This document shows positions 1-64,000 of a stretch of 64,000 bases of DNA, piece after piece. Both the position numbers and the translations under genes were made by a program. Under the pieces are notes generated by a model that had not been told where the DNA came from, did no database searches, and was given only the letters and a program-made list of their open reading frames with translations. Source of the stretch: Nitrosomonas sp. Nm84 (GTDB taxonomy: Bacteria > Pseudomonadota > Gammaproteobacteria > Burkholderiales > Nitrosomonadaceae); contig NZ_QJJP01000005.1 in the NCBI RefSeq assembly GCF_003201565.1, forward strand, positions 1 through 64,000, read 5' to 3'. The stretch's first letter is position 1. Each line of letters opens with the position of its first letter.

Positions 1-135
1 GATCTAGACGAATGGATGGAATACTATAACAGTGAACGAACTCATCAAGGAAAAATGTGCTGTGGACGAACACCATTGGAAACATTGCTTGATGGCAAAT
101 CGATTTGGGCAGAAAAAAATTTAGCTCAAATCTAA
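1..135 (+). CDS. IS481-family transposase, C-terminal fragment (5' end outside window)
   Basis: Frame 1 is open from the first base and ends with TAA at 133-135, giving 44 residues. The fragment contains WMEYYNSERTH followed by a GRTP.ETLLDGK segment, which is the typical end of a DDE integrase-core (rve) transposase: the YN..R.H motif lies close after the catalytic Glu, and a short basic tail follows. It would catalyse cut and joining of the element ends. Whether the full gene is intact cannot be seen here. Confidence 0.75.
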   Translation, partial: DLDEWMEYYNSERTHQGKMCCGRTPLETLLDGKSIWAEKNLAQI

Positions 136-190
136 ACTGACAAACACCTAAAAAAACTGGTAACTGTCAGATCAGGTCTGAGCTAGTACA
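1..190 (+). mobile_element. Right end of an IS481-type insertion sequence, cut by the window edge
   Basis: The segment holds the last codons of an integrase-core transposase (1-135), a short untranslated tail, and a terminal sequence that ends TGAGCTAGTACA at 190. TG...CA ends and this order of coding region then inverted repeat fit the IS481 family. The left end lies outside the window, so completeness of the element cannot be judged. Family assignment rests on the protein tail and the look of the terminus, not on a database match. Confidence 0.6.
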
Positions 191-203
191 ACTAAACAAC
201 TTT

Positions 204-242
204 GCCTTACCGTAAAGAAACTTTACGGTAAGGCATTTTTTT
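204..242 (+). terminator. Rho-independent terminator next to the IS end
   Basis: A perfect 14-bp stem, GCCTTACCGTAAAG with its complement and a 3-base loop, spans 204-234. A run of seven T follows on the plus strand. It would stop transcription leaving the IS. The minus-strand gene ending at 265 also runs into this hairpin, but on that strand no T-run follows it, so its role there is weaker. Confidence 0.8.
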
Positions 243-264
243 AACTACTAAAGACTACCGACTA

Positions 265-2523
265 CTAAATCAACTCACCCTGGTATGCTGCAATGATCTC
301 AGCAATAGTCGATCGTGCCGCTACCGCTTTGGCAGAATCACCAATTGCGGTGGCTTCTTTCAAGTCTTGCAATGCGTTTTCCATCTCTACACGTTGCTGT
401 GAACTTAAGCGCAACTCTAAGTCGGGAAGAAAGATATTCGCATATAAAGACACTCTCTCAGCCGCGACAATGGCCTGATTCGGATCAACACCAAATGTCG
501 ACTCAATTAACTGGATGCTTCTGTTTAATTGACCAATAATTCCCTTGCTGATTTCGCTCATGATCTCATTGGCAACGATATTGGTCAGGTCACCTGCCAA
601 TTGAGTTTTGATGCGATTACTGCCTGTCGGATTGTCCTGTGCGATAAATACATCAACGGTGCGGTAGAAAAGCTCGGCTTCAACCTGTTCTTTCCGGGCT
701 GCATCAACGTCTCCATCCCGATTCGTAATAAGTTCACCAACTTCGCCTAATACGCCGCCGATCAAGAAGCTTCTAACCAGTGGAATAATGACATTCTCCC
801 GTGCCAATGCAATATTGACCCGGTCATCCGCATTTGCTTTGTTCAAAGCTTGCCGTCCATTCACAAATGCCAGCGTGATTTGATCATCCAAGTTCGGGTT
901 GCTTCCAGTTTCGAACGTTTGTTTATCCGCCGTCAGCACTTTATTTTCCTTGGCTGCAGTGCCAGTGACTGCTACAAAGGCCGAATGCGCCCTGTCCCAC
1001 TCCAACGCCAGCTCATCCGTTGTCAAATTGTCAAAATTATCGACCACAGAGGTAACTCGGTCATAAATACCAATCGCAAAAACCCGTTGCAATGACTTGT
1101 CTATCCTTTCTGCAGCTAATGAAACTTCGTTTCCATTTCTGATCGATTCAATAGCAGCCAGAATATCCTGGTCAATTGTCAATCCGTAGATTTGATCAAT
1201 GAATTGCGTTACTTGCAGCAATTCTCCGGAATATGCCGCAGCAATCGCTCCTGCATCGATCGGATCTTGTTCGATCAGATCACCAATTGTCTGAAATCTT
1301 GAAACAGCATTGTCAACAAGCGCTGTGTTGCTTGAAACGTCGTATTCAACCAACTTAAGTTCGTTTTCGTAACTGTCAAAAATCGCTGTTATTGCAGCTT
1401 GTGCTGCTGTGGATTTTGCAGTGTCATTTGCTTTAGCTGCACTATTCAAATCATTAAGTGCGGTTTCCAGATTGCCACGCACAGTCGCGCCTAAGCGTAA
1501 CTCAAGATCAGGCATGAAGATCTTGGCAAATTCCACTGTTCCCGAAGCTTCCGCCATTCTTCCCACACGATTCTCAGCTGTTGCAATGTTAGCCATTTCG
1601 CCTCTTGATCGGCCAAGCATCCCTTTGTTTAATGCGCTAACGATATCGTCTGCCACAAGATCTGAGCCATCGCCTGTCAATTGAGCTTTAATGAGCGCAT
1701 TACCTACGGGATTATCGCGTGCAACCAAGGTTTCGATAGTGCGATAAAAAACCTCCCCCTCTTTGAGTTCCTTGCGCATCTCTTCTATATCGGCATTTCT
1801 ACTTTCCATAGCACCCGCTACTTCGCGCAAAACCGCATTGTAATAAGCTCGGGCCAGTGATGATATTCTTGTGACGTAACGCTCAACAGCGACAACACCA
1901 GCATCTTCTTCCGGATTGCTTTTATTCAGCGCCACTCTAATGCGCGCTACCGATTCATTAAACGCAACATCTGCTGCCGGATTGCTACCTTCCACGATAG
2001 ATTGTTTATCCGCGCTCAGCACTTGGTTGGCTCTTGCAACATTTGCCGAAATCGCTTGAAAAGACGCCACCATTTCATCCAGCATTCGAACTAATTCCGC
2101 CGATGTTGCAGACTCGAATTGACTGCGTATATCTGTCATGCGATTAAAAACAACTTGATAAAAAACACGCTGCAAAGTCTTGTCGACTACCTGTGCCGCT
2201 AAACTTGGCTCATTTCCATCTTTGATTTCCTCAATTGCAACCAGAATATCGCTGTCCAGCTTGAGCTTATTGGCCGTATCAACTTCCTGTACCAGCGTTT
2301 GTAGTGCACCGGCATAAGCAGTAGCAATGGCATCTCCATTAATAGGCGATTCTCTCCGCAACGTTCCAATCGTCTGGTAAGCAGTCACTGCTGTCTGAAT
2401 TGTTTCAACATTCGCAGTGGTCGCAGCAAATGCGCCCGTACCGCCCATGCCGCATACGATAATCACTAAACTCATAGACAACAGCTTACTCATTGAAGCT
2501 ATGAGTCCTTTTAGTAAAAACAT
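265..2523 (-). CDS. Secreted repeat protein of unknown function, preceded by a Fur box
   Basis: The 752-residue product starts with a signal peptide (hydrophobic core about residues 14-28, cleavage near AFA-AT). The rest is predicted to be helical and has two halves of about 350 residues (roughly 40-385 and 390-750) that align along their length: both carry SLAAxxxDKxLQRVF, ADKQ.....GSNP, F.PDLELRL and similar segments. Inside each half, the opening Y/FQTIGxL block resembles a later YRTxxxxxxxDNP block, so the repeat may be fourfold. No enzyme motif is seen. The start is fixed by AAGGAG 8 bases upstream. A Fur-type palindrome lies 48 bases upstream and a siderophore receptor is the next gene upstream, so a role in iron limitation is likely. 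I do not recognise the family. Confidence 0.75.
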   Translation of the reverse strand: MFLLKGLIASMSKLLSMSLVIIVCGMGGTGAFAATTANVETIQTAVTAYQTIGTLRRESPINGDAIATAYAGALQTLVQEVDTANKLKLDSDILVAIEEIKDGNEPSLAAQVVDKTLQRVFYQVVFNRMTDIRSQFESATSAELVRMLDEMVASFQAISANVARANQVLSADKQSIVEGSNPAADVAFNESVARIRVALNKSNPEEDAGVVAVERYVTRISSLARAYYNAVLREVAGAMESRNADIEEMRKELKEGEVFYRTIETLVARDNPVGNALIKAQLTGDGSDLVADDIVSALNKGMLGRSRGEMANIATAENRVGRMAEASGTVEFAKIFMPDLELRLGATVRGNLETALNDLNSAAKANDTAKSTAAQAAITAIFDSYENELKLVEYDVSSNTALVDNAVSRFQTIGDLIEQDPIDAGAIAAAYSGELLQVTQFIDQIYGLTIDQDILAAIESIRNGNEVSLAAERIDKSLQRVFAIGIYDRVTSVVDNFDNLTTDELALEWDRAHSAFVAVTGTAAKENKVLTADKQTFETGSNPNLDDQITLAFVNGRQALNKANADDRVNIALARENVIIPLVRSFLIGGVLGEVGELITNRDGDVDAARKEQVEAELFYRTVDVFIAQDNPTGSNRIKTQLAGDLTNIVANEIMSEISKGIIGQLNRSIQLIESTFGVDPNQAIVAAERVSLYANIFLPDLELRLSSQQRVEMENALQDLKEATAIGDSAKAVAARSTIAEIIAAYQGELI

Positions 2524-2570
2524 TCTAAGAAGCTCCTTTTAAGAATTAATTAACAATCATGAGAACATCA

Positions 2571-2587
2571 ATGATAATCATTATTAT
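2571..2587 (-). promoter_or_regulatory. Candidate Fur box upstream of the secreted repeat protein
   Basis: ATGATAATCATTATTAT closely matches the core of the classical Fur site (GATAATGATAATCATTATC). It lies 48-64 bases before the start codon at 2523, between that gene and the stop of the siderophore receptor, so it would control the 752-residue protein separately from the receptor. Binding is inferred from the match only. Confidence 0.7.
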
Positions 2588-2640
2588 TTACATAAGCAAC
2601 AAAATTATATGTACTTATTGCTACTTATGCTTGTTAGATG

Positions 2641-5034
2641 TTAGAAATTGGCAATCAGGGAAGCTCTGACTGCAATTGGCGAGCCGGGAGTGATATTAAA
2701 ATCGTTCTGCGCTGCAGCAAAATACTTAGTACTAAATAAATTCTCAAAATTTAACTGAGCACGAACCTGTTTCGTTATCTGTGCGAACAATGCAGCATCG
2801 ACCCTCGTAAAATCGGGCAATATGACTCTATTAGTTACAGAGGCAAACATATCTCCCCGATAAATCACACCGAATGCCGCACCGAGGCGAGGGGTAAAAT
2901 CATATCGACTCCACGCCGAAAATGTATGACGCGGAAGCTCTGCTACCGATGCGCCTTTTTTTGCAACACCAAATATGTCACTGGTAATTTCACCGACCTG
3001 ATAGGCATATCCGCCCATCACACTCCAATTTGAAGTCAGCTGACCATTAAGACTTACTTCAACCCCTTCGGTGCGCTGGCCTTTGGTTAAGAATGTCTGC
3101 CCTCCGACGACTGAATTAATGACATTGGTGCGATCCAGCTGATAAACAGCGGCGGTAAAAGCCAAATCAGGGCGTATATCCCACTTAACCCCTGTCTCAA
3201 GCGTTGTGAATTTTTCCGGTTTAAGCGTTTCTACAGTCACATTTAATGATGACAGTTGATCACCCGCACGGGGAACATAAGCTTGACTATAACTTGCATA
3301 AAATGAAATAGGTTCAATAGGTTTATAGATCAAGCCAAAACGTGGTGCAATCAAGTCATCGTTAGTTTTTAAATGATCTCTTTGGCCATTTCTTTGCCGA
3401 AAATCCACCTCAAACATATCATAGCGCACACCTACGATCGCTTGAAGCTGAGGTATTAATTCAATCTGATCCTGAATATAGAGCGAAGTCACATTAACAA
3501 CGCTACGATTTAAAGCATCAACGTCTCCGCCCGCATTTCTATTCACAAAAGAAATCGGTACATTTGTAATCGAATTACTTAAAGGAACCTGCAAACTGGT
3601 ACTAGCCAAGTCATTATTAAACAAACCCGTTGCACGCCTGTTGTGGGTTTCCTGGCGACCTATTTCTATACCCGCCATCAGCGTATGCGAGATTGGTCCG
3701 GTATTTAACGAATAAAGTAAATTCGTTTGGTTAAAGACATTTTCGCGCGTTGTTGCGTTGTTATAGGCACCCAGCGATACTTGTCCACGATTATCAAGTC
3801 CGCCATTTGCAAATACATTCTGATAGAACTTGTCATAAGTCGTATAATTTGTCCGGTTATGCAGCGTAAATCCAGAGTCAAATTTATGCTCAATCAAGGA
3901 ATTAAATGACAACACATCAATATTTGCATTGCTACGCTTAGGATCGCCAAAGAATTGGGATCTGGATACATCTACGGGTCGACCATTAGCCGAAGTAATA
4001 CCGCGATCAGCGGTACGATCATCATGAAATCGTTCCATACTCGCGACAACTTTGGTGCGATGCGTCGGTTTAAGAGTTACCGTCGGAGAAACCCCGAGCC
4101 GTTCCATACTGACACCATCTCGAAAGCTGCCCGCATCCTCGTATAGAGCATTCAAACGAATTGCAGCCATGTCATTAATCACATAACCGACATCGGCTGT
4201 CATTCTTTTTTGGTTAAAAGACCCTCCCTGGAAAGTAAATTCCCGCATCGGATTCCAATTGGCTTGCTTGGTTACACGGTTGACAACACCACCTGAGCCG
4301 CCACGACCAAAAATCATCCCATTAGCACCCTTCAGTACTTCGATGCGCTCAATGTTATAAAGATCACGATAGAATTCCGCATCATCGCGGATACCATCAA
4401 TGAAAAAATCCCCAGTTGAGCGATTACCACGAAACACAAGTGCGTCACGATTGCCTTCACCCTGCGAGACTCCGACACCTGGCACATAACGAACTGCGTC
4501 ACCAATACTGCGGATCGACTGATCCTTAATTAATTCATTCGTTATAACTGAAATGGCTTGCGGCACATCACGCAAGAGTGTGTTGGTTTTTGTTGCTGTG
4601 CTTGTACTGACTGCCGCATATCGATTTGTATTACTGGCAGTGATTTGTATTGAAGGCAATGTTGTGACGGCAGGTTCCGCCGCTGCTGCAGGCACTTCGA
4701 TTATGGTATAGCCATCGCCTCTTTGCACCACTTGCAGACCGGAATCAGTCAATAACCGATCAAGCGCAGTCTTCATCTCGAAATCACCTACTAATCCTTG
4801 GGTTGTTTTTCCCTGCAGCTTTTCAGCATCGATGGCAAGTTTTATTCCCGCCTGTTGAGAAAATTGGGTCAGGGCATCGTACAAGGAACCAGCGGGAATA
4901 CTGTAGGTTTTCACTGTTGCAGCAGCATTTAGAGATTCCGCACTACCAGGATTGGGTAAACAGAACGTTACTATACTTAAACTAATCAATATCGCGTAAA
5001 AACATACACTTCTAGCAAAACCACGGATAATCAT
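2641..5034 (-). CDS. TonB-dependent catecholate siderophore receptor (Fiu-like) with STN domain
   Basis: This 797-residue outer-membrane receptor has a signal peptide, a secretin/TonB N-terminal (STN) domain at about residues 45-110, a plug at about 145-255 and a 22-strand-type barrel ending in a terminal Phe (IANF). The plug reads much like Fiu: TKTNTLLRDVPQ, a VRYVPGVG..QGEGNRD segment, FxRGN.STGDFF and FGRGGSGGVVNRVTK. It should import ferric catecholates using energy from the TonB-ExbB-ExbD complex encoded at 5964-7858. An STN domain usually talks to a FecR-type anti-sigma factor, but no fecI/fecR pair lies in the window. Upstream of the ATG there is no strong ribosome binding site. Confidence 0.88.
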   Translation of the reverse strand: MIIRGFARSVCFYAILISLSIVTFCLPNPGSAESLNAAATVKTYSIPAGSLYDALTQFSQQAGIKLAIDAEKLQGKTTQGLVGDFEMKTALDRLLTDSGLQVVQRGDGYTIIEVPAAAAEPAVTTLPSIQITASNTNRYAAVSTSTATKTNTLLRDVPQAISVITNELIKDQSIRSIGDAVRYVPGVGVSQGEGNRDALVFRGNRSTGDFFIDGIRDDAEFYRDLYNIERIEVLKGANGMIFGRGGSGGVVNRVTKQANWNPMREFTFQGGSFNQKRMTADVGYVINDMAAIRLNALYEDAGSFRDGVSMERLGVSPTVTLKPTHRTKVVASMERFHDDRTADRGITSANGRPVDVSRSQFFGDPKRSNANIDVLSFNSLIEHKFDSGFTLHNRTNYTTYDKFYQNVFANGGLDNRGQVSLGAYNNATTRENVFNQTNLLYSLNTGPISHTLMAGIEIGRQETHNRRATGLFNNDLASTSLQVPLSNSITNVPISFVNRNAGGDVDALNRSVVNVTSLYIQDQIELIPQLQAIVGVRYDMFEVDFRQRNGQRDHLKTNDDLIAPRFGLIYKPIEPISFYASYSQAYVPRAGDQLSSLNVTVETLKPEKFTTLETGVKWDIRPDLAFTAAVYQLDRTNVINSVVGGQTFLTKGQRTEGVEVSLNGQLTSNWSVMGGYAYQVGEITSDIFGVAKKGASVAELPRHTFSAWSRYDFTPRLGAAFGVIYRGDMFASVTNRVILPDFTRVDAALFAQITKQVRAQLNFENLFSTKYFAAAQNDFNITPGSPIAVRASLIANF

Positions 5035-5353
5035 AATGGGTTAGAGAAAAATTATTTATGCAACTGCTATTAAATCCTGAAGCAAACAACCATTCTCCGA
5101 CATCACACAATCGGTAGCAAAATACCCCACCATGAAGCAGCTAAGCATCATGAAGAAATTCATGCTGAGAAGGATTCATCAACTAACCACACCGGATTTT
5201 GATCTTGATTGATCAAGACACTATTGATATCAACAGGTATATTTTATTTAGCGTTTAGAACAAAACACATCATCTTTCATATTCTCTTAACCACAATTAC
5301 CGTCTTTACTATTATTAATTAGAATTCCAACTACCTGTGTATTCCCCTTTCTT
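5035..5353. promoter_or_regulatory. Intergenic region upstream of the siderophore receptor, with two TTGAT/ATCAA palindromes
   Basis: No coding sequence is visible. Two palindromes built from the same half-sites stand close together: TCTTGATTGATCAAGA at 5203-5218 and TTGATATCAA at 5224-5233. Their spacers (2 and 0 bases) do not fit an FNR site, which needs 4. No clear Fur box is visible here, unlike the neighbouring genes. They may be an operator for the receptor gene at 5034. Confidence 0.4.
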
Positions 5354-5578
5354 TTAGGCTGCCGTTTCGCACATACAAGTTGGTTGAGAAATAAAATTCT
5401 GTAATTGCGATTTCTGTGACAATGTTTCATCCAGCACCTGCTTGGCATGGCATGCACAAAGACCGCACTGCTCCGTAACCCCCAAGCAAGCTTTTAAATC
5501 CCTCATCCGGTCAGCCCCTTGATAGACGGCCTCACGCAATGCACCTTCTGTTACTCCTTTGCAGATACATACATACAT
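5354..5578 (-). CDS. bfd: Bacterioferritin-associated ferredoxin (Bfd)
   Basis: This 74-residue protein carries the four cysteines of a [2Fe-2S] BFD-type ferredoxin: C4 and C6 (MYVCIC) and C38 and C41 (EQCGLC). It donates electrons to bacterioferritin to release stored iron as Fe(II) when iron is scarce. The length fits the family (about 65-80). It stands alone with its own Fur-like site about 70-90 bases upstream, as expected for a gene switched on by iron starvation. No bacterioferritin gene is in the window. Extra cysteines at 31 and 43 and two near the C-terminus are not part of the cluster motif. Confidence 0.9.
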   Translation of the reverse strand: MYVCICKGVTEGALREAVYQGADRMRDLKACLGVTEQCGLCACHAKQVLDETLSQKSQLQNFISQPTCMCETAA

Positions 5579-5646
5579 ATTGAATACCTTAAATCTATAT
5601 GTCGGATAAATTTAGTGCTAACAAAACAGAGATCAAATAATTATTA

Positions 5647-5668
5647 ATAATGAGAATGATTCTTAATT
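5647..5668 (-). promoter_or_regulatory. Candidate Fur box upstream of bfd
   Basis: The core AATGAGAATGATTCTTAA is close to the common Fur pattern AATGAGAATGATTCTCATT, in an AT-rich setting 69-90 bases upstream of the bfd start. The remainder of the 385-base gap between bfd and exbD (5579-5963) shows no gene or clear terminator. Confidence 0.7.
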
Positions 5669-5963
5669 ATACCAATCTCTTTATAAAATGCAACTCAATC
5701 TATTGCCCTTTCAGACTAAATTTGCAAAACCTGAGCACATCATTACAGCAAAGTACAATTGCACAAAGAAAAAGCATAGCCATTGCAGGCTTATAACCTC
5801 CTGGAACCATGACTATCCATCAGGAATGGCACACAAATCATTAAAACAAACAACTTATATCTAAAAGACTATGGGTAAACACAAGCGATGATGAATTAGA
5901 AGGGCTAACAAAGTGCTTCCAAACGTGCACGATACGGTTTGTCATGAAAATAATGGGAGCGTC

Positions 5964-6383
5964 CTACTGCACTGATGGGTCTGTTATAAAACCAATCCTC
6001 GTCATACCTGCCTTAGCTGCAATGCTCATGATCCGTGCCACATGCTCGTAATGCGCCAGCTTATCCGCACGAATATGTAATTCTGTTTCAGGCGCCTGAG
6101 CCACTTTTGCAGCAAAACGAGAATCCAGTTGCTGCAGTTCGGCAGGTTCGCCATTCCAGAAAAGGCTACCATCGGCGCGAATAGCCAACTCAATATGTTC
6201 AGGCCGGGTGATATTGGCAGTACTCTCTGCTTTGGGCAGATCAATCTTTACAGAATGTGTCAGCAGTGGTGCTGTAATAATAAAAATGATTAACAAGACC
6301 AACATGACGTCCACCAATGGCACCACATTAATTTCCGCCATGGGCGTTTGACGTCCGCTGCCTTGCATGCTACCAAACCCCAT
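5964..6383 (-). CDS. exbD: Biopolymer transport protein ExbD
   Basis: The 139-residue protein has a short cytoplasmic N-terminus, one membrane segment (PLVDVMLVLLIIFIITAPLL, with the essential Asp of the proton path) and a periplasmic domain ending in TRIGFITD. It couples proton flow to TonB with ExbB. Its ATG shares one base with the stop of exbB (TAATG), so the two are translationally coupled in a tonB-exbB-exbD operon. Length and motif are normal for the family. Confidence 0.92.
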   Translation of the reverse strand: MGFGSMQGSGRQTPMAEINVVPLVDVMLVLLIIFIITAPLLTHSVKIDLPKAESTANITRPEHIELAIRADGSLFWNGEPAELQQLDSRFAAKVAQAPETELHIRADKLAHYEHVARIMSIAAKAGMTRIGFITDPSVQ

Positions 6384-7147
6384 TATTGCACCCTTTCAAC
6401 AGCAATACCGCTTACTTCATTATTAGCGGATGATGATGTCAGCGAAGTAGTATGGGTTTGATGATGGTGGTGATCATCACCTACAGTAATCAGTATGAAC
6501 AGATCATGCGCAAAAGCTTCCAGTCGCGCAAGCCAAATACGATTGCGGCGCACAAAAGCGTTATAGGCAAGCACTGCAGGAATGGCCACCGCCAGTCCTA
6601 ATGCGGTCATGATCAGCGCTTCACCGACAGGACCCGCCACTTTGTCCAAGGTACCTTGCCCCGAAAGCCCGATCTGTATCAATGCATGATAAATACCCCA
6701 TACCGTTCCAAATAAACCGATATAAGGCGCGGCCGAACCCGCAGAGGCAATCAAGGTGAGGCCATTCTCAACACGAGTTGCTTCCTGATCAATGCCATTG
6801 CGCAAAGTCCGTGTAAGAAATTCACTGGTACCGCCCGCTGCGGCCAGTTTATGCGAGCTATGAACTTTAGAGTCGGCAGCAGCATCAATACCCAGCTTAG
6901 CAAGCTCTGCAAACGCATTATTCGGAGCAGTATCCTTGAACTCAACGTTAACTGCTCGTAAGGAATCAAAGCTCCAAAAATGTTTAAGAAAAGCCTCGGC
7001 CCGGCGTTTAGCTATCAAATTAGCGATACTTTTTGTGATAATTAGATACCAACTCGCAACTGACAGTGATATCAACAACACCAACACGCTGATACCAACG
7101 TTATCTATTTGGGCGAGGAAATTCGAGAAACCAAGTCCTTTTTCCAT
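6383..7147 (-). CDS. exbB: Biopolymer transport protein ExbB
   Basis: The 254-residue protein has three membrane segments (about residues 17-38, 130-155 and 175-198) and the MotA/TolQ/ExbB proton-channel signature, including ASAGSAAPYIGLFGTVWGIY and GEALIMTALGLAVAIPAVLAYN. With ExbD it powers TonB. It lies 3 bases after the tonB stop and overlaps exbD by one base. The cytoplasmic C-terminus carries an unusual His cluster (GDDHHHHQTH), which is not part of the usual ExbB core and could bind a metal; that is inference. Confidence 0.92.
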   Translation of the reverse strand: MEKGLGFSNFLAQIDNVGISVLVLLISLSVASWYLIITKSIANLIAKRRAEAFLKHFWSFDSLRAVNVEFKDTAPNNAFAELAKLGIDAAADSKVHSSHKLAAAGGTSEFLTRTLRNGIDQEATRVENGLTLIASAGSAAPYIGLFGTVWGIYHALIQIGLSGQGTLDKVAGPVGEALIMTALGLAVAIPAVLAYNAFVRRNRIWLARLEAFAHDLFILITVGDDHHHHQTHTTSLTSSSANNEVSGIAVERVQ

Positions 7148-7150
7148 TAA

Positions 7151-7858
7151 TTAATTTCCTTGCAATACAAAATTAAAAGGCTGTAAAGCAACCGCCCGAA
7201 CCGGCTGACCGTTACGCAGCGACGGATTGCATTGCCAACTCTTTACCGCCGTTAATGCAGCTGTATCGAGACGTTCATAACCACTGCTGTTTATCACCTT
7301 TGCGTTATCAATATGCCCATTTTCATCCAACTCCACCCGAAGTACCAATTTACCTTCTTCACCCATACGTCTGGAAATGGCAGGATAAGTAGGCGCAGTC
7401 AGTGTAGGGCAAGAAACAGACAATTCTGCAGATAACGTTATCGGCCCTGCCGGCATTTGTGTAGGCTGCGCATCAACCATTGATCCAGATTCTTTAGCCT
7501 GCTCCACCACCGGTTCCGCAAATGGTTCGGGCAGTGATTCAACATAGTCCTGTTTGGGAACGGCCGGTGCCTTTGCCACGAGACGTTCTTGCTTTGGCTT
7601 TACCACAGGTTTCTTTGCCGGCTGAAGTTTAACTGGCGCAGGTTCGGGCAGCGCTTTCGGGACAGTGTCCGCCGTGGGTGCTGTAATCAATTCGGCAAAT
7701 AATGTAACCACTTGTTCAGATGACGGAATTAAGCGTTGATTCCATAATACATAAAACAATGCAGCGTGTACTATCAGCACAAACAAAAAACCAGGCAATG
7801 AGATCAGACGCTGCTGTGACCCCAAGTACTCAATATTTTTCCGAGATAATGAATGCAT
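7151..7858 (-). CDS. tonB: TonB energy-transducing protein
   Basis: The 235-residue protein has an N-terminal membrane anchor (about residues 19-38), a Pro/Lys-rich periplasm-spanning segment (about 55-115, with many AP, EP and KP pairs) and a C-terminal TonB domain with YPAISRRMGEEGKLVLRVEL and a SSGYERLDTAAL helix. It links the ExbB/ExbD proton channel to receptors such as the two TonB-dependent receptors in this window. It is the first gene of the tonB-exbB-exbD operon. A Fur-like palindrome lies about 190 bases upstream. Confidence 0.92.
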   Translation of the reverse strand: MHSLSRKNIEYLGSQQRLISLPGFLFVLIVHAALFYVLWNQRLIPSSEQVVTLFAELITAPTADTVPKALPEPAPVKLQPAKKPVVKPKQERLVAKAPAVPKQDYVESLPEPFAEPVVEQAKESGSMVDAQPTQMPAGPITLSAELSVSCPTLTAPTYPAISRRMGEEGKLVLRVELDENGHIDNAKVINSSGYERLDTAALTAVKSWQCNPSLRNGQPVRAVALQPFNFVLQGN

Positions 7859-8048
7859 TGCAGAATAACGAATCCAGAATAGTCTCTTACACTTAGTTCA
7901 ATAATTTAAAAGGTCCAACACGGTGACTTTGCTTTTAGTCCTTATGGGTGCTACATTACAAGTCGATGCTACGCAACTATGCTGTTATAAAATATGCAGA
8001 TACAGCAAAAAGAGACCATACTTGCTAAGTTAGTATAATAACGGAAAC

Positions 8049-8061
8049 GATAATAATTATC
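8049..8061. promoter_or_regulatory. Fur-box-like palindrome between tonB and the RDD gene
   Basis: GATAATAATTATC is a perfect 6-1-6 palindrome that matches the outer GATAAT/ATTATC halves of a Fur site. It lies in the divergent gap 7859-8122, about 190 bases from tonB and about 60 bases from the RDD-family gene. By distance it suits the RDD gene, by function tonB; it could serve both. Confidence 0.55.
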
Positions 8062-8122
8062 AATCGCCAAACTGGTAATTTTCAATATACAGCACCTAAC
8101 TCCTAATCCATCTAAATCGGAC

Positions 8123-8533
8123 ATGACATACTCAACACCCGGATTCTGGCGGCGGATCATCTGCCTGATCTACGAATTTCTGCTTTTACTCGCCATTTTA
8201 TTTATCGCTAGTTTTATTTTTCACCTCATTTTCAGTGACACTCACGCTACTTATTTCAGACCATTATTTCAGTTCTATCTGCTTGTTATTATGGGATACT
8301 ACTTCATCTGGTACTGGACGCACGGTGGGCAAACGTTGGCAATGCAGACTTGGAAGATGCGTCTTGTATCTGCAGATGGTGAGAGATTAACAAAAAAACA
8401 AGCTGCTTTACGTTACTTGTTCGCACTAATTGGTATTTTTTTCTTCGGCATAGGCATTATCTGGGCACTGTTTGATCGCGATCATCAATTCCTACATGAT
8501 CGGCTTGCAGGAACGCAAATTATTCGAGTGTAA
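8123..8533 (+). CDS. RDD family membrane protein
   Basis: The 136-residue protein begins with the family's hallmark, PGFWRRIICLIYE, in which Arg-Arg stands where RDD proteins have R..A...D. Three to four membrane segments follow (about residues 17-37, 50-65 and 103-122), and the C-terminus reads FDRDHQFLHDRLAGT, the usual RDD ending. The biochemical function of the family is unknown; some members move Na+ or protons. It is divergent from tonB and may share its control region. Confidence 0.8.
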   Translation: MTYSTPGFWRRIICLIYEFLLLLAILFIASFIFHLIFSDTHATYFRPLFQFYLLVIMGYYFIWYWTHGGQTLAMQTWKMRLVSADGERLTKKQAALRYLFALIGIFFFGIGIIWALFDRDHQFLHDRLAGTQIIRV

Positions 8534-8739
8534 AATTAAATTCCCCAATAATATCAATGTAAAAAATTTAACTTTGTGCTTAACAGAAATGTATAATAAA
8601 CTCGCTGTTAGAAGTGGTACTGTATAGGAATATAGGAAGGGCAACACGTTAGCCGCACATGTAAAGATTAGTTTTTTGAATCGAACCGGCGAAATAAAAA
8701 TATTAATTACATTTATATAAAAATCCCCTATTTAAACAG

Positions 8740-9669
8740 ATGCGTAGCCAAATATCAGCGACAAACTTCTTGAAACTCTTATTTAGAGAATTTGCTATCC
8801 AAGCTAATGGTGCAATTATCTTAGCTGCAACGCTCTTTATTTTTATCATCGACTTAAATCTGCCGCTGGGTATTGCGGCTGGCGCGCCTTACGTATTGGT
8901 TGTATTTGCCAGCTTATGGGTCAGTGGCGTGCAATTTACCTATTTAATTGCTACTCTGGGCATAATATTTGCCATAGCTGATTTCTTCTTATCATCCAAC
9001 ATTGCCGCACCGATGCATATCGTTCTCATTAATCGTGGACTTACTCTACTATTAATCATTTGCACCGCGATTATGATCACCAAGATCAAAAAGGCAAACA
9101 TTGATATGTCTGCCATCATGACGCAAATATTTATTGATCCCATTACCGGTTATAAGAACAGATATGCCTTTGAAACCGAACTGGATACTGAAATATTGCG
9201 CAGCAAGCGATATAGTCGGAATTTGTCTATCGCCATTATTGATATTGATCTTTTTAAGCTATTTTGTGACAACTATGACTACAGAAACAAGAACGATTAT
9301 ATAAAAAGAATTTCCCAGGAGATTAAATCCAATATCAGGATAACAGATCTTTTCTACCGCATTGATATCAACGTATTCGCTATCTTGTTTCCTGAAACGG
9401 ATTTAGCCGAGGCAAAAAAAGTCTGCGAGGCCATTCGAAAAAAAGTTTCTACCCGATTGGATAAAAGCACAGAAAATAAAATTATAGTCAGCATAGGCAT
9501 TGCCATACTTGATGGTGCTGATAACAAAATAGATTTATGTAAGCGTGCAGAAGAAGCATTATTTATTTCAAAACGTAACGAAGGAAATCTGGTTTCCACA
9601 TTGCCTGAAGTTATTAATAAAGATAAGCCACATATCGCAGCAATTTTATCACGTTCAAGATCTGATTGA
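8740..9669 (+). CDS. Membrane protein with a degenerate GGDEF domain
   Basis: The 309-residue product has four to five N-terminal membrane segments (about residues 20-115) and a diguanylate-cyclase-like domain (about 130-295). The fold markers are present: DPITGYKNRYAF at the start and an SIGIA segment with KRAEEALFISKR at the end. The catalytic loop is gone: the signature G-G-D-E-F position reads R-IDINV-FAI, and the metal/substrate helix reads DLFKLFCDNY without the usual ND..GH..GD residues. It therefore should not make c-di-GMP and may act as a receptor or partner. No strong ribosome binding site precedes the chosen ATG, so a later start is possible. Confidence 0.75.
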   Translation: MRSQISATNFLKLLFREFAIQANGAIILAATLFIFIIDLNLPLGIAAGAPYVLVVFASLWVSGVQFTYLIATLGIIFAIADFFLSSNIAAPMHIVLINRGLTLLLIICTAIMITKIKKANIDMSAIMTQIFIDPITGYKNRYAFETELDTEILRSKRYSRNLSIAIIDIDLFKLFCDNYDYRNKNDYIKRISQEIKSNIRITDLFYRIDINVFAILFPETDLAEAKKVCEAIRKKVSTRLDKSTENKIIVSIGIAILDGADNKIDLCKRAEEALFISKRNEGNLVSTLPEVINKDKPHIAAILSRSRSD

Positions 9670-9855
9670 TTTAATTACGATCTTACCTGAGAAAACGCCA
9701 TTTTCTTAGCTAAACAAACACGAATACTGCAGTATCCCGTCACACGCAAGCACAATAATAAAATGCATGTACGATGCATTAAAGAAATTATCTCCGATTC
9801 TCTTATATAATTCAGTGTATCCAATCAGACAAAACGGTAAGTTTCTGAGATACCT

Positions 9856-12156
9856 ATGAATTTAATGAATAAGCCAATGGCCAAGAAATCAAGTGGCCAA
9901 TCATTCTCACCTAAAGTAGCCCGACTGTTGCGCGAATCTGTCTGCCTAGTTTTAACCGGGGCCGCACTCTATCTGATATTGATATTTTTTAGCTACGACC
10001 GCGACGATGCCGGTTGGTCGCATAGCGGAGATCTTAATCCAATTCAGAATGCGGGCGGGCATGCCGGCGCTTGGTTAGCAGACTTACTCTTGTTCTTATT
10101 CGGAGCATCTGCCTGGTGGTGGGTCGCATTCTTTCTTTCAGCAGTAGCCTGGAGTTACCGACGTATTGACATTGCCGGAATTTTTGATCGACATTCCCTG
10201 CTACTGACCGCAGGAGGGTTTCTATTACTACTGTCAGCTAGCAGCGGTCTTGAATCACTGCGGTTTCATACCATCAGTATCTCCCTGCCATTGATGCCGG
10301 GCGGCATGTTGGGAGATGCGATCAGCTACCATCTCTCGAAGATACTGGGCTTTACTGGCGCAACACTGACACTATTAATATTCATCGCCATCGGCTTCAG
10401 TCAATTCACAGGGTTATCATGGGTACGTTTTGTTGAGAAAATCGGTGAAAATATTGAGACTTTCCTATTCTTTATGAAAGAAACATGGGAAACACGGCAA
10501 GATAAATTCGCAGGAATTATCGCATCGCGCGTACGTGAAGAAATCGTTGAAAGCGAGAAAAAACGCATCGAGGAAATGCCGCAGTTGCATATTGAGTTGC
10601 CGACCACGACCATTATCAAATCTCAGCGCATTATCAAAGAAAAACAAACACCCTTATTCTCTGACCTGCCCGATTCACCTCTGCCGCCTTTACACCTATT
10701 GGATGAACCGGAAAAAGATTTTGAAGTGTTATCCAAGGAAACGCTTGAATTCACATCGCGCCTGATCGAGCGTAAACTCAAGGAATTCGGCGTCGACGTC
10801 AAAGTAGTCGCCGCCTTCCCCGGTCCTGTGATTACGCGCTATGAAATCGAACCGGCAGTGGGCGTCAAAGGCAATCAAGTAATCAATCTCGTTAAGGATT
10901 TGGCACGCGCGTTATCGGTCGCCAGTATCCGGGTAGTCGAAACCATTCCGGGGAAAACCAGCATGGGACTCGAGCTGCCGAATCCCAAACGACAAGTTGT
11001 CCGCTTACAGGAAATCCTCAGTTCACAAGCCTATGCCGATTCCGCCTCCCCGCTCACCATTGCGCTGGGTAAAGATATCAGCGGTCGCCCGATTGTGTCC
11101 GATCTGGCAAAAATGCCTCACGCGCTGGTGGCCGGAACCACCGGTTCGGGAAAATCCGTCGCGATTAATGCCGTTATTTTGAGCCTCATCTATAAAGCTA
11201 CTCCCGAACAAACTCGTCTCATTTTGATTGATCCAAAAATGCTGGAATTATCTGTGTACGAAGGTATTCCGCATCTGCTCACACCGGTTGTCACCGATAT
11301 GCGCGAGGCCGCCAGTGCTTTACGCTGGTGTGTCGCGGAAATGGAGCGCCGCTACAAATTGATGTCGGCACTCGGCGTACGTAATCTCGGCGGCTACAAT
11401 CAAAAAATACAAGAAGCGATCAAAAAAGAAGAGCCGGTGGTCAATCCATTCAGCCCGCCTGAAGAACCACCGGAATACCTAGAAGAACTACCGCTCATCG
11501 TCGTGGTAATTGATGAACTCGCCGATTTGATGATGGTTGTGGGTAAAAAAGTTGAACATTTGATTGCCCGATTGGCGCAAAAAGCACGCGCATCCGGCAT
11601 CCACCTATTATTGGCGACACAACGCCCGTCGGTCGATGTAATTACCGGTCTGATTAAAGCGAACATTCCAACCCGCATCGCCTTTCAAGTGTCCAGCAAG
11701 ATTGATTCGCGCACCATTCTCGATCAAATGGGTGCCGAAGCCTTGCTCGGCCAGGGTGACATGCTGTATTTGCCACCGGGTAGCGGTTACCCGCAACGCA
11801 TTCATGGTGCTTTTGTGGCGGATCACGAGGTCCACAAAGTCGTTGAATACCTCAAAGAACATGGCGAGCCTTGCTATATCGAAGAAATTCTGAGAATTGA
11901 TGACGAAGAAAATGACGCCGGTAGCACGCTCGAAATAAAAAAATCGACGGAAGGTGAAGCCGATCCGCTCTACGATGAAGCCGTCGCTATCGTCGTCAAA
12001 ACCCGCCGAGCTTCGATCTCTTTGGTGCAAAGAAATTTACGTATCGGCTATAATCGCGCAGCACGGCTGATTGAAGAAATGGAACGTGCCGGTTTGGTTT
12101 CATCCATGCAAAGTAACGGTAACCGGGAAGTATTGGCGCCGTCACGCAGTGAATGA
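9856..12156 (+). CDS. ftsK: DNA translocase FtsK
   Basis: The 766-residue protein has four N-terminal membrane segments (about residues 33-190), a short linker, and the FtsK/SpoIIIE motor (about 290-640) with Walker [14 protein letters not shown] and Walker [16 protein letters not shown]-terminal gamma winged-helix domain ([20 protein letters not shown]) reads KOPS sites. It anchors at the septum and pumps chromosome termini apart during division, activating XerCD. The short linker is typical of beta-proteobacterial FtsK. lolA, rarA and serS follow in the same direction, which is a common order in this class. Confidence 0.95.
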
Positions 12157-12219
12157 TCAGATTCCCGGACCAGATTTGCCATGCGTAGCACATCACGACA
12201 ACTTCACAACAGGAACATT

Positions 12220-12846
12220 ATGGTTCGTTCAAGCTGTGCCATTCTTTTGTTATGCCTCGGCAGCCTGATATCGGTAGGGATTGAAGCGGCTGCCATCGAT
12301 AGTCTCAAAGCCTTTATTCAGGAAACCCGCACGGTACGCGCCAACTTTTCACAAACGCTGTATGACAAGAATGCCCGCACCCTGCAAGAATCAAACGGCA
12401 CCATGCAATTCGAGCGTCCGGAGAAATTCCGCTGGACCTATGAAAAACCCTATGAGCAGCTGATCGTCGGCGATGGTACGCAGGTCTGGTTTTATGATCG
12501 CGACCTCAATCAAGTCACCATCCGTCAATTCAACATCGCCATTGGCAGCAGCCCGGCTGCGCTACTCGCCGGCAGCAGCACCATCGAAGACAATTTCGTG
12601 CTGACGGAACTGGGTCTGCAAAACGAAATCGAGTGGCTTGAAGCCATCCCAAAAAACAAAGAAAGCACCTTCGAATTCATCCAGATGGGATTCTCACCGG
12701 AAGGCGCACTTAAAATCATGGCCTTGCGCGATAGTTTCGGCCAAACCACCGTATTGTCGTTCTCAGATCTGGACAAAAATCCCGCACTACCTGCTGATTT
12801 ATTCAAATTCATACCTCCCGACAAGGCGGATGTCATCAGTGAATGA
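12220..12846 (+). CDS. lolA: Outer-membrane lipoprotein carrier LolA
   Basis: LolA shuttles lipoproteins released by LolCDE across the periplasm to LolB. The product is 208 residues from the ATG at 12220, which has CAGGAAC just upstream and gives a clean signal peptide (SCAILLLCLGSLISVGIEAAA). An in-frame ATG at 12181 would add 13 residues and is less likely. Family segments seen are the VRANFSQTLYD start, RPEKFRWTYEKPYEQLIVGDG and QVWFYDRDLNQVT. The 3' end overlaps rarA by 17 bases. Confidence 0.92.
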   Translation: MVRSSCAILLLCLGSLISVGIEAAAIDSLKAFIQETRTVRANFSQTLYDKNARTLQESNGTMQFERPEKFRWTYEKPYEQLIVGDGTQVWFYDRDLNQVTIRQFNIAIGSSPAALLAGSSTIEDNFVLTELGLQNEIEWLEAIPKNKESTFEFIQMGFSPEGALKIMALRDSFGQTTVLSFSDLDKNPALPADLFKFIPPDKADVISE

Positions 12847-14158
12847 TCCTGGTCTGTTTTCATCCAACCAGCCCAAAGTGCCATTGGCAGAACAATTACG
12901 CCCCAAGCATCTGAACGATGTTATCGGGCAAAGCCACCTGCTGGGCACCGGAAAACCGCTACGATTGGCGTTTGAATCGGGCAAACCGCATTCGATGATT
13001 TTATGGGGTCCACCAGGAACGGGTAAAACCACGCTGGCGCGCCTCATGTCAACCGAGTTCAACAGCGAATTCATCGCCTTATCCGCGGTGCTGTCAGGCA
13101 TCAAAGATATTCGCAATGCGATTGAGCAGGCCCAATTGGTTTTGCAGCAAAGCGGACGACATACCATTCTTTTTGTTGACGAAGTGCATCGTTTCAACAA
13201 ATCGCAACAAGATGCCTTCTTGCCGTATGTCGAACAAGGCTTGATCACTTTCATCGGCGCCACCACCGAGAATCCCTCGTTTGAAGTCAATAATGCATTG
13301 CTGTCACGCGCTCAGGTATATATTCTCACCGCTTTGTCGGAACAAGAGTTATCCCGGTTATTCGAACGCGCACAAAAACTGGCATTGGATAATCTGCAAT
13401 TTTCAGATGAAGCACGGCAACTATTGATCGAATTCTCCGATGGCGATGCCAGACGTCTATTGAACCTGCTGGAGCAAATCAGCACCGCAGCTGAAACCGG
13501 GACAATGCCACAAATCAGCAAAGACACCGTCCTCAATGCCTTGTCACGCAATGCTCGCAACTTTGACAAAGGTGGTGACGCGTTCTATGACCAGATATCC
13601 GCCTTGCACAAATCCGTGCGCGGCTCTTCGCCCGATGCGACACTCTACTGGCTGTGCCGCATGCTGGATGGCGGCGCCGATGCACTATATATCGGCCGGC
13701 GCTTGATTCGCATGGCGACTGAGGATATTGGTCTGGCCGATCCGCGCGCTTTGCGTTTGACGTTGGATGCCTGTGAAACCTATGAGCGACTGGGCAGCCC
13801 GGAAGGCGAACTGGCACTGGCTCAAGCTGCTTTGTATCTGGCCTGTGCGCCGAAAAGCAACGCCGCTTATCTGGCCTACAACAAAGCACGTTCCTTTGTG
13901 ACACATGACAAGTCACGCCGTGTTCCCATCCACTTGCGCAATGCCCCCACGCAGTTGATGAAAGATATCGGCTATGGAGACGCTTACCGCTACGCGCATG
14001 ATTGCCCGGAAGCCTATGCAGCGGGAGAAAATTATTTCCCGGATGACATGCCTGACGTCAGTTTTTATCAGCCGACGGCTTACGGATTGGAACAGAAAAT
14101 CAAGGAAAAACTGACTTATTTTCGCAACTTGGACAAACAAGCCAAGCATAAAATATAA
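12830..14158 (+). CDS. rarA: Replication-associated recombination protein A (RarA/MgsA)
   Basis: This AAA+ ATPase acts at stalled replication forks and is related to clamp-loader subunits. The ATG at 12830, preceded by AAGGCGG, gives 442 residues; the open frame extends 64 codons upstream, but that part lies inside lolA and looks unlike the family. Walker A GPPGTGKTTLARL, Walker B ILFVDEVHRFNK, a sensor 1 IGATTENP and a C-terminal MgsA tetramerisation domain ending in YFPD are present. It overlaps lolA by 17 bases, suggesting coupling. Confidence 0.93.
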   Translation: MSSVNDPGLFSSNQPKVPLAEQLRPKHLNDVIGQSHLLGTGKPLRLAFESGKPHSMILWGPPGTGKTTLARLMSTEFNSEFIALSAVLSGIKDIRNAIEQAQLVLQQSGRHTILFVDEVHRFNKSQQDAFLPYVEQGLITFIGATTENPSFEVNNALLSRAQVYILTALSEQELSRLFERAQKLALDNLQFSDEARQLLIEFSDGDARRLLNLLEQISTAAETGTMPQISKDTVLNALSRNARNFDKGGDAFYDQISALHKSVRGSSPDATLYWLCRMLDGGADALYIGRRLIRMATEDIGLADPRALRLTLDACETYERLGSPEGELALAQAALYLACAPKSNAAYLAYNKARSFVTHDKSRRVPIHLRNAPTQLMKDIGYGDAYRYAHDCPEAYAAGENYFPDDMPDVSFYQPTAYGLEQKIKEKLTYFRNLDKQAKHKI

Positions 14159-15511
<1,353 letters not shown>

Positions 15512-15551
15512 AAAATAAAACATTTCTTATTACTTTATAGGGCCGATCATC

Positions 15552-16238
15552 ATGCAGAATGTAAATACCAGCAAATCAGGCAACAACAGCGATATTGAAA
15601 CACTGGAAGCTGAAATTCGTGAGGCGGTCGCGCAGGGTTCGCATGTTCAGGAAACCGTCCATCGCCTGACGCTGAAAGCGATGAATGCGCAACACATCGA
15701 TCTGGAATCCTTGCAACGGATTATCATCGCCGTTATGCAAGGTGTACACGACGGGGCAGAACAGCGATTACAACAAGTAGCCAACCAGACTCTGGCAGCA
15801 AAATCACAAATCACCGAAGCCATCTCTGGATTGGATTCAGCATTAGCAGGTTTTGCCGAAGCCTCCAAACTCGCCGTTGAGGAAGCCGCAGGGCAGGCCA
15901 AAAAATTCTCTGAAAAGGAGTTGACTCGTACCCGTTCCGACTTGGAAAGTTTGGAAAGCTTATTCCTGGATACACTGCACCATACCGCCACAACCGCGCA
16001 AGGATTGATTGCCGATATTCTGCACGATCTCAGTCGTCATGCCCAAAATAACGGCACCGCCGTCGGTTCACAGTTGCAGGAAACATTAGCCACTTTTACG
16101 CAGCAAATCGCCTCGGTTGGTCACGCGCAAATGGAAACGGGCGCCACCCTGGCACATACGACGGCTGATTTTGTCAGCAAAATTGCAAGCGGCGTTTTGG
16201 CAGGAATCAACGATCAGGCAAAAAACGGCAAGCACTGA
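15552..16238 (+). CDS. Helical protein of unknown function (DUF6781-like)
   Basis: The 228-residue soluble protein is almost entirely predicted helix, rich in Ala, Gln, Thr and Glu, with heptad-like spacing and no membrane segment or signal peptide. It resembles small helical proteins annotated as DUF6781 in beta-proteobacteria, and in overall look also phasins and apolipoprotein-like proteins; I cannot decide between these from sequence. It follows serS by 40 bases and is closed by a strong hairpin at 16296. Confidence 0.6.
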   Translation: MQNVNTSKSGNNSDIETLEAEIREAVAQGSHVQETVHRLTLKAMNAQHIDLESLQRIIIAVMQGVHDGAEQRLQQVANQTLAAKSQITEAISGLDSALAGFAEASKLAVEEAAGQAKKFSEKELTRTRSDLESLESLFLDTLHHTATTAQGLIADILHDLSRHAQNNGTAVGSQLQETLATFTQQIASVGHAQMETGATLAHTTADFVSKIASGVLAGINDQAKNGKH

Positions 16239-16295
16239 GTCGTTTGAACTTCGCAGGCCGTTGAAAAACGTTTCTGAAACGCCGATACGGAGGTG

Positions 16296-16328
16296 AAAAC
16301 AGGCGGATGAGCATGTTACGCCTGTTTT
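16296..16328. terminator. Bidirectional terminator between the helical protein and rdgC
   Basis: AAAACAGGCG and CGCCTGTTTT form a 10-bp stem around a 13-base loop. The A-run on one side and T-run on the other let it serve both the plus-strand gene ending at 16238 and rdgC, which ends at 16369 on the minus strand. Confidence 0.75.
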
Positions 16329-16368
16329 AATCATCACCTCCGCAGCACAGATCGTTTCTCTTTGCCTG

Positions 16369-17256
16369 TTAATCGCGGTCTTCACCACCCAGAGCATCGA
16401 TCATATCGGTGATCAGTTGGCTCAATTCGCCGGTCATGATAGCGAAATCGCTGGCAAACAGTTCTTCCGTGCTCTCAGTAGGCTCTTTCAGGATATCTTG
16501 GGGTGCAATGCGCCGCAGCTGAAGATTGTCATGCAAAACAAATGAAATTTTGCTATTCCAGGTCATCGCGAGCTTGGTCACTTTCTTTCCTGCGCGGATA
16601 TGCCGCGCCGTTTCATCGGCATCCAGCACATGATGGGTATATTTGACGGTCGCCTTCTCATCGTTCATGCCTTGTAGTTCACAATCACGATCAATGGTAA
16701 AGATGGATGGCAAATCGTCGCCTGAGAGCCATCGCGTCATCGCTGACGAAGGCGAAATTTTTGTTTCCAGCGGTGCCAGCGTAAAACCATGCACCGATTT
16801 AATCAAAGCTTCAACGAATTCTTCGGCCTTACTGGCACTCGTCGTATCTATAATCAACCGATTCTTCACCGCATCGATCCAGGCATAGGTTTTGTGGCAT
16901 TGTGTAAAGGCGCGCGGCAATAGCTCGATGATCGTCGCTTCCTTAATATCGCGAGTTTGTTTTTTACCCGGCTTATAGCCTTGCATTTGCTCGATTTGCG
17001 TGATGCGGGTTTTAGCGTGCTGATTAATCACCCCGGCCGGCAATAATTTCTTCTCCACCCCCAAAGCAATCAACCATTGCTGGCCATACGCATGCACAAA
17101 ATTCTGTTGTTCCTCGCGCGGCACAACCCAGCCGCGGCTTTGCATCTCCATTTGCATGCATTGTTGCAAGGTGTGCTGTGAAAGTGCTTCTTCGAGACTA
17201 TTCAATGTTATATTCCCGCTGGTGATGCGATAAGCTTGTAAATTTCTGAACCACAT
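16369..17256 (-). CDS. rdgC: Recombination-associated protein RdgC
   Basis: The 295-residue protein opens with MWFRNLQAYR, the characteristic RdgC start, and has the conserved LPRAFT and KKVTKLAMTWN segments. RdgC forms a ring dimer around double-stranded DNA, does not depend on sequence, and restrains RecA-driven recombination; in Neisseria it also helps pilin variation. Length is normal (about 300). It is a single gene ending at a shared terminator. Confidence 0.93.
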   Translation of the reverse strand: MWFRNLQAYRITSGNITLNSLEEALSQHTLQQCMQMEMQSRGWVVPREEQQNFVHAYGQQWLIALGVEKKLLPAGVINQHAKTRITQIEQMQGYKPGKKQTRDIKEATIIELLPRAFTQCHKTYAWIDAVKNRLIIDTTSASKAEEFVEALIKSVHGFTLAPLETKISPSSAMTRWLSGDDLPSIFTIDRDCELQGMNDEKATVKYTHHVLDADETARHIRAGKKVTKLAMTWNSKISFVLHDNLQLRRIAPQDILKEPTESTEELFASDFAIMTGELSQLITDMIDALGGEDRD

Positions 17257-17302
17257 AATTTTACTCGATTAACTGATTGATTTATTTTGCAATCATGATT
17301 GT

Positions 17303-17641
17303 ATGAAAAAGCTTTACTCTGCCAACAATCTGATGGAAGCGCAGATAGTACTTGATCTGCTTGAACACGCCTATATCCCGGCACAAATTTTTAATCAGCA
17401 CGCACAAGGCGTAACCGGTGAAATTCCATTCACGCATGCGTATCCGGAAGTATGGGTGATGCGCGACGCAGACTACGAGCGCGGCAAACGCATCGTGCAA
17501 ACTTACGAAAATACCCCAGTTGCAACCGGCAACGTGCAATGCCCATCATGCGGCGAGGAAAATCCGGCTAATTTTCAGCTATGTTGGAAATGCGGCAGCG
17601 GTCTGGAAATCACTCGGTATCTCGATCACACGCACAAGTAA
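17303..17641 (+). CDS. DUF2007 protein with C-terminal zinc ribbon
   Basis: The 112-residue protein has an N-terminal DUF2007 domain (about residues 1-68: KKLYSANNLMEAQIVLDLLE at the start and PEVWVMRDADYERGKRIVQ), a small fold that resembles the GlnB-like ferredoxin fold. A zinc ribbon with CPSCGEEN and CWKCGSG follows (about 80-105). The role is unknown; a regulatory or protein-binding task is guessed from the fold. It is divergent from rdgC. Confidence 0.8.
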   Translation: MKKLYSANNLMEAQIVLDLLEHAYIPAQIFNQHAQGVTGEIPFTHAYPEVWVMRDADYERGKRIVQTYENTPVATGNVQCPSCGEENPANFQLCWKCGSGLEITRYLDHTHK

Positions 17642-18027
17642 TCACAACAATTCTACTGCACAGCCAGTAAATATTAGCGCATTCGCTTACTTGACTGCAC
17701 ACACGACAGCGCTGGCAATATAAAAGCATTTTTGTTGCTCATATCTATTATCTCAAGCGGTTATAAATAATCTTGGGATGAGTATGGCTTTTATCACATC
17801 GCCAATTATTCCAATTCCCTAGCATAGCCCATGCAATTAGTTGGTAAATGTATAGGGAAGAATTGATCGGATTCCACAACATCGCAAACTGACATATCTC
17901 TCTAAGAATATTAGGGAATTATCGATGTTAAGTGTACTTTTCGCGCACCAATTTGGAAACCTATTTTAATCAATGCTTCATCTGTGCTGACAGTTTTGTC
18001 AGCAGAAATCTTAAAAAGGAAATCAGT
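17642..18027. other. Intergenic region upstream of the haloperoxidase-type gene
   Basis: No convincing gene, hairpin or known operator is visible. An open frame reaches upstream of 18028 to 17932, but the first 32 codons look non-coding and lack a ribosome binding site. Promoter elements could not be picked with confidence. Confidence 0.4.
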
Positions 18028-19500
18028 ATGGATCACATCTTATATTGGAATAATGTCGCACTCGAGGCCAATCGCCGCGACTTCAGTAATGTACCTGGCA
18101 CCGATAATCCCAATCCTAAACCTGAACAGGGCGGCCCGACACTCAGTTCCCGTGCCTTGGCCATTGTACATTTGGCAATGTATGACGCGCATGCTGGTGT
18201 CATCAGCAATCCGGCCACGCTGCCACGCTACCTCGCTTCACCATCCGCACCGGTTGGTGGCGCCAGCGCGGCCGCATCAGTAGCAGCTGCAGCACATGCT
18301 TGCTTGAGCGCTTTGTACCCGCGCCAGAAGCATCATTTCGATGCAGCGCACCAAGCTGCAGGCCTATCCGGTGCGGGACTTGCTGAGGGTCATGGCTTCG
18401 GACTGGCCGTAGCTACAGCGATACTGGCCGACCGTGCCAAAGATCCAGGTGCAGGCGATGACGGCTATGCTGCTTCGATGCATCCCGGCGGCCACCGTCC
18501 CGACCCGGCCAATCCGAAGCAGGGTTTTCATGCACCTTTCTACGGCGCACGCAGCAAGGGTTTCGCAATCACGAAACGGCATGAGCTTGACAAACCACCT
18601 GCTCTTGGAAGTGGGGAGTATAACAAGGCACTTAAACAGGTTCGAGGCAAGGGCATTGCGCCTGAATGGATAGGCACACTGCCAGACCACCTCGAGAAAC
18701 GCACACCGGAAGAAACATTAATCGGCCTATACTGGGCCTACGACGGTCCACGCGAAATCGGAACACCACCACGTTTCTTCAACCAAATCATTCGCAAACT
18801 TGTGACAACTGCAATAAATCCGGCTACGGGCATGATCAACACCGTCGATGACAATGCGCGCTTATTCGCGTTCGTAAACGTGACGATGGGTGATGCCGGC
18901 ATTTTAGCTTGGGATCAGAAGTATATTCACGACTTCTGGCGACCAGTGCTGGGTATCCGTGAACACAGTGCTTCGATGGGACCTGCCGCACCCACACCTT
19001 CGCACGCCATCGGTGATGACTGCGATCCCTGCTGGCTGCCGCTGGGTGCCCCCGCAAGCAACAGCAACGATCGCAATTTCACGCCCCCGTTCCCGGCTTA
19101 CCCATCGGGACACGCTACCTTCGGAGCTGCTGCGCTGCATGTAACTCGGTTATTCTATGGTATTGCTCACAACAATCGCGCCACCGACAAGCTATTCAAG
19201 CGTTCCTTGGTTTCCGATGAACTCAACGGTATAACACACGACAATGCTGGTAATGTTCGATCGCGACATGCGCGACACTTTCCGGGTGGACTCTGGCAGA
19301 TGATCGTGGAGAATGGCTTTTCTCGCGTGTTCCTTGGCGTGCACTGGTCGTTTGATGCGTTCGCACTCGACAACGCCAACAAGCCCGATCTGACGCGCAA
19401 TATCGGCGGTGTGCCGCTGGGATTAGCAATTGCAGAAGATATTTTTGCTGCAGGTGGAGGCAAGGCGCCCGCTAAATCTTGTGTTGAACCACGACCCTAA
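18028..19500 (+). CDS. Vanadium-dependent haloperoxidase / PAP2-type phosphatase family protein
   Basis: The 490-residue protein has the vanadate/phosphate-binding residues of this superfamily: the Lys and Arg of QKYIHDFWRPV, the YPSGHAT motif and SRVFLGVHWSFDA near the C-terminus (Arg, His, Asp). Family members either oxidise halides with hydrogen peroxide or remove phosphate; the sequence alone cannot tell which. No signal peptide is seen, so it is probably cytoplasmic unless exported by another route. The ATG at 18028 is preceded by AAAAGGAAA. It has no operon partner, and its GC-rich codon use is somewhat higher than the flanks. Confidence 0.82.
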   Translation: MDHILYWNNVALEANRRDFSNVPGTDNPNPKPEQGGPTLSSRALAIVHLAMYDAHAGVISNPATLPRYLASPSAPVGGASAAASVAAAAHACLSALYPRQKHHFDAAHQAAGLSGAGLAEGHGFGLAVATAILADRAKDPGAGDDGYAASMHPGGHRPDPANPKQGFHAPFYGARSKGFAITKRHELDKPPALGSGEYNKALKQVRGKGIAPEWIGTLPDHLEKRTPEETLIGLYWAYDGPREIGTPPRFFNQIIRKLVTTAINPATGMINTVDDNARLFAFVNVTMGDAGILAWDQKYIHDFWRPVLGIREHSASMGPAAPTPSHAIGDDCDPCWLPLGAPASNSNDRNFTPPFPAYPSGHATFGAAALHVTRLFYGIAHNNRATDKLFKRSLVSDELNGITHDNAGNVRSRHARHFPGGLWQMIVENGFSRVFLGVHWSFDAFALDNANKPDLTRNIGGVPLGLAIAEDIFAAGGGKAPAKSCVEPRP

Positions 19501-19815
19501 CGAGATAGCATCAGAGGTATTTAGTAACACACGCAACACCGCTATCGCACACCTCTGATGTCGAATTTTGCTCTCATCTTTTGCAATGATAGCCAATCAC
19601 TGCAGAACGGAAGATACAAGAAAAATCGGAAAGAATCGACGACTCCCAACAATTTGTACAATAGATAGCTGATGTTGGGGTGTCTGTCGTTACTTAAATA
19701 AGAAAATTATGTGATTTTGCTAAGGTCTCTTGGTATGATCGTATGATCGATTGCGATCCAGCAACCACTTGGTTTACCATCCCCTATCTGCATTCAATCA
19801 CCCAAACACAATCTC
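19501..19815. other. Intergenic region with a hairpin and a 9-bp tandem repeat
   Basis: ATCAGAGGT at 19510-19518 pairs with ACCTCTGAT at 19551-19559 over a 32-base loop; without a T-run it is a weak terminator candidate for the haloperoxidase-type gene. Closer to tex, GTATGATC occurs twice 9 bases apart at about 19734-19750. No gene is seen. Confidence 0.4.
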
Positions 19816-22044
19816 ATGCTGCCTTCCATCGAACAACGCCTCGCCGCCGAGCTTTCGGTTAAATTTTCACAAATCCAAGCTACCATACAGCTTTTAGACG
19901 ATGGCTCTACGGTGCCGTTCATCGCGCGTTACCGCAAGGAGGCCACCGGTGGACTGGATGATATTCAGTTGCGCTTGCTTGAAGAACGTTTGCATGCTTT
20001 GCGTGAACTGGAAAAAAGGCGATCTGCGATCATTGCTGCGATCGAAAAGCAGAATAAAATGACGCCGGAGCTGCTCGATGCCATCACCCATACGGAAGAC
20101 AAGGCGCACTTGGAAGATTTGTATTTGCCATACCGCAAAAAGCGCCGCACCAAAGCGCAAATCGCTCATGAAGCCGGTTTACAGTCATTAGCGGATTCGT
20201 TGCTGAATAATCCGAGATTGCACCCGGAAACCGAAGCAGCCAAGTACCTTAAAGCGCCTTTCACCACCGAGGAAGGCGATAATCCCGGCGTTGCAGATAC
20301 GGAGCAGGCTTTGGAAGGCGCACAGCATATCCTGATGGAGCACTTTGCCGAGCATGCACCGCTGCTACAAACTTTGCGTGAATATTTGCGCACGCATGCC
20401 ATCCTGACGGCCAGAGCCACCAAGGACAAGAAGGATACCGACACCAAATTCACCGATTACCATGATTATCATGAAGCGATCAGCAAAATCCCGTCGCATC
20501 GCGCATTGGCATTGCTGCGCGGTGAACGTGAAGGCGTTCTAAAACTGAAGCTATTGCTGGATACTGAACTGGAAGAAAAAGCGCGCAATACTGCACTCAA
20601 TCCGTGCGAAATATCGATCGCCCGGCAATTCAACATTCGCGATCAAAAGCGCCCGGCGGATGCCTGGCTGATCGATACCGTGCGCTCAAGCTGGCTCACG
20701 AAAATTTTTGCGCATCTGGAAACGGAATTGATGGGCAACCTGCAGGAACGCGCTGAAATGGAAGCCATCCAGGTATTTGCGCAAAACCTCAAAGCATTGC
20801 TGCTGGCTGCGCCCGCCGGTCCGCGCATCACCATTGGCCTTGATCCGGGTTTACGGACAGGCGTGAAAGTCGCTGTCGTCGATGCGACTGGAAAAGTATT
20901 AGCCACCGCCACCATTTACCCGCATCCTCCGAAAAATGACTGGGACAATGCGATCCAGACATTAAAGCAGCTCGCTGAACAGCATCAGGCATCGCTGATC
21001 GCCATCGGCAACGGCACGGCATCACGCGAAACCGACCATCTGGCCAAGGATCTGATTAAAAAATATCCGCAACTCAAACTGACGTCGATCATGGTGTCGG
21101 AAGCCGGCGCTTCGGTGTATTCCGCGTCCGAGCTCGCTTCACAAGAACTGCCCGATATGGATGTGTCGCTACGCGGCGCCGTCTCGATTGCGCGACGGCT
21201 ACAGGATCCCTTGGCCGAATTGGTCAAGATCGACCCTAAATCAATTGGCGTCGGTCAATATCAGCATGATGTCGACCAGAATAAATTGGCACGCTCGCTC
21301 GACACCGTGGTGGAAGACAGTGTCAACGCCGTCGGCGTCGGTGTGAATACCGCTTCCCCGTCGCTGTTGCGTTATGTTGCCGGCCTCAACAGTAAAATTG
21401 CACACAATGTCATCGCCTACCGCAATACCAAAGGCATGTTTACCAAGCGCAAAGACTTGCTGAAAGTCCCCAGCCTCGGCGAAAAAACCTTTGAACAAGC
21501 CGCCGGATTCTTGCGCATTGTCAATGGCGCAAACCCGCTCGACGCATCCGCCGTGCATCCGGAATCCTACCCGGTCGTCGAGCGCATCCTTAAGGATTTT
21601 AAATTGGATGTCACAACGCTGATCGGCAATCAACCCATCCTTAAATCAATCCGTCCGGAAAAATATGCGGACGAAAAAGTTGGCTTATTGACTATCCAAG
21701 ACATCCTGCGCGAACTCGAAAAACCCGGCCGCGACCCGCGTTCCACCTTTAAAACCGCCACGTTCAAGGAAGGCATCGAAACCATCCAGGACCTACACCC
21801 CGGCATGGTGCTCGAAGGCGTCGTCACCAATGTCGCCGCTTTCGGCGCGTTTGTGGATATTGGCGTACATCAGGATGGATTGGTACATATCTCAGCGCTG
21901 GCAGATAAGTTTGTTAAAGATCCGCATGCCGTCGTCAAAGTCGGGCAGGTGGTTACAGTCAAGGTGCTGGAGGTGGATGAGAAACGCAGAAGGATTGCGT
22001 TGACAATGCGAGTGGGTGATGGTGCAACGGCCACAAAGCACTAA
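19816..22044 (+). CDS. tex: Tex-like RNA-binding transcription accessory protein
   Basis: The 742-residue protein has the Tex domain order: N-terminal helical Tex domain (about residues 1-190), a YqgF/RuvC-like core starting ITIGLDPGLRTGVKVAVVD (about 335-465), helix-hairpin-helix repeats (about 500-570, SLGEKTFEQAAGFLRI) and a C-terminal S1 domain (about 655-730, GMVLEGVVTNVAAFGAFVDI). Tex homologues affect transcription and RNA handling and resemble eukaryotic Spt6. The gene stands alone, with a higher GC third-position bias than the AT-rich DNA after it. Confidence 0.93.
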   Translation: MLPSIEQRLAAELSVKFSQIQATIQLLDDGSTVPFIARYRKEATGGLDDIQLRLLEERLHALRELEKRRSAIIAAIEKQNKMTPELLDAITHTEDKAHLEDLYLPYRKKRRTKAQIAHEAGLQSLADSLLNNPRLHPETEAAKYLKAPFTTEEGDNPGVADTEQALEGAQHILMEHFAEHAPLLQTLREYLRTHAILTARATKDKKDTDTKFTDYHDYHEAISKIPSHRALALLRGEREGVLKLKLLLDTELEEKARNTALNPCEISIARQFNIRDQKRPADAWLIDTVRSSWLTKIFAHLETELMGNLQERAEMEAIQVFAQNLKALLLAAPAGPRITIGLDPGLRTGVKVAVVDATGKVLATATIYPHPPKNDWDNAIQTLKQLAEQHQASLIAIGNGTASRETDHLAKDLIKKYPQLKLTSIMVSEAGASVYSASELASQELPDMDVSLRGAVSIARRLQDPLAELVKIDPKSIGVGQYQHDVDQNKLARSLDTVVEDSVNAVGVGVNTASPSLLRYVAGLNSKIAHNVIAYRNTKGMFTKRKDLLKVPSLGEKTFEQAAGFLRIVNGANPLDASAVHPESYPVVERILKDFKLDVTTLIGNQPILKSIRPEKYADEKVGLLTIQDILRELEKPGRDPRSTFKTATFKEGIETIQDLHPGMVLEGVVTNVAAFGAFVDIGVHQDGLVHISALADKFVKDPHAVVKVGQVVTVKVLEVDEKRRRIALTMRVGDGATATKH

Positions 22045-22597
22045 TCTTATTCAACCACATTCGATTTTAATGTTTCCCTCTAATTTTACAGGTCTTGTAC
22101 TTAATTTCTGCAGATTCAATTCTCCACTCCTTAAAGCAAAGACTGATAGAAAATTGATAGATTGAAAATATAATCAATATTCAGCTGCTTTCAGGCGGAA
22201 TTTATATCAGAATTATTCCGTGAATCCCTTTGCAAGCGCAAAGTGATGATGGCTCTGAGAATCCACATCCATTTAACAGAACCATGATTTTTATCACAGC
22301 GGCATATCACCCGAGTTCTTTCCTATATTTCTCTCGTTATCACTAATAATTTACGTAGTCGTACAAAATCCTTTTCAATCAAAGCAAAGTCGCATAAATA
22401 ATAAATATGAAGACACCATTATCAGTATCACGTAGCAAGCCGTAATATCTTCTTCCTAAAAACACCCTCTTCTAATCGTATCTTGAACTTATCTTTTTAT
22501 CATTTAGTAATTAACAACCAAATATATACATAGTTTTCTCGGCCGCAATAATTTATATAAGAATAAGAAATTTACAATACTTATCGAGCACGATTTG
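22045..22597. other. AT-rich intergenic region without recognised gene
   Basis: This 553-base stretch between tex and the repeat array has no coding frame with a plausible start, no tRNA-like sequence and no strong terminator. It gets progressively richer in A and T towards the array at 22598. Confidence 0.5.
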
Positions 22598-22673
22598 TTT
22601 GTGAATTAAGTGTAATTTATTTGTGATTTATTTGTGAATAATATGTGAATTTTTTGTGAACTTAGGCTATAAT
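22598..22673 (+). promoter_or_regulatory. Promoter with six direct 11-bp repeats (TTTGTGAATTA type)
   Basis: Six copies begin at 22598, 22609, 22620, 22631, 22642 and 22653, so the period is exactly 11 bp with no gaps. The units are TTTGTGAATTA, AGTGTAATTTA, TTTGTGATTTA, TTTGTGAATAA, TATGTGAATTT and TTTGTGAACTT; the GTGA core is kept in five and is GTAA in one. A perfect TATAAT box follows at 22668-22673, so the last repeats occupy the -35 region. Direct repeats of 11 bp are the binding pattern of OmpR/PhoB-family response regulators (Pho boxes). It points at the SulP transporter gene at 22837. The regulator itself is unknown. Confidence 0.75.
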
Positions 22674-22753
22674 GTCTACTCTAAAAGAGGGATTAACTTG
22701 TGACTTTCTTAAAAGAAAGATCGGGAGTTTAAAAGTTCTTTTCAAACGATCCA

Positions 22754-22827
22754 TATCTAAGAGGGATGTTAGAAAAGCTAAATGATTAAACTATTTTTTA
22801 ACAAAACTAAGTTGTGTATCTAAGAGG
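22754..22827 (+). repeat. Direct repeat TATCTAAGAGG in the SulP leader
   Basis: TATCTAAGAGG occurs at 22754-22764 and again at 22817-22827, 63 bases apart; a looser copy (CTAAAAGAGGGAT) stands at 22681. The last copy contains the ribosome binding site AGAGG of the transporter gene at 22837. A short hairpin (CTTTCTT/AAGAAAG) lies at 22704-22719. The leader of about 155 bases is long for a gene without obvious attenuation, so post-transcriptional control is possible. Confidence 0.5.
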
Positions 22828-22836
22828 AACTTACTT

Positions 22837-24180
22837 ATGGCAACGCATGTAGATAAAGAATCACCACTAAATGACCAATGCATTGAAAGTGTCAATATAA
22901 AAGAGAGTGAATCTGCTGCTTTTCAAGCTCAATATTTTTTCCGCGACACTGCTGCTGGCTTAATAACCGGTGCAATGGCTATTCCGCTAACAATTGGGAT
23001 AGCCATCATGTCCGATTATCCTATCAAGGTCGGTCTCGCCACTGTGGTGTTTGCTTCATTGATCGGATGGCTATTTGCTTGGTTCAAGCCCGGTAATTAT
23101 ATTGGATCACCAGGTATTGCTGCAGGACTCGCGCCTGTTCTAGCACTTGGAGTGGCTTCGTTTGGTTGGGAAAACATGGCATTTTGTATTTTCATGACGG
23201 CAATCATGCAAGCCATCATATGGAAGTTTAATTGGCAAAAATATTTGCTGGTAGCTGTGCCGGTATATTTAGTAGAAGGCTTACTGGCAGGTGTAGGGCT
23301 AAAAATCTTCTTGAAATTCTCTGAATTTACCTATGAAATTCCAGCGGAAATGGTGACTGAAAATTTCTGGAATGATGCCCGTATATTGATGGTAATCATT
23401 TCTACTACAGCGGTTGCGTTTTTCTTGTTCCTCTTTTCGATTTTTAAAGATAAACAGCCTGCAATTCCTTATTTTGCACTCATCGTGGGAGGTATCATCC
23501 TGGCGCAATTCGTCAGTGTTCCTATGATCTCTGTTGAGGATGTAGATCTGCAATTCAAGTTACCATTACCCGCAGAAGATGTAACCATGATGATGTTTGT
23601 TTACATGATTCTGTTCTGTGCCATGTTGGCAATTGTGGATGTGATCGAGCAAGTAATGAGCAATGCAGCGATTGAAAAAATCGATCCCCTCAAACGCAAA
23701 ACAAATAGTAACAACAGCCTGCTCGCAATTTGGGTTGCTAACTTGGGATCGAGTTTATTTGGCGGCATGACAAATCTAGATGGTCTTGCCAAAAGCACGA
23801 CCAACAAATTAGCAGGTGCTATGACCAAGTTTTCGGTATTAGTTATTGGCTCCTTTATTTGTTTCTTCACTTTCAACGTGCAATATCTTGATTATCTACC
23901 TAAATTCGCATTGGCGGCGATCATGTTGTTTACTGGCTACAAAATGATTGCGGGATTAGTTCACGTCGCACATTACGGTACATATGCACTGATTCTGGCA
24001 GTTATCACGGCAGGTCTCGTATTCAAAATCGGTATCTTTGAAGGGCTTTTAGTTGCGATGATGATTCATGGAATCATTCATTACGTAGTTTATACGAAGC
24101 ACGGCAATGTGCCAGGCAAAGAAGTTGTCAAACAATATTTCCGCAGTCTCAAAAACAACGATAACTCGAATTTGGAATAA
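22837..24180 (+). CDS. SulP (SLC26) family anion transporter lacking a STAS domain
   Basis: The 447-residue protein has 10-14 membrane segments and SulP markers: DTAAGLITGAMAIPLTIGIA near the N-terminus, YIGSPGIAAGLAPVLALG, and NLGSSLFGGMTNLDGLAKST, which corresponds to the conserved N-G-L-x-G-G region followed by T..N...GA. SulP proteins carry sulfate, bicarbonate or other anions. The usual cytoplasmic STAS domain of 100-130 residues is missing: the protein ends about 35 residues after the last membrane segment. Bicarbonate would make sense for an autotroph, but no carbonic anhydrase is adjacent, so the substrate is open. Expression is probably set by the 11-bp repeat array. Confidence 0.82.
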   Translation: MATHVDKESPLNDQCIESVNIKESESAAFQAQYFFRDTAAGLITGAMAIPLTIGIAIMSDYPIKVGLATVVFASLIGWLFAWFKPGNYIGSPGIAAGLAPVLALGVASFGWENMAFCIFMTAIMQAIIWKFNWQKYLLVAVPVYLVEGLLAGVGLKIFLKFSEFTYEIPAEMVTENFWNDARILMVIISTTAVAFFLFLFSIFKDKQPAIPYFALIVGGIILAQFVSVPMISVEDVDLQFKLPLPAEDVTMMMFVYMILFCAMLAIVDVIEQVMSNAAIEKIDPLKRKTNSNNSLLAIWVANLGSSLFGGMTNLDGLAKSTTNKLAGAMTKFSVLVIGSFICFFTFNVQYLDYLPKFALAAIMLFTGYKMIAGLVHVAHYGTYALILAVITAGLVFKIGIFEGLLVAMMIHGIIHYVVYTKHGNVPGKEVVKQYFRSLKNNDNSNLE

Positions 24181-24414
24181 TTCTATAGCCGTGGCTGTAG
24201 CAGCAATTCAATGCTGCTACAGCACTGAATCGGCTGATATTAACAAAAGTCAGATTTGGTTTCTTAACCTTTTGAGTATTAATTCTAAATCTTTTTTGGT
24301 GGGTAACCACGAGGGATTTACTAGGCAATCAGGTTGCTCAGCTATGCTAGTAAGAGCCAATCGAATGTAATTTTCATAACTGCAATATTCTTAACTCTAA
24401 AAATAAGTAATACG

Positions 24415-24651
24415 ATGGTAAGTCATAGGAATTTTATTCTTTCTTTAATGATGATATTGGTGGTTTTTTTAGCAATGTATATCGGTACTAAGCAACCTGC
24501 TATCAATCCCAGTAGTATAAACATTACATTAAGTGATGATGTATGGGCAGGTATAGCCTTATTTGTTAACTATTTGCTAATAGCTTGTTTTGTTGGGGAA
24601 CCAAAATCTCAGTCTTTCTCAACCTATGATCCTGATAAGAAATCAATATAA
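24415..24651 (+). CDS. Small membrane protein next to the SulP transporter
   Basis: From the ATG at 24415 the product is 78 residues with two membrane segments (about residues 6-24 and 44-62) separated by a polar loop. A longer frame starts at 24334, but its extra 27 residues look non-coding. No family is recognised. It lies 234 bases after the transporter, ahead of a strong terminator, so it could be cotranscribed and act as an accessory subunit; this is inference. The ribosome binding site is weak. Confidence 0.5.
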   Translation: MVSHRNFILSLMMILVVFLAMYIGTKQPAINPSSINITLSDDVWAGIALFVNYLLIACFVGEPKSQSFSTYDPDKKSI

Positions 24652-24716
24652 GTAATAACCTTAGAAAAATCATATTAATCTCTAATTCACCGTTTACTCT
24701 TCCTCCGGTGAATTCT

Positions 24717-24753
24717 AACCCTAACTGCCCCCCCTCCAGTTAGGGTTTTTTTT
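24717..24753 (+). terminator. Rho-independent terminator of the SulP transcript
   Basis: AACCCTAACTG pairs with CAGTTAGGGTT around a C-rich loop, and eight T follow immediately. It ends the transcription unit of the SulP transporter and the small membrane protein. Confidence 0.88.
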
Positions 24754-24867
24754 ATCAGTAAAGAATTTAATCGAATTCGATATCAATCATCTACTTGCAG
24801 TTCTTTAAGCAAAATCCGTCGTTACATTCAAGCCGATCAGCTACACCGCCGCATCATTGGTAAAAAT

Positions 24868-25383
24868 ATGAAAGTAAAACGTTCCGGGTTTTTCGGAGAT
24901 AAAATGATTTGAGAGGAGGAGAAGATGAAAAATCAAATCAGTTATTCGCCGCGGAAGTACGAGAACGATCGGTAAGATTGGGATTCGAGCAGGCATATCG
25001 ACATCGGATCTGGCAATGTTCAAGGAATGGGGCGAGAAAATCGGGGATTAAAACGTGCCAGCGAAATATTACGTAAGGCATCGGCATATTTTGCGAAAGG
25101 ATGTTCGACCGCCGACCGAAGTGATGGCGACTCTTATGACAATGCACTAGCCAAAACGATTAATGGATTATACAAGACTGAGGTCATAAAACATCGCGGC
25201 TCCTGACGCAGTATCGAAGAAGTGGGGTTTGCTACCTTGGAATGGGTGGATTGGTTCAATAGTCGCTGGTTACTGGAGCCGACCACCAGCAGAATTTGAA
25301 ATGGCATATTATCGCCAATTAAAGGAGTCAGCTAATGCAGCTTGACTCAAACCAAACAGTCTCCGGAAAACCGGGGCGATTCA
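24868..25383 (+). pseudogene. Decayed IS3-family element (orfA and orfB remnants)
   Basis: Left and right termini with the CCGGGTTTTTCGGAGA and CTCCGGAAAACCGGGGCGATTCA-type pattern (right end at 25383) enclose frameshifted pieces of both transposase genes. orfA starts at 24925 (MKNQISYSP) but is broken within 16 codons. The orfB tail reads GDSYDNALAKTINGLYKTE with a later EWVDWFNSRW, separated by stops. Most of orfB including two catalytic residues is deleted; the remaining length is about 0.5 kb against 1.2 kb for an intact copy. The right terminus touches the metal-permease gene and supplies its stop codon. Confidence 0.82.
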
Positions 25384-26214
25384 CCTCCTTAGGTTTATTG
25401 AGAGACTATGAATCGGTTTTGCCAGCAATGACAAGCTGAACAATAGCGCACTGAACAAAACGATGGTTGTTCCAGAGGCTACATTAAAAACATAGCTGAG
25501 ATACATACCGATTACACCGGTTATGGAACCTATCAGGGTTGAATAAATGATCATTTTGCTAAAGCTGTCTGTGAGCATTCTTGCCGTCATAGCGGGTGCG
25601 ATCAGTGTGGCGGCTACCATGGTGACGCCGATTACGTTAAGGGATGCGATGACGGAAAAGGTTAGCAGAAGAGAAAATAAAAACTGTACCGACTCGGTTT
25701 TGATGCCAAACACGCGTGCAGCTTCATTATCAAATGTAGAAAAGAGGAGTGCTCTATACGAAAAAAACATGGTGACCAGTGTGATGGTTGTTACCAATCC
25801 AATAACCATCAAGTCATGATCAGTGATTCCAAGAATATTGCCAAATAAGGCGGCCTCAAAGTTCTGCTTAAAGTTGCGCAATTTACTAACAATCGCGACG
25901 CCCAAAGCAAACATAGCCGTTGTTACAATACCGATTGCGGCATCTAATTTGATCTTGTTGTTTTGTGTGATTTTGTTGATGGCCAATACGGCTAACAAAC
26001 CCATGGCAAAAGCGCCGGCATAAAAATTCAGATTTAGCGTAAAGCCCACCACGGCGCCACCAATCGCGGCATGAGATAATCCATGCCCGACATAACTCAT
26101 GCCACGTAGCACGACATATACGCCAATCATGCCACCGGATGCACCGACTAACAAAGCAGCCAGCAAGGCGCGACGAAAGAACTCGTACTCGAGTGGCTCG
26201 AGGAGAAATTCCAT
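25381..26214 (-). CDS. ABC transporter permease, ZnuB/MntB type (metal uptake)
   Basis: The 277-residue protein has eight to nine membrane segments and is a cluster A-I (ABC-3) permease: GMIGVYVVLRGMSYVGHGLSHAAIGGA and FGIKTESVQFL are typical. It forms the inner-membrane channel for the metal delivered by the binding protein at 27010. Its stop codon (25381-25383) lies within the right terminal repeat of the decayed IS3 element, so the original C-terminus may have been replaced. The start overlaps the ATPase stop by one base. Zinc, manganese or nickel cannot be told apart from sequence; nickel is suggested by NikR nearby. Confidence 0.85.
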   Translation of the reverse strand: MEFLLEPLEYEFFRRALLAALLVGASGGMIGVYVVLRGMSYVGHGLSHAAIGGAVVGFTLNLNFYAGAFAMGLLAVLAINKITQNNKIKLDAAIGIVTTAMFALGVAIVSKLRNFKQNFEAALFGNILGITDHDLMVIGLVTTITLVTMFFSYRALLFSTFDNEAARVFGIKTESVQFLFSLLLTFSVIASLNVIGVTMVAATLIAPAMTARMLTDSFSKMIIYSTLIGSITGVIGMYLSYVFNVASGTTIVLFSALLFSLSLLAKPIHSLSINLRR

Positions 26215-27035
26215 TAGTGCTTTTCATCCCTAAAATGAAGGGGAGTACTGTTGGCGATTAACAGGTGTCCTTCGTACTTAACGATCACAATGTCGCCGCC
26301 ATACGTTTGAGTTAGGATTTCATTGGTAAAAATATCATGCGGCTGACCTTGTGCGACAACACCTCGATTAAAGCAAATAACCCAAGGTAGATGGGAAGCC
26401 ACGGCATTCAGATCGTGCGTGGTCAATAGAATGGTCATGCCTTCTCGATTGAGGTCGCTCAATAAATGCAATACTTCATGCTGGGTTTTGATATCGACGC
26501 CTGAGGTGGGTTCATCCAAAATCAGAAGCTTAGGGTTGCTGATTAATGCACGCGCAAGAAACACACGTTGTCGTTGACCACCCGATATATCGATAATATG
26601 CTGTTGCAAGCAACCCTCAACACCCAACCGATGAGCAAGATCGTGAACATTTTTACGCTCTTCTTTGCTGAGCCAAGGCAAAATGCGCCCATTGGTGTAC
26701 AGTCCCATCGCAATGACTTCTTCGACAGTAACCGGAAAATTCCAATCGACGCTGCCAAGTTGTGGCACATAACCGACAGTGCCTGGCTTCACCTGGCTTA
26801 TTGGATTATTGTGCAACTGTATCTTTCCAGAAATCACCGGATGAATGCCTAGAATGATTTTAAGCAGTGTAGTTTTGCCACAGGCTGTGGGACCCACAAT
26901 ACCAGCAAACTGACCCGCAGCAATATCCAATGACAAATCAGAAAATACCACATTCTGTTCATAGCCGGCCACGACATTGCTCAATTGGACGGCAGCGCTG
27001 AGCTGCACATTAAAAAGTGATGTTGCTTGCATCAA
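26214..27035 (-). CDS. ABC transporter ATP-binding protein, ZnuC/MntA type
   Basis: The 273-residue ATPase has Walker A GPTACGKTTLLK, signature ISGGQRQRVFLARAL, Walker B LLILDEPTSGVD and the H-loop TTHDL. It powers the metal importer formed with the permease at 25381 and the binding protein at 27010. Its Walker A reads T-A-C where most members have N-G-A, still a valid P-loop. It overlaps the binding-protein gene by 26 bases and the permease by one, showing a tight operon. Confidence 0.88.
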   Translation of the reverse strand: MMQATSLFNVQLSAAVQLSNVVAGYEQNVVFSDLSLDIAAGQFAGIVGPTACGKTTLLKIILGIHPVISGKIQLHNNPISQVKPGTVGYVPQLGSVDWNFPVTVEEVIAMGLYTNGRILPWLSKEERKNVHDLAHRLGVEGCLQQHIIDISGGQRQRVFLARALISNPKLLILDEPTSGVDIKTQHEVLHLLSDLNREGMTILLTTHDLNAVASHLPWVICFNRGVVAQGQPHDIFTNEILTQTYGGDIVIVKYEGHLLIANSTPLHFRDEKH

Positions 27036-27984
27036 TATTGGCCATGCAGATTGAATTGCCTCCCAGTGCTTTGGTCATGATAACCATGTTGTTCATCATC
27101 ATGCCAATGAAAGAGTTATTAGGTGGAGCAGGTAGTTCATCATCTGAAAGCTGATCAATAAATTTGACATTTGCCTCGCGTGCGATTTGTTCCATCACTT
27201 TACTAGAAAAAACTTCTGAACCAAATATTGCGGGCACAGCAGTCTTTCTGATCTGCTTAACGATACTAATGACTTCTTGCGGACCAGGCTCGGAAAAATC
27301 CGAGGGTTGTATGGCGGCGATCACGGTCATGCCATAGCGGGGTGCAAAATATGCAAAAGAATCATGATAGGTGACTAACTTGCGGTTATTCTGAGGAATC
27401 GTTTCGATACATTTGAATATTGCTTGATCCAATTTCTGCAGCTTGGCGAGATAAATGGTGGTGTTTTCCAGATAGCTTTTTTTATTGATGGGATCAAGCG
27501 CGATAAGACTTTCTTTGATTATCTCCACATACCGCATGACTAATTCGATATTCAGCCATAAATGCGGATTGGGATGCCCGTGTTCGCGCGGGAAACTAAA
27601 ATCATATTGCCAATCGTCTTCTTTCAATGCGTGGTTTCCCAATTGCAGAATGCGAGTCTTAGGTTTTTTTACCTTCTCTGCGAGTATTAATGTGGGCAAT
27701 TCGAGATCCAAGCCATTAACGATAATCAAATCAGCCGATTGTAATATTTTTATATCCGAAGGGATGGGTTCAAATGTGTGAGAATCCGTTCCATCCGGAA
27801 CAATGCCCGTAACACTGGTGTGAATCCCTCCAATATTTTGCACCATATTCGTAATCGGAGAAACGGTTGTTACGATTTTAAGTTTCTCATTCGCATCGGA
27901 TGCGAGAAGTGAACCCTGAAAGAAAAGCGTTAATAAACACAATAATAACCTTATCGCAATGTGGTTATCAGTTAATCTCCCCAT
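27010..27984 (-). CDS. Periplasmic metal-binding protein, ZnuA/MntC type (cluster A-I)
   Basis: The 324-residue protein has a signal peptide (LLLCLLTLFFQGSLLA, cleavage near residue 29) and the two-lobed cluster A-I fold. Probable metal ligands are the His of GTDSHTFEP, of NPHLWLN and of VTYHDSFAYF, and an acidic residue of QLSDDELP. Three His plus an acid resembles zinc-type members rather than manganese ones, which have Glu at the third place; the His-rich loop of classical ZnuA is absent. With NikR, a TonB receptor and urease around it, nickel is a plausible cargo. GGGGAGGGG stands before the ATG. It is first in its operon and divergent from the TonB receptor at 28090. Confidence 0.83.
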   Translation of the reverse strand: MGRLTDNHIAIRLLLCLLTLFFQGSLLASDANEKLKIVTTVSPITNMVQNIGGIHTSVTGIVPDGTDSHTFEPIPSDIKILQSADLIIVNGLDLELPTLILAEKVKKPKTRILQLGNHALKEDDWQYDFSFPREHGHPNPHLWLNIELVMRYVEIIKESLIALDPINKKSYLENTTIYLAKLQKLDQAIFKCIETIPQNNRKLVTYHDSFAYFAPRYGMTVIAAIQPSDFSEPGPQEVISIVKQIRKTAVPAIFGSEVFSSKVMEQIAREANVKFIDQLSDDELPAPPNNSFIGMMMNNMVIMTKALGGNSICMANIDASNITF

Positions 27985-28041
27985 ATCAATCCCCTCCCCC
28001 TTGATTTATCTCAATGTTGTGCACACAAAAAAAACCTATTA

Positions 28042-28068
28042 TCATACATCCCGATTTAAATTTCATAC
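28042..28068. promoter_or_regulatory. Candidate metal-regulator operator: TCATAC twice, 21 bp apart
   Basis: The 105-base divergent gap between the metal-binding protein and the TonB receptor holds TCATAC at 28042-28047 and 28063-28068, exactly two helical turns apart. TCATAC is the half-site of the Escherichia coli NikR operator (GTATGA-N16-TCATAC), but here both copies point the same way, so this is not a classical NikR site. Position and half-site make it the best candidate for NikR or another metal regulator acting on both operons. Confidence 0.4.
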
Positions 28069-28089
28069 AACTTTTAAGAAAGAAAAAAT

Positions 28090-30189
28090 GTGCTTTTAGA
28101 GGGCAATAAACGTGACAATAATAACAATACTCGCCAAATCATTACAGCACTCATCAACAATTACATTGTTCTTGCACTAACAGCACTGCCATCAATTGCC
28201 AATGCGGCTGGTGTGCCGACACTGAATGAAATTAAGGTTCGAGCCAATACGAAGGAATTGATCGGCACTGCAAGTTCCGCCAATGAAGGTACTGTCCTTA
28301 AAGAGCAGCTTAATGCACGCACCGTTTACCGACCCGGAGAATTGCTTGAAACTGTGCCGGGACTCATCGTTACGCAGCATAGTGGAGAAGGTAAGGCCAA
28401 TCAATATTTTCTACGTGGCTTTAATCTCGATCATGGCACGGATTTACGGATTACTGTCGATGGCATGCTGGTCAATCAGCGCTCGCATGGACATGGGCAG
28501 GGCTGGGCTGATACCAATTTCCTCATTCCGGAGTTAATGAGCAACCTGCAGTACCAAAAAGGCCCTTACTATGCCAGTCAAGGTGATTTTTCCTCAGCGG
28601 GTGCGGTCAGTATGAACTACCTTGACAAATTGCCAAAAGGCATTGTCACCTGGGGTATAGGACAACAAGGGTTCATGCGCGGCTTGGTAGCCAAATCGCA
28701 CGAAGTGGGACGTGGAAATTTTTTATATGCATTAGAGCTATTGACAAAAGATGGCCCCTGGGTCAAGCATGAAGATTTCAAAAAATTTAATGCGGTATTG
28801 CGTTACAGTCAGGATACCGGCCCGACTAAATTCAATATTACAGCGATGGGGTATGGCGGAAACTGGAATTCAACCGACCAGATTCCGCAAAGAGCCGTCG
28901 CAAGCGGTTTAATTCCTCGGCTGGGTGCCATTGACCCGAGTGATGGCGGCGAATCGCACCGCTTTAGTCTCTCCAGTGCCTTGCAGCACACGGGACGTTT
29001 CGGTGCCACTCATTTCAACGTGTATACGCTGCATAATAACCTGGCATTATTTTCGAATTTCACCTACTTCCTGGATGATCCTGTGAATGGAGATCAGTTT
29101 TCCCAGGTCGATAAACGCTTTCAGTCCGCGATGAATCTAAGCCATCTTTGGGTAAACAAGATTGCTGGATTTGATGTGGAAAATAAGGTGGGCGTTCAGT
29201 TTCAAAACGATGTCATAGACAATGGGCTATTAAGTACAAAAGAGCGCCAAACTTTATCGACTACCCGCAAGGATCATATTAATCAGAATAGCGTCGGAAT
29301 CTTTTATCAGAACAGCATACAGTGGCTGGAGAAATTTCGCAGTGTGGCGGGCGTGCGGTCTGATTATTATTGGTTCAATGTTCAGAGCAACCTCAATGCC
29401 AACTCTGGAAATCGTTACGATAGTATGACCAATCCCAAGTTAAGCCTGATTTTTGGACCCTGGGCTCAAACCGAATTTTATTTTAATTACGGCAGCGGAT
29501 TTCATAGCAATGATGCTCGCGGCACCACTTCCACCATCGATCCGAAATCAGGCGACCCGATTAACAATGTCAATCCCCTGGTGCGTTCAACCGGTTATGA
29601 AGTTGGCGTTCGCAGTGCCATCATCCCAGGTTTACAGGCTTCCTTCGCAGCATTTCGACTCGATCTGGATTCGGAATTGTTGTTTGTGGGCGATGCCGGA
29701 ACAACAGAAGCCAGCCGCCCGAGTAAACGTGAAGGATTTGAAGCGTCGCTGTTTTATATGCCAACCCATTGGCTAACAGTCGATGTCGATTATGCTTTGG
29801 CACGTGCACGTTTCACAGGCTCCGATCCGAGTGGTAATCATATTCCGGGAGCGATTCAAGGGGTAGGAAAGTTAGCAGTTTCAGTTGACAACATTGGTCC
29901 ACTTTTTGGCAGCATGCAGTGGCGCTATTTCGGTAAGCGCCCGCTGACCGAGGATGGCAGCGTGCAATCCAATCATATCGTCACGCTGAATGGTCAGATC
30001 GGTTACAAGATCAGCAAAAATGTGCGCGCGATGATACAAGGATTTAATCTGTTGAACACGCACGCGCACACGATTGATTACTACTATACTTCCAGACTTC
30101 CTGGCGAACCTGCTGCTGGTGTGAATGACGTGCATTTTCATCCGATCGAAACGAGCTCAGTACGGGTTAATCTGGTCGCAAATTTTTAA
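28090..30189 (+). CDS. TonB-dependent receptor in the nickel/urease locus
   Basis: The 699-residue receptor has an N-terminal export signal (about residues 18-40, LINNYIVLALTALPSIANAA), a plug with RPGELLETVPGLIVTQHSGEG and FLRGFNLDHGTDL, and a barrel ending in terminal Phe (VANF). An SHGHGQGWAD stretch in the plug offers three His close together. It lacks an STN domain. It starts with GTG at 28090; no in-frame ATG is near. It is divergent from the metal ABC operon and 100 bases upstream of nikR, so it is proposed to bring nickel or a nickel chelate across the outer membrane, as FrpB4 does in Helicobacter. Substrate is inferred, not seen. Confidence 0.85.
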   Translation: MLLEGNKRDNNNNTRQIITALINNYIVLALTALPSIANAAGVPTLNEIKVRANTKELIGTASSANEGTVLKEQLNARTVYRPGELLETVPGLIVTQHSGEGKANQYFLRGFNLDHGTDLRITVDGMLVNQRSHGHGQGWADTNFLIPELMSNLQYQKGPYYASQGDFSSAGAVSMNYLDKLPKGIVTWGIGQQGFMRGLVAKSHEVGRGNFLYALELLTKDGPWVKHEDFKKFNAVLRYSQDTGPTKFNITAMGYGGNWNSTDQIPQRAVASGLIPRLGAIDPSDGGESHRFSLSSALQHTGRFGATHFNVYTLHNNLALFSNFTYFLDDPVNGDQFSQVDKRFQSAMNLSHLWVNKIAGFDVENKVGVQFQNDVIDNGLLSTKERQTLSTTRKDHINQNSVGIFYQNSIQWLEKFRSVAGVRSDYYWFNVQSNLNANSGNRYDSMTNPKLSLIFGPWAQTEFYFNYGSGFHSNDARGTTSTIDPKSGDPINNVNPLVRSTGYEVGVRSAIIPGLQASFAAFRLDLDSELLFVGDAGTTEASRPSKREGFEASLFYMPTHWLTVDVDYALARARFTGSDPSGNHIPGAIQGVGKLAVSVDNIGPLFGSMQWRYFGKRPLTEDGSVQSNHIVTLNGQIGYKISKNVRAMIQGFNLLNTHAHTIDYYYTSRLPGEPAAGVNDVHFHPIETSSVRVNLVANF

Positions 30190-30291
30190 CGGCTATCGTA
30201 AATTCTCTTGTGTTTTATTGTTTGCCACCAGGCAGATTTATGTTTAATATTTAAATAATTGATCTTTAGCGATCATTTTCCAGGAGTTTTT

Positions 30292-30753
30292 ATGGAACGA
30301 TTTACGATTTCAATGGATGATGAGTTGTTTGCACAATTCGATAAGGTTGCACATGCGTGTGGTTATAATAACCGTTCGGAAGCCATTCGTGATCTTATTC
30401 GCGAATACCTTGAAACTTCCCGCCTGAAGAAGGACAACAAGGGTTATTGCATGGCTACGCTGAGTTATGTTTATAATCACCATGAAAGAGATTTGGTCAG
30501 CCAGGTAACCTCGGCGCATCACCACCACCATGATTTGACCTTATCGAGCATGCATGTCCATTTGGATCATGACAATTGTCTGGAAGTCGTTATTTTGCGA
30601 GGCACCATTCAGGATGTCAGGCTTTTTGCCAACCAAGTGATCGCTACCAATGGCGTGCGGCATGGCAAATTAAATATAGTGCCGATTGAACTTTTACAAG
30701 AGTTGCATGCGCACTCTACAGTACCACACACGCACAGCAGCCCGTTGACTTAA
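30292..30753 (+). CDS. nikR: Nickel-responsive regulator NikR
   Basis: The 153-residue protein has an N-terminal ribbon-helix-helix DNA-binding domain (RFTISMDDELFAQFD, then RSEAIRDLIREYL) and a C-terminal ACT-like nickel domain with the ligand pattern H...MHVHLDHDNCLE (His, His-x-His, Cys). It represses or activates nickel-uptake and urease genes according to Ni(II). A run of five His precedes the site, and more His lie at the C-terminus (HAHSTVPHTH). The ATG at 30292 with CAGGAG is chosen over an upstream in-frame ATG at 30259. It lies between the receptor and the urea transporter. Confidence 0.93.
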   Translation: MERFTISMDDELFAQFDKVAHACGYNNRSEAIRDLIREYLETSRLKKDNKGYCMATLSYVYNHHERDLVSQVTSAHHHHHDLTLSSMHVHLDHDNCLEVVILRGTIQDVRLFANQVIATNGVRHGKLNIVPIELLQELHAHSTVPHTHSSPLT

Positions 30754-30776
30754 TATTGTTTAATTGGAAATAAAAA

Positions 30777-30804
30777 AATCCCCGCTTAAGCGGGGATTTT
30801 TTTT
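30777..30804. terminator. Bidirectional terminator between nikR and the urea transporter
   Basis: AATCCCCGCTTAAGCGGGGATT is a perfect palindrome with an A-run on its left and a T-run on its right. It can stop transcription of nikR on the plus strand and of the urea transporter on the minus strand. Confidence 0.9.
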
Positions 30805-30819
30805 AGAACATTATTAATT

Positions 30820-31803
30820 TTAGTTCGTATTGTCCCAATACTTGGACTTGCTGGCGGCAAACAGGAACATCCACATGACCAAAACAAAAGGAAACGTCAG
30901 CGTCGGTAATCCAATTGGTGCAAGGAAATTAGCCAAACCTGCTTGACAGATAACAGTCAAAATACCTGCCAGTAAAGCCAGAATTGCAGTACCGTTGGAC
31001 GGTTTTAGAAAAACCCATCCGACTGCCATCATAGTCAGAACCGGGTTGAATGCATAGAGTCCCATCTCAATCAACGTTTTATCTGCACCGAGTAAAACTG
31101 GCACGGCAACTCCAACGATGGCACCAAATAATGCCATCAATGCGCCACGCAGCGACGTGATTGCAATACCAACGAGGAATAGAATGCCGACGATGACGCT
31201 ATCAGCAAACATGACTTCGCCAATCCCTTTGGTGACGGCTGTGTACCAGGTGACAGCAGCATCTTGAGTCAAAGTGGCGAACTCTGTTGTGACCACTGAG
31301 GCTGCAGCTATATCGGCAGGAATTCCTGGTGCCGGCAGTACCGGGCCGCGTGAAAATACATCAAAAGAATACACCGCTACCATAAACATCCAGCATGTAA
31401 GAACAAACGGAGAAGTAGAGGCCGGAATTTTATAAGGTTGTAGAATTCGTATCAGCGCTGCCAACACGACGGATGACAATATTGATGCGAGTACCACATA
31501 TAACCAGAGTATGGGGGTGTTTTCGAGGAACAGGAACAAACAAGGGCCTACCAGTGTGCCGTTAAATCCATACAATCCTGCGTCGATGTCATCTTCCGAG
31601 AACCCCAGTAAATAAGCAGCAACGGTACTGCTGATGACACCAACTGTAGCAGCAAGCCCTGCAGTGACTCCGCCAACATATAAGGCTATTAAAAAAATAA
31701 GGCCTGTAACTGCGTTACAACAGAAAAACACTTGTCCTACGCCACGAAGAATGACTCGCAGAGGCTTGGGTATCGCTTTGTCAATTGATAATGACCAATC
31801 CAT
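30820..31803 (-). CDS. Urea transporter (UT/Yut family)
   Basis: The 327-residue inner-membrane protein has about ten membrane segments in two homologous halves. Each half carries a urea-channel signature: GLYGFNGTLVGPCLFLFL in the first and GLYAFNPVLTMMAVGWVF in the second. It lets urea diffuse into the cytoplasm, where urease hydrolyses it. It is the last gene of the leftward urease cluster, 106 bases after ureG with its own ribosome binding site (TAGGAG), and may have its own promoter. Homologues sit next to urease in several ammonia oxidisers. Confidence 0.9.
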   Translation of the reverse strand: MDWSLSIDKAIPKPLRVILRGVGQVFFCCNAVTGLIFLIALYVGGVTAGLAATVGVISSTVAAYLLGFSEDDIDAGLYGFNGTLVGPCLFLFLENTPILWLYVVLASILSSVVLAALIRILQPYKIPASTSPFVLTCWMFMVAVYSFDVFSRGPVLPAPGIPADIAAASVVTTEFATLTQDAAVTWYTAVTKGIGEVMFADSVIVGILFLVGIAITSLRGALMALFGAIVGVAVPVLLGADKTLIEMGLYAFNPVLTMMAVGWVFLKPSNGTAILALLAGILTVICQAGLANFLAPIGLPTLTFPFVLVMWMFLFAASKSKYWDNTN

Positions 31804-31909
31804 GGTGATTAGCTCCTAAAGTTTGTGTGGAAAAAATAGCTAAAATAACTAGAACAACACTATAACAATTCGGATTCGAATTATTAATTCATATTTCGTA
31901 AAACATTCA

Positions 31910-32545
31910 TCAGCTTACCTGCTGCTTGACTTCTTCCAACAATCCTTGTCTTACAATGAAATCTACAACTTGATCGACGCCCTCACCCGTATGCATATTG
32001 GTAAATACGAAAGGTCGATCACCGCGCATTTTTTTGGCATCTCGTGCCATGACTTCCAAGCTTGCGCCTACGTAAGGAGCAAGATCTATTTTGTTGATCA
32101 CCAATAATGCCGAACGAGTTATGCCGGGACCGCCTTTGCGAGGTATCTTTTCACCGGCAGCAACATCTATCACATAAATAGTTAAGTCCGACAGCTCAGG
32201 ACTGAATGTTGAAGCTAAGTTATCGCCTCCAGATTCAACCAGAATAAGATCAAGATTAGGAAAATCAGCCGTCATGCGTGCAATCGCTTCGAGATTGATG
32301 GAAGCATCTTCCCTGATTGCGGTGTGTGGGCATCCTCCAGTTTCTACACCCATCAGTCGCTCAGGAGGCAACGCATTGGCGCGTAAAAGAATCTCCATAT
32401 CTTCTTTGGTATAGATGTCATTTGTGATCACAGCCATCTCATAGCGATCGCGCATTCTTTTACTCAGAGCTTCGCATAAAGCTGTTTTCCCCGATCCGAC
32501 TGGACCACCAATTCCAACTCGCAGAGGATTTGATTGTTTGTTCAC
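31910..32545 (-). CDS. ureG: Urease accessory GTPase UreG
   Basis: UreG is the SIMIBI-class GTPase that delivers nickel to urease with UreD/UreF/UreE. Seen are P-loop [17 protein letters not shown], the CPH-containing [17 protein letters not shown] segment and the [11 protein letters not shown] guanine motif. The start is GTG at 32545, with TGAGGAC 6 bases upstream; this gives 211 residues, the normal size, beginning [14 protein letters not shown]. The frame is open further upstream, with an ATG at 32596, but that part overlaps ureF and is unlike the family. Confidence 0.93.
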
Positions 32546-32561
32546 GTTAATGTCCTCAAAA

Positions 32562-33239
32562 TTATGATCGATAAATTCTACTGTATTGTGTTTCATGCTG
32601 TATTGACAGCAATGACAAACCAGGCGCCCAATTAGATAATTCATTATCATCGAGTCGTTGTGCGCGTAGTGACACTGCTTCAATTTCAGGATGCAAGGAA
32701 AGTAGCAGGCTTTGCCCAGAAACCTGACCGAGCGGAACTGATTTAACACAAACCAATACTTGATTCTCAACCAAAGAAAACAGCATTCCCAGCAACGCTG
32801 CTTCATGCGGCACGGCAAGCGCTACTGCAGCACAAGCAAAGGCAGTGGGCAATGGTATTTCTGATTGGCTGTTCAATATCGCCTGCAACGAATCGTCTGC
32901 AATTCTTAGATCAGTGATCAGCTTGCCTAAGGAGTATCCCATTTGGATCGTTTCTGCTCTAAATTCAGCTGTATCGCGAGCTGCAATAAAGCACTCGGTC
33001 CAATAATTGACAGCTGCAATATCACGTTCAGAAAAACCCTTAAGCAAGCGCCACAGTATCGGCGCTTCAAAGTCTGCGACGATACTTAGAGATTCGGCAA
33101 TCCATTTTCGTGCCGTGCTTTCATTATGGATTGTTCCTTTCTCAATCGCTGATTCCAAGCCTTGCGAATAAGTGTATGCACCGATTGGTAGCGATGGGCT
33201 TGCGAGCTGCAGCAAGCGAAGCAGTAACGTGGATTGCAA
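32562..33239 (-). CDS. ureF: Urease accessory protein UreF
   Basis: The 225-residue all-helical protein starts [24 protein letters not shown], the typical UreF opening (P-x-G-x-[FY]-x-[FY]-S-x-G-[LF]-E). It bridges UreD and UreG in the nickel-insertion complex. The start codon is TTG at 33239, preceded by AAAGGAA that spans the ureE stop, so translation is coupled with only two bases between the genes. Confidence 0.92.
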
Positions 33240-33241
33240 GA

Positions 33242-33766
33242 TTATTCCTTTGTATCGGAAGGCCGATGAATCTTCTGTCTTGTGGGTATTGGAGCTAGCG
33301 GGCCGTGGGCATGATAATGACCATCTCCATGATGATGATGTGTTCCGCTTCCATACGCGCCAGATTCTGGTTCAAATTGAGCATTCTCTTCTGTAACCTC
33401 AGCGCCCAATCCTTCCAACATTTGTTTCAATACAGTATCTTGATGAATGCGCAAAAAGCCTTCACCAATTTGTGTTTGTGTATGACGATTGCCCAAATGA
33501 AAAGCACAACGCAGTAAATCATGGGATGTACGGCAGGTGATTCGGTAAGTTGGCTCGTCGGCTGCGATAATCTGCACCACACGCCCATCGTCGCTTTTGA
33601 GCAAATCGTTATTGCGTAATGTCGTGCCTCGTAGGGAAAAAATAGCCACCTCCTCACCGGACGCAAGTGTTGTTCTCAGCCGACTATTCTCACGCATCTC
33701 ATAGGGCAAAATGAGTTGAGCAAAAACATGTTCAGCATGATCTATTTTAGTGTTCAGTGTAAGCAT
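33242..33766 (-). CDS. ureE: Urease nickel metallochaperone UreE
   Basis: The 174-residue protein has the N-terminal peptide-binding domain and a C-terminal metal domain with the dimer-interface His in GNRHTQTQ. It ends in a His-rich tail (THHHHGDGHYHAHGP). UreE hands Ni(II) to UreG. Between ureC and ureE lies a 142-base gap with a long hairpin, whereas ureE, ureF and ureG are packed tightly; accessory genes may thus be expressed below the level of the structural genes. The ribosome binding site is weak. Confidence 0.93.
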   Translation of the reverse strand: MLTLNTKIDHAEHVFAQLILPYEMRENSRLRTTLASGEEVAIFSLRGTTLRNNDLLKSDDGRVVQIIAADEPTYRITCRTSHDLLRCAFHLGNRHTQTQIGEGFLRIHQDTVLKQMLEGLGAEVTEENAQFEPESGAYGSGTHHHHGDGHYHAHGPLAPIPTRQKIHRPSDTKE

Positions 33767-33796
33767 CTATTTCTTAAAATTAGTTATATTCCGGAT

Positions 33797-33833
33797 GATC
33801 GTTATCACAGTATTGAATACTGTAATAACGATC
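33797..33833. other. Intercistronic hairpin between ureC and ureE
   Basis: GATCGTTAT (33797-33805) pairs with ATAACGATC (33825-33833); after one mismatch, ACAGTA pairs with TACTGT around a 5-base loop, so the stem is 15 pairs with one mismatch. No T-run follows on the minus strand, so it is not a simple terminator. It could slow or process the urease mRNA at this point. Confidence 0.65.
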
Positions 33834-33908
33834 CTGATCAATAGCGACCTTTTCCCTGAAATGAACTATTTTCCTAGAAAGAAAAGGTCTACTTTATTAA
33901 CGCTATTA

Positions 33909-35615
33909 CTAGAATAGAAAATACCGTTGTGCCATCGGCAATACATCTTCCGCGCCACATGTCAACAACTGGCCATCCGCGCGTACCTCATAGGTTTCCG
34001 GATCAACTTCCATCTTGGGTGTTGCGCTATTGTGAATCATGTCTTTCTTACGCAGATTGCGAGTATTTTTGACTGGAATAATGTGTTTGTCGAGCTTCAG
34101 TTGATCAATTAAATCAGCATTCAATGCTGCTTGCGAAGCGAATGTGAAGCACGATGTCTTAATTCCCCCACCATATCCACCAAACATATACCGATAATGT
34201 ACCGGTTGAGGTGTTGGGATCGATGCATTGGGATCACCCATCAAAGATGCAGCAATCATTCCGCCTTTTAAAATCATGGATGGTTTTACACCGAAGAAAG
34301 CAGGTCTCCATAATACAAGATCTGCATACTTACCAACCTCTATGGATCCAAGCGCATGTGAGATACCATGTGTAATGGCCGGATTAATTGTGTATTTGGC
34401 AACATAACGCTTGACACGGAAATTGTCATTTCTTGAACTATCTTCTTGCAGAGTGCCGCGTTGTATCTTCATCTTATGCGCGGTTTGCCACGTGCGTAAT
34501 ACGACTTCACCAATACGTCCCATTGCTTGGGAGTCTGAGGACATCATCGAGATGGCACCCATGTCATGCAAAATATCTTCGGCTGCGATCGTTTCTTTGC
34601 GAATACGTGATTCTGCGAAAGCGAGATCTTCTGCAATATTGGCATGTAGATGATGACATACCATCAACATGTCTAAATGCTCATCAAGAGTGTTCACTGT
34701 ATAGGGACGAGTTGGATTCGTCGATGATGGCAAAACATTATCTTGACCTACGACTGCGATAATATCCGGAGCATGCCCACCACCTGCGCCTTCTGTGTGG
34801 AAAGTATGAATAGTTCGATCTTTCATGGCAGCAATGGTGTTTTCCAAGTAGCCACCTTCATTAATGGTGTCAGTATGGATAGCAACCTGAACGTCATATT
34901 TATCTGCAATGTTCAAACAGTTATCGATTGCGGCGTAAGTCGTACCCCAGTCTTCATGGAGTTTTAGACCGCAAGCACCAGCAAAAACTTGTTCTTCAAG
35001 TGGAGTTGGTAAACTGGTATTACCTTTACCAAAAAAACCTGTATTCATCACAAGCCCGTCAGACGCTCTAAGCATCGAATGAATATGCCAAGGGCCCGGT
35101 GTACAAGTAGTTGCTGCTGTTCCCACTGCAGGTCCAGTACCGCCACCAAGCATGGTAGTAATACCATTCATCATGGCATCTTCAGCTTGTTGCGGAGAAA
35201 TGAAGTGAATGTGAGTATCAACACCACCCGCAGTAACAATCGAATTTTCACCCGCGATGATTTCGGTGGCAGATCCAATAATCATCGTAACATTAGGTTG
35301 AATATCCGGATTCCCAGCTTTACCGATGCCAGCAATTTTGCCGCCCTTGATACCGATATCGGCTTTAACAATTCCCCAATGATCAATAATGATCGCATTA
35401 GTAATTACCGTGTCCATGACATCTGCATGATTATGCTGAGATTGTCCCATACCATCCCGAATCACTTTCCCGCCGCCAAACTTCACTTCTTCCCCGTAGG
35501 TGGTGAAATCTTTCTCAATCTCTATAAAAAGCTCTGTATCGGCTAGACGAACACGGTCGCCAGTTGTTGGGCCCATCATTTCAACATAGGTTTGACGGGA
35601 AATTTTTACGCTCAT
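33909..35615 (-). CDS. ureC: Urease subunit alpha (catalytic)
   Basis: The 568-residue amidohydrolase holds the two-nickel site. Seen are the HIHFISPQQ metal-binding pair, the carbamylated Lys in GLKLHEDWG, the [12 protein letters not shown] segment, the mobile-flap MVCHHLH and the catalytic [18 protein letters not shown] region. It hydrolyses urea to ammonia and carbamate. Length is standard (566-572). It follows ureB by 33 bases, with CAGGAG before its ATG. Confidence 0.97.
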
Positions 35616-35648
35616 TTTGCTACTCCTGTAAAATTATTGCGATACAAA

Positions 35649-35969
35649 CTATTTCAGTTTGCCCATCACTTTTTGATTGAATCCATAAACGATTCGATCG
35701 CCTGCTAGGTCAACCAGCTCAACGGTCCTTTCTTGTCCAGGTTCAAAGCGAATAGCCGTTCCTGCCATAATATTCAAACGCATACCATAGGCAGCTTCTC
35801 TATCAAATTTCATGGCAGAATTCACTTCATAAAAATGAAAGTGGGAACCAATTTGTATTGGACGATCTCCTCCATTGGAAGCAACTAAGGTTTTAGTATT
35901 TCTGCCGACATTTAATTCAATTTCACCAGATTCAGTAAACACTTCACCTGGAATCATTGGTACTCTCAT
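35649..35969 (-). CDS. ureB: Urease subunit beta
   Basis: The 106-residue protein starts [10 protein letters not shown] and carries the [15 protein letters not shown] segment and the [10 protein letters not shown] motif typical of the separate beta subunit. It pairs with UreA and UreC to form the (UreABC)3 urease. AGGAG stands 8 bases before the ATG. Confidence 0.95.
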
Positions 35970-35989
35970 GATGATCTCCTATTTAATGA

Positions 35990-36292
35990 TTAAACTATCG
36001 GATTATGAACAGTCACCAGCTTGGTTCCATCTGGGAACGTTGCTTCGACTTGGATATCTGGAATCATTTCGGGGACACCTTCCATGACATCAGCGCGAGC
36101 CAATATTTTTTGTCCGCCTGCCATCAATTCGGCAACCGTTCGACCATCTCTGGCACCTTCCAATACCGCGCAAGTAATTAGTGCAACAGCTTCTGGGTAG
36201 TTGAGTCGTAGACCACGGGATCTACGTTTTTCAGCTAATAATCCAGCCGTAAATATCATTAGTTTGTCTTTCTCTCTAGGTGTTAAGTCCAT
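35990..36292 (-). CDS. ureA: Urease subunit gamma
   Basis: The 100-residue protein starts [21 protein letters not shown] and has the [16 protein letters not shown] segment, both diagnostic of UreA. It is the smallest structural subunit of urease. It lies 20 bases before ureB and 94 bases after ureD, with AGGAGAGGAA ahead of the ATG. Confidence 0.96.
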
Positions 36293-36386
36293 AGTTCCTC
36301 TCCTGGTAAAATATTTACAACTTATAAAAATAACTGCAGCATCTGATATTTTTTAGAAAACTACCTTAAGTCAACAGCATAATTAA

Positions 36387-37337
36387 TCAAGTACTCCACA
36401 TACGTGGCACGATTGCAGCACTTCCAAGAATTTCTGGGCGAAACAAACCCCAGACATGCAATATGATTTGCCGAGCCACTTCGCTCGAATGGCCTAAATA
36501 ACGAACTACAATGATTGATTTAAGCTGTGAGATACCCACCTGGCCTGCACCATTAGCAATTTTTTCTGCTTCTTCACGTGCCAAATCGATGAGTGGTTGG
36601 GGTAACATCTTCCCCGTCAAAATAAGCGAAGCGCAGACTGTGTTGCCCGATAATGTCAAAGAACCATTCATTGCGGAACTTTCACCTAGTAGGCAGATTT
36701 GCTCAAGCCAAATTAATTTATCATTGCGTCGAATACTGGTGCGCTGCTTGATTTGACCTTGATCGAACGTTTCTCCCGATGCTGTCCGGCCAAAACATAA
36801 TATTTCACACCCTACATAAACAGCATCATCCTCAAGCATAACTTGATGATCGATATCTACATTGGCATGATTGTAAAAAATGGTTTCTTGTGGCATCCAC
36901 TCGAGTGCCCCGCCTTTATTGACAACGATTCTGATCTTTTGATGCGAAGTGTGTCCATTGGCTTTATACCATTTGGTAGCTCCCGGTGTCGTAATCTGCG
37001 CATTCGCAGAAGCACCGACTTGTGCTGAAATTTCTAGTTGATCGCCACCGACGACTCCACCTGGCGGATGGATAATGACCACATGACAAACTTTTCGTCC
37101 CTCAGGGTAAAGCGGTTTTTGCACTAACAGAGGACCGAAATGATCCCGCTCGACAAGTCTAGTGGTTTCATCGATTGCAGCAAATTTGAGTGACAGCTTC
37201 GCTTGCAGTGGCTTGTACGCTGGATCAATCAACATTTCAGGCACTTGCAGACCGGGTTGTTTGGGATAGGTCAGGATAGTGGAACTCCGTTGCTGAACGG
37301 TTAACTCATCTTTTGGTGCGGACAGAGACATTTTCAT
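36387..37337 (-). CDS. ureD: Urease accessory protein UreD
   Basis: The 316-residue protein has the UreD hallmarks HPPGGVVGGDQLEI, GATKWYKA and LEWMPQETIFYNHA. UreD binds apo-urease and, together with UreF and UreG, forms the tunnel through which nickel reaches the active site. It begins 33 bases after the porin-like gene at 37371, so the two are almost surely cotranscribed. Length is somewhat above the usual 270-290 because of an N-terminal extension of about 40 residues. Confidence 0.93.
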   Translation of the reverse strand: MKMSLSAPKDELTVQQRSSTILTYPKQPGLQVPEMLIDPAYKPLQAKLSLKFAAIDETTRLVERDHFGPLLVQKPLYPEGRKVCHVVIIHPPGGVVGGDQLEISAQVGASANAQITTPGATKWYKANGHTSHQKIRIVVNKGGALEWMPQETIFYNHANVDIDHQVMLEDDAVYVGCEILCFGRTASGETFDQGQIKQRTSIRRNDKLIWLEQICLLGESSAMNGSLTLSGNTVCASLILTGKMLPQPLIDLAREEAEKIANGAGQVGISQLKSIIVVRYLGHSSEVARQIILHVWGLFRPEILGSAAIVPRMWST

Positions 37338-37370
37338 AGTACCTTATCAGGAGTAATAATCTCTGAGTTA

Positions 37371-38651
37371 TTAAATCTGCAACTGGAAAGAAATTCTGAA
37401 AATATCTTGCGTTGGACCCGATACTCCAGGCGCATAATTCAACCCTTTAGACAAGAGGTCGCCATGTTGATAGTAGGCTGAAACACGTGCATTAAAGCCA
37501 TCAATAATATAATTCAAACCCGCTTCAATTTCTTCTCGGTTACTGCTTTTATTAGGCTGAACACTGGTAAATCTTCCATAAGGTTGAAAGTGCCCGATGC
37601 CAATTTTAGTTGGAAGCATGTAAAGACCGGTTACTGTCCACGACTTGCCATCAAACATACAAAAACAACCAGGATCAGCAAATGCGGCAGTCGAATAGTC
37701 AGCATAGAACTGTTTATACTCAGCATTTAAAGTAGTGACGCCCATATTTCTAGGCAATACCTTTTCAAATAGCAAATCACCTGTAGCACCGAAAAAATCG
37801 CTACGATTCGCAAACGATCCGGCACCATCCTTTTGATAAGACATACCAAATGCCAGCGCTAAAATATCTCCCGCTTTGCCATAATAGGTACTTGCAGTGT
37901 AATAGCCAGGATTTTTTTCCGGATTCAGAAAATTATAAGTGACGCGCGCAGCCGTTAGTACAGTGCCACTCTGATTAGGCCCCACGGTGCGCGACGATTC
38001 CAATCCGCGATAAACACCCATGGCATAACCCAGCGTTCCGGGAATGAAGCCCGGTTCTGCATTGCCCCAGAAAGTCACGCCATCGCTACGACCATAACGG
38101 CCTGCGCCTCCATTGCCGAAATGTGTACTAAAATCCTGAGAAAAGAACGGGGTTCTGAAAGCATCATGCGTCGCTTGGAAAAAAGGCCCGCTTAATTCTC
38201 CACGTTCTGTAGGTACTAGCATGCGCCCGCCCCAAATGTTGAGATAGCGGTTGTATTCGAATTTAGCAATGGCATCAAGGATGTTGTAAGACATCTTGGG
38301 ATTATCGCCGGAGCTTGTATTATTACAGAAAAAACATTCGGTATTGACTTCAAATTTAAGGTATTGATTCAACTGTCCATTCAGATAAAGACGCGCATTA
38401 TCGTTACTATAAGTGCCGTTATTTAAATTTCCGTTTGAATTTTCCATCCACGTCCCGGTTCCTCGGTAACCAGCTCCCAATTTAATCCATCTCGTCTCAC
38501 TGGTTTGCACTTTGAGTTTGTCTGAGAGTGGTTGCATCGATACGTCCATCGCATTTGCTTGGAACGCAGACAAGAGAAAAACGATTAGGAGTGTGAGATA
38601 TAAATTAGTAATCTTAATTTCTGCTTGTAAGCTGTTATTTCTTGTCTGCAT
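37371..38651 (-). CDS. Outer-membrane porin-like protein, first gene of the urease operon
   Basis: From the ATG at 38651 (AAAGGA upstream) the product is 426 residues; an ATG four codons earlier (38663) is also possible. A signal peptide (LYLTLLIVFLLSAFQANA) precedes a sequence of alternating polar and aromatic beta strands that ends in FRISFQLQI, as in phosphate-selective porin O/P-like proteins. Two cysteine pairs are unusual for a porin: CFFC at about residue 110 and CFC at about residue 330. Placed 33 bases before ureD, it probably provides a urea or nickel pore; this is inferred from position. Confidence 0.75.
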   Translation of the reverse strand: MQTRNNSLQAEIKITNLYLTLLIVFLLSAFQANAMDVSMQPLSDKLKVQTSETRWIKLGAGYRGTGTWMENSNGNLNNGTYSNDNARLYLNGQLNQYLKFEVNTECFFCNNTSSGDNPKMSYNILDAIAKFEYNRYLNIWGGRMLVPTERGELSGPFFQATHDAFRTPFFSQDFSTHFGNGGAGRYGRSDGVTFWGNAEPGFIPGTLGYAMGVYRGLESSRTVGPNQSGTVLTAARVTYNFLNPEKNPGYYTASTYYGKAGDILALAFGMSYQKDGAGSFANRSDFFGATGDLLFEKVLPRNMGVTTLNAEYKQFYADYSTAAFADPGCFCMFDGKSWTVTGLYMLPTKIGIGHFQPYGRFTSVQPNKSSNREEIEAGLNYIIDGFNARVSAYYQHGDLLSKGLNYAPGVSGPTQDIFRISFQLQI

Positions 38652-39104
38652 GAAACTGCCCATCCTTTCCAGTATAAATTTATTAAATTGAATGACTGTG
38701 GAAAATAATCACTAACACGTAATTCTAAGGTTCGCCATTCTATAGCAAAAATCTATATAGGTAGGTCTGTAATATTTTTTCTATATTCCGTATGAAATTT
38801 GTTGTGATCAAACAAAATCGGACAGAGAAATCTGGATATGAAATCTCTCGATCTACTGGGCGCAGCGATAATATTTGGCTAACTATACGGCTTTGGCTTC
38901 TCAAGCCGCCTTCGAGTAGTTGCCACTCGATGATAAAGATACTACTGACATTCTGTTACGGACATCGAATTTTAAACTAGGATAGTTATTTCGCAGGCCC
39001 AGTGATTTTTATTAAGTAGGCTTTCCTGCGAGTAAGCTCATTAACATTTGATAGGGATGGCACGATACGGCATCAATTCTTCGTTACTACGGCAACATTA
39101 TTTT
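38652..39104. promoter_or_regulatory. Control region of the porin-urease operon
   Basis: No convincing gene is seen. A GTATGAAATTT sequence at 38790-38800 recurs as the complement of 28058-28068 in the divergent metal-ABC/receptor gap, so both control regions share 11 bases that include a NikR-like half-site. CGCAGG at 38992 pairs with CCTGCG at 39025 near the far side. A short plus-strand frame from 38792 shows no coding character. Confidence 0.4.
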
Positions 39105-39455
39105 TTACAGTTGCACTCCCATCCGACGCAAAAGATAGAAGAGAATAAAATAACAGCCAATGGTAATAGCAGCAGATAAGCTGAAACTAAACCAGAAACC
39201 CATACCTTGCTTAAGTAATATGGATAAGACTGGAAATAATAGCAGTGAAGGCAACACCAGCCAGAAAATTTGCATTGAAAGGTCTGCAATCTCCGATAGC
39301 GGGAAACCTTCAACATAGAGCCAAACGAACGCTAACAATGATGTAAGAGGTAGAGCTGCTATAAGTGCGGCAAAGCCGGTATTCCGCTTTGCAACTTCTG
39401 CGATAGCCACGATTACAATCGCAGAGATAAGAATTTTGGATGCATAATACAACAT
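39105..39455 (-). CDS. DUF3147 family membrane protein
   Basis: The 116-residue protein has four membrane segments. It begins with an IL.SAIVIVAIAEVAKRN pattern and continues AALIAALPLTSLLAFVWLYVE, both typical of DUF3147 proteins. The function of the family is not known. It stands alone between the urease operon and purC and has no recognised partner. Confidence 0.75.
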   Translation of the reverse strand: MLYYASKILISAIVIVAIAEVAKRNTGFAALIAALPLTSLLAFVWLYVEGFPLSEIADLSMQIFWLVLPSLLLFPVLSILLKQGMGFWFSFSLSAAITIGCYFILFYLLRRMGVQL

Positions 39456-39859
39456 AAGAACCTAGCGTTATCATTGTTCAACGAACAGAATTCGGACTGA
39501 CATCAGTTTTAAGCCACTTATATGTCCTCTATACTATTTTAAGCAGGAAAGATGAGGCACAAAAACTCGCAGAAATTTGCATGATAAGTCACAATTAAAT
39601 TGCTTTTATTATTCCCCAAAAATATCAAACTGAATACAGTTTATAAGCATGATTTATTATTGAGAGCGCCAGATCTTAAACCATATCATTTTTCACCTCA
39701 CTAGCTAGTAGTTTAAATTTGTTAACAAGATATCCAAACTTTTTAAACGTTTCAGTCTGTTTTTATCTATTTCGCTCCTTCCACCCGGCTACAATTAAGC
39801 CTCCGAAATAACGCAATAAATTATGTCAAAAATAACATCAATTTTTGTAAGATTTATGG
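39456..39859. other. AT-rich intergenic region downstream of purC
   Basis: No gene, clear hairpin or repeat was found in these 404 bases. The promoter of the DUF3147 gene must lie at its left side. No terminator for purC was recognised. Confidence 0.4.
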
Positions 39860-40753
39860 TCACGTTAACAACCGCAGTGCTTCCTGATACTTTTCCATTG
39901 TCTGCTGCAAAATTTGATCGGGTAATTCAGGCGCTGGGGCTTTTTTGTTCCAATCCTGTTTTTCCAGCCAATCGCGCACGAATTGTTTGTCGAAACTGGG
40001 CGGGTTTTGCCCGGCCTGGTATTGATCGGCGGGCCAGAATCGTGATGAATCCGGCGTCAGTACTTCGTCGATCAGATACAGCTCGCCTGCGTCATCTTGC
40101 CCGAATTCAAACTTGGTATCCGCAATGATAATGCCGCGTTGCGCTGCGTAATCAGATGCTTCTGTGTAGAGCTGGATAGCCTTTTCACTGACTTTTGCAG
40201 TCAGTGCTTTCCCGAGTTGGTTTTCCACTTCCGCCAGGGAAATATTCTCATCATGCGCGCCCGCTGCGGCTTTGGTTGACGGTGTAAATATGGCGCCACC
40301 CGGCAGTTTTTCGGCCAGCTTCAATCCAGCAGGGAGTTGAATGCCGCAAATGGCGCCGGTTTGCTGATAGTCTTTCCATCCCGATCCAACCACATAGCCG
40401 CGCACAATCACTTCAATCGGCAATGGCTCTAAGCGCCTGATGACAAATGCGCGATCACGTACTTGTTCGCGTTCGTTCTCCGCAACCACGGATTCCGGTG
40501 CAATGCCGGTCAAATGATTGGGCATGACATGCGCCAGTTTCTTGAACCAAAAATCGGACAGCGCCGTCAGCAGTTTCCCCTTGCCCGGCACAGCAGTTGG
40601 CAAAATCACATCAAATGCCGACAAGCGATCGGTTTGCACGATGAGCAATTTATCGCCATTCACGGCATAGATATCTCTGACTTTGCCGCGATGTAGCAAT
40701 GGCAGGCTTTGGATGCTGGTTTCAAACAAGGCGGATGGATTTATCATGAGCAT
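39860..40753 (-). CDS. purC: Phosphoribosylaminoimidazole-succinocarboxamide synthase (SAICAR synthetase)
   Basis: PurC joins CAIR and aspartate with ATP in purine synthesis. The 297-residue protein has [30 protein letters not shown] split over the N-terminus, [10 protein letters not shown] and the [25 protein letters not shown] metal/substrate segment. It is the longer type seen in beta-proteobacteria. Starts at TTG 40762, ATG 40753 or ATG 40747 are all possible; none has a strong ribosome binding site. It overlaps purK by about 30 bases, within a purE-purK-purC operon. Confidence 0.93.
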
Positions 40754-41891
40754 TGGATTCAATTGTGTTTAAAGCATTTTTAATGTGGATGGCTTCTTGT
40801 AACACTGTGTCAACATTCTCGCCCAAAACAGTGTAATGACCCATTTTTCGACCCGATCGTGCTGCGGTCTTACCGTATAAATGTAATTTGGCCGATGCAT
40901 GTTGCAGAACCAGATTCCAATCAGGCTCGCCGTGTTGCCACAAATCGCCCAACAGATTAACCATTACGGCAGCGCTATGTTGCGCGGTTTCTCCCAACGG
41001 CAAACCGCACAGTGTACGCACCTGCTGTTCAAACTGTGACGTGATACAGGCATTGATCGAATAATGTCCGCTATTATGCGGACGCGGCGCAATTTCATTG
41101 ATCAATAACTCATCATCTTGCAACACAAAAAACTCCACGCACAACACGCCCTGATAACTTAGATTTTTAACAATCTGACAGGCAACGTTTTGCGCTTGCT
41201 GCGCTAATTGCTGCGAGATTCTTGCTGGCACGATACTGATATCGAGAATGCCGTTAACATGGTGATTCTCAGAAACCGGGAAAGTTTTTAACTCTCCATC
41301 GTAGCCGCGTGCCACCACAACGGATATCTCATTTTTGAGCGGCATGAATTTTTCCAGCACGCAAACCGGATGATTCAATTGCGCATAGGCGACCAGTAAT
41401 TCTGCTTCATCAGCAACAGCTTTCTGTCCCTTGCCATCATAACCGAACTGACTGACTTTCAGGATGCCGGGAAGCAAGTCCGCGACATCTTGCGTTGCGA
41501 TGTCACTCTGTTGCTGTATAACCGCAAACGGTGCAACGGCAAAACCGTTGATACCCAAGAATTGTTTTTCTGCAATCCTATTTTGTGCGATGGAAACACT
41601 GTAGGCATCCGGGCTGACGACACAAGATTTAGCGAGCGTTCGTAATGATTTCGCAGGAATATTTTCAAATTCGGTGGTAATGGCGGCACATTGGCTGCTG
41701 AGTTTTTCCAGTGCTGCTTGATCCGCATAATCCGCACAGATGAAATCATCAGCAACCCGCCCGGCTGGACTATCACTGGCGGGATCCAATACCGTCACCC
41801 GGTATCCTATTTGTTGAGCCGCCATCACAAACATGCGTCCCAGCTGCCCGCCTCCAAGGACACCCAGCATGGCTCCAGGCATAATGCGCAT
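40722..41891 (-). CDS. purK: N5-carboxyaminoimidazole ribonucleotide synthase
   Basis: The 389-residue ATP-grasp enzyme converts AIR, bicarbonate and ATP to N5-CAIR. It starts with [21 protein letters not shown], has [13 protein letters not shown] in the ATP-grasp lid and [13 protein letters not shown] with metal-binding Asn and Glu. It shares one base with the purE stop (TAATG). It provides the substrate for PurE in the same operon. Confidence 0.94.
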
Positions 41892-42379
41892 TATCGCGGT
41901 AACTCAGAAGCCAGCACCGCTTCGGTCTGCTTCTGCCGGAATTCGTTCAATTGCACATTCAATTCGTTATCATCTACCGCCAATAACGCAACCGCAAACA
42001 ACCCCGCATTAGCTGCGCCTGCTTCACCAATAGCAAACGTCGCAACGGGCACGCCTTTAGGCATCTGAGCAATCGACAGCAGTGAATCGAGTCCTTGTAA
42101 ATGCTTGGAATTCACTGGAACACCCAAAACCGGTAACGTGGTTTTTGCGGCAATCATGCCCGGCAGATGCGCGGCACCCCCTGCCCCTGCAATAATGCAC
42201 TTTATGCCGCGCGCTCTGGCCTCTGCGGCAAATTGAAACATCAAATCCGGTGTACGATGCGCTGAAACCACTTTGGCCTCATAAGCAACATGAAATTCAT
42301 CCAGTATCGCAACGGCATGCTGCATCACATCCCAATCGCTTTTACTACCCATCACTACGCTAATTAATGGTTTAATCAT
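41891..42379 (-). CDS. purE: N5-carboxyaminoimidazole ribonucleotide mutase
   Basis: The 162-residue enzyme rearranges N5-CAIR to CAIR. It shows the class I motifs [22 protein letters not shown] and [11 protein letters not shown]. It heads the purE-purK-purC operon, leaving a 234-base gap to the ExbD-like gene on the other strand. Confidence 0.95.
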
Positions 42380-42613
42380 TTAACTTCAGTCTGCTATAAA
42401 TTTGAGAATAACGATGAACAGAATCTTGCATAATCAAGCTATAAAAACACGGCTGGCTATTTTATAAGTCTGTGCAATAATCGTGTGATTTATTTTGATA
42501 GCTTCGATAAAAATGCAATTGGTATTATACTAGCCGTACTCAGTATCACCCTGTTGAATGGCCTATATTTCAGCGTAACAGTTTTCATTAAATTATCTAC
42601 AAAAACAGTTTTT

Positions 42614-43045
42614 ATGAATTTTCAGCGCGGAAAACAAAACGACGAGCCAGAAATCAACCTGGTTCCGATGATTGATGTGTTATTGGTGATACTCATTTTC
42701 TTGATTGTTACCACCACGTATTCAAAATTTGCTGAACTCGAAATCAACTTGCCGCAAGCGAATGCGGAAGAGGTCGACAAAAATGTCGAGAAACCCAATA
42801 ATATCGATATTACTGTCAACGCTGCGGGTGACTACACGATCAACCGGATGCCCATTAAATTTTCCAGTATAGAAAGCCTGCGTGATGCATTACAGTCTGC
42901 AGCCCAGGATCTATCGGATCCATTTATCATTATCAATGCGGACGCAAAAGCTACTCATCAATCGGTCATCACTATTATGGAAGCTGCTCGTTTGGCAGGA
43001 CACAATAAAATTACCTTTACCACTGAAACAAACAGCGCCAAATAA
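42614..43045 (+). CDS. Orphan ExbD/TolR-family protein
   Basis: The 143-residue protein has the family features: a short cytoplasmic part, one membrane helix with the proton-path Asp (INLVPMIDVLLVILIFLIVTT) and a periplasmic domain. No ExbB/TolQ gene lies beside it, which is unusual because these proteins work only with such a partner; the exbB at 6383 is far away. The open frame extends upstream to a GTG at 42485, adding 43 residues with another hydrophobic stretch (IGIILAVLSITLLNGLYFSVTVFI); neither start has a good ribosome binding site. The longer form would have two membrane helices. Confidence 0.78.
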   Translation: MNFQRGKQNDEPEINLVPMIDVLLVILIFLIVTTTYSKFAELEINLPQANAEEVDKNVEKPNNIDITVNAAGDYTINRMPIKFSSIESLRDALQSAAQDLSDPFIIINADAKATHQSVITIMEAARLAGHNKITFTTETNSAK

Positions 43046-43129
43046 CCAGTCAAATCAAATACAATTTATCAACATAACATGACATCACTCATTCGTCGTA
43101 TCAGTAACGTATTCTTTAAGGAGAAAATA

Positions 43130-43771
43130 ATGTCTAGTAGCAATCTTGAAAACTTTTCTAAAAGTGCTCAATCGGGCTCACAGTACATACTGGCACCGCT
43201 GCCATATGCAAATAACGCATTGGAGCCCGTGATATCAAGCAACACACTCGGTTTTCACTATGGCAAGCACCACAAAACTTATGTGGATAATTTGAATAAT
43301 CTAGTGGCCAATACCGATCTGGCAGGCCAATCACTGGAACACATTATCAAAGCAACCGCCGGGCAGGCTGACAAAGCCGCCATTTTCAATAATGCTGCGC
43401 AAGTATGGAACCACATGTTTTATTGGCATAGCTTAAAACCCAATGGCGGTGGCGAACCGTCCGCAGCACTGAAGCAAAAAATTGAAGCCTCGTTTGGCAG
43501 TATCGATGCATGTAAAAAGGAATTTGCCCAGGCGGCCATGACGCAATTCGGCAGCGGATGGGCATGGCTGGCGCTGGATGGAGACAAGATCACCGTCGCA
43601 AAAACAGGCAACGCCGACTCTCCATTGACCAAAAATATCCGGCCATTATTGACCATCGACGTATGGGAGCACGCCTATTATCTAGATTACCAAAATCGCC
43701 GCGCAGATTACGTGAATACCATATTGGATAAGTTGATCAATTGGGATTTTGCTGCGGCCAATCTTGGATAA
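43130..43771 (+). CDS. sodB: Iron superoxide dismutase
   Basis: The 213-residue enzyme converts superoxide to hydrogen peroxide and oxygen. Metal ligands are visible: His in LGFHYGKHH, His in [10 protein letters not shown], and Asp and His in [13 protein letters not shown]. The family fits Fe- or cambialistic SOD. The ATG at 43130 with AAGGAG is chosen over an in-frame ATG at 43079. No export signal is present, so it acts in the cytoplasm. hisG follows after 11 bases. Confidence 0.93.
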
Positions 43772-43782
43772 TCTCCCGATTT

Positions 43783-44427
43783 ATGACTGATATCACCATC
43801 GCCCTGTCAAAAGGGCGAATTTTTGAAGATACCGCACCTCTGCTAAAAGCAGCAGGAATTATCGCGCTGGACGATCCAGAATCATCACGCAAATTAATTC
43901 TCACCACCAATCGCAGCAATGTACGCTTGATTATTGTGCGCGCATCGGATGTACCGACGTATGTGCAATATGGTGCAGCGGATCTGGGTATTGCTGGAAA
44001 AGATGTGTTACATGAGCACGGTGGTATCGGTCTTTATCAACCGCTGGATCTGAACATTGCGCGTTGCCGGATGATGGTAGCCGTACCTGAAGGTTTCGAT
44101 TACGACTCTGCCGTGCGCCAAGGTGCGCGATTACGTATCGCGACCAAATATGTACAGACTGCTCGAGAACACTTTGCCGACAAAGGTGTCCATGTCGATC
44201 TGATCAAATTGTATGGATCAATGGAATTGGCGCCATTAGTGGGTTTAGCTGATGCGATCGTTGATCTGGTATCGAGCGGCAATACATTAAAAGCCAATCA
44301 TCTTAAAGCGGTGGAAGAAATCATGCCGATCTCGGCAAGATTGATTATTAACCAGGCCGCACTGAAGCTTAAGAGAGAGATCATTCAACCGGTGTTGGAT
44401 GCGTTTTCTGATGCTATCAAACAGTAG
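43783..44427 (+). CDS. hisG: ATP phosphoribosyltransferase, short form
   Basis: HisG makes phosphoribosyl-ATP, the first step of histidine synthesis. The 214-residue product is the short form that lacks the C-terminal regulatory domain and depends on HisZ, which is not in the window. It starts [18 protein letters not shown] and has the PRPP loop [13 protein letters not shown]. The ATG at 43783 fits the family; the open frame upstream is inside sodB. The hisD gene follows. Confidence 0.94.
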
Positions 44428-44466
44428 GGCCACCAATGTCGCCTCAGCAGGAATTCACTTCACACC

Positions 44467-45768
44467 ATGATTCCAATCAAACGATTTAATTCAGTCGATT
44501 CTGACTTTAATGCCAATCTTGACAAGCTATTGGCCTTTGAAAATGCACAAGACGATGCGATCGATTCGACAGTAGCCAAAATCCTTGCCGATATCCGTAC
44601 CCGCAAGGACGCTGCGTTAATCGAATATACCAACCGCTTTGACAAACTTTCCGCAGCGTCCGCCAAAGATCTCGAGCTCACACAAGATCATCTGCAGCGA
44701 TCCTTGGCAGCTTTACCGTCGCCCCAACGGATTGCACTGGAGCAAGCCGCTGAACGAGTCCGCAGCTACCATGAAAAACAACAGCTCAGTTCATGGCAAT
44801 ACACGGATTCAGACGATACGCTACTCGGCCAGAAAGTCACGCCGTTGGATCGTGTAGGCTTATATGTACCTGGCGGCAAGGCCTCCTACCCTTCCTCTGT
44901 GTTGATGAACGCCATTCCCGCAAAAGTAGCGGGGGTAAAAGAATTGATCATGGTTGTTCCCACACCGAATGGGGAAAGAAGCGACCTGGTCCTGGCAGCC
45001 GCAGCAATCAGCAAGGTTGATCGGGTTTTTACGATCGGAGGCGCACAGGCTGTTGGTGCATTGGCTTATGGCACGGAAACAATACCGCAAGTTGACAAGA
45101 TTGTTGGCCCCGGGAACGCCTACGTCGCCGCTGCCAAGCGCCGGGTATTCGGCATCGTCGGCATCGATATGGTTGCCGGTCCTTCTGAAATTCTCGTAAT
45201 TTGTGACGGCAAAACCAACCCTGACTGGATTGCCATGGATCTGTTCTCTCAGGCGGAACACGATGAACTAGCCCAATCCATTTTGCTATCTCCCGACGCA
45301 GCATTTCTCGACCAGGTGATGCAAAGTATTAATCGTCTGCTAGACGGAATGCCACGCAAAGATGTTATTCGAGCTTCGCTGCAAAATCGCGGCGCTTTGA
45401 TTCAGGTAAAAGATCTGGATGAAGCCTGCGCAATCGCCAACAAAATTGCACCCGAACATCTGGAATTATCGATTGATCAACCGGAGCACTGGGTCAATAA
45501 AATCAGACATGCCGGCGCTATTTTTCTCGGCCGCTATGCCTGTGAAGCCCTGGGTGATTATTGCGCCGGCCCCAATCATGTACTACCTACATCTCGAACA
45601 GCACGATTTTCCTCACCATTGGGTGTTTACGATTTTCAGAAGCGCAGCAGTCTCATTCAGGTTTCTCAACAAGGTGCAGCAAAACTTGGAAAAATTGCCT
45701 CTGTTCTGGCCTATGGGGAAGGATTGCAGGCACATGCCCTATCAGCAGAATATCGCTATAAAGATTGA
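44467..45768 (+). CDS. hisD: Histidinol dehydrogenase
   Basis: The 433-residue zinc enzyme oxidises histidinol to histidine in two NAD-dependent steps. Seen are [15 protein letters not shown], the [15 protein letters not shown]-region, [12 protein letters not shown], the AEHDELAQ zinc ligand segment and [11 protein letters not shown]. It lies 39 bases after hisG. hisC and hisB, which often follow in beta-proteobacteria, are missing here; an RNA methyltransferase follows instead. Confidence 0.95.
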
Positions 45769-45821
45769 TAAGATCCTGAATTATTACTGCGACAATTTAT
45801 CGATGACTGTGGGATTCAATC

Positions 45822-46646
45822 ATGACGATTATTACCTCACGTGATCACCCCCTCATTAAGCAATTGATTAAGCTGGAAGGATCATTACAATATCGTAAGA
45901 AAACAGGTTTAACATTGCTGGATGGCATACATCTCGTTCAAATTTACGGTTCAGTACTGGGTACACCTGAAAGTTTAATTGTCAGCCAATCCTATTTCGA
46001 AACTACCGAAAATAAACGTTTTCTCAATATACTTTTTGGCAATACGCTACCTAAAATAATCGTCGCCAGTAATGCACTATTTCGTGCCATATCCCCTGTA
46101 AAAACACCGACAGGTATTCTCGCGCTTATTACAAAGCCCGAATTGAAGAACGAATCCGGCAATGAGAAAGAAACTTCTAGTGTTTTGTTGGAAACAATCC
46201 AGGATCCTGGAAATCTAGGCTCTATTTTACGTTCGGCAGCCGCGGCTAATATCAAAAATATCTATTTATCCAAACAATGTACCGATGCTTGGTCGCCCAA
46301 GACACTACGGGCTGCCATGGGGGCGCATTTTTTCTTGCATATCCATGAAAATTGCGATTTACATCAGATTGCACAACAATCTCCCGGAACTGTTATTGCC
46401 ACATCCATTCAAGCCAGTAAAAACCTGTTTGAAATTTCACTGGTGGGACCGGTAGCATTTGTATTCGGTAACGAAGGGACAGGATTGTCGAAAGAAATAA
46501 TACAAGCAGCCGACGAGAATATCTCCATTCCCATGCCCGGCAAAACCGAATCATTGAATGCCGCTGCTGCTGCCGCTATTTGTTTTTTTGAGAAAGTACG
46601 CCAAGATAGAGTATCAGCATTGCATCCCGATATTGGAACTAAATAA
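45822..46646 (+). CDS. TrmH/SpoU family RNA 2'-O-methyltransferase
   Basis: The 274-residue protein has an N-terminal substrate-binding domain (ITSRDHPLIKQLIKLEGSLQYRK split around HPLIK) and the C-terminal SpoU knot domain with LLETIQDPGNLGSILRSA (motif 1), FVFGNEGTGLS (motif 2) and ISIPMPGKTESLNAAAAAAI (motif 3). It methylates ribose in rRNA or tRNA with S-adenosylmethionine; the target cannot be told. It probably belongs to the hisG-hisD transcript. Confidence 0.88.
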   Translation: MTIITSRDHPLIKQLIKLEGSLQYRKKTGLTLLDGIHLVQIYGSVLGTPESLIVSQSYFETTENKRFLNILFGNTLPKIIVASNALFRAISPVKTPTGILALITKPELKNESGNEKETSSVLLETIQDPGNLGSILRSAAAANIKNIYLSKQCTDAWSPKTLRAAMGAHFFLHIHENCDLHQIAQQSPGTVIATSIQASKNLFEISLVGPVAFVFGNEGTGLSKEIIQAADENISIPMPGKTESLNAAAAAAICFFEKVRQDRVSALHPDIGTK

Positions 46647-46696
46647 TATAGCGGTGTATCATACTGCACCGAACAACACAGTATCTTTGGAGTACC

Positions 46697-47044
46697 ATGA
46701 AAATCTCGTTTATGTCTCTTATCATCTTGCTTGGATGTTTGCTATTTAATTCTGCCAGTGTCATGGCACTGCATCATGAACCACAAAATGCACAGGAATC
46801 CGATGGAAAAATGTCCAACAATGAAGGAAAAGTCATCGATATTATTGATACCACCGGTTATACCTATATGGAATTAGAGAATGGCGGCAATCGCTTCTGG
46901 ATTGCCGCTCCCACGACCAAAGTCAATAAAGGCGATCATATCCGTTTCATTGAAAATATGGTAATGACCAACTTCACCAGCAAAACACTGAATCGCACCT
47001 TCAGCACACTGATTTTCGTTACTTCTACGGAAGTAAAAAAATAA
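46697..47044 (+). CDS. NrfJ-like periplasmic OB-fold protein
   Basis: The 115-residue protein has a signal peptide (SLIILLGCLLFNSASVMA) and a small beta domain with GKVIDIIDTTGYTYMELENG, FWIAAPTTKVNKGD and FTSKTLNRTFSTLIFV. These segments are typical of the NrfJ-related family, which was named from its place beside cytochrome c nitrite reductase genes in other bacteria. No such genes are near here. CTTTGGAG stands before the ATG. Confidence 0.8.
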   Translation: MKISFMSLIILLGCLLFNSASVMALHHEPQNAQESDGKMSNNEGKVIDIIDTTGYTYMELENGGNRFWIAAPTTKVNKGDHIRFIENMVMTNFTSKTLNRTFSTLIFVTSTEVKK

Positions 47045-47362
47045 CTCCTGAGGAAATTAGCAAAACCCTATTCTTAGAATCTAGACCACAAATACTGTCG
47101 CCTTTATTTATGGCGCATGCATTAATTCAGCTTTAACCAAAAAATTACGAAGAACAGCAGCTTGGCGTTGCTGTTCTTCGTTGCAAGACATGCCACATGA
47201 AATTTGATGTCCAATCACACAAACTTAACTTTTCATTCTTCATAATTCTTTTCACACTATCTCCCAGCTAACGATAAAGCCGCCGACGCCATTCTTAATG
47301 GAGTTATACAGACAATCAATACCGCCATCTTAGTACCTTAACCAAGCGTTTTTATAGATCCA
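47045..47362. other. Intergenic region with a 12-bp perfect hairpin
   Basis: CGAAGAACAGCA (47148-47159) pairs perfectly with TGCTGTTCTTCG (47169-47180) around a 9-base loop. No T-run follows, so it is either a weak terminator shared by the convergent genes on both sides or another RNA/DNA element. No gene is seen in the rest. Confidence 0.55.
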
Positions 47363-47554
47363 TTACTTCTTCTTGTCACTGGCTGGCTTTTCTTCCTGTT
47401 CTTTTGTGACTGGATTCTGCAATGTGTACCCCTCTTCCTTCGCTTTATAGCCGCCGTAAGCCCCTGCTCCTCCCGCTGCGAGCAGCCAACAGCCAGATAG
47501 CACCGGAATTATAAGCAAAAGTACCCCCACATGCAGTAATTGACTTATCTTCAT
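47363..47554 (-). CDS. Small glycine-rich lipoprotein
   Basis: The 63-residue product has a lipoprotein signal with lipobox LSGC (Cys at about residue 22), a short Gly/Ala-rich stretch (AAGGAGAYGGYKA) and a charged Lys/Glu tail. A very strong ribosome binding site (AGGAGG) stands 7 bases before the ATG. It is probably anchored in the outer membrane, where similar small Gly-rich lipoproteins occur; no function is known. Confidence 0.7.
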   Translation of the reverse strand: MKISQLLHVGVLLLIIPVLSGCWLLAAGGAGAYGGYKAKEEGYTLQNPVTKEQEEKPASDKKK

Positions 47555-47770
47555 GGCAACCTCCTAAAAGTTAATTTATTTTATAGCAAACATCATGGCA
47601 AACGTATGACGTATCATAATTACAAATATAGTTTTTCATATAAGCTTGATCGTATCAATAGGTATTAATTTTGAATCACTGGATTAATTTACAATTCAGT
47701 ACAAACAAATATTATTTTAGAATCAAACTATGTATGCTACGACAGGGTAATTGCTAAAAGGAGCTGATCG

Positions 47771-47920
47771 ATGAAAGTTGAAGTCACGATCGAATTAGAT
47801 ATAAATCTATATAAAATCAGTGTTGCAGACATAAAAAAATTATTGGAAGAGATGATGGATCCCAAAAAATTCGACGCTTTGGAAGCAATCAGTATAAAAG
47901 ATATAAAAATAGGAAAATAG
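47771..47920 (+). CDS. Small protein of 49 residues, unknown
   Basis: An ATG at 47771 preceded by AAAGGAG opens a frame of 49 codons that ends with TAG at 47918-47920. The product (MKVEVTIELDINLYKIS at its start) is charged, has alternating hydrophobic residues suggesting a beta strand followed by helices, and no signal or membrane segment. The good ribosome binding site is the main support. No family is recognised. Confidence 0.5.
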   Translation: MKVEVTIELDINLYKISVADIKKLLEEMMDPKKFDALEAISIKDIKIGK

Positions 47921-48181
47921 CTTATCTCACACAATTTGAGATCCTATCGGAACTGAATATTCTTCTAAAAAACAGTCAAGCTGTGAAACAATGATTGTAG
48001 ATTCTATGGACGATTGGTTTGAGTGGTTAACATCCGCGAAGATGTCTGTTGTTATGAGGCACGCCCCTATTATTAGCTACCAGCAACCGGGGTAATACTG
48101 CAACAAAGCAACATTGCGGCTGAGCGTTGATGTGTTTTTACAATATGTAACTTTTACGAAATCTTTCTAAAGGGAAAAATA

Positions 48182-48430
48182 ATGGAAAAGCATTTAAAAG
48201 CAGTGGTAGGTAGTATAGGTACCTATCAAGTAATCTTTAAATCAGGTGCTACTGTAATTCTTGAGAACGTTGAGTTAGTACAATACGGTTCCTCTACTGG
48301 AGAACCAAATAGCTGGGTTTTCGAGCGGAATGGCAGGAAAATAAGCTACACCCCCCACTTTAAAGCATCCGCATCAAATGGCGAAAAGCCACTTGACGAT
48401 GTCATCGACGCAATCCTACATCTCAAATAA
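48182..48430 (+). CDS. Small hypothetical protein, 82 residues
   Basis: The protein is predicted mainly beta, with YQVIFKSGATVILENVELVQYG in the first half and a polar Ser/Asn-rich segment after it. AAAGGGA stands 7 bases before the ATG. It has no signal peptide, no membrane segment and no family that I recognise. It converges on uvrB, which ends 12 bases after it. Confidence 0.55.
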   Translation: MEKHLKAVVGSIGTYQVIFKSGATVILENVELVQYGSSTGEPNSWVFERNGRKISYTPHFKASASNGEKPLDDVIDAILHLK

Positions 48431-48441
48431 AGCGTGCTAGC

Positions 48442-50472
48442 TTAGGTCACATCAGTAAAACCAATCAAGAGCTTATTCTTGAGGCTTTTCAGTTCATCCC
48501 GGTATTGCGCTGCTTCTTCAAATTCCAGGTTTTTGGCGGCACTCAGCATTTTCTTTTCAACGCGCTGAATTTCTTTGGCCAATTGCGTTTCGTTCATGAC
48601 GTCATAGCGTGCCTGGACTTGTGCGGCTTTGAGGTTTTGTTGCGCGGATTCATAATTATAGACGCCATCGATCAGATCTTTGATGCGTTTATGGACAGAT
48701 CGCGGTGTAATGTGATTTTGTAGATTATGCTGCATTTGCTTATCGCGTCGGCGCTGTGTTTCATCGATCGCAAAGCGCATTGATTTTGTTATTCTGTCGG
48801 CATAAAGAATTGCGGTGCCATTAATGTGACGCGCGGCCCTGCCTATGGTTTGAATCAGCGATCTTTCCGAGCGCAGAAAACCTTCCTTATCGGCATCCAG
48901 TATGGCGACCAGCGAGACTTCAGGAATATCCAGTCCTTCGCGCAGCAAGTTAATGCCAACCAGCACGTCAAATTGACCGAGACGTAAATCGCGGATGATT
49001 TCAACGCGTTCAACGGTATCGATATCCGAATGCAGATAACGAACTTTGATCTTGTGATCAGAAAAATAATCCGTCAAATCCTCGGCCATGCGTTTAGTCA
49101 GCGTGGTGACCAGCACGCGCTCATTCTTGGCTGTACGTAAATTGACTTCGGACATTAAATCGTCCACCTGGGTTGTCACCGGCCGTACTTCAATGATTGG
49201 ATCGACCAGGCCCGTAGGCCGGACCACCTGCTCCACCACCTGTCCGCTATGTAATTTCTCGTAATCGGCTGGCGTTGCTGATACAAACACCGTTTGCGGC
49301 ATCCTTTTTTCAAATTCTTCGAATCTCAAGGGGCGGTTATCCAAGGCGGATGGCAAGCGAAAGCCATAATTCACCAGATTCTCCTTACGCGCACGATCAC
49401 CTTTATACATCCCACCAACTTGTGGCACGGTAACATGACTTTCATCAATGATCATCAATGCATTTTTCGGCAAATAATCGAGCAGGGTTGGCGGCGGCTC
49501 ACCGGGTTTCTTACCGGAAAGATGACGTGAATAATTTTCAATGCCTTTGCAGAAACCCAATTCATTCAACATCTCCAGGTCGAATCGTGTGCGCTGTTCC
49601 AGGCGCTGCGCTTCAACCAATCGGTGTTCCTGATAGAAGTATTCCAGGCGTTCACGCAACTCAGCCTTGATGGTTTCCATTGCGCGCAACGTAGTACTTC
49701 GCGGTGTGACATAGTGACTGGAAGGATAGACAGTAAAACGCGATAATTTTTGCAGCATACGACCGGTCAGTGGGTCAAATAACGACATGCTGTCGACTTC
49801 ATCATCAAATAATGACACCCGTACCGCTGCTTCAGCGCTTTCAGCAGGAAAGATATCCACCACATCGCCTCTGACGCGAAATACACCGCGTTTGAATTCC
49901 AATTCATTGCGATCGTACTGCATTTCAGTCAGGCGCTTAATAATATCGCGTTGAGAAATTTTCTCACCAGTGCGCAAATGCAAGATCATGCCGTGATAAT
50001 CCACCGGATCGCCAATACCGTATATACACGATACGGAGGCCACTATGATGGCATCGTCGCGCTCCAATAAAGATTTTGTAGCGGATAAACGCATCTGTTC
50101 AATATGTTCGTTGATGCTGGAGTCTTTTTCTATAAACAGATCTCGTGAAGGCACATAGGCCTCAGGTTGATAATAATCATAATAAGAAACAAAATATTCA
50201 ATCGCGTTTTCAGGAAAAAATTCGCGCATTTCAGCATACAACTGCGCCGCCAACGTTTTATTCGGTGCCATTAAAATTGCCGGGCGGCCAAGGCGTGCGA
50301 TCATGTTGGCGATCGTGTAGGTCTTTCCTGAACCAGTCACTCCCAATAAAGTCTGATAGGCAAGGCCATCACTAATACCTTCAACCAATTGTGCAATGGC
50401 TTCCGGTTGATCTCCTGCCGGCTCAAATGTCTGATGTAGTTGATATGGACTATTGGGGAAGGTTACGATCAC
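48442..50472 (-). CDS. uvrB: Excinuclease ABC subunit B
   Basis: The 676-residue helicase-like subunit verifies DNA damage in nucleotide excision repair, with UvrA and UvrC. Seen are Walker [13 protein letters not shown], the beta-hairpin [12 protein letters not shown], helicase motifs MIIDESHVT and [16 protein letters not shown], and the C-terminal UVR motif around [17 protein letters not shown]. The start is GTG at 50472. Length is typical. It is a single gene divergent from the aminotransferase. Confidence 0.96.
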
Positions 50473-50550
50473 GAGTATAATTCCATTATTGAATTGCTTC
50501 TTCGTGTCATTCTAACATGCTGATCACCCTATTTTAGTGCGAGGATTTTT

Positions 50551-51744
50551 GTGAAACTTTCTAACCGCGTTCAAACCATTAAACCATCCCCTACCCTTGC
50601 TGTAACCGCTCGTGCCGCGAAACTAAAAGCCGAAGGTAAAGATATCATTGGATTGGGAGCAGGCGAGCCTGATTTTGATACACCTCAGCACATTAAAGAT
50701 GCTGCCATAACTGCGATCAATAAAGGATTGACCAAATATACCGCCGTCGGCGGGACACCCGGCTTAAAAAATGCCATTGTGGCGAAATTCAAACGTGAAA
50801 ATAATTTTGATTTTGAAGCCAGGCAAATTCTAGTTTCGTGTGGTGGTAAACAGAGTTTCTTTAATTTAGTCTTATCAGTGATCGATCCAGGCGATGAAGT
50901 CATTATTCCAGCGCCTTATTGGGTTTCTTATCCTGATATCGTCTTAATCGCTGAGGGCAAACCGGTTTTTATTAATACCGGCATCGAACAGCATTTCAAA
51001 ATTTCGGCAAAGCAACTGGAAGCAGCGATTACCCCAAAAACCAAAATGTTTGTCATCAACAGCCCCAGCAATCCATCCGGTGCTGTCTATACCATGGATG
51101 AACTCAAAGCGCTGGGTGAAGTTTTACGCAAACATCCACAAATTCTGATCGCTACCGATGACATGTATGAACATATTCTTCTATCGGATCAAATATTTAC
51201 TAATATTGTCAATGCCTGCCCGGATTTGTTTCCGCAAACTGTCGTCCTGAACGGCGTATCCAAAGCTTACTCAATGACCGGATGGCGCATCGGTTATTGT
51301 GGCGGACCTGCGCACATTATCACTGCAATGGAAAACATTCAGTCGCAAAGTACATCAAATCCCAGCTCCATCTCCCAAGCAGCCGCAGAAGCGGCACTCA
51401 ATGGTGACCAATCTTGTATTAACCCGATGGTATCTGCGTTTAAAGAACGCAATGTTTTTGTGACTGAACAATTGAATCAGATAAGCGGTGTTCGTTGCCT
51501 ATCTTCTGATGGTGCGTTTTATGCGTTTGCGGATGTCCGCCAAGCGATGGATGATCTTTATAAAAGAAAATTAATTAGCACACAGAACGATATCGCGTTT
51601 AGCGAATATCTCCTGGAGAATGCCGGTGTCGCCGTTGTCCCAGGCTCCGCATTCGGGTGTGAAGGATATATGCGTTTATCCTTCGCTACTTCACTAGAAA
51701 ACCTAAAGCAGGCATTAAGCCGTATTAAAAACCTACTTAAATAA
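50551..51744 (+). CDS. aspC: Aspartate-type aminotransferase (PLP fold type I)
   Basis: The 397-residue enzyme belongs to the subgroup I-gamma aspartate/prephenate aminotransferases: GLGAGEPDFDTPQHI at the start, NSPSNPSGAVY, the PLP lysine in GVSKAYSMTGWRIGYCGG and a C-terminal MRLSFATSLE segment. It exchanges amino groups between aspartate or glutamate and oxo acids. The start codon is GTG at 50551 with CGAGGA upstream. Exact substrate is not determined by sequence. Confidence 0.9.
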   Translation: MKLSNRVQTIKPSPTLAVTARAAKLKAEGKDIIGLGAGEPDFDTPQHIKDAAITAINKGLTKYTAVGGTPGLKNAIVAKFKRENNFDFEARQILVSCGGKQSFFNLVLSVIDPGDEVIIPAPYWVSYPDIVLIAEGKPVFINTGIEQHFKISAKQLEAAITPKTKMFVINSPSNPSGAVYTMDELKALGEVLRKHPQILIATDDMYEHILLSDQIFTNIVNACPDLFPQTVVLNGVSKAYSMTGWRIGYCGGPAHIITAMENIQSQSTSNPSSISQAAAEAALNGDQSCINPMVSAFKERNVFVTEQLNQISGVRCLSSDGAFYAFADVRQAMDDLYKRKLISTQNDIAFSEYLLENAGVAVVPGSAFGCEGYMRLSFATSLENLKQALSRIKNLLK

Positions 51745-51764
51745 TCACTTAATTCCCGGGGCTA

Positions 51765-52298
51765 CTAATGAAAGGCTACAGCAGCTTTCTTGGTTTTCCC
51801 GGCTCGCGAAGGTATATTGCATAGACCGCACACATGATTAGAATGAATCTCTAAAGAGTGCACAACAAACTGGCCATGACAGCTGACACATGGCGCTATA
51901 CACAATACACCGCTATCGACGAAACGTATCAAAGTCCATGCCCGGGTCAGGCTTAAGACTTTTTCCTGCTGGTTTACTTTGATATGTTCCATATATAGAC
52001 GATAGCTTTTAATCAATGCATCAATACCACCGATGCCGGCATTCGTTGTAACATAATGATATATGTTAATAAACAACGAAGAATGCATATTGGGCTGCCA
52101 GCTCATGAACCAATCTTCCGAGTAAGGCAACATGCCTTTAGGGGGAGATACTCCCCTGATTTCTTTATACAACTTAACAAGTCGCTCGCGACTCAGATCA
52201 GTATTCATTTCCAGAACCTGCAATCGCGCACCCAATGTGATGAGCTCGGTTGCGAGTTGAATTTGCTTGGCTTCGGTTAGAATGCTTTTATTGCGCAT
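51765..52298 (-). CDS. flhC: Flagellar master regulator subunit FlhC
   Basis: The 177-residue protein has the FlhC features: helical DNA-binding part (KQIQLATELITLGARLQVLE), SPPKGMLPYSEDWFMSW and the zinc-binding cysteines in CIAPCVSCHGQFV and CGLCNIP. FlhC acts as a hexamer with FlhD (FlhD4C2) to switch on flagellar class 2 genes. It is complete with GAGGGG before the ATG, but the flhD gene that should precede it is cut by IS66, so this operon has lost its promoter and its partner. Confidence 0.9.
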   Translation of the reverse strand: MRNKSILTEAKQIQLATELITLGARLQVLEMNTDLSRERLVKLYKEIRGVSPPKGMLPYSEDWFMSWQPNMHSSLFINIYHYVTTNAGIGGIDALIKSYRLYMEHIKVNQQEKVLSLTRAWTLIRFVDSGVLCIAPCVSCHGQFVVHSLEIHSNHVCGLCNIPSRAGKTKKAAVAFH

Positions 52299-52323
52299 TA
52301 TAGACCCCTCATTTGGATATCAA

Positions 52324-52371
52324 TTATGCTATCGCTTCTGCTGGTTTTCCAGCCATTAAAATAGCTGCATG
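52324..52371 (-). pseudogene. flhD: flhD remnant: last 15 codons, truncated by IS66
   Basis: Immediately before flhC on the minus strand, the frame HAAILMAGKPAEAIA-stop is open up to the IS66 left end at 52372. It matches the usual C-terminal helix of beta-proteobacterial FlhD, and the 25-base gap to flhC is normal for flhDC. The rest of flhD is not found on the other side of the IS or elsewhere in the window. Confidence 0.75.
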
Positions 52372-52447
52372 GTAAGCGTCCAACGCCACCATCTAACAAT
52401 TTTTAATGCGCTCAATTATCCTCAAACATTTTTTGAGAGGATAACCA

Positions 52448-52744
52448 ATGGCATTACCGACAGATCCGCAAAAACATATAGAGACCTGGCAGTCGAGTGG
52501 TTTATCGCAGGTAGCGTATTGTCGTCAGCACAAGCTGAATTCCAAAACATTCGCGAACTGGTTGCGGGTTTATCGTTCTCAACCAGTTGCTGCAGTTGCG
52601 TCGACTTTGATTCCGGTTGAGATCAAGTTGGAGCCTTCGTCATCCGGGTCACTGTGTTTACGCTGTCCGCAAGGTCATACGCTAGAACTACCAGCAGAGA
52701 TATCACCCCAATGGCTGGGGAAATTGCTGAAATGCCTGGATTGA
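52448..52744 (+). CDS. tnpA: IS66 accessory protein TnpA
   Basis: The 98-residue protein has a helix-turn-helix with IETWQSSGLSQVAYCRQH and NSKTFANWLRVYR, typical of IS66 TnpA/IS3-type orfA-like accessory proteins, then a beta C-terminal part. It is required with TnpB and TnpC for IS66 transposition. Its end overlaps the tnpB start by 13 bases. Confidence 0.9.
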   Translation: MALPTDPQKHIETWQSSGLSQVAYCRQHKLNSKTFANWLRVYRSQPVAAVASTLIPVEIKLEPSSSGSLCLRCPQGHTLELPAEISPQWLGKLLKCLD

Positions 52745-53082
52745 TTGCTAATCCGGGTAACATCTGGCTGGCAGTAGAGCCGGTTGATATGCGCCGTGGT
52801 ATTGATGGTTTGTCGATGCTGGTACAGCAGTCTTTGGAGCATGCGCCTTGCGCAGGTTCAGCTTTTGTGTTTTGCAATCGTGCCGGAAATCGCATCAAGG
52901 TGTTGCTGTGGGACGGCACCGGCGTGTGGTTGTGCCAGCGCCGTTTGCATGAGGGTAAATTTGTTTGGCCAAAGTCAGATGAACGCTGTTTTACGTTGAC
53001 GCAAGCACAGTGGAATTGGCTAATAGCCGGTGTCAATTGGCAGCGATTATCGGCGTTTCCACCGGCACATTTAAAGGCTTAA
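52732..53082 (+). CDS. tnpB: IS66 accessory protein TnpB (Orf2)
   Basis: The 116-residue protein carries the Orf2 hallmarks VEPVDMRRGIDGLSMLV, AFVFCNRAGNRIKVLLWDG and GVWLCQRRLHEGKF. The ATG at 52732 is chosen by family start and its overlap with tnpA; the frame is open further upstream. It is essential for IS66 transposition, but its exact job is not known. Confidence 0.92.
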   Translation: MPGLIANPGNIWLAVEPVDMRRGIDGLSMLVQQSLEHAPCAGSAFVFCNRAGNRIKVLLWDGTGVWLCQRRLHEGKFVWPKSDERCFTLTQAQWNWLIAGVNWQRLSAFPPAHLKA

Positions 53083-53144
53083 CAAAACATCTATAAGCCT
53101 CTATTAATAAGCGTTTCAGTGTGTTTTGTGGTAGAATTGGCACC

Positions 53145-54710
53145 ATGAAAACGCTTGCACAATTAGATCATTTGAATCTTGATGCAGATACTAGAATGCA
53201 GGTTCAAATGCTGATTGAGCAATCGCAAAAAGAAATTCATTCTCAGCAGCTCAAAATCCAAGCGCTGACCATGGAGTTGGCCTATTTGCGCCGGAACCTT
53301 TTTGGCAAAAAGAGCGAGTCATTATCTGCACACCCCGATTTGTTCGAGGAAACTTTACAAACTGATCTGGCAGCGGTACATGCCGAAATCGAACAGCTCG
53401 ACCCATCAGCAAAAGCCGATTCGGCTAAATCAACACGTTCCCGCGCTGGCCGCCAACCATTGCCAGAACACCTGCCACGTATTGAACACCGTCACGAACC
53501 AGAATCCTGCCAATGCAGTCAATGTGGTCAGAATCTGGTTAAGATCGGTGAAGATATTAGCGAGCAGTTGGATGTGGAGCCAGCAAAGTTCTTCGTTCAC
53601 CGTCACATCCGTCCACAATATGCATGCAAGACCTGTGAAATCGTTACTGCCGCGCCTATTCCGTTAGCCATTATTGATGGCGGTATGGCCGCACCCGGCC
53701 TGCTGAGTTGGGTGCTGACCAGTAAATACCTGAATCACCTACCACTCTATCGCTTAGAACAGATTGCCGCACGGGAACAAGTCACGCTTTCACGCTCAAC
53801 AATGGCGGAATGGGTCGGTCGTAGCGGCGTTGCACTCCAACCTTTGGTGGATCGGCTGACCTGGCATCTGTTGCAAGGCAACACGCTGCATGCCGATGAA
53901 ACGCCAGTAGCGCAACTTGATCCTGGCAAAGGCAAGACGCGCAAGGCCTACTTGTGGGCCTATCGCAGCAACGACTTGGAACCTGGGCCGCGCATTATCA
54001 TCTTCGACTATCAAGCCGGTCGTAGTGGCCGGCATGCGCAAAGCTTTCTGGAAAACTGGCATGGTCATTTGCTGGTCGACGACTATGGCGGCTACAAAGC
54101 CCTGTTCGCCGAAAAACAGACGGAGTCCTGCACTGAACTGGCTTGTTGGGCGCATGCACGCCGTAAATTCTTCGATCTGCACCAGGCTAATAGCAGCCTG
54201 ATGGCGTTGGAAGCGTTGCAGCGTATCGGCAACTTATATACTATTGAAGTAGAAGGTAAAGATCTGACCATCGCAGAACGTCAACAACTACGGGAAGAAA
54301 AAAGCCTGCCCGAGTTGGAGGCATTACACGATTGGCTGGTGCAAACCCGCGCTCAAACAGCAAATGGGGGTGGTTCCGCCAAAGCCTTGGATTACACACT
54401 GAAACGTTGGGGCAGCCTGATCCGCTATGCACAAACCGGCCACCTGCCAATTGACAACAATCCCGTAGAAAATGTCATTAGACCTATCGCGATTGGAAAA
54501 AAGAATTGGTTATTTACCGGTTCAGAGCGTGCAGGCCAACGTGCAGCAGCTATTCAAACTCTATTTGGAACTGCTCAACTCAACGGTCTGAACTCATCTG
54601 ATTGGCTCAAAGATACGCTCATAAAATTACCCACGTGGCCTAACAGTCGAATTGACGAGTTGCTACCGTTACCACCTGAATTTATTGAAATGCTGAGAAA
54701 AAATAATTGA
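53145..54710 (+). CDS. tnpC: IS66 transposase TnpC
   Basis: The 521-residue DDE transposase has an N-terminal coiled coil (about residues 20-50), the YLRRNLFGKKSE segment, a zinc finger (CQCSQCG and CKTCE), and the catalytic residues in HADETPVAQ, LLVDDYGGYK and PIDNNPVENVIRPIAIGKKNW. It appears intact. The ATG at 53145 lies 62 bases after tnpB; a frame extension upstream to 53121 is unlikely. It ends 24 bases before the right end of the element. Confidence 0.93.
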   Translation: MKTLAQLDHLNLDADTRMQVQMLIEQSQKEIHSQQLKIQALTMELAYLRRNLFGKKSESLSAHPDLFEETLQTDLAAVHAEIEQLDPSAKADSAKSTRSRAGRQPLPEHLPRIEHRHEPESCQCSQCGQNLVKIGEDISEQLDVEPAKFFVHRHIRPQYACKTCEIVTAAPIPLAIIDGGMAAPGLLSWVLTSKYLNHLPLYRLEQIAAREQVTLSRSTMAEWVGRSGVALQPLVDRLTWHLLQGNTLHADETPVAQLDPGKGKTRKAYLWAYRSNDLEPGPRIIIFDYQAGRSGRHAQSFLENWHGHLLVDDYGGYKALFAEKQTESCTELACWAHARRKFFDLHQANSSLMALEALQRIGNLYTIEVEGKDLTIAERQQLREEKSLPELEALHDWLVQTRAQTANGGGSAKALDYTLKRWGSLIRYAQTGHLPIDNNPVENVIRPIAIGKKNWLFTGSERAGQRAAAIQTLFGTAQLNGLNSSDWLKDTLIKLPTWPNSRIDELLPLPPEFIEMLRKNN

Positions 54711-54813
54711 TAGATGGTGGCGCTGGACGCTTACGTTTAAATCTCTCTGTCAATCAGTCTATGAAGTAAACTATCTTTAAATAAAGTACTAATAACAAGT
54801 TTGATTTTCTGTG

Positions 54814-55806
54814 CTACTCGACGATTCCGAAGCTACCACAGCTAGTTTGTCCGAGTACCGTTAAAACAGTAGATGGGCCACCAACAATAGTGCCAAGACA
54901 AGGTCCGCAAAACGCGAGGTCACTTAGAAGAAAACCAAGGCCGGTGTCGTGCTGCATCCAGTTTTCCCCGGCGTCGCTGGTTGCGATCAACATACCATCA
55001 GAGCCGACTGCCCAGGCGCGCTTTTCATCAATGGCGGCGACGCGCAGCAGATCTACATTGGGTATTCCAGAAGTCTGAAAGGCCCAGGTTTGTCCACCGT
55101 CTGTGGTATGCACGATCGCACCTGATCGGCCAACTGCCCAGCCGTGCCGCTCATTTGGCGTCTTAGCAAAATCAACGCCATAAAGTGGATCCGTCGTTGG
55201 CGAAGGCAATACTTGCGGAATGCTCCAACTTGTTGTGCCGATTTCTGCGCGGATAATTAGTCCGATGATTCCTGTCGTTCCCTGACCTACGGCGACAACG
55301 TGTGGGACATCGTCCATAATGTTGAAGGTAACATCGGCCATCAAAGTCGCAGACTCCGGCAACACAATCTGAGAGCTCCAAGTATCGCCACTATCGTTTG
55401 TGGTTAATACTAACGCCCTTTGAATGCCTTCCGTAGTGGTTCCGACCGCGTAACCGGTTTGGTCCTTGAACCCGACACCAAGCAGCATAAAGTTTGTCGG
55501 GTCGGGAAAGGATGAAATGGTACTAGGCGAGGACCATGTGGCACCTTTGTCATCCGATATAAGAATCGTACCCTCGTCCCCGACGGCAACCATACGGTTT
55601 GCTTCAGCGAAGGCGACATCGCGAAAATGTCCTTTAAACCCGGAGGGTTGGAAAGTCCATGAAACTCCCCCGTCGCTGGTTGTCATCACGGCGCCGTCTC
55701 TTCCAACCGCTACTCCGTCGCAGCAGTTGGCAAACGCAACTCCGGATAATCCCTCAGACAATCCTGCTTGAATCCCTAAGTCTTGAGTAACAAGTTTAAC
55801 TGCCAT
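54814..55806 (-). CDS. Ycf48/BNR-repeat beta-propeller protein
   Basis: The 330-residue protein consists of about seven repeats with the pattern AVGxxGxIxxTxDGGxxW, for example GVAVGRDGAVMTTSDGGVSW, MVAVGDEGTILISDDKGATW and GWAVGRSGAIVHTTDGGQTW. This is the Ycf48/photosystem-II-stability-factor or sialidase-like propeller. No signal peptide is present, which is odd because most relatives are exported. A small CCDG and a CGPC motif are visible. Its function is unknown; it lies in accessory DNA between IS66 and the conjugative module. Confidence 0.7.
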   Translation of the reverse strand: MAVKLVTQDLGIQAGLSEGLSGVAFANCCDGVAVGRDGAVMTTSDGGVSWTFQPSGFKGHFRDVAFAEANRMVAVGDEGTILISDDKGATWSSPSTISSFPDPTNFMLLGVGFKDQTGYAVGTTTEGIQRALVLTTNDSGDTWSSQIVLPESATLMADVTFNIMDDVPHVVAVGQGTTGIIGLIIRAEIGTTSWSIPQVLPSPTTDPLYGVDFAKTPNERHGWAVGRSGAIVHTTDGGQTWAFQTSGIPNVDLLRVAAIDEKRAWAVGSDGMLIATSDAGENWMQHDTGLGFLLSDLAFCGPCLGTIVGGPSTVLTVLGQTSCGSFGIVE

Positions 55807-56147
55807 GATGACTCCCCCTTAATGTATGAGAAAAATAAATTCTTTTTTTCAAATTCTGACGCCAGGTTTTCTACCTCGGACAGAATAAAGGCATTTGATC
55901 TAGAACATTAAAATATTGTAGTAAGCCCCTATCGGTTTTACGTGTAATTATGATCTTCTATTCATAACATATATTTTTTGACGAAAATACTCAGCACCCT
56001 TTTTTCCTCCTCCTTATTATTTGATAATCACTATTCAGTGTTAAATAACACTTTTAAAAAGCTTTTTAATATTTCTTTATAAATATCTTATCAGCAACAG
56101 CGTTACAGATTAGTTACAGATAAGAAATATTGGTAGACCTCAAAAAA
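55807..56147. other. AT-rich intergenic region
   Basis: These 341 bases hold the promoter of the propeller protein and the end of the lipase-type gene. An AAAAAGCTTTTT palindrome stands at about 56056-56067. No gene or convincing terminator is seen. Confidence 0.35.
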
Positions 56148-57275
56148 TTATTGCGGACATCTGTCCTGTTGATCGGTTGTCACCTTAACCCCGCAGCTAT
56201 CTCTTAATGCATTTTCAAAAGCAACCGTGCATGTCTCGCCTGAATCACCATAATTGCCTTTTCCTGCATACCAAGGTTGAGTATATTCATGGGAATCATT
56301 TGTTTTTTCTTTATCTAATAAATCTAACAAATAAAACGTAAGTCCCTGCATAGAATGAGATGCCTTATTGGGAAAACGCACTTCCTGAATATGTCGTTCC
56401 GGATTAAAGAACATCTTATGAAAGATGCGAAGATTCGCCAGAATCTCATAGGCGTCATATACTCGATATATCCTGGCCTCCCCTTTTAACTCTGATGAAT
56501 CGCACTCGCATGCGGAAACCTGATTCTTTGGTGACTGCTCGCGAAAACCTGTCGCGGAGCTGGGATCGAATGCGATAGCTTGAAGTATGTTCTTGGGATG
56601 TGAATAAAGGGCCTGCTGAGCCAGTCCACCACCCAGTGAGTGTCCTGTTGAATAGAACTGAACTGGCTTATCCGATTTGCTGAAATGATTGATAATTTCC
56701 TGCGTATTTTTACTTGCAGATGAATATTGGTTTCCCATTGGCAAATGTCGCACCAACCAATAAAGATTTCCGTAAAGCCAGTCCTTAACTCCCCAGGTTC
56801 CCCGGAATGCAATTACTACTTGCATCAAATCATCCGACTCCTTGGTATATACCCTATAAAATAGACCGGTATCATCTTCACAAGCCGGGATCCATTCGAC
56901 TTCATTATTTTCTTGCCAACCTCTGGTATGAAGAAGTTCTTCTAATTGCTTCCTTTCGCCAACAGCGACCTTTGGAGTCTCATTGCCACAATTCTTGTCT
57001 TCTGCATATGCCAGGGTGGACATTGCAGCGAATGGAAGAAATCGATCTGCAGCTGCAGATCTATCTTCAAGCACCATTCTGAAGTGTGAGGAACGTATAC
57101 GAGCTTCATTTTCTCCAAGAACCTGTCCACCGCAGTCCTCAAGTGCAAAGTGAGTGCACGCTTGGAGCAGCATGAGAAGTATTACTAAAATTGAAGTTTG
57201 CCATGCGCTCCCAATCTCTGGATTAGTGGGGGAAGGCTTTCGATTTGAAAGATTGTTGGCCACGATCTTCTCCAA
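56148..57275 (-). CDS. Lipase-type (class 3) lipoprotein
   Basis: The 375-residue protein has a lipoprotein signal (VILLMLLQAC, lipid-attached Cys at about residue 40) and a lipase class 3-type alpha/beta hydrolase domain. The nucleophile elbow is GHSLGGGLAQQAL and VIAFRGT gives the oxyanion segment; a DPSSA segment and SHSM offer possible Asp and His. It would cleave esters of lipids at the cell envelope. The N-terminal part before the signal (about 28 residues) is long, so a later start may be used. It lies at the left side of the conjugative module and may be cargo. Confidence 0.75.
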   Translation of the reverse strand: MEKIVANNLSNRKPSPTNPEIGSAWQTSILVILLMLLQACTHFALEDCGGQVLGENEARIRSSHFRMVLEDRSAAADRFLPFAAMSTLAYAEDKNCGNETPKVAVGERKQLEELLHTRGWQENNEVEWIPACEDDTGLFYRVYTKESDDLMQVVIAFRGTWGVKDWLYGNLYWLVRHLPMGNQYSSASKNTQEIINHFSKSDKPVQFYSTGHSLGGGLAQQALYSHPKNILQAIAFDPSSATGFREQSPKNQVSACECDSSELKGEARIYRVYDAYEILANLRIFHKMFFNPERHIQEVRFPNKASHSMQGLTFYLLDLLDKEKTNDSHEYTQPWYAGKGNYGDSGETCTVAFENALRDSCGVKVTTDQQDRCPQ

Positions 57276-57434
57276 TAGCGAGCAAACGCAAGATTGAAAT
57301 ATTACGTGCGACGATTATTGCTACATCCTTACATCTTACAAAATTAGATTGGCAAAATGAAGAATATACCCTTTTTATAAAAAGGGATATATATTTATAA
57401 TGAAATATATTTCTGGATAAGATAAGAAGAAAAA

Positions 57435-57905
57435 TCAAGAGCGTTTGTTGCTGATCTGTGAGTAGTTACAGTTATTGGAACCGCTGCAAAAATTAGGATT
57501 CGGATCGCGCACCAACCTCGGCCAACGATCATGTATCCAGGCATATTCAAGCGGTGTGGCAATGGTCACCACGTAAACCCGCAGCTCATTATCTCTTTCT
57601 GCCAGTAACCCTTGAATCACCATGCTTGTATCCAAGGGTATCCAGTGGGATTCGTTATTCTGATCTTTCTCCATGAACCGGTTAGCAACAATTAATACCG
57701 GTCTTGGGTGCCAGGGTTTCCATTTGCCGCTTTTAATGGAACTGAGTCGTGCCCAGCCACCATTGGGAAATTTACCAATAGCTTCATCCTTGCGTCTACC
57801 CCAGGTTACCCAGGTAACATTGCCATCTCGTAGCCGCACAGGCAAACTTGCCCCTGGCTGCGGGAAATAAATCTTCTGGTCCTGGTATTCAATGCCGCCA
57901 CACAT
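57435..57905 (-). CDS. Short SRAP-domain protein (YedK/HMCES-related)
   Basis: SRAP proteins bind abasic sites in single-stranded DNA through Cys2. This 156-residue version keeps Cys2 (MCGG), a Glu in FMEKD (E79, matching the YedK Glu105 region) and the His of IHDRWP (H125, matching His160), but the Asn of the NAR motif is replaced by Trp (GGWARLS, W51), and it is about 70 residues shorter than YedK. It begins 14 bases after the RadC-like gene and is part of that operon. A role in protecting transferred single-stranded DNA is inferred. Confidence 0.72.
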   Translation of the reverse strand: MCGGIEYQDQKIYFPQPGASLPVRLRDGNVTWVTWGRRKDEAIGKFPNGGWARLSSIKSGKWKPWHPRPVLIVANRFMEKDQNNESHWIPLDTSMVIQGLLAERDNELRVYVVTIATPLEYAWIHDRWPRLVRDPNPNFCSGSNNCNYSQISNKRS

Positions 57906-57919
57906 ACGAATCCTGTCCG

Positions 57920-59044
57920 TTATCGACTGCGCCCTTTGTTCTTTGTGTTTTTGGTTAAACCGCCCTCTTCCGTCACAAAGGCTCTGGGCTTTCTGGAAAT
58001 GGCACTTACTTCCTCGGGTATCGATGCCAATAACCTTTCTTCTCTCAAAGAACGATAACTCAGCCCTTCCGTTGCTATCACATCCCTTAATATGCCAGCT
58101 TCACATGCCTTAAATAAGATGGGATGTCTAAAATCATTAACATTGGTGACGGCAAATACCATATTGACGCCAGAATTGCGTGCAAAATTCTGTAATCGTG
58201 CCAGTAACAGATTCTGAGGGCGATTAAGTACAGATAGCGGCAGCTCACTTAGCGATGATACAAAACCTTTTGCATTGATACCGACCAAACTAAAAAACTG
58301 ATCCCGTTGTTTTAAGTCATGGCCAATCTTCGCAAGATCCTGCGGTGCGGCTATTTTTTCCAGAAGTAATTCATGGCTTTTATAATGATTACTTTGATAA
58401 CCCCCTGCCCGATCACCCATCCAATCCACAAAATCCACCTTGCCCATATTATCAATGACACTGTATTGGCTGGTATTGATCACGATATGGCCTTTGAATC
58501 CTGAAACGAGTAACGCAAGTTTTTGTGTAAATTTGATATCATGACTCGATGGCGTAGCATTGCCCGATGGATGATTGTGCAATATCCAGTAACCATCCGC
58601 TTTAACCTGGCATTTGGTCTTTTCTACCCAAACATCCAGATCATCATTGCCACGTCCGATTCTTTCCAGATAGACTGAGCCCGGTAATCGGGAACTCACA
58701 GCCGTATGATGAACGATGCGATTCATGCGGGTGTAGAAGATTCGTAGCGTTTCATAACGCGGATCGCGCAATATTTGCGCCATTACTGCCAGATCCCGAC
58801 CAGACGCAATGGATTGGTTCAGGAAAGTGGTGCCGCCTTTTTCTCGGAAGTCTTTCGGGAAATCACAACCCAGTAAGGTGCCACCGGCCCATCGAGCATG
58901 AGCTTCAAGCAGTTCTGTATAGGCAGATCGCCCCGCTTCCTTTTGTTTTTCGGTAGTGTCAGGACGAGTCTCAATTTTTTCATAAAGATCACCTTCATCA
59001 TGACTGGATGGGTTTACAGGGATTTTTAGTAAATCATCGCGCAT
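57920..59044 (-). CDS. RadC-like JAB/MPN domain protein
   Basis: The 374-residue protein has a central JAB (MPN+) metalloprotease-like domain of the RadC type, with the metal motif HNHPSGNATPSSHD at about residues 180-193 and a Glu upstream. RadC-like proteins are common on plasmids and integrative elements, where their function is not settled. The flanking N- and C-terminal parts of about 120 and 150 residues are not recognised. It lies 19 bases after the ArdC fusion gene and just before the SRAP gene. Confidence 0.78.
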   Translation of the reverse strand: MRDDLLKIPVNPSSHDEGDLYEKIETRPDTTEKQKEAGRSAYTELLEAHARWAGGTLLGCDFPKDFREKGGTTFLNQSIASGRDLAVMAQILRDPRYETLRIFYTRMNRIVHHTAVSSRLPGSVYLERIGRGNDDLDVWVEKTKCQVKADGYWILHNHPSGNATPSSHDIKFTQKLALLVSGFKGHIVINTSQYSVIDNMGKVDFVDWMGDRAGGYQSNHYKSHELLLEKIAAPQDLAKIGHDLKQRDQFFSLVGINAKGFVSSLSELPLSVLNRPQNLLLARLQNFARNSGVNMVFAVTNVNDFRHPILFKACEAGILRDVIATEGLSYRSLREERLLASIPEEVSAISRKPRAFVTEEGGLTKNTKNKGRSR

Positions 59045-59063
59045 TGTGCTGTGTTCCTGTCGG

Positions 59064-61457
59064 TTATTGCGTCAGTGCGCGTTTTTGTTTTTTTCCTTCC
59101 ACGTCTGGTTGTGCAATATCTGTACGAAGTTGCGACATTTGTTCCATGTTTTGCCGAATGATTCGTTCAACAACCGATCCAACTTGGCGTTTAACCGCCT
59201 CAATACCCAGCGTACTTTTATTGGCCAGATCATTAAAATCACTGAGTTTCAGTGACACTTGCTCATCAGGTGCAAAAGTCGGAAAAACTGCCACACCATT
59301 CACCACTTTTGCAGCTTCGATGGCTTTTTCTCGGCCTGGATTGATGCCATTGACTGATTCCTGGAGGAAATCATCATCTCCGGCGATCACAATGGGTTTG
59401 TGCGGGTATTTTTCATGCAGGACTTGAGCCACCTTGGACAAATTGCCTGAATCAAACGCGGCAACTACGGGAGCATCCAGGGCTTGGGATAGCGTGTCTG
59501 CAGTCGCATAGCCTTCTGAGATCACGATGGCAGGTGCTGCATCCAGTGCGCTCAATCCCCTGTTCTCAGCATCGACCACATGGAAATGGCTCTCCTTTTT
59601 ACTACCCGTTACAAAAAACTTGGCGCCACTCGGTTGTATTGTTTGCACTGTCCAGGTTTGTCCATTGATGTCTTGCGCCGACAGTAATAAATCACCGGCT
59701 GTTAAAACGATGTTACTGGGGTTTTCTTCACGCAATGCCTTGGCTTCCTTCCAGTCTTTAGCAATTTTGATCATAGAATCCGCGGGCAAAGCATCGGCAT
59801 TCTCAGGTACGATTCTCAAGTTCCACGGGCGCGCATTCTTATCCGATAGGTAAGGATGGAAAGGGTCTGCAATTGGTGCGATTAGCAGCAATTCCTTGAC
59901 TGCTGCAGCCACTTTCAATTGCTGCTCATGCAGCTCGACTTTTCTGTTTTGCTGCTTGATCGCGGCCTGTGTCACAAAGGCTGCTTTTTGTTCGTCTGTG
60001 AGCGAATATCCTTTGGCCTTCCAGTGCGCCTCGATACCGGTTCGGTTATTCTTGAAATAACCGGCAGGATGACCATCCAGGTGCGCGACATAGAAACCGG
60101 ATTTCTCGCTCGCCTTGTCACCGGCAACCTTGATTCTGTGTGTGCTGCCATCCATTGCAGGATGATTACCGTCAATAATGCAATTGTTGGCACGTAACAA
60201 TTCAGCAAATTCCGCTTCAGGATTCAAGGCGGGTTCCTGTTGTGCGGATACATTCTCCGGCAACCAGCGCTGTAATGCGCTTATGTCAGCATTCTTGCCT
60301 ACATACCAGGATTTGGCGGCATTGTCCCAGTTCGCACCCGCCGCTTTGGCCTGGTCTTTTTCCTTAAAAGGAACGACCAGATATTGGCGTGTAGTTATGC
60401 CTTGTTTTTCAGGAGCTTCTTTGCTGGATAGTTTCGATTCAAGTTCACTGGAGGGGTTTTTGTCCATTTCGTTCGCCTTACTCTGTAAATTCTGCTCTGT
60501 ATCCATTATCAATGATTGCGCCAGCATTATGGGCTGGTCCAAATTGTCTTGCTCCTGAACCACTTCCTGCGTCCGTGATAATGATAGTACGTAATCCTGA
60601 ATTTTTTCAGCATCAGCTGCCGCACGAAAAATCTCTTTCGGATCTTGTTCCAGTACTTTTATCCATGAACCCACATAAGCAGCATGTTGCCCTGGATCAT
60701 GGCCGATTCCCAGTTCACTGCCTAAAATCATGCTGGCAATCTCAGCGCGTAATTCTTCTTTCGCGTAGCCTTCGCTGCCGAATGGGTTAGATAAGTCACG
60801 ATTTAAGCGCAATTCATGGCCGCTCCAGTGACCCAGCTCATGTAGCGCTGTGGCGTAATAGCGATCGGGGGTTGGAAACTGGTGTTTGTGCGGCAAATGG
60901 ATACTGTCTGTGGCCGGACGGTAAAATGCACGATCGGATTCCCCGTGCTTGATGACCGCATTTGAGGCTTGTAATATCTCTTCAGCCCGATCAATCGGAT
61001 TCCAGTCCGGTGTTTTAATTTCAAGCTGGGGCAGATTATCAATCTGCTCGCCATTAAATACTGTGGCGTAAAACGCTCTTGGGCGTTCAAGTTTTACCTG
61101 TTCTTTAATTTGCTGACCCTCACTGTCGAGAACAGAATTGCCGTTGGCATCTTTTTGGGTGCGATCTTCGGTGAATTTCCAATATTGTACCTGCGTGCCC
61201 TGCTCGCCTTTGCGCACCTGGGCGCCAATGCTCACTGCCTGCTTGAACGTCAACCAGCGCGGATCAGAATAGGATCGGCTCATCAGGTTCAGGGTATTAA
61301 TGCCTCGATAGCGCTTATTTGTGGTGGGATTGTGGGGTAATGTCAAAAGCGGATCACCCGGCTTCCATGGCTTTTGCCACGGTGCGGTGCCCTGCTTTAA
61401 TTGCTCAATCAGGTTTTCGGCCACTTGTTCATGAAAAGCTTTCTTAATTGGCTTCAT
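59064..61457 (-). CDS. ArdC-like / zincin / Toprim multidomain protein (TraC-primase-like)
   Basis: The 797-residue protein has an ArdC-type N-terminal single-stranded-DNA-binding domain (about 5-130: [33 protein letters not shown]), a zincin metallopeptidase-like domain with HELGHWSGH (about 215), a DUF5710-type domain (about 355-400: [18 protein letters not shown]), and a Toprim domain (about 645-745: [25 protein letters not shown]). ArdC of plasmid pSa resembles the N-terminus of RP4 TraC1 primase, so a transferred antirestriction/primase protein is likely. It overlaps the small gene before it by 4 bases. Confidence 0.82.
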
Positions 61458-61669
61458 TTCGCCCTCACCTGCAGTTGATCCATAGTGCTATCCAGCGCGT
61501 CTTGTTCACTTAAAGCACTTTCCTCAAAAGCTCCCAGTCTTTCAGCCTCCTGAGGGTCAAATTCAGCCTGAAAACCGGGTGTTTCCATATCTTGCAGCTT
61601 TTCGTCTATCACGGAGTCCATTATTTTCAGATCTGTTTCCAATGCTGGGGTTTCGGGTTTGTTCATCAT
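61454..61669 (-). CDS. Small acidic protein of the conjugative module
   Basis: The 71-residue product is rich in Glu and Asp (about one residue in four), predicted helical and without membrane segment. Its stop overlaps the start of the ArdC fusion gene (ATGA), so they are translationally coupled. A good ribosome binding site (GGAG) precedes its ATG. No family is recognised; an acidic partner or DNA mimic is possible but unsupported. Confidence 0.6.
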
Positions 61670-61721
61670 TTACTCCTTCATTTCTGCTCTATTCCCACAA
61701 AGATTTCATAGGATTTTTGCC

Positions 61722-61793
61722 TGTCATTTAGGCGGAACTCAAATGACATTAGCGTTGCGTAACATAGGCCGGTTATTCACAGTTCTATCCACA
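61722..61793. promoter_or_regulatory. Inverted repeat and two DnaA-box-like sequences
   Basis: TGTCATTT (61722-61729) and AAATGACA (61741-61748) form an 8-bp inverted repeat. TTATTCACA (61773-61781) fits the DnaA-box consensus TTATNCACA, and CTATCCACA (61785-61793) differs from it at one base. The gap of 139 bases between the acidic protein and the transglycosylase could contain an operator or an origin-like site of the mobile element. Confidence 0.35.
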
Positions 61794-61808
61794 GGATTTG
61801 TGAGTAAT

Positions 61809-62252
61809 TTATTTTTTTGGGTTTAACGGTGCCCTGAAACGATCTTCCAGCCAATCAGCCCATTGAGTGGCTTTAGCCATCAAATCAGCCCGATAGGTCG
61901 CATTGACTTTTGGCGTACGTGAATGATAATTGGACGCTTTTGTCCACACATCGCCTTTATCCTGCTTAATATGCAGGCGGATTCGCCAGGCGGCCAGCTC
62001 ATAGGGATAGCAACCAGGCAGTGCTGCATCACTGGGAGTGATCCCGTATCGTGCTAAATCGCTCAAATAGGCCGTATTGAATTGCATCGAACCGACATCA
62101 TGGGTTCCATTGCGGTTACTCACCCATTGTCCCGGTTTGCCTCCTTCTTTTTCCGCAATGGCCAAAAGTATATTGGCCGGTATTTCGTACTTGATCGCCG
62201 CCGTGATTGAACACACGATTCTATCCTGCTGATCGGGTGGCAGATCCATCAT
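61809..62252 (-). CDS. VirB1-like lytic transglycosylase
   Basis: The 147-residue protein has the SLT fold start ITAAIKYEIPANILLAIAEKEGG with the probable catalytic Glu, then DVGSMQFNTAYLSDLA and a NYHSRTP segment. It would open peptidoglycan locally so that the conjugation channel can be built. No signal peptide is visible at this start, which is unusual for a periplasmic enzyme. It lies 3 bases after the OmpA-type gene, ahead of the ArdC module. Confidence 0.78.
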   Translation of the reverse strand: MMDLPPDQQDRIVCSITAAIKYEIPANILLAIAEKEGGKPGQWVSNRNGTHDVGSMQFNTAYLSDLARYGITPSDAALPGCYPYELAAWRIRLHIKQDKGDVWTKASNYHSRTPKVNATYRADLMAKATQWADWLEDRFRAPLNPKK

Positions 62253-62255
62253 GGA

Positions 62256-62990
62256 TTAATGCGCCGGTTGCTGAATATATCGTTGCTGATCCTGATCCTG
62301 CGGCAGTTCTTGTTCTTGTACTTGTGGCTGCTGTTGTGGTGGCTGTGGTTGCGCTTCTTTCACCAGAATCTCGACACGACGATTTTTTGCCCTGTTTTCA
62401 GGGGAAGTGTTGGGTGCCACCGGCTCAGCAGAACCGCGACCATCAATACTGATACGATTGGATGTAATGCCCTGACTTACCAGATATTCACGTGTACTGG
62501 CAGCACGATTGACCGATAAGGGGTTATTAATGGCATCATTGCCGGTATCATCGGTATAACCGATAATGGTTACCTGAGAATCTGGATTACTTATGAGTCC
62601 TGCGGTCAGGCTATTGAGTACCGGATGCATTTCGGGTTTTATGGTGGATTGCCCGGTATCAAAGGAAATATCGCTGGGAACATTGACTTTTAGCTGATTG
62701 TCAGCGGTTTGAGTCACAGAAACCTTTGTGCCTTCGGTCGCCGCTTCCATTTTCCTTTTTTGTTCTTCCATCCGGTTGGACCAGATATAGCCCCCCACTG
62801 CACCGACACCCGCACCAATTCCTGCACCCAGCGCCGGGTCTCCGGCTATGGCGCCGATAATGGCCCCAACCGCGGCACCTGCACCCGTACCCATGGCGGT
62901 GCCTTTTGCTGTGCTTTGCTGGGATTCGCTCATAGTGGCACAGCCACCCAGAAAAAACAGTAACGCCAAAAATGTAAGTAATTTTTTCAT
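62256..62990 (-). CDS. OmpA-family lipoprotein with glycine zipper
   Basis: The 244-residue protein has a lipobox (LGGC, Cys about residue 17), a glycine-zipper region (GTGAGAAVGAIIGAIAGDPALG, in two GxxxG-rich blocks, about 30-70) and an OmpA/MotB-like peptidoglycan-binding domain (about 105-212) with YTDDTGNDAINNPLSVNRA and NRRVEILV. A Gln/Pro-rich tail ends the protein. It would connect the outer membrane to peptidoglycan. Its place between trbL and the transglycosylase suggests it supports the mating channel, in the position where TrbK or similar lipoproteins may stand. Confidence 0.82.
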   Translation of the reverse strand: MKKLLTFLALLFFLGGCATMSESQQSTAKGTAMGTGAGAAVGAIIGAIAGDPALGAGIGAGVGAVGGYIWSNRMEEQKRKMEAATEGTKVSVTQTADNQLKVNVPSDISFDTGQSTIKPEMHPVLNSLTAGLISNPDSQVTIIGYTDDTGNDAINNPLSVNRAASTREYLVSQGITSNRISIDGRGSAEPVAPNTSPENRAKNRRVEILVKEAQPQPPQQQPQVQEQELPQDQDQQRYIQQPAH

Positions 62991-63016
62991 GGTTATATTC
63001 CCTTTGTTTGAGGGTA

Positions 63017-64000
63017 TTAGTAGGATTTCTGTGCTGGTGACTTAAAAGGATAGTTTGATACGCCCTTACTTTTGCTTGGTGCGCTGAATTCTCCCTCTCC
63101 TGCTACCGAAGCTGCCGACTTAACAGCATCTATTGCACTATTGCCTCCACCTAATATTGATGCAACCGACGATATCGCTCCCGCTGCCTTAGAGAGTCCC
63201 ATGCTAGCAACGGCCATCGATGTGGCTGCCGCACCGATGACATGACCTCCACCATAATTACCAACCCCTCCCGCATTAATACTGCTACCGGTAATAATTC
63301 CGGCTATCATGGGCGGTAGTTTTGAAATCAAAACATAAAACGCAATCACAAAAATTAACATGACACCCAATTCTTCAAAGTTCATGATGTTTTGATTCAT
63401 TTTTCCATAATAGTTAATCAGAAAATCACTACCAATCCCAACGATCAAAGTCATGACCATTAACTGAATACCGATCCCCAAAACTGTTTTAAAGTAGTTA
63501 ATGGCGAAATCAGTCGTCCAGCGCGAGCCACCAAAACCTAATAAGAAAATACCTGCGTATAAGAGTACCCAGGAAGAAATTAGCAGCAACAACATGTTGA
63601 CTGCGATGACCGCGAGAATAATTAGGATAATGAGTGAAAGAATGATGGCTAGTAGGCTGTCAATTGGACTTAGAACGTTTAAATTATCGTACCCTAGTCT
63701 AAATATTTGAAAGCCTATATCCATTACATTACCGTGCCCTGACCCAGTCATCCCTGAAGCCTGATTACCCAATACCTGCATGGATTCAATAATGGTTCCA
63801 CCAATATTGTGTCCTGACACAGCATTGCTCAGTAACCAGAAGAAAAATCCCGTAAATATTATAAATCGAGTAAATTCCGCAAAGAAATCTCCAAGATCAG
63901 CCTTGCGTAGAATCATCATGCCAAACGTCCACACCATCGAAATTAACACCAGCGTCCAGAATAGACGTGTTGCTGCCGCTTCCAGGGCGGTATGCCAGTT
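63017..64000 (-). CDS. trbL: Conjugative transfer protein TrbL (N-terminus outside window)
   Basis: The frame is open from the window edge (NWHTALEAAATRLFW) and runs to the stop at 63017, giving at least 327 residues. Five to six membrane segments (about 15-35, 55-75, 130-175 and 195-250) are followed by a Gly/Ala/Ser-rich tail, as in TrbL/VirB6 proteins of P-type (Trb) type IV secretion. FLLGFGGSRWTTDFAINYF is a typical TrbL segment. It forms part of the inner-membrane translocation channel. The neighbours at the right, not visible here, are expected to be trbJ/trbE or trbF/G/I-type genes. Confidence 0.88.
   Translation of the reverse strand, partial: NWHTALEAAATRLFWTLVLISMVWTFGMMILRKADLGDFFAEFTRFIIFTGFFFWLLSNAVSGHNIGGTIIESMQVLGNQASGMTGSGHGNVMDIGFQIFRLGYDNLNVLSPIDSLLAIILSLIILIILAVIAVNMLLLLISSWVLLYAGIFLLGFGGSRWTTDFAINYFKTVLGIGIQLMVMTLIVGIGSDFLINYYGKMNQNIMNFEELGVMLIFVIAFYVLISKLPPMIAGIITGSSINAGGVGNYGGGHVIGAAATSMAVASMGLSKAAGAISSVASILGGGNSAIDAVKSAASVAGEGEFSAPSKSKGVSNYPFKSPAQKSY

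Follow-up and report, generated by a model that had tools for sequence, protein, structure and literature searches.

Head-to-tail 11-bp repeats before a SulP gene of Nitrosomonas sp. Nm84: a candidate operator of an OmpR/PhoB-family system linked to inorganic-carbon uptake

In Nitrosomonas sp. Nm84, six head-to-tail units of 11 bp lie ahead of a TATAAT element and a SulP transporter gene. They were found in the window, by which we mean the whole stretch of 64,000 nucleotides that was analysed. Arrays of this kind recur in the genus and the family and stand, in Nitrosomonas, mostly before small open reading frames (ORFs). The same half-site lies between the genes for a response regulator and its kinase, the regulator being called RR-A here, and a neighbouring gene for inorganic-carbon metabolism. 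On balance, the array is probably a multi-site operator of an OmpR/PhoB-family system, RR-A being the most likely regulator, that is tied to inorganic-carbon uptake; this assignment is made from sequence comparison.

Array and promoter of the SulP gene

The units of the array start exactly at 22598, 22609, 22620, 22631, 22642 and 22653 and read, in order, TTTGTGAATTA, AGTGTAATTTA, TTTGTGATTTA, TTTGTGAATAA, TATGTGAATTT and TTTGTGAACTT. TGTGA occupies an identical position in five of them, the second unit carrying TGTAA. An earlier note on this DNA had described six gapless, in-phase repeats followed by TATAAT and a SulP gene, and each of these features is borne out (Table 1). The two highest Tandem Repeats Finder scores of the window (92 and 70) belong to this array, the next being 48. 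A three-unit pattern allowing up to two mismatches matches four times in the window, every time within the array, against a chance expectation of 0.18 on average; four or more matches were obtained in none of 100 shuffles. The geometry is of the OmpR/PhoB type, in which direct half-sites lie 10–11 bp apart, with six units here in exact 11-bp steps. A regulator of this family would bind head-to-tail, one protomer per unit, reading TGTGAA-N5-TGTGAA.

The array was also said to touch the -35 region. It does span that place, but the sequence there is GTGAAT (22645–22650), and no -35 hexamer is found at the usual 17-bp spacing from TATAAT. A promoter of this make-up fits activator-dependent transcription with a bound activator in place of the hexamer, and the array would accordingly be an activating site. 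Fold prediction of the leader RNA gives nothing unusual (z -1.35) and no known RNA is present in the leader at Rfam gathering scores, the sole Rfam match of the window sitting inside urease.

Table 1. Features of the SulP locus and the regulator genes discussed in the text; coordinates without a contig refer to the window, and G000 is the genome of Nm84
Feature	Position	Strand	Remarks
Candidate operator array	22598..22663	+	Six head-to-tail 11-bp units, core TGTGA(A); read from sequence
TATAAT, likely -10 element	22668..22673	+	4 bp past the last unit, 8 nt past the last TGTGA
Leader between -10 and SulP	22674..22836	+	At most ~45 nt at the 3′ end align with relatives
SulP transporter, 447 aa	22837..24180	+	PF00916 as sole Pfam match (E 6.6e-25); no STAS
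small2, 78-aa small membrane protein	24415..24651	+	Homologue of the relatives' second small gene (tblastn E 6e-25)
RR-A, response regulator	G000:C11:9891-10577		Followed by histidine kinase, then sbtA-sbtB
PhoP-like regulator with kinase	G000:C4:28262		In 58/61 Nitrosomonas genomes, with or without arrays

Recurrence of the array and the genes behind it

The host genome comprises 3.47 Mb in 89 contigs, and the named relatives nearest to it by SulP belong to Nitrosomonas. The earlier note had made its reading depend on an array upstream of orthologous SulP genes, and one of four or five units is present in all five of the closest relatives (83–88% identity), 685–873 nt before SulP. In these relatives the array does not adjoin SulP, a small ORF (frameshifted in one copy) standing immediately behind it. 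The same arrangement of array and small ORF ahead of SulP is found in N. supralitoralis (six units) and isolate GW-Mt58 (five units). The order in the relatives is array, small1, SulP, usp and small2, a usp-like gene followed by small2 being seen downstream of SulP in four named loci (L031-L034). In the window neither small1 nor usp of this cassette has a significant match, and small2 is retained. The alignment with the relatives spans the array and picks up again only at most ~45 nt before SulP. This gap and the absence of small1 indicate that the small gene and most of the DNA upstream of SulP were lost or replaced, leaving SulP directly under the array. In the relatives the array would drive the small membrane protein next to SulP, and in Nm84 loss of that gene would have placed the transporter behind the array. 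The next SulP homologues (L007-L010, 80–81%) carry no match above 11.1 bits within 900 nt to the 17-bp matrix described below.

A scan of the host and related genomes with the array motif, a check that the earlier note had proposed, shows that arrays recur in the genus and the family. With at most one mismatch, the pattern gives 218 matches in 47 of 61 Nitrosomonas genomes and the reversed pattern eight; matches are overlapping 27-mers, so that one four-unit array may be counted twice. Together with the shuffling result, this answers the concern that the repeats occur at random in an AT-rich genome. Genus g27 has matches in 22 of its 23 genomes and g28 in all nine (14 against two in the control); g26 gives a single match, in one of eight genomes, against two in the control. 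The host genome itself has two further arrays of four units, at C11:57410-57447 and C14:89382-89419, which precede membrane proteins of 79 and 73 aa, respectively, and one of three units at C9:40820 before a gene assigned by eye to the TolC type of efflux. A looser array at C19:20852-20900 (L066) consists of TGTGA/TGTGT units ~230 nt before a 1545-aa ORF.

Conservation was read from 43 non-redundant arrays, a set that excludes four efflux loci (L063, L139, L143, L151), L066 and three near-identical arrays, and in which arrays from related species are counted separately and are not independent. The last two units are summarised by TGTGAAcTTTTTGTGAA. TGTGAA is kept across arrays while the spacers diverge; at position 4 of the last unit, 38 of the 43 have G and none has C. 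Some arrays contain TGTTA variants. In many, a TATAAT- or TCATAT-like sequence, identified by eye, starts ~8–11 nt past the last TGTGA, single columns being weakly conserved.

The genes behind the arrays were surveyed for 51 Nitrosomonas arrays of three to eight units. These came from 35 regions among the matches listed, picked before their genes were known, five SulP-relative regions, the window, four arrays of the host genome and two named loci; L031 and L033 were kept out because L130 and L132 already represent their contigs. Small ORFs were required to encode 55–90 aa, to begin 40–90 nt past the last unit after a ribosome-site-like motif, and to contain two or more hydrophobic segments (Kyte-Doolittle, window of 19 residues). 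Such an ORF stands behind 31 of the 51 arrays, compared with 34 of 2743 random intergenic controls and none of 51 when the opposite flank of each array is taken. Of the other 20, four lie before TolC-type efflux genes (by eye), one is the window's own array ahead of SulP, and 15 fall outside this definition. These 15 include a frameshifted small gene (L130), a small gene with a later start only (L131) and four arrays in a duplicated stretch of genome G026. The proposition that all arrays precede small proteins is thereby ruled out. The description of the window's array as an operator of SulP needs amending: it directly precedes the gene at this locus, but Nitrosomonas arrays mostly precede small membrane proteins, and SulP would not be its primary target.

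Of 39 short ORFs behind arrays, 33 form one blastp group together with small2 of the window (E 1e-3, single linkage), a grouping that supports rather than proves common descent, as chaining may occur when hydrophobic sequences are joined in this way. No match over the cut-off was obtained for these proteins (eight against Pfam, three against NCBIfam). A group of tiny membrane proteins is thus exposed that shares one promoter design and has no Pfam or NCBIfam match over the cut-off among those scanned.

A second class of target is seen at L063, L139, L143 and L151, from four species, where three-unit arrays lie 35–36 nt before the TolC-type genes (by eye). The duplicated block in G026 (L135, G026:C15:31500-37000) has its four arrays in a row with -10-like sequences between them and contains, in one reading, a very short ORF ending ...FLILESFV. 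Beyond the fetched Nitrosomonas set, 25 distinct arrays from 11 genomes were read. Two of those from g28 are followed by an ORF of 71 aa that contains two hydrophobic segments. Of the 16 distinct arrays from g27, none is followed by a small two-segment ORF, and no class of target could be recognised. The link to small proteins is therefore shown for Nitrosomonas and suggested for g28, and the g27 arrays give no sign of it. Two g27 arrays of five units (L244, L254) lie 253–289 nt before a hisG-like ORF.

Candidate regulators and sites beside inorganic-carbon genes

Four proteins of the host genome match Trans_reg_C: a PhoB accompanied by PhoR, another PhoB, a PhoP-like regulator and RR-A. The last two are each paired with a kinase, and that of RR-A is followed by sbtA-sbtB. 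The earlier note had proposed an OmpR-family response regulator and left it unnamed; the family is supported, and among these four a candidate can be named, RR-A, whose gene lies beside sbtA. RR-A combines PF00072 and PF00486, as in the OmpR family, and the next gene encodes HisKA and HATPase_c domains. It is present at no less than 70% identity in 51 of 61 Nitrosomonas genomes. Sixty loci yielded 42 RR-A proteins, of which 41 share the recognition-helix stretch DTLRSHMHxLRRxL. The best NCBIfam match is PmrA (E 2.1e-48, 164.9 bits against a cut-off of 330), and among the best 25 of 103 families none of the named equivalogs (PmrA, PhoB, CreB, QseB and others) exceeds its cut-off. The closest solved relatives include BasR/PmrA structures 8jo2 and 4s04.

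In the host genome the gap between the RR-A kinase gene and sbtA contains TTCACGAATTCTTCACA, the opposite strand of which, TGTGAAGAATTCGTGAA, amounts to two units of the array motif. RR-A loci were read in 25 Nitrosomonas cases and in 19 more from Nitrosomonas, g27 and g28, 44 altogether. The next gene on the same strand after RR-A and its kinase is sbtA, SulP, dabA or carbonic-anhydrase-like in 35 of the 44; three loci lie at a contig edge (G005, G097, G107) and six have no inorganic-carbon neighbour (G026, G079, G006, G009, G101, G104). The neighbours belong to four unrelated families, SbtA (PF05982), DabA (PF10070), SulP (PF00916) and carbonic-anhydrase-like (PF20686), confirmed by Pfam for SbtA and DabA at two loci each and for the carbonic-anhydrase-like protein at one, and otherwise assigned by eye from N-termini. 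SulP relatives thus sit beside RR-A and its kinase in a place that sbtA or dabA holds in other species, and from this neighbourhood the SulP of the window is probably a bicarbonate transporter.

The sites were scored with a 17-bp matrix built from arrays only, leaving out RR-A loci, efflux loci, L066, three near-identical arrays and the window. In the gap between kinase and next gene the score is 15.0–23.1 bits in 34 of the 35 loci with an inorganic-carbon neighbour; since the TTCAC repeats had been spotted by eye before the matrix was built, it measures these sites rather than discovers them. G005 gives 15.0 bits. The sole miss, G126, has a carbonic-anhydrase-like neighbour but a weak site of 6.1 bits. 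All six loci lacking such a neighbour stay below 8 bits in the gap, and G101 has a 14.4-bit match just before RR-A itself. In nearly all loci the match beside RR-A is far above the next-best one, and in G131 the array-pattern search on its own returned the gap behind the RR-A kinase.

Of 87 genomes with RR-A at this level of identity, 77 have array matches, as do four of the 18 without it (105 genomes, Fisher 4e-8), an association that is confounded by phylogeny and whose p value overstates it, as the genomes lacking RR-A probably represent few lineages. Ten genomes have RR-A and no array match. The site adjacent to RR-A is kept in seven of them (G014, G015, G019, G024, G063, G075, G098); it is absent in G104, and none is seen in G107 up to the contig edge, the tenth genome, G097, being another whose locus lies at a contig edge. 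The four genomes with array matches and no detectable RR-A are G004 (75% complete), G130 (93% complete), and G012 and G087, where the matches are chance-like.

A paralogue of RR-A, 41–49% identical, lies at most ~2 kb from SulP in seven genomes (G002, G010, G013, G019, G026, G027, G031). TTAACA/TTCACA repeats are visible by eye before SulP in species that bear it (L013, L016, L017, L018, L050). The recognition helix of the N. aestuarii paralogue, SDALRTHFSYLR, resembles that of RR-A, SDTLRSHMHILR. These similarities fit a small group of regulators, RR-A and the paralogue, that would read TTMACA/TGTKAA. No paralogue of this type is found among the four regulators of the host genome. RR-A is the most likely binder of the array in the window, and the signal would be the supply of inorganic carbon.

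Competing explanations, related systems and neighbouring genes

The sites beside RR-A present TTCAC towards the gene and the arrays present TGTGA towards the gene and its likely -10 element, which is the opposite orientation; either one protein would have to act from both or one class of targets would be repressed. The orientation also lends some weight to a different regulator of the arrays, the PhoP-like protein or one outside the OmpR family, the site beside RR-A being a look-alike. E. coli PhoP uses 11-bp repeats of (T)GTTTA, which the TGTTA variants of some arrays recall. This explanation is unlikely, though it is the strongest competitor: the PhoP-like gene also occurs in array-less genomes, no in-phase TGTNA pair is found in the four loci read around it, and the prominence of the matrix match beside RR-A speaks against a look-alike.

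E. coli-type Pho boxes consist of head-to-tail 11-bp units with a TGTNA core, just upstream of the -10 element where a -35 would be. The arrays resemble these PhoB operators in geometry and core, and probably in placement, and with two PhoB-like proteins in the genome, control of SulP by PhoB under phosphate starvation has to be considered. The array core is TGTGAA, whereas the Pho boxes of the host genome carry TGTCAT and are separate from the arrays; they lie before phoB2 (CTGTCATAAAAATGTAAT, almost unchanged in three further species) and before one pstS-like gene (TTGTCATAATTCTGTAAC), the second pstS-like gene having none. The absence of C at position 4 among the 43 arrays and the occurrence of PhoB in 60 of 61 Nitrosomonas genomes, including those without array matches, weigh against it likewise. 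PhoB is thus a highly improbable regulator of the array, and the CTGTCAT half-site that identifies a Pho box is lacking. The earlier note is supported in proposing an OmpR-type multi-unit operator other than a Pho box ahead of an anion transporter. It had contrasted the six units with the two to four usual for Pho boxes; the number does exceed these, and lies inside the range of three to eight found for the present arrays.

A chance or satellite repeat with no regulatory role could be expected from AT-rich intergenic DNA (GC of the stretch 0.376), in which slippage can create short tandem repeats, and the g27 arrays have no recognised target class behind them, but the chance expectation in the window, the reversed-pattern control, the retention of TGTGAA between diverging spacers and a constant position ahead of small ORFs, at a frequency well over that of the controls, contradict it and leave it scarcely any probability. 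Just as little can be said for half of a CRP/FNR-type site (TGTGA-N6-TCACA), which shares the TGTGA pentamer, since all units in the window are direct, none is inverted at that spacing, and arrays consist of three to eight direct units.

The preferred assignment, to an OmpR/PhoB-family system with RR-A as its probable regulator, also invites comparison with PmrA/BasR, whose half-sites are 11 bp apart. RR-A resembles PmrA/BasR in its best family match, although below the cut-off, and in its solved relatives, but differs in the TTCAC/GTGAA half-site of its system and in having inorganic-carbon genes as neighbours. These neighbours belong to the inorganic-carbon toolkit of autotrophs (SbtA, SulP/BicA, DabA complexes). 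A review of this field lists SbtA, SulP and multisubunit complexes as carriers (PMC10880623), and its main text contains neither 'two-component' nor 'response regulator'; five regulator words likewise gave no match in PMC12628692. The literature search, whose scope lay outside most subscription journals, returned no description of such a system.

A wider interpretation is more tentative, and we would not yet favour it: an undescribed two-component system of ammonia oxidisers may sense inorganic-carbon supply and use one 11-bp half-site in two orientations. As one arm, two or three units with TTCAC towards the gene would serve transporters and carbonic anhydrase; as the other, in Nitrosomonas, three to eight units with TGTGA towards the gene would serve the large group of related tiny membrane proteins. 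The latter proteins may act as partners of the transporters or hold them in check. If this is true, a single regulator with a single operator code and a defined set of genes would make carbon uptake by ammonia oxidisers responsive to a signal.

Three other features of the window were recorded. An Rfam match to 5' ureB sRNA (RF02514, 109.5 bits) at 35183-35459 (+) lies antisense inside a urease-alpha-like ORF (33909-35615, minus strand) and is probably coding similarity. A vanadium chloroperoxidase-type protein (PF17897) is encoded at 17932-19500 (+) upstream of tex, which precedes the array. Downstream of SulP, at 25381-27984 on the minus strand, are genes for ZnuA, an ABC ATPase and an ABC-3 permease of the zinc- or metal-uptake type.
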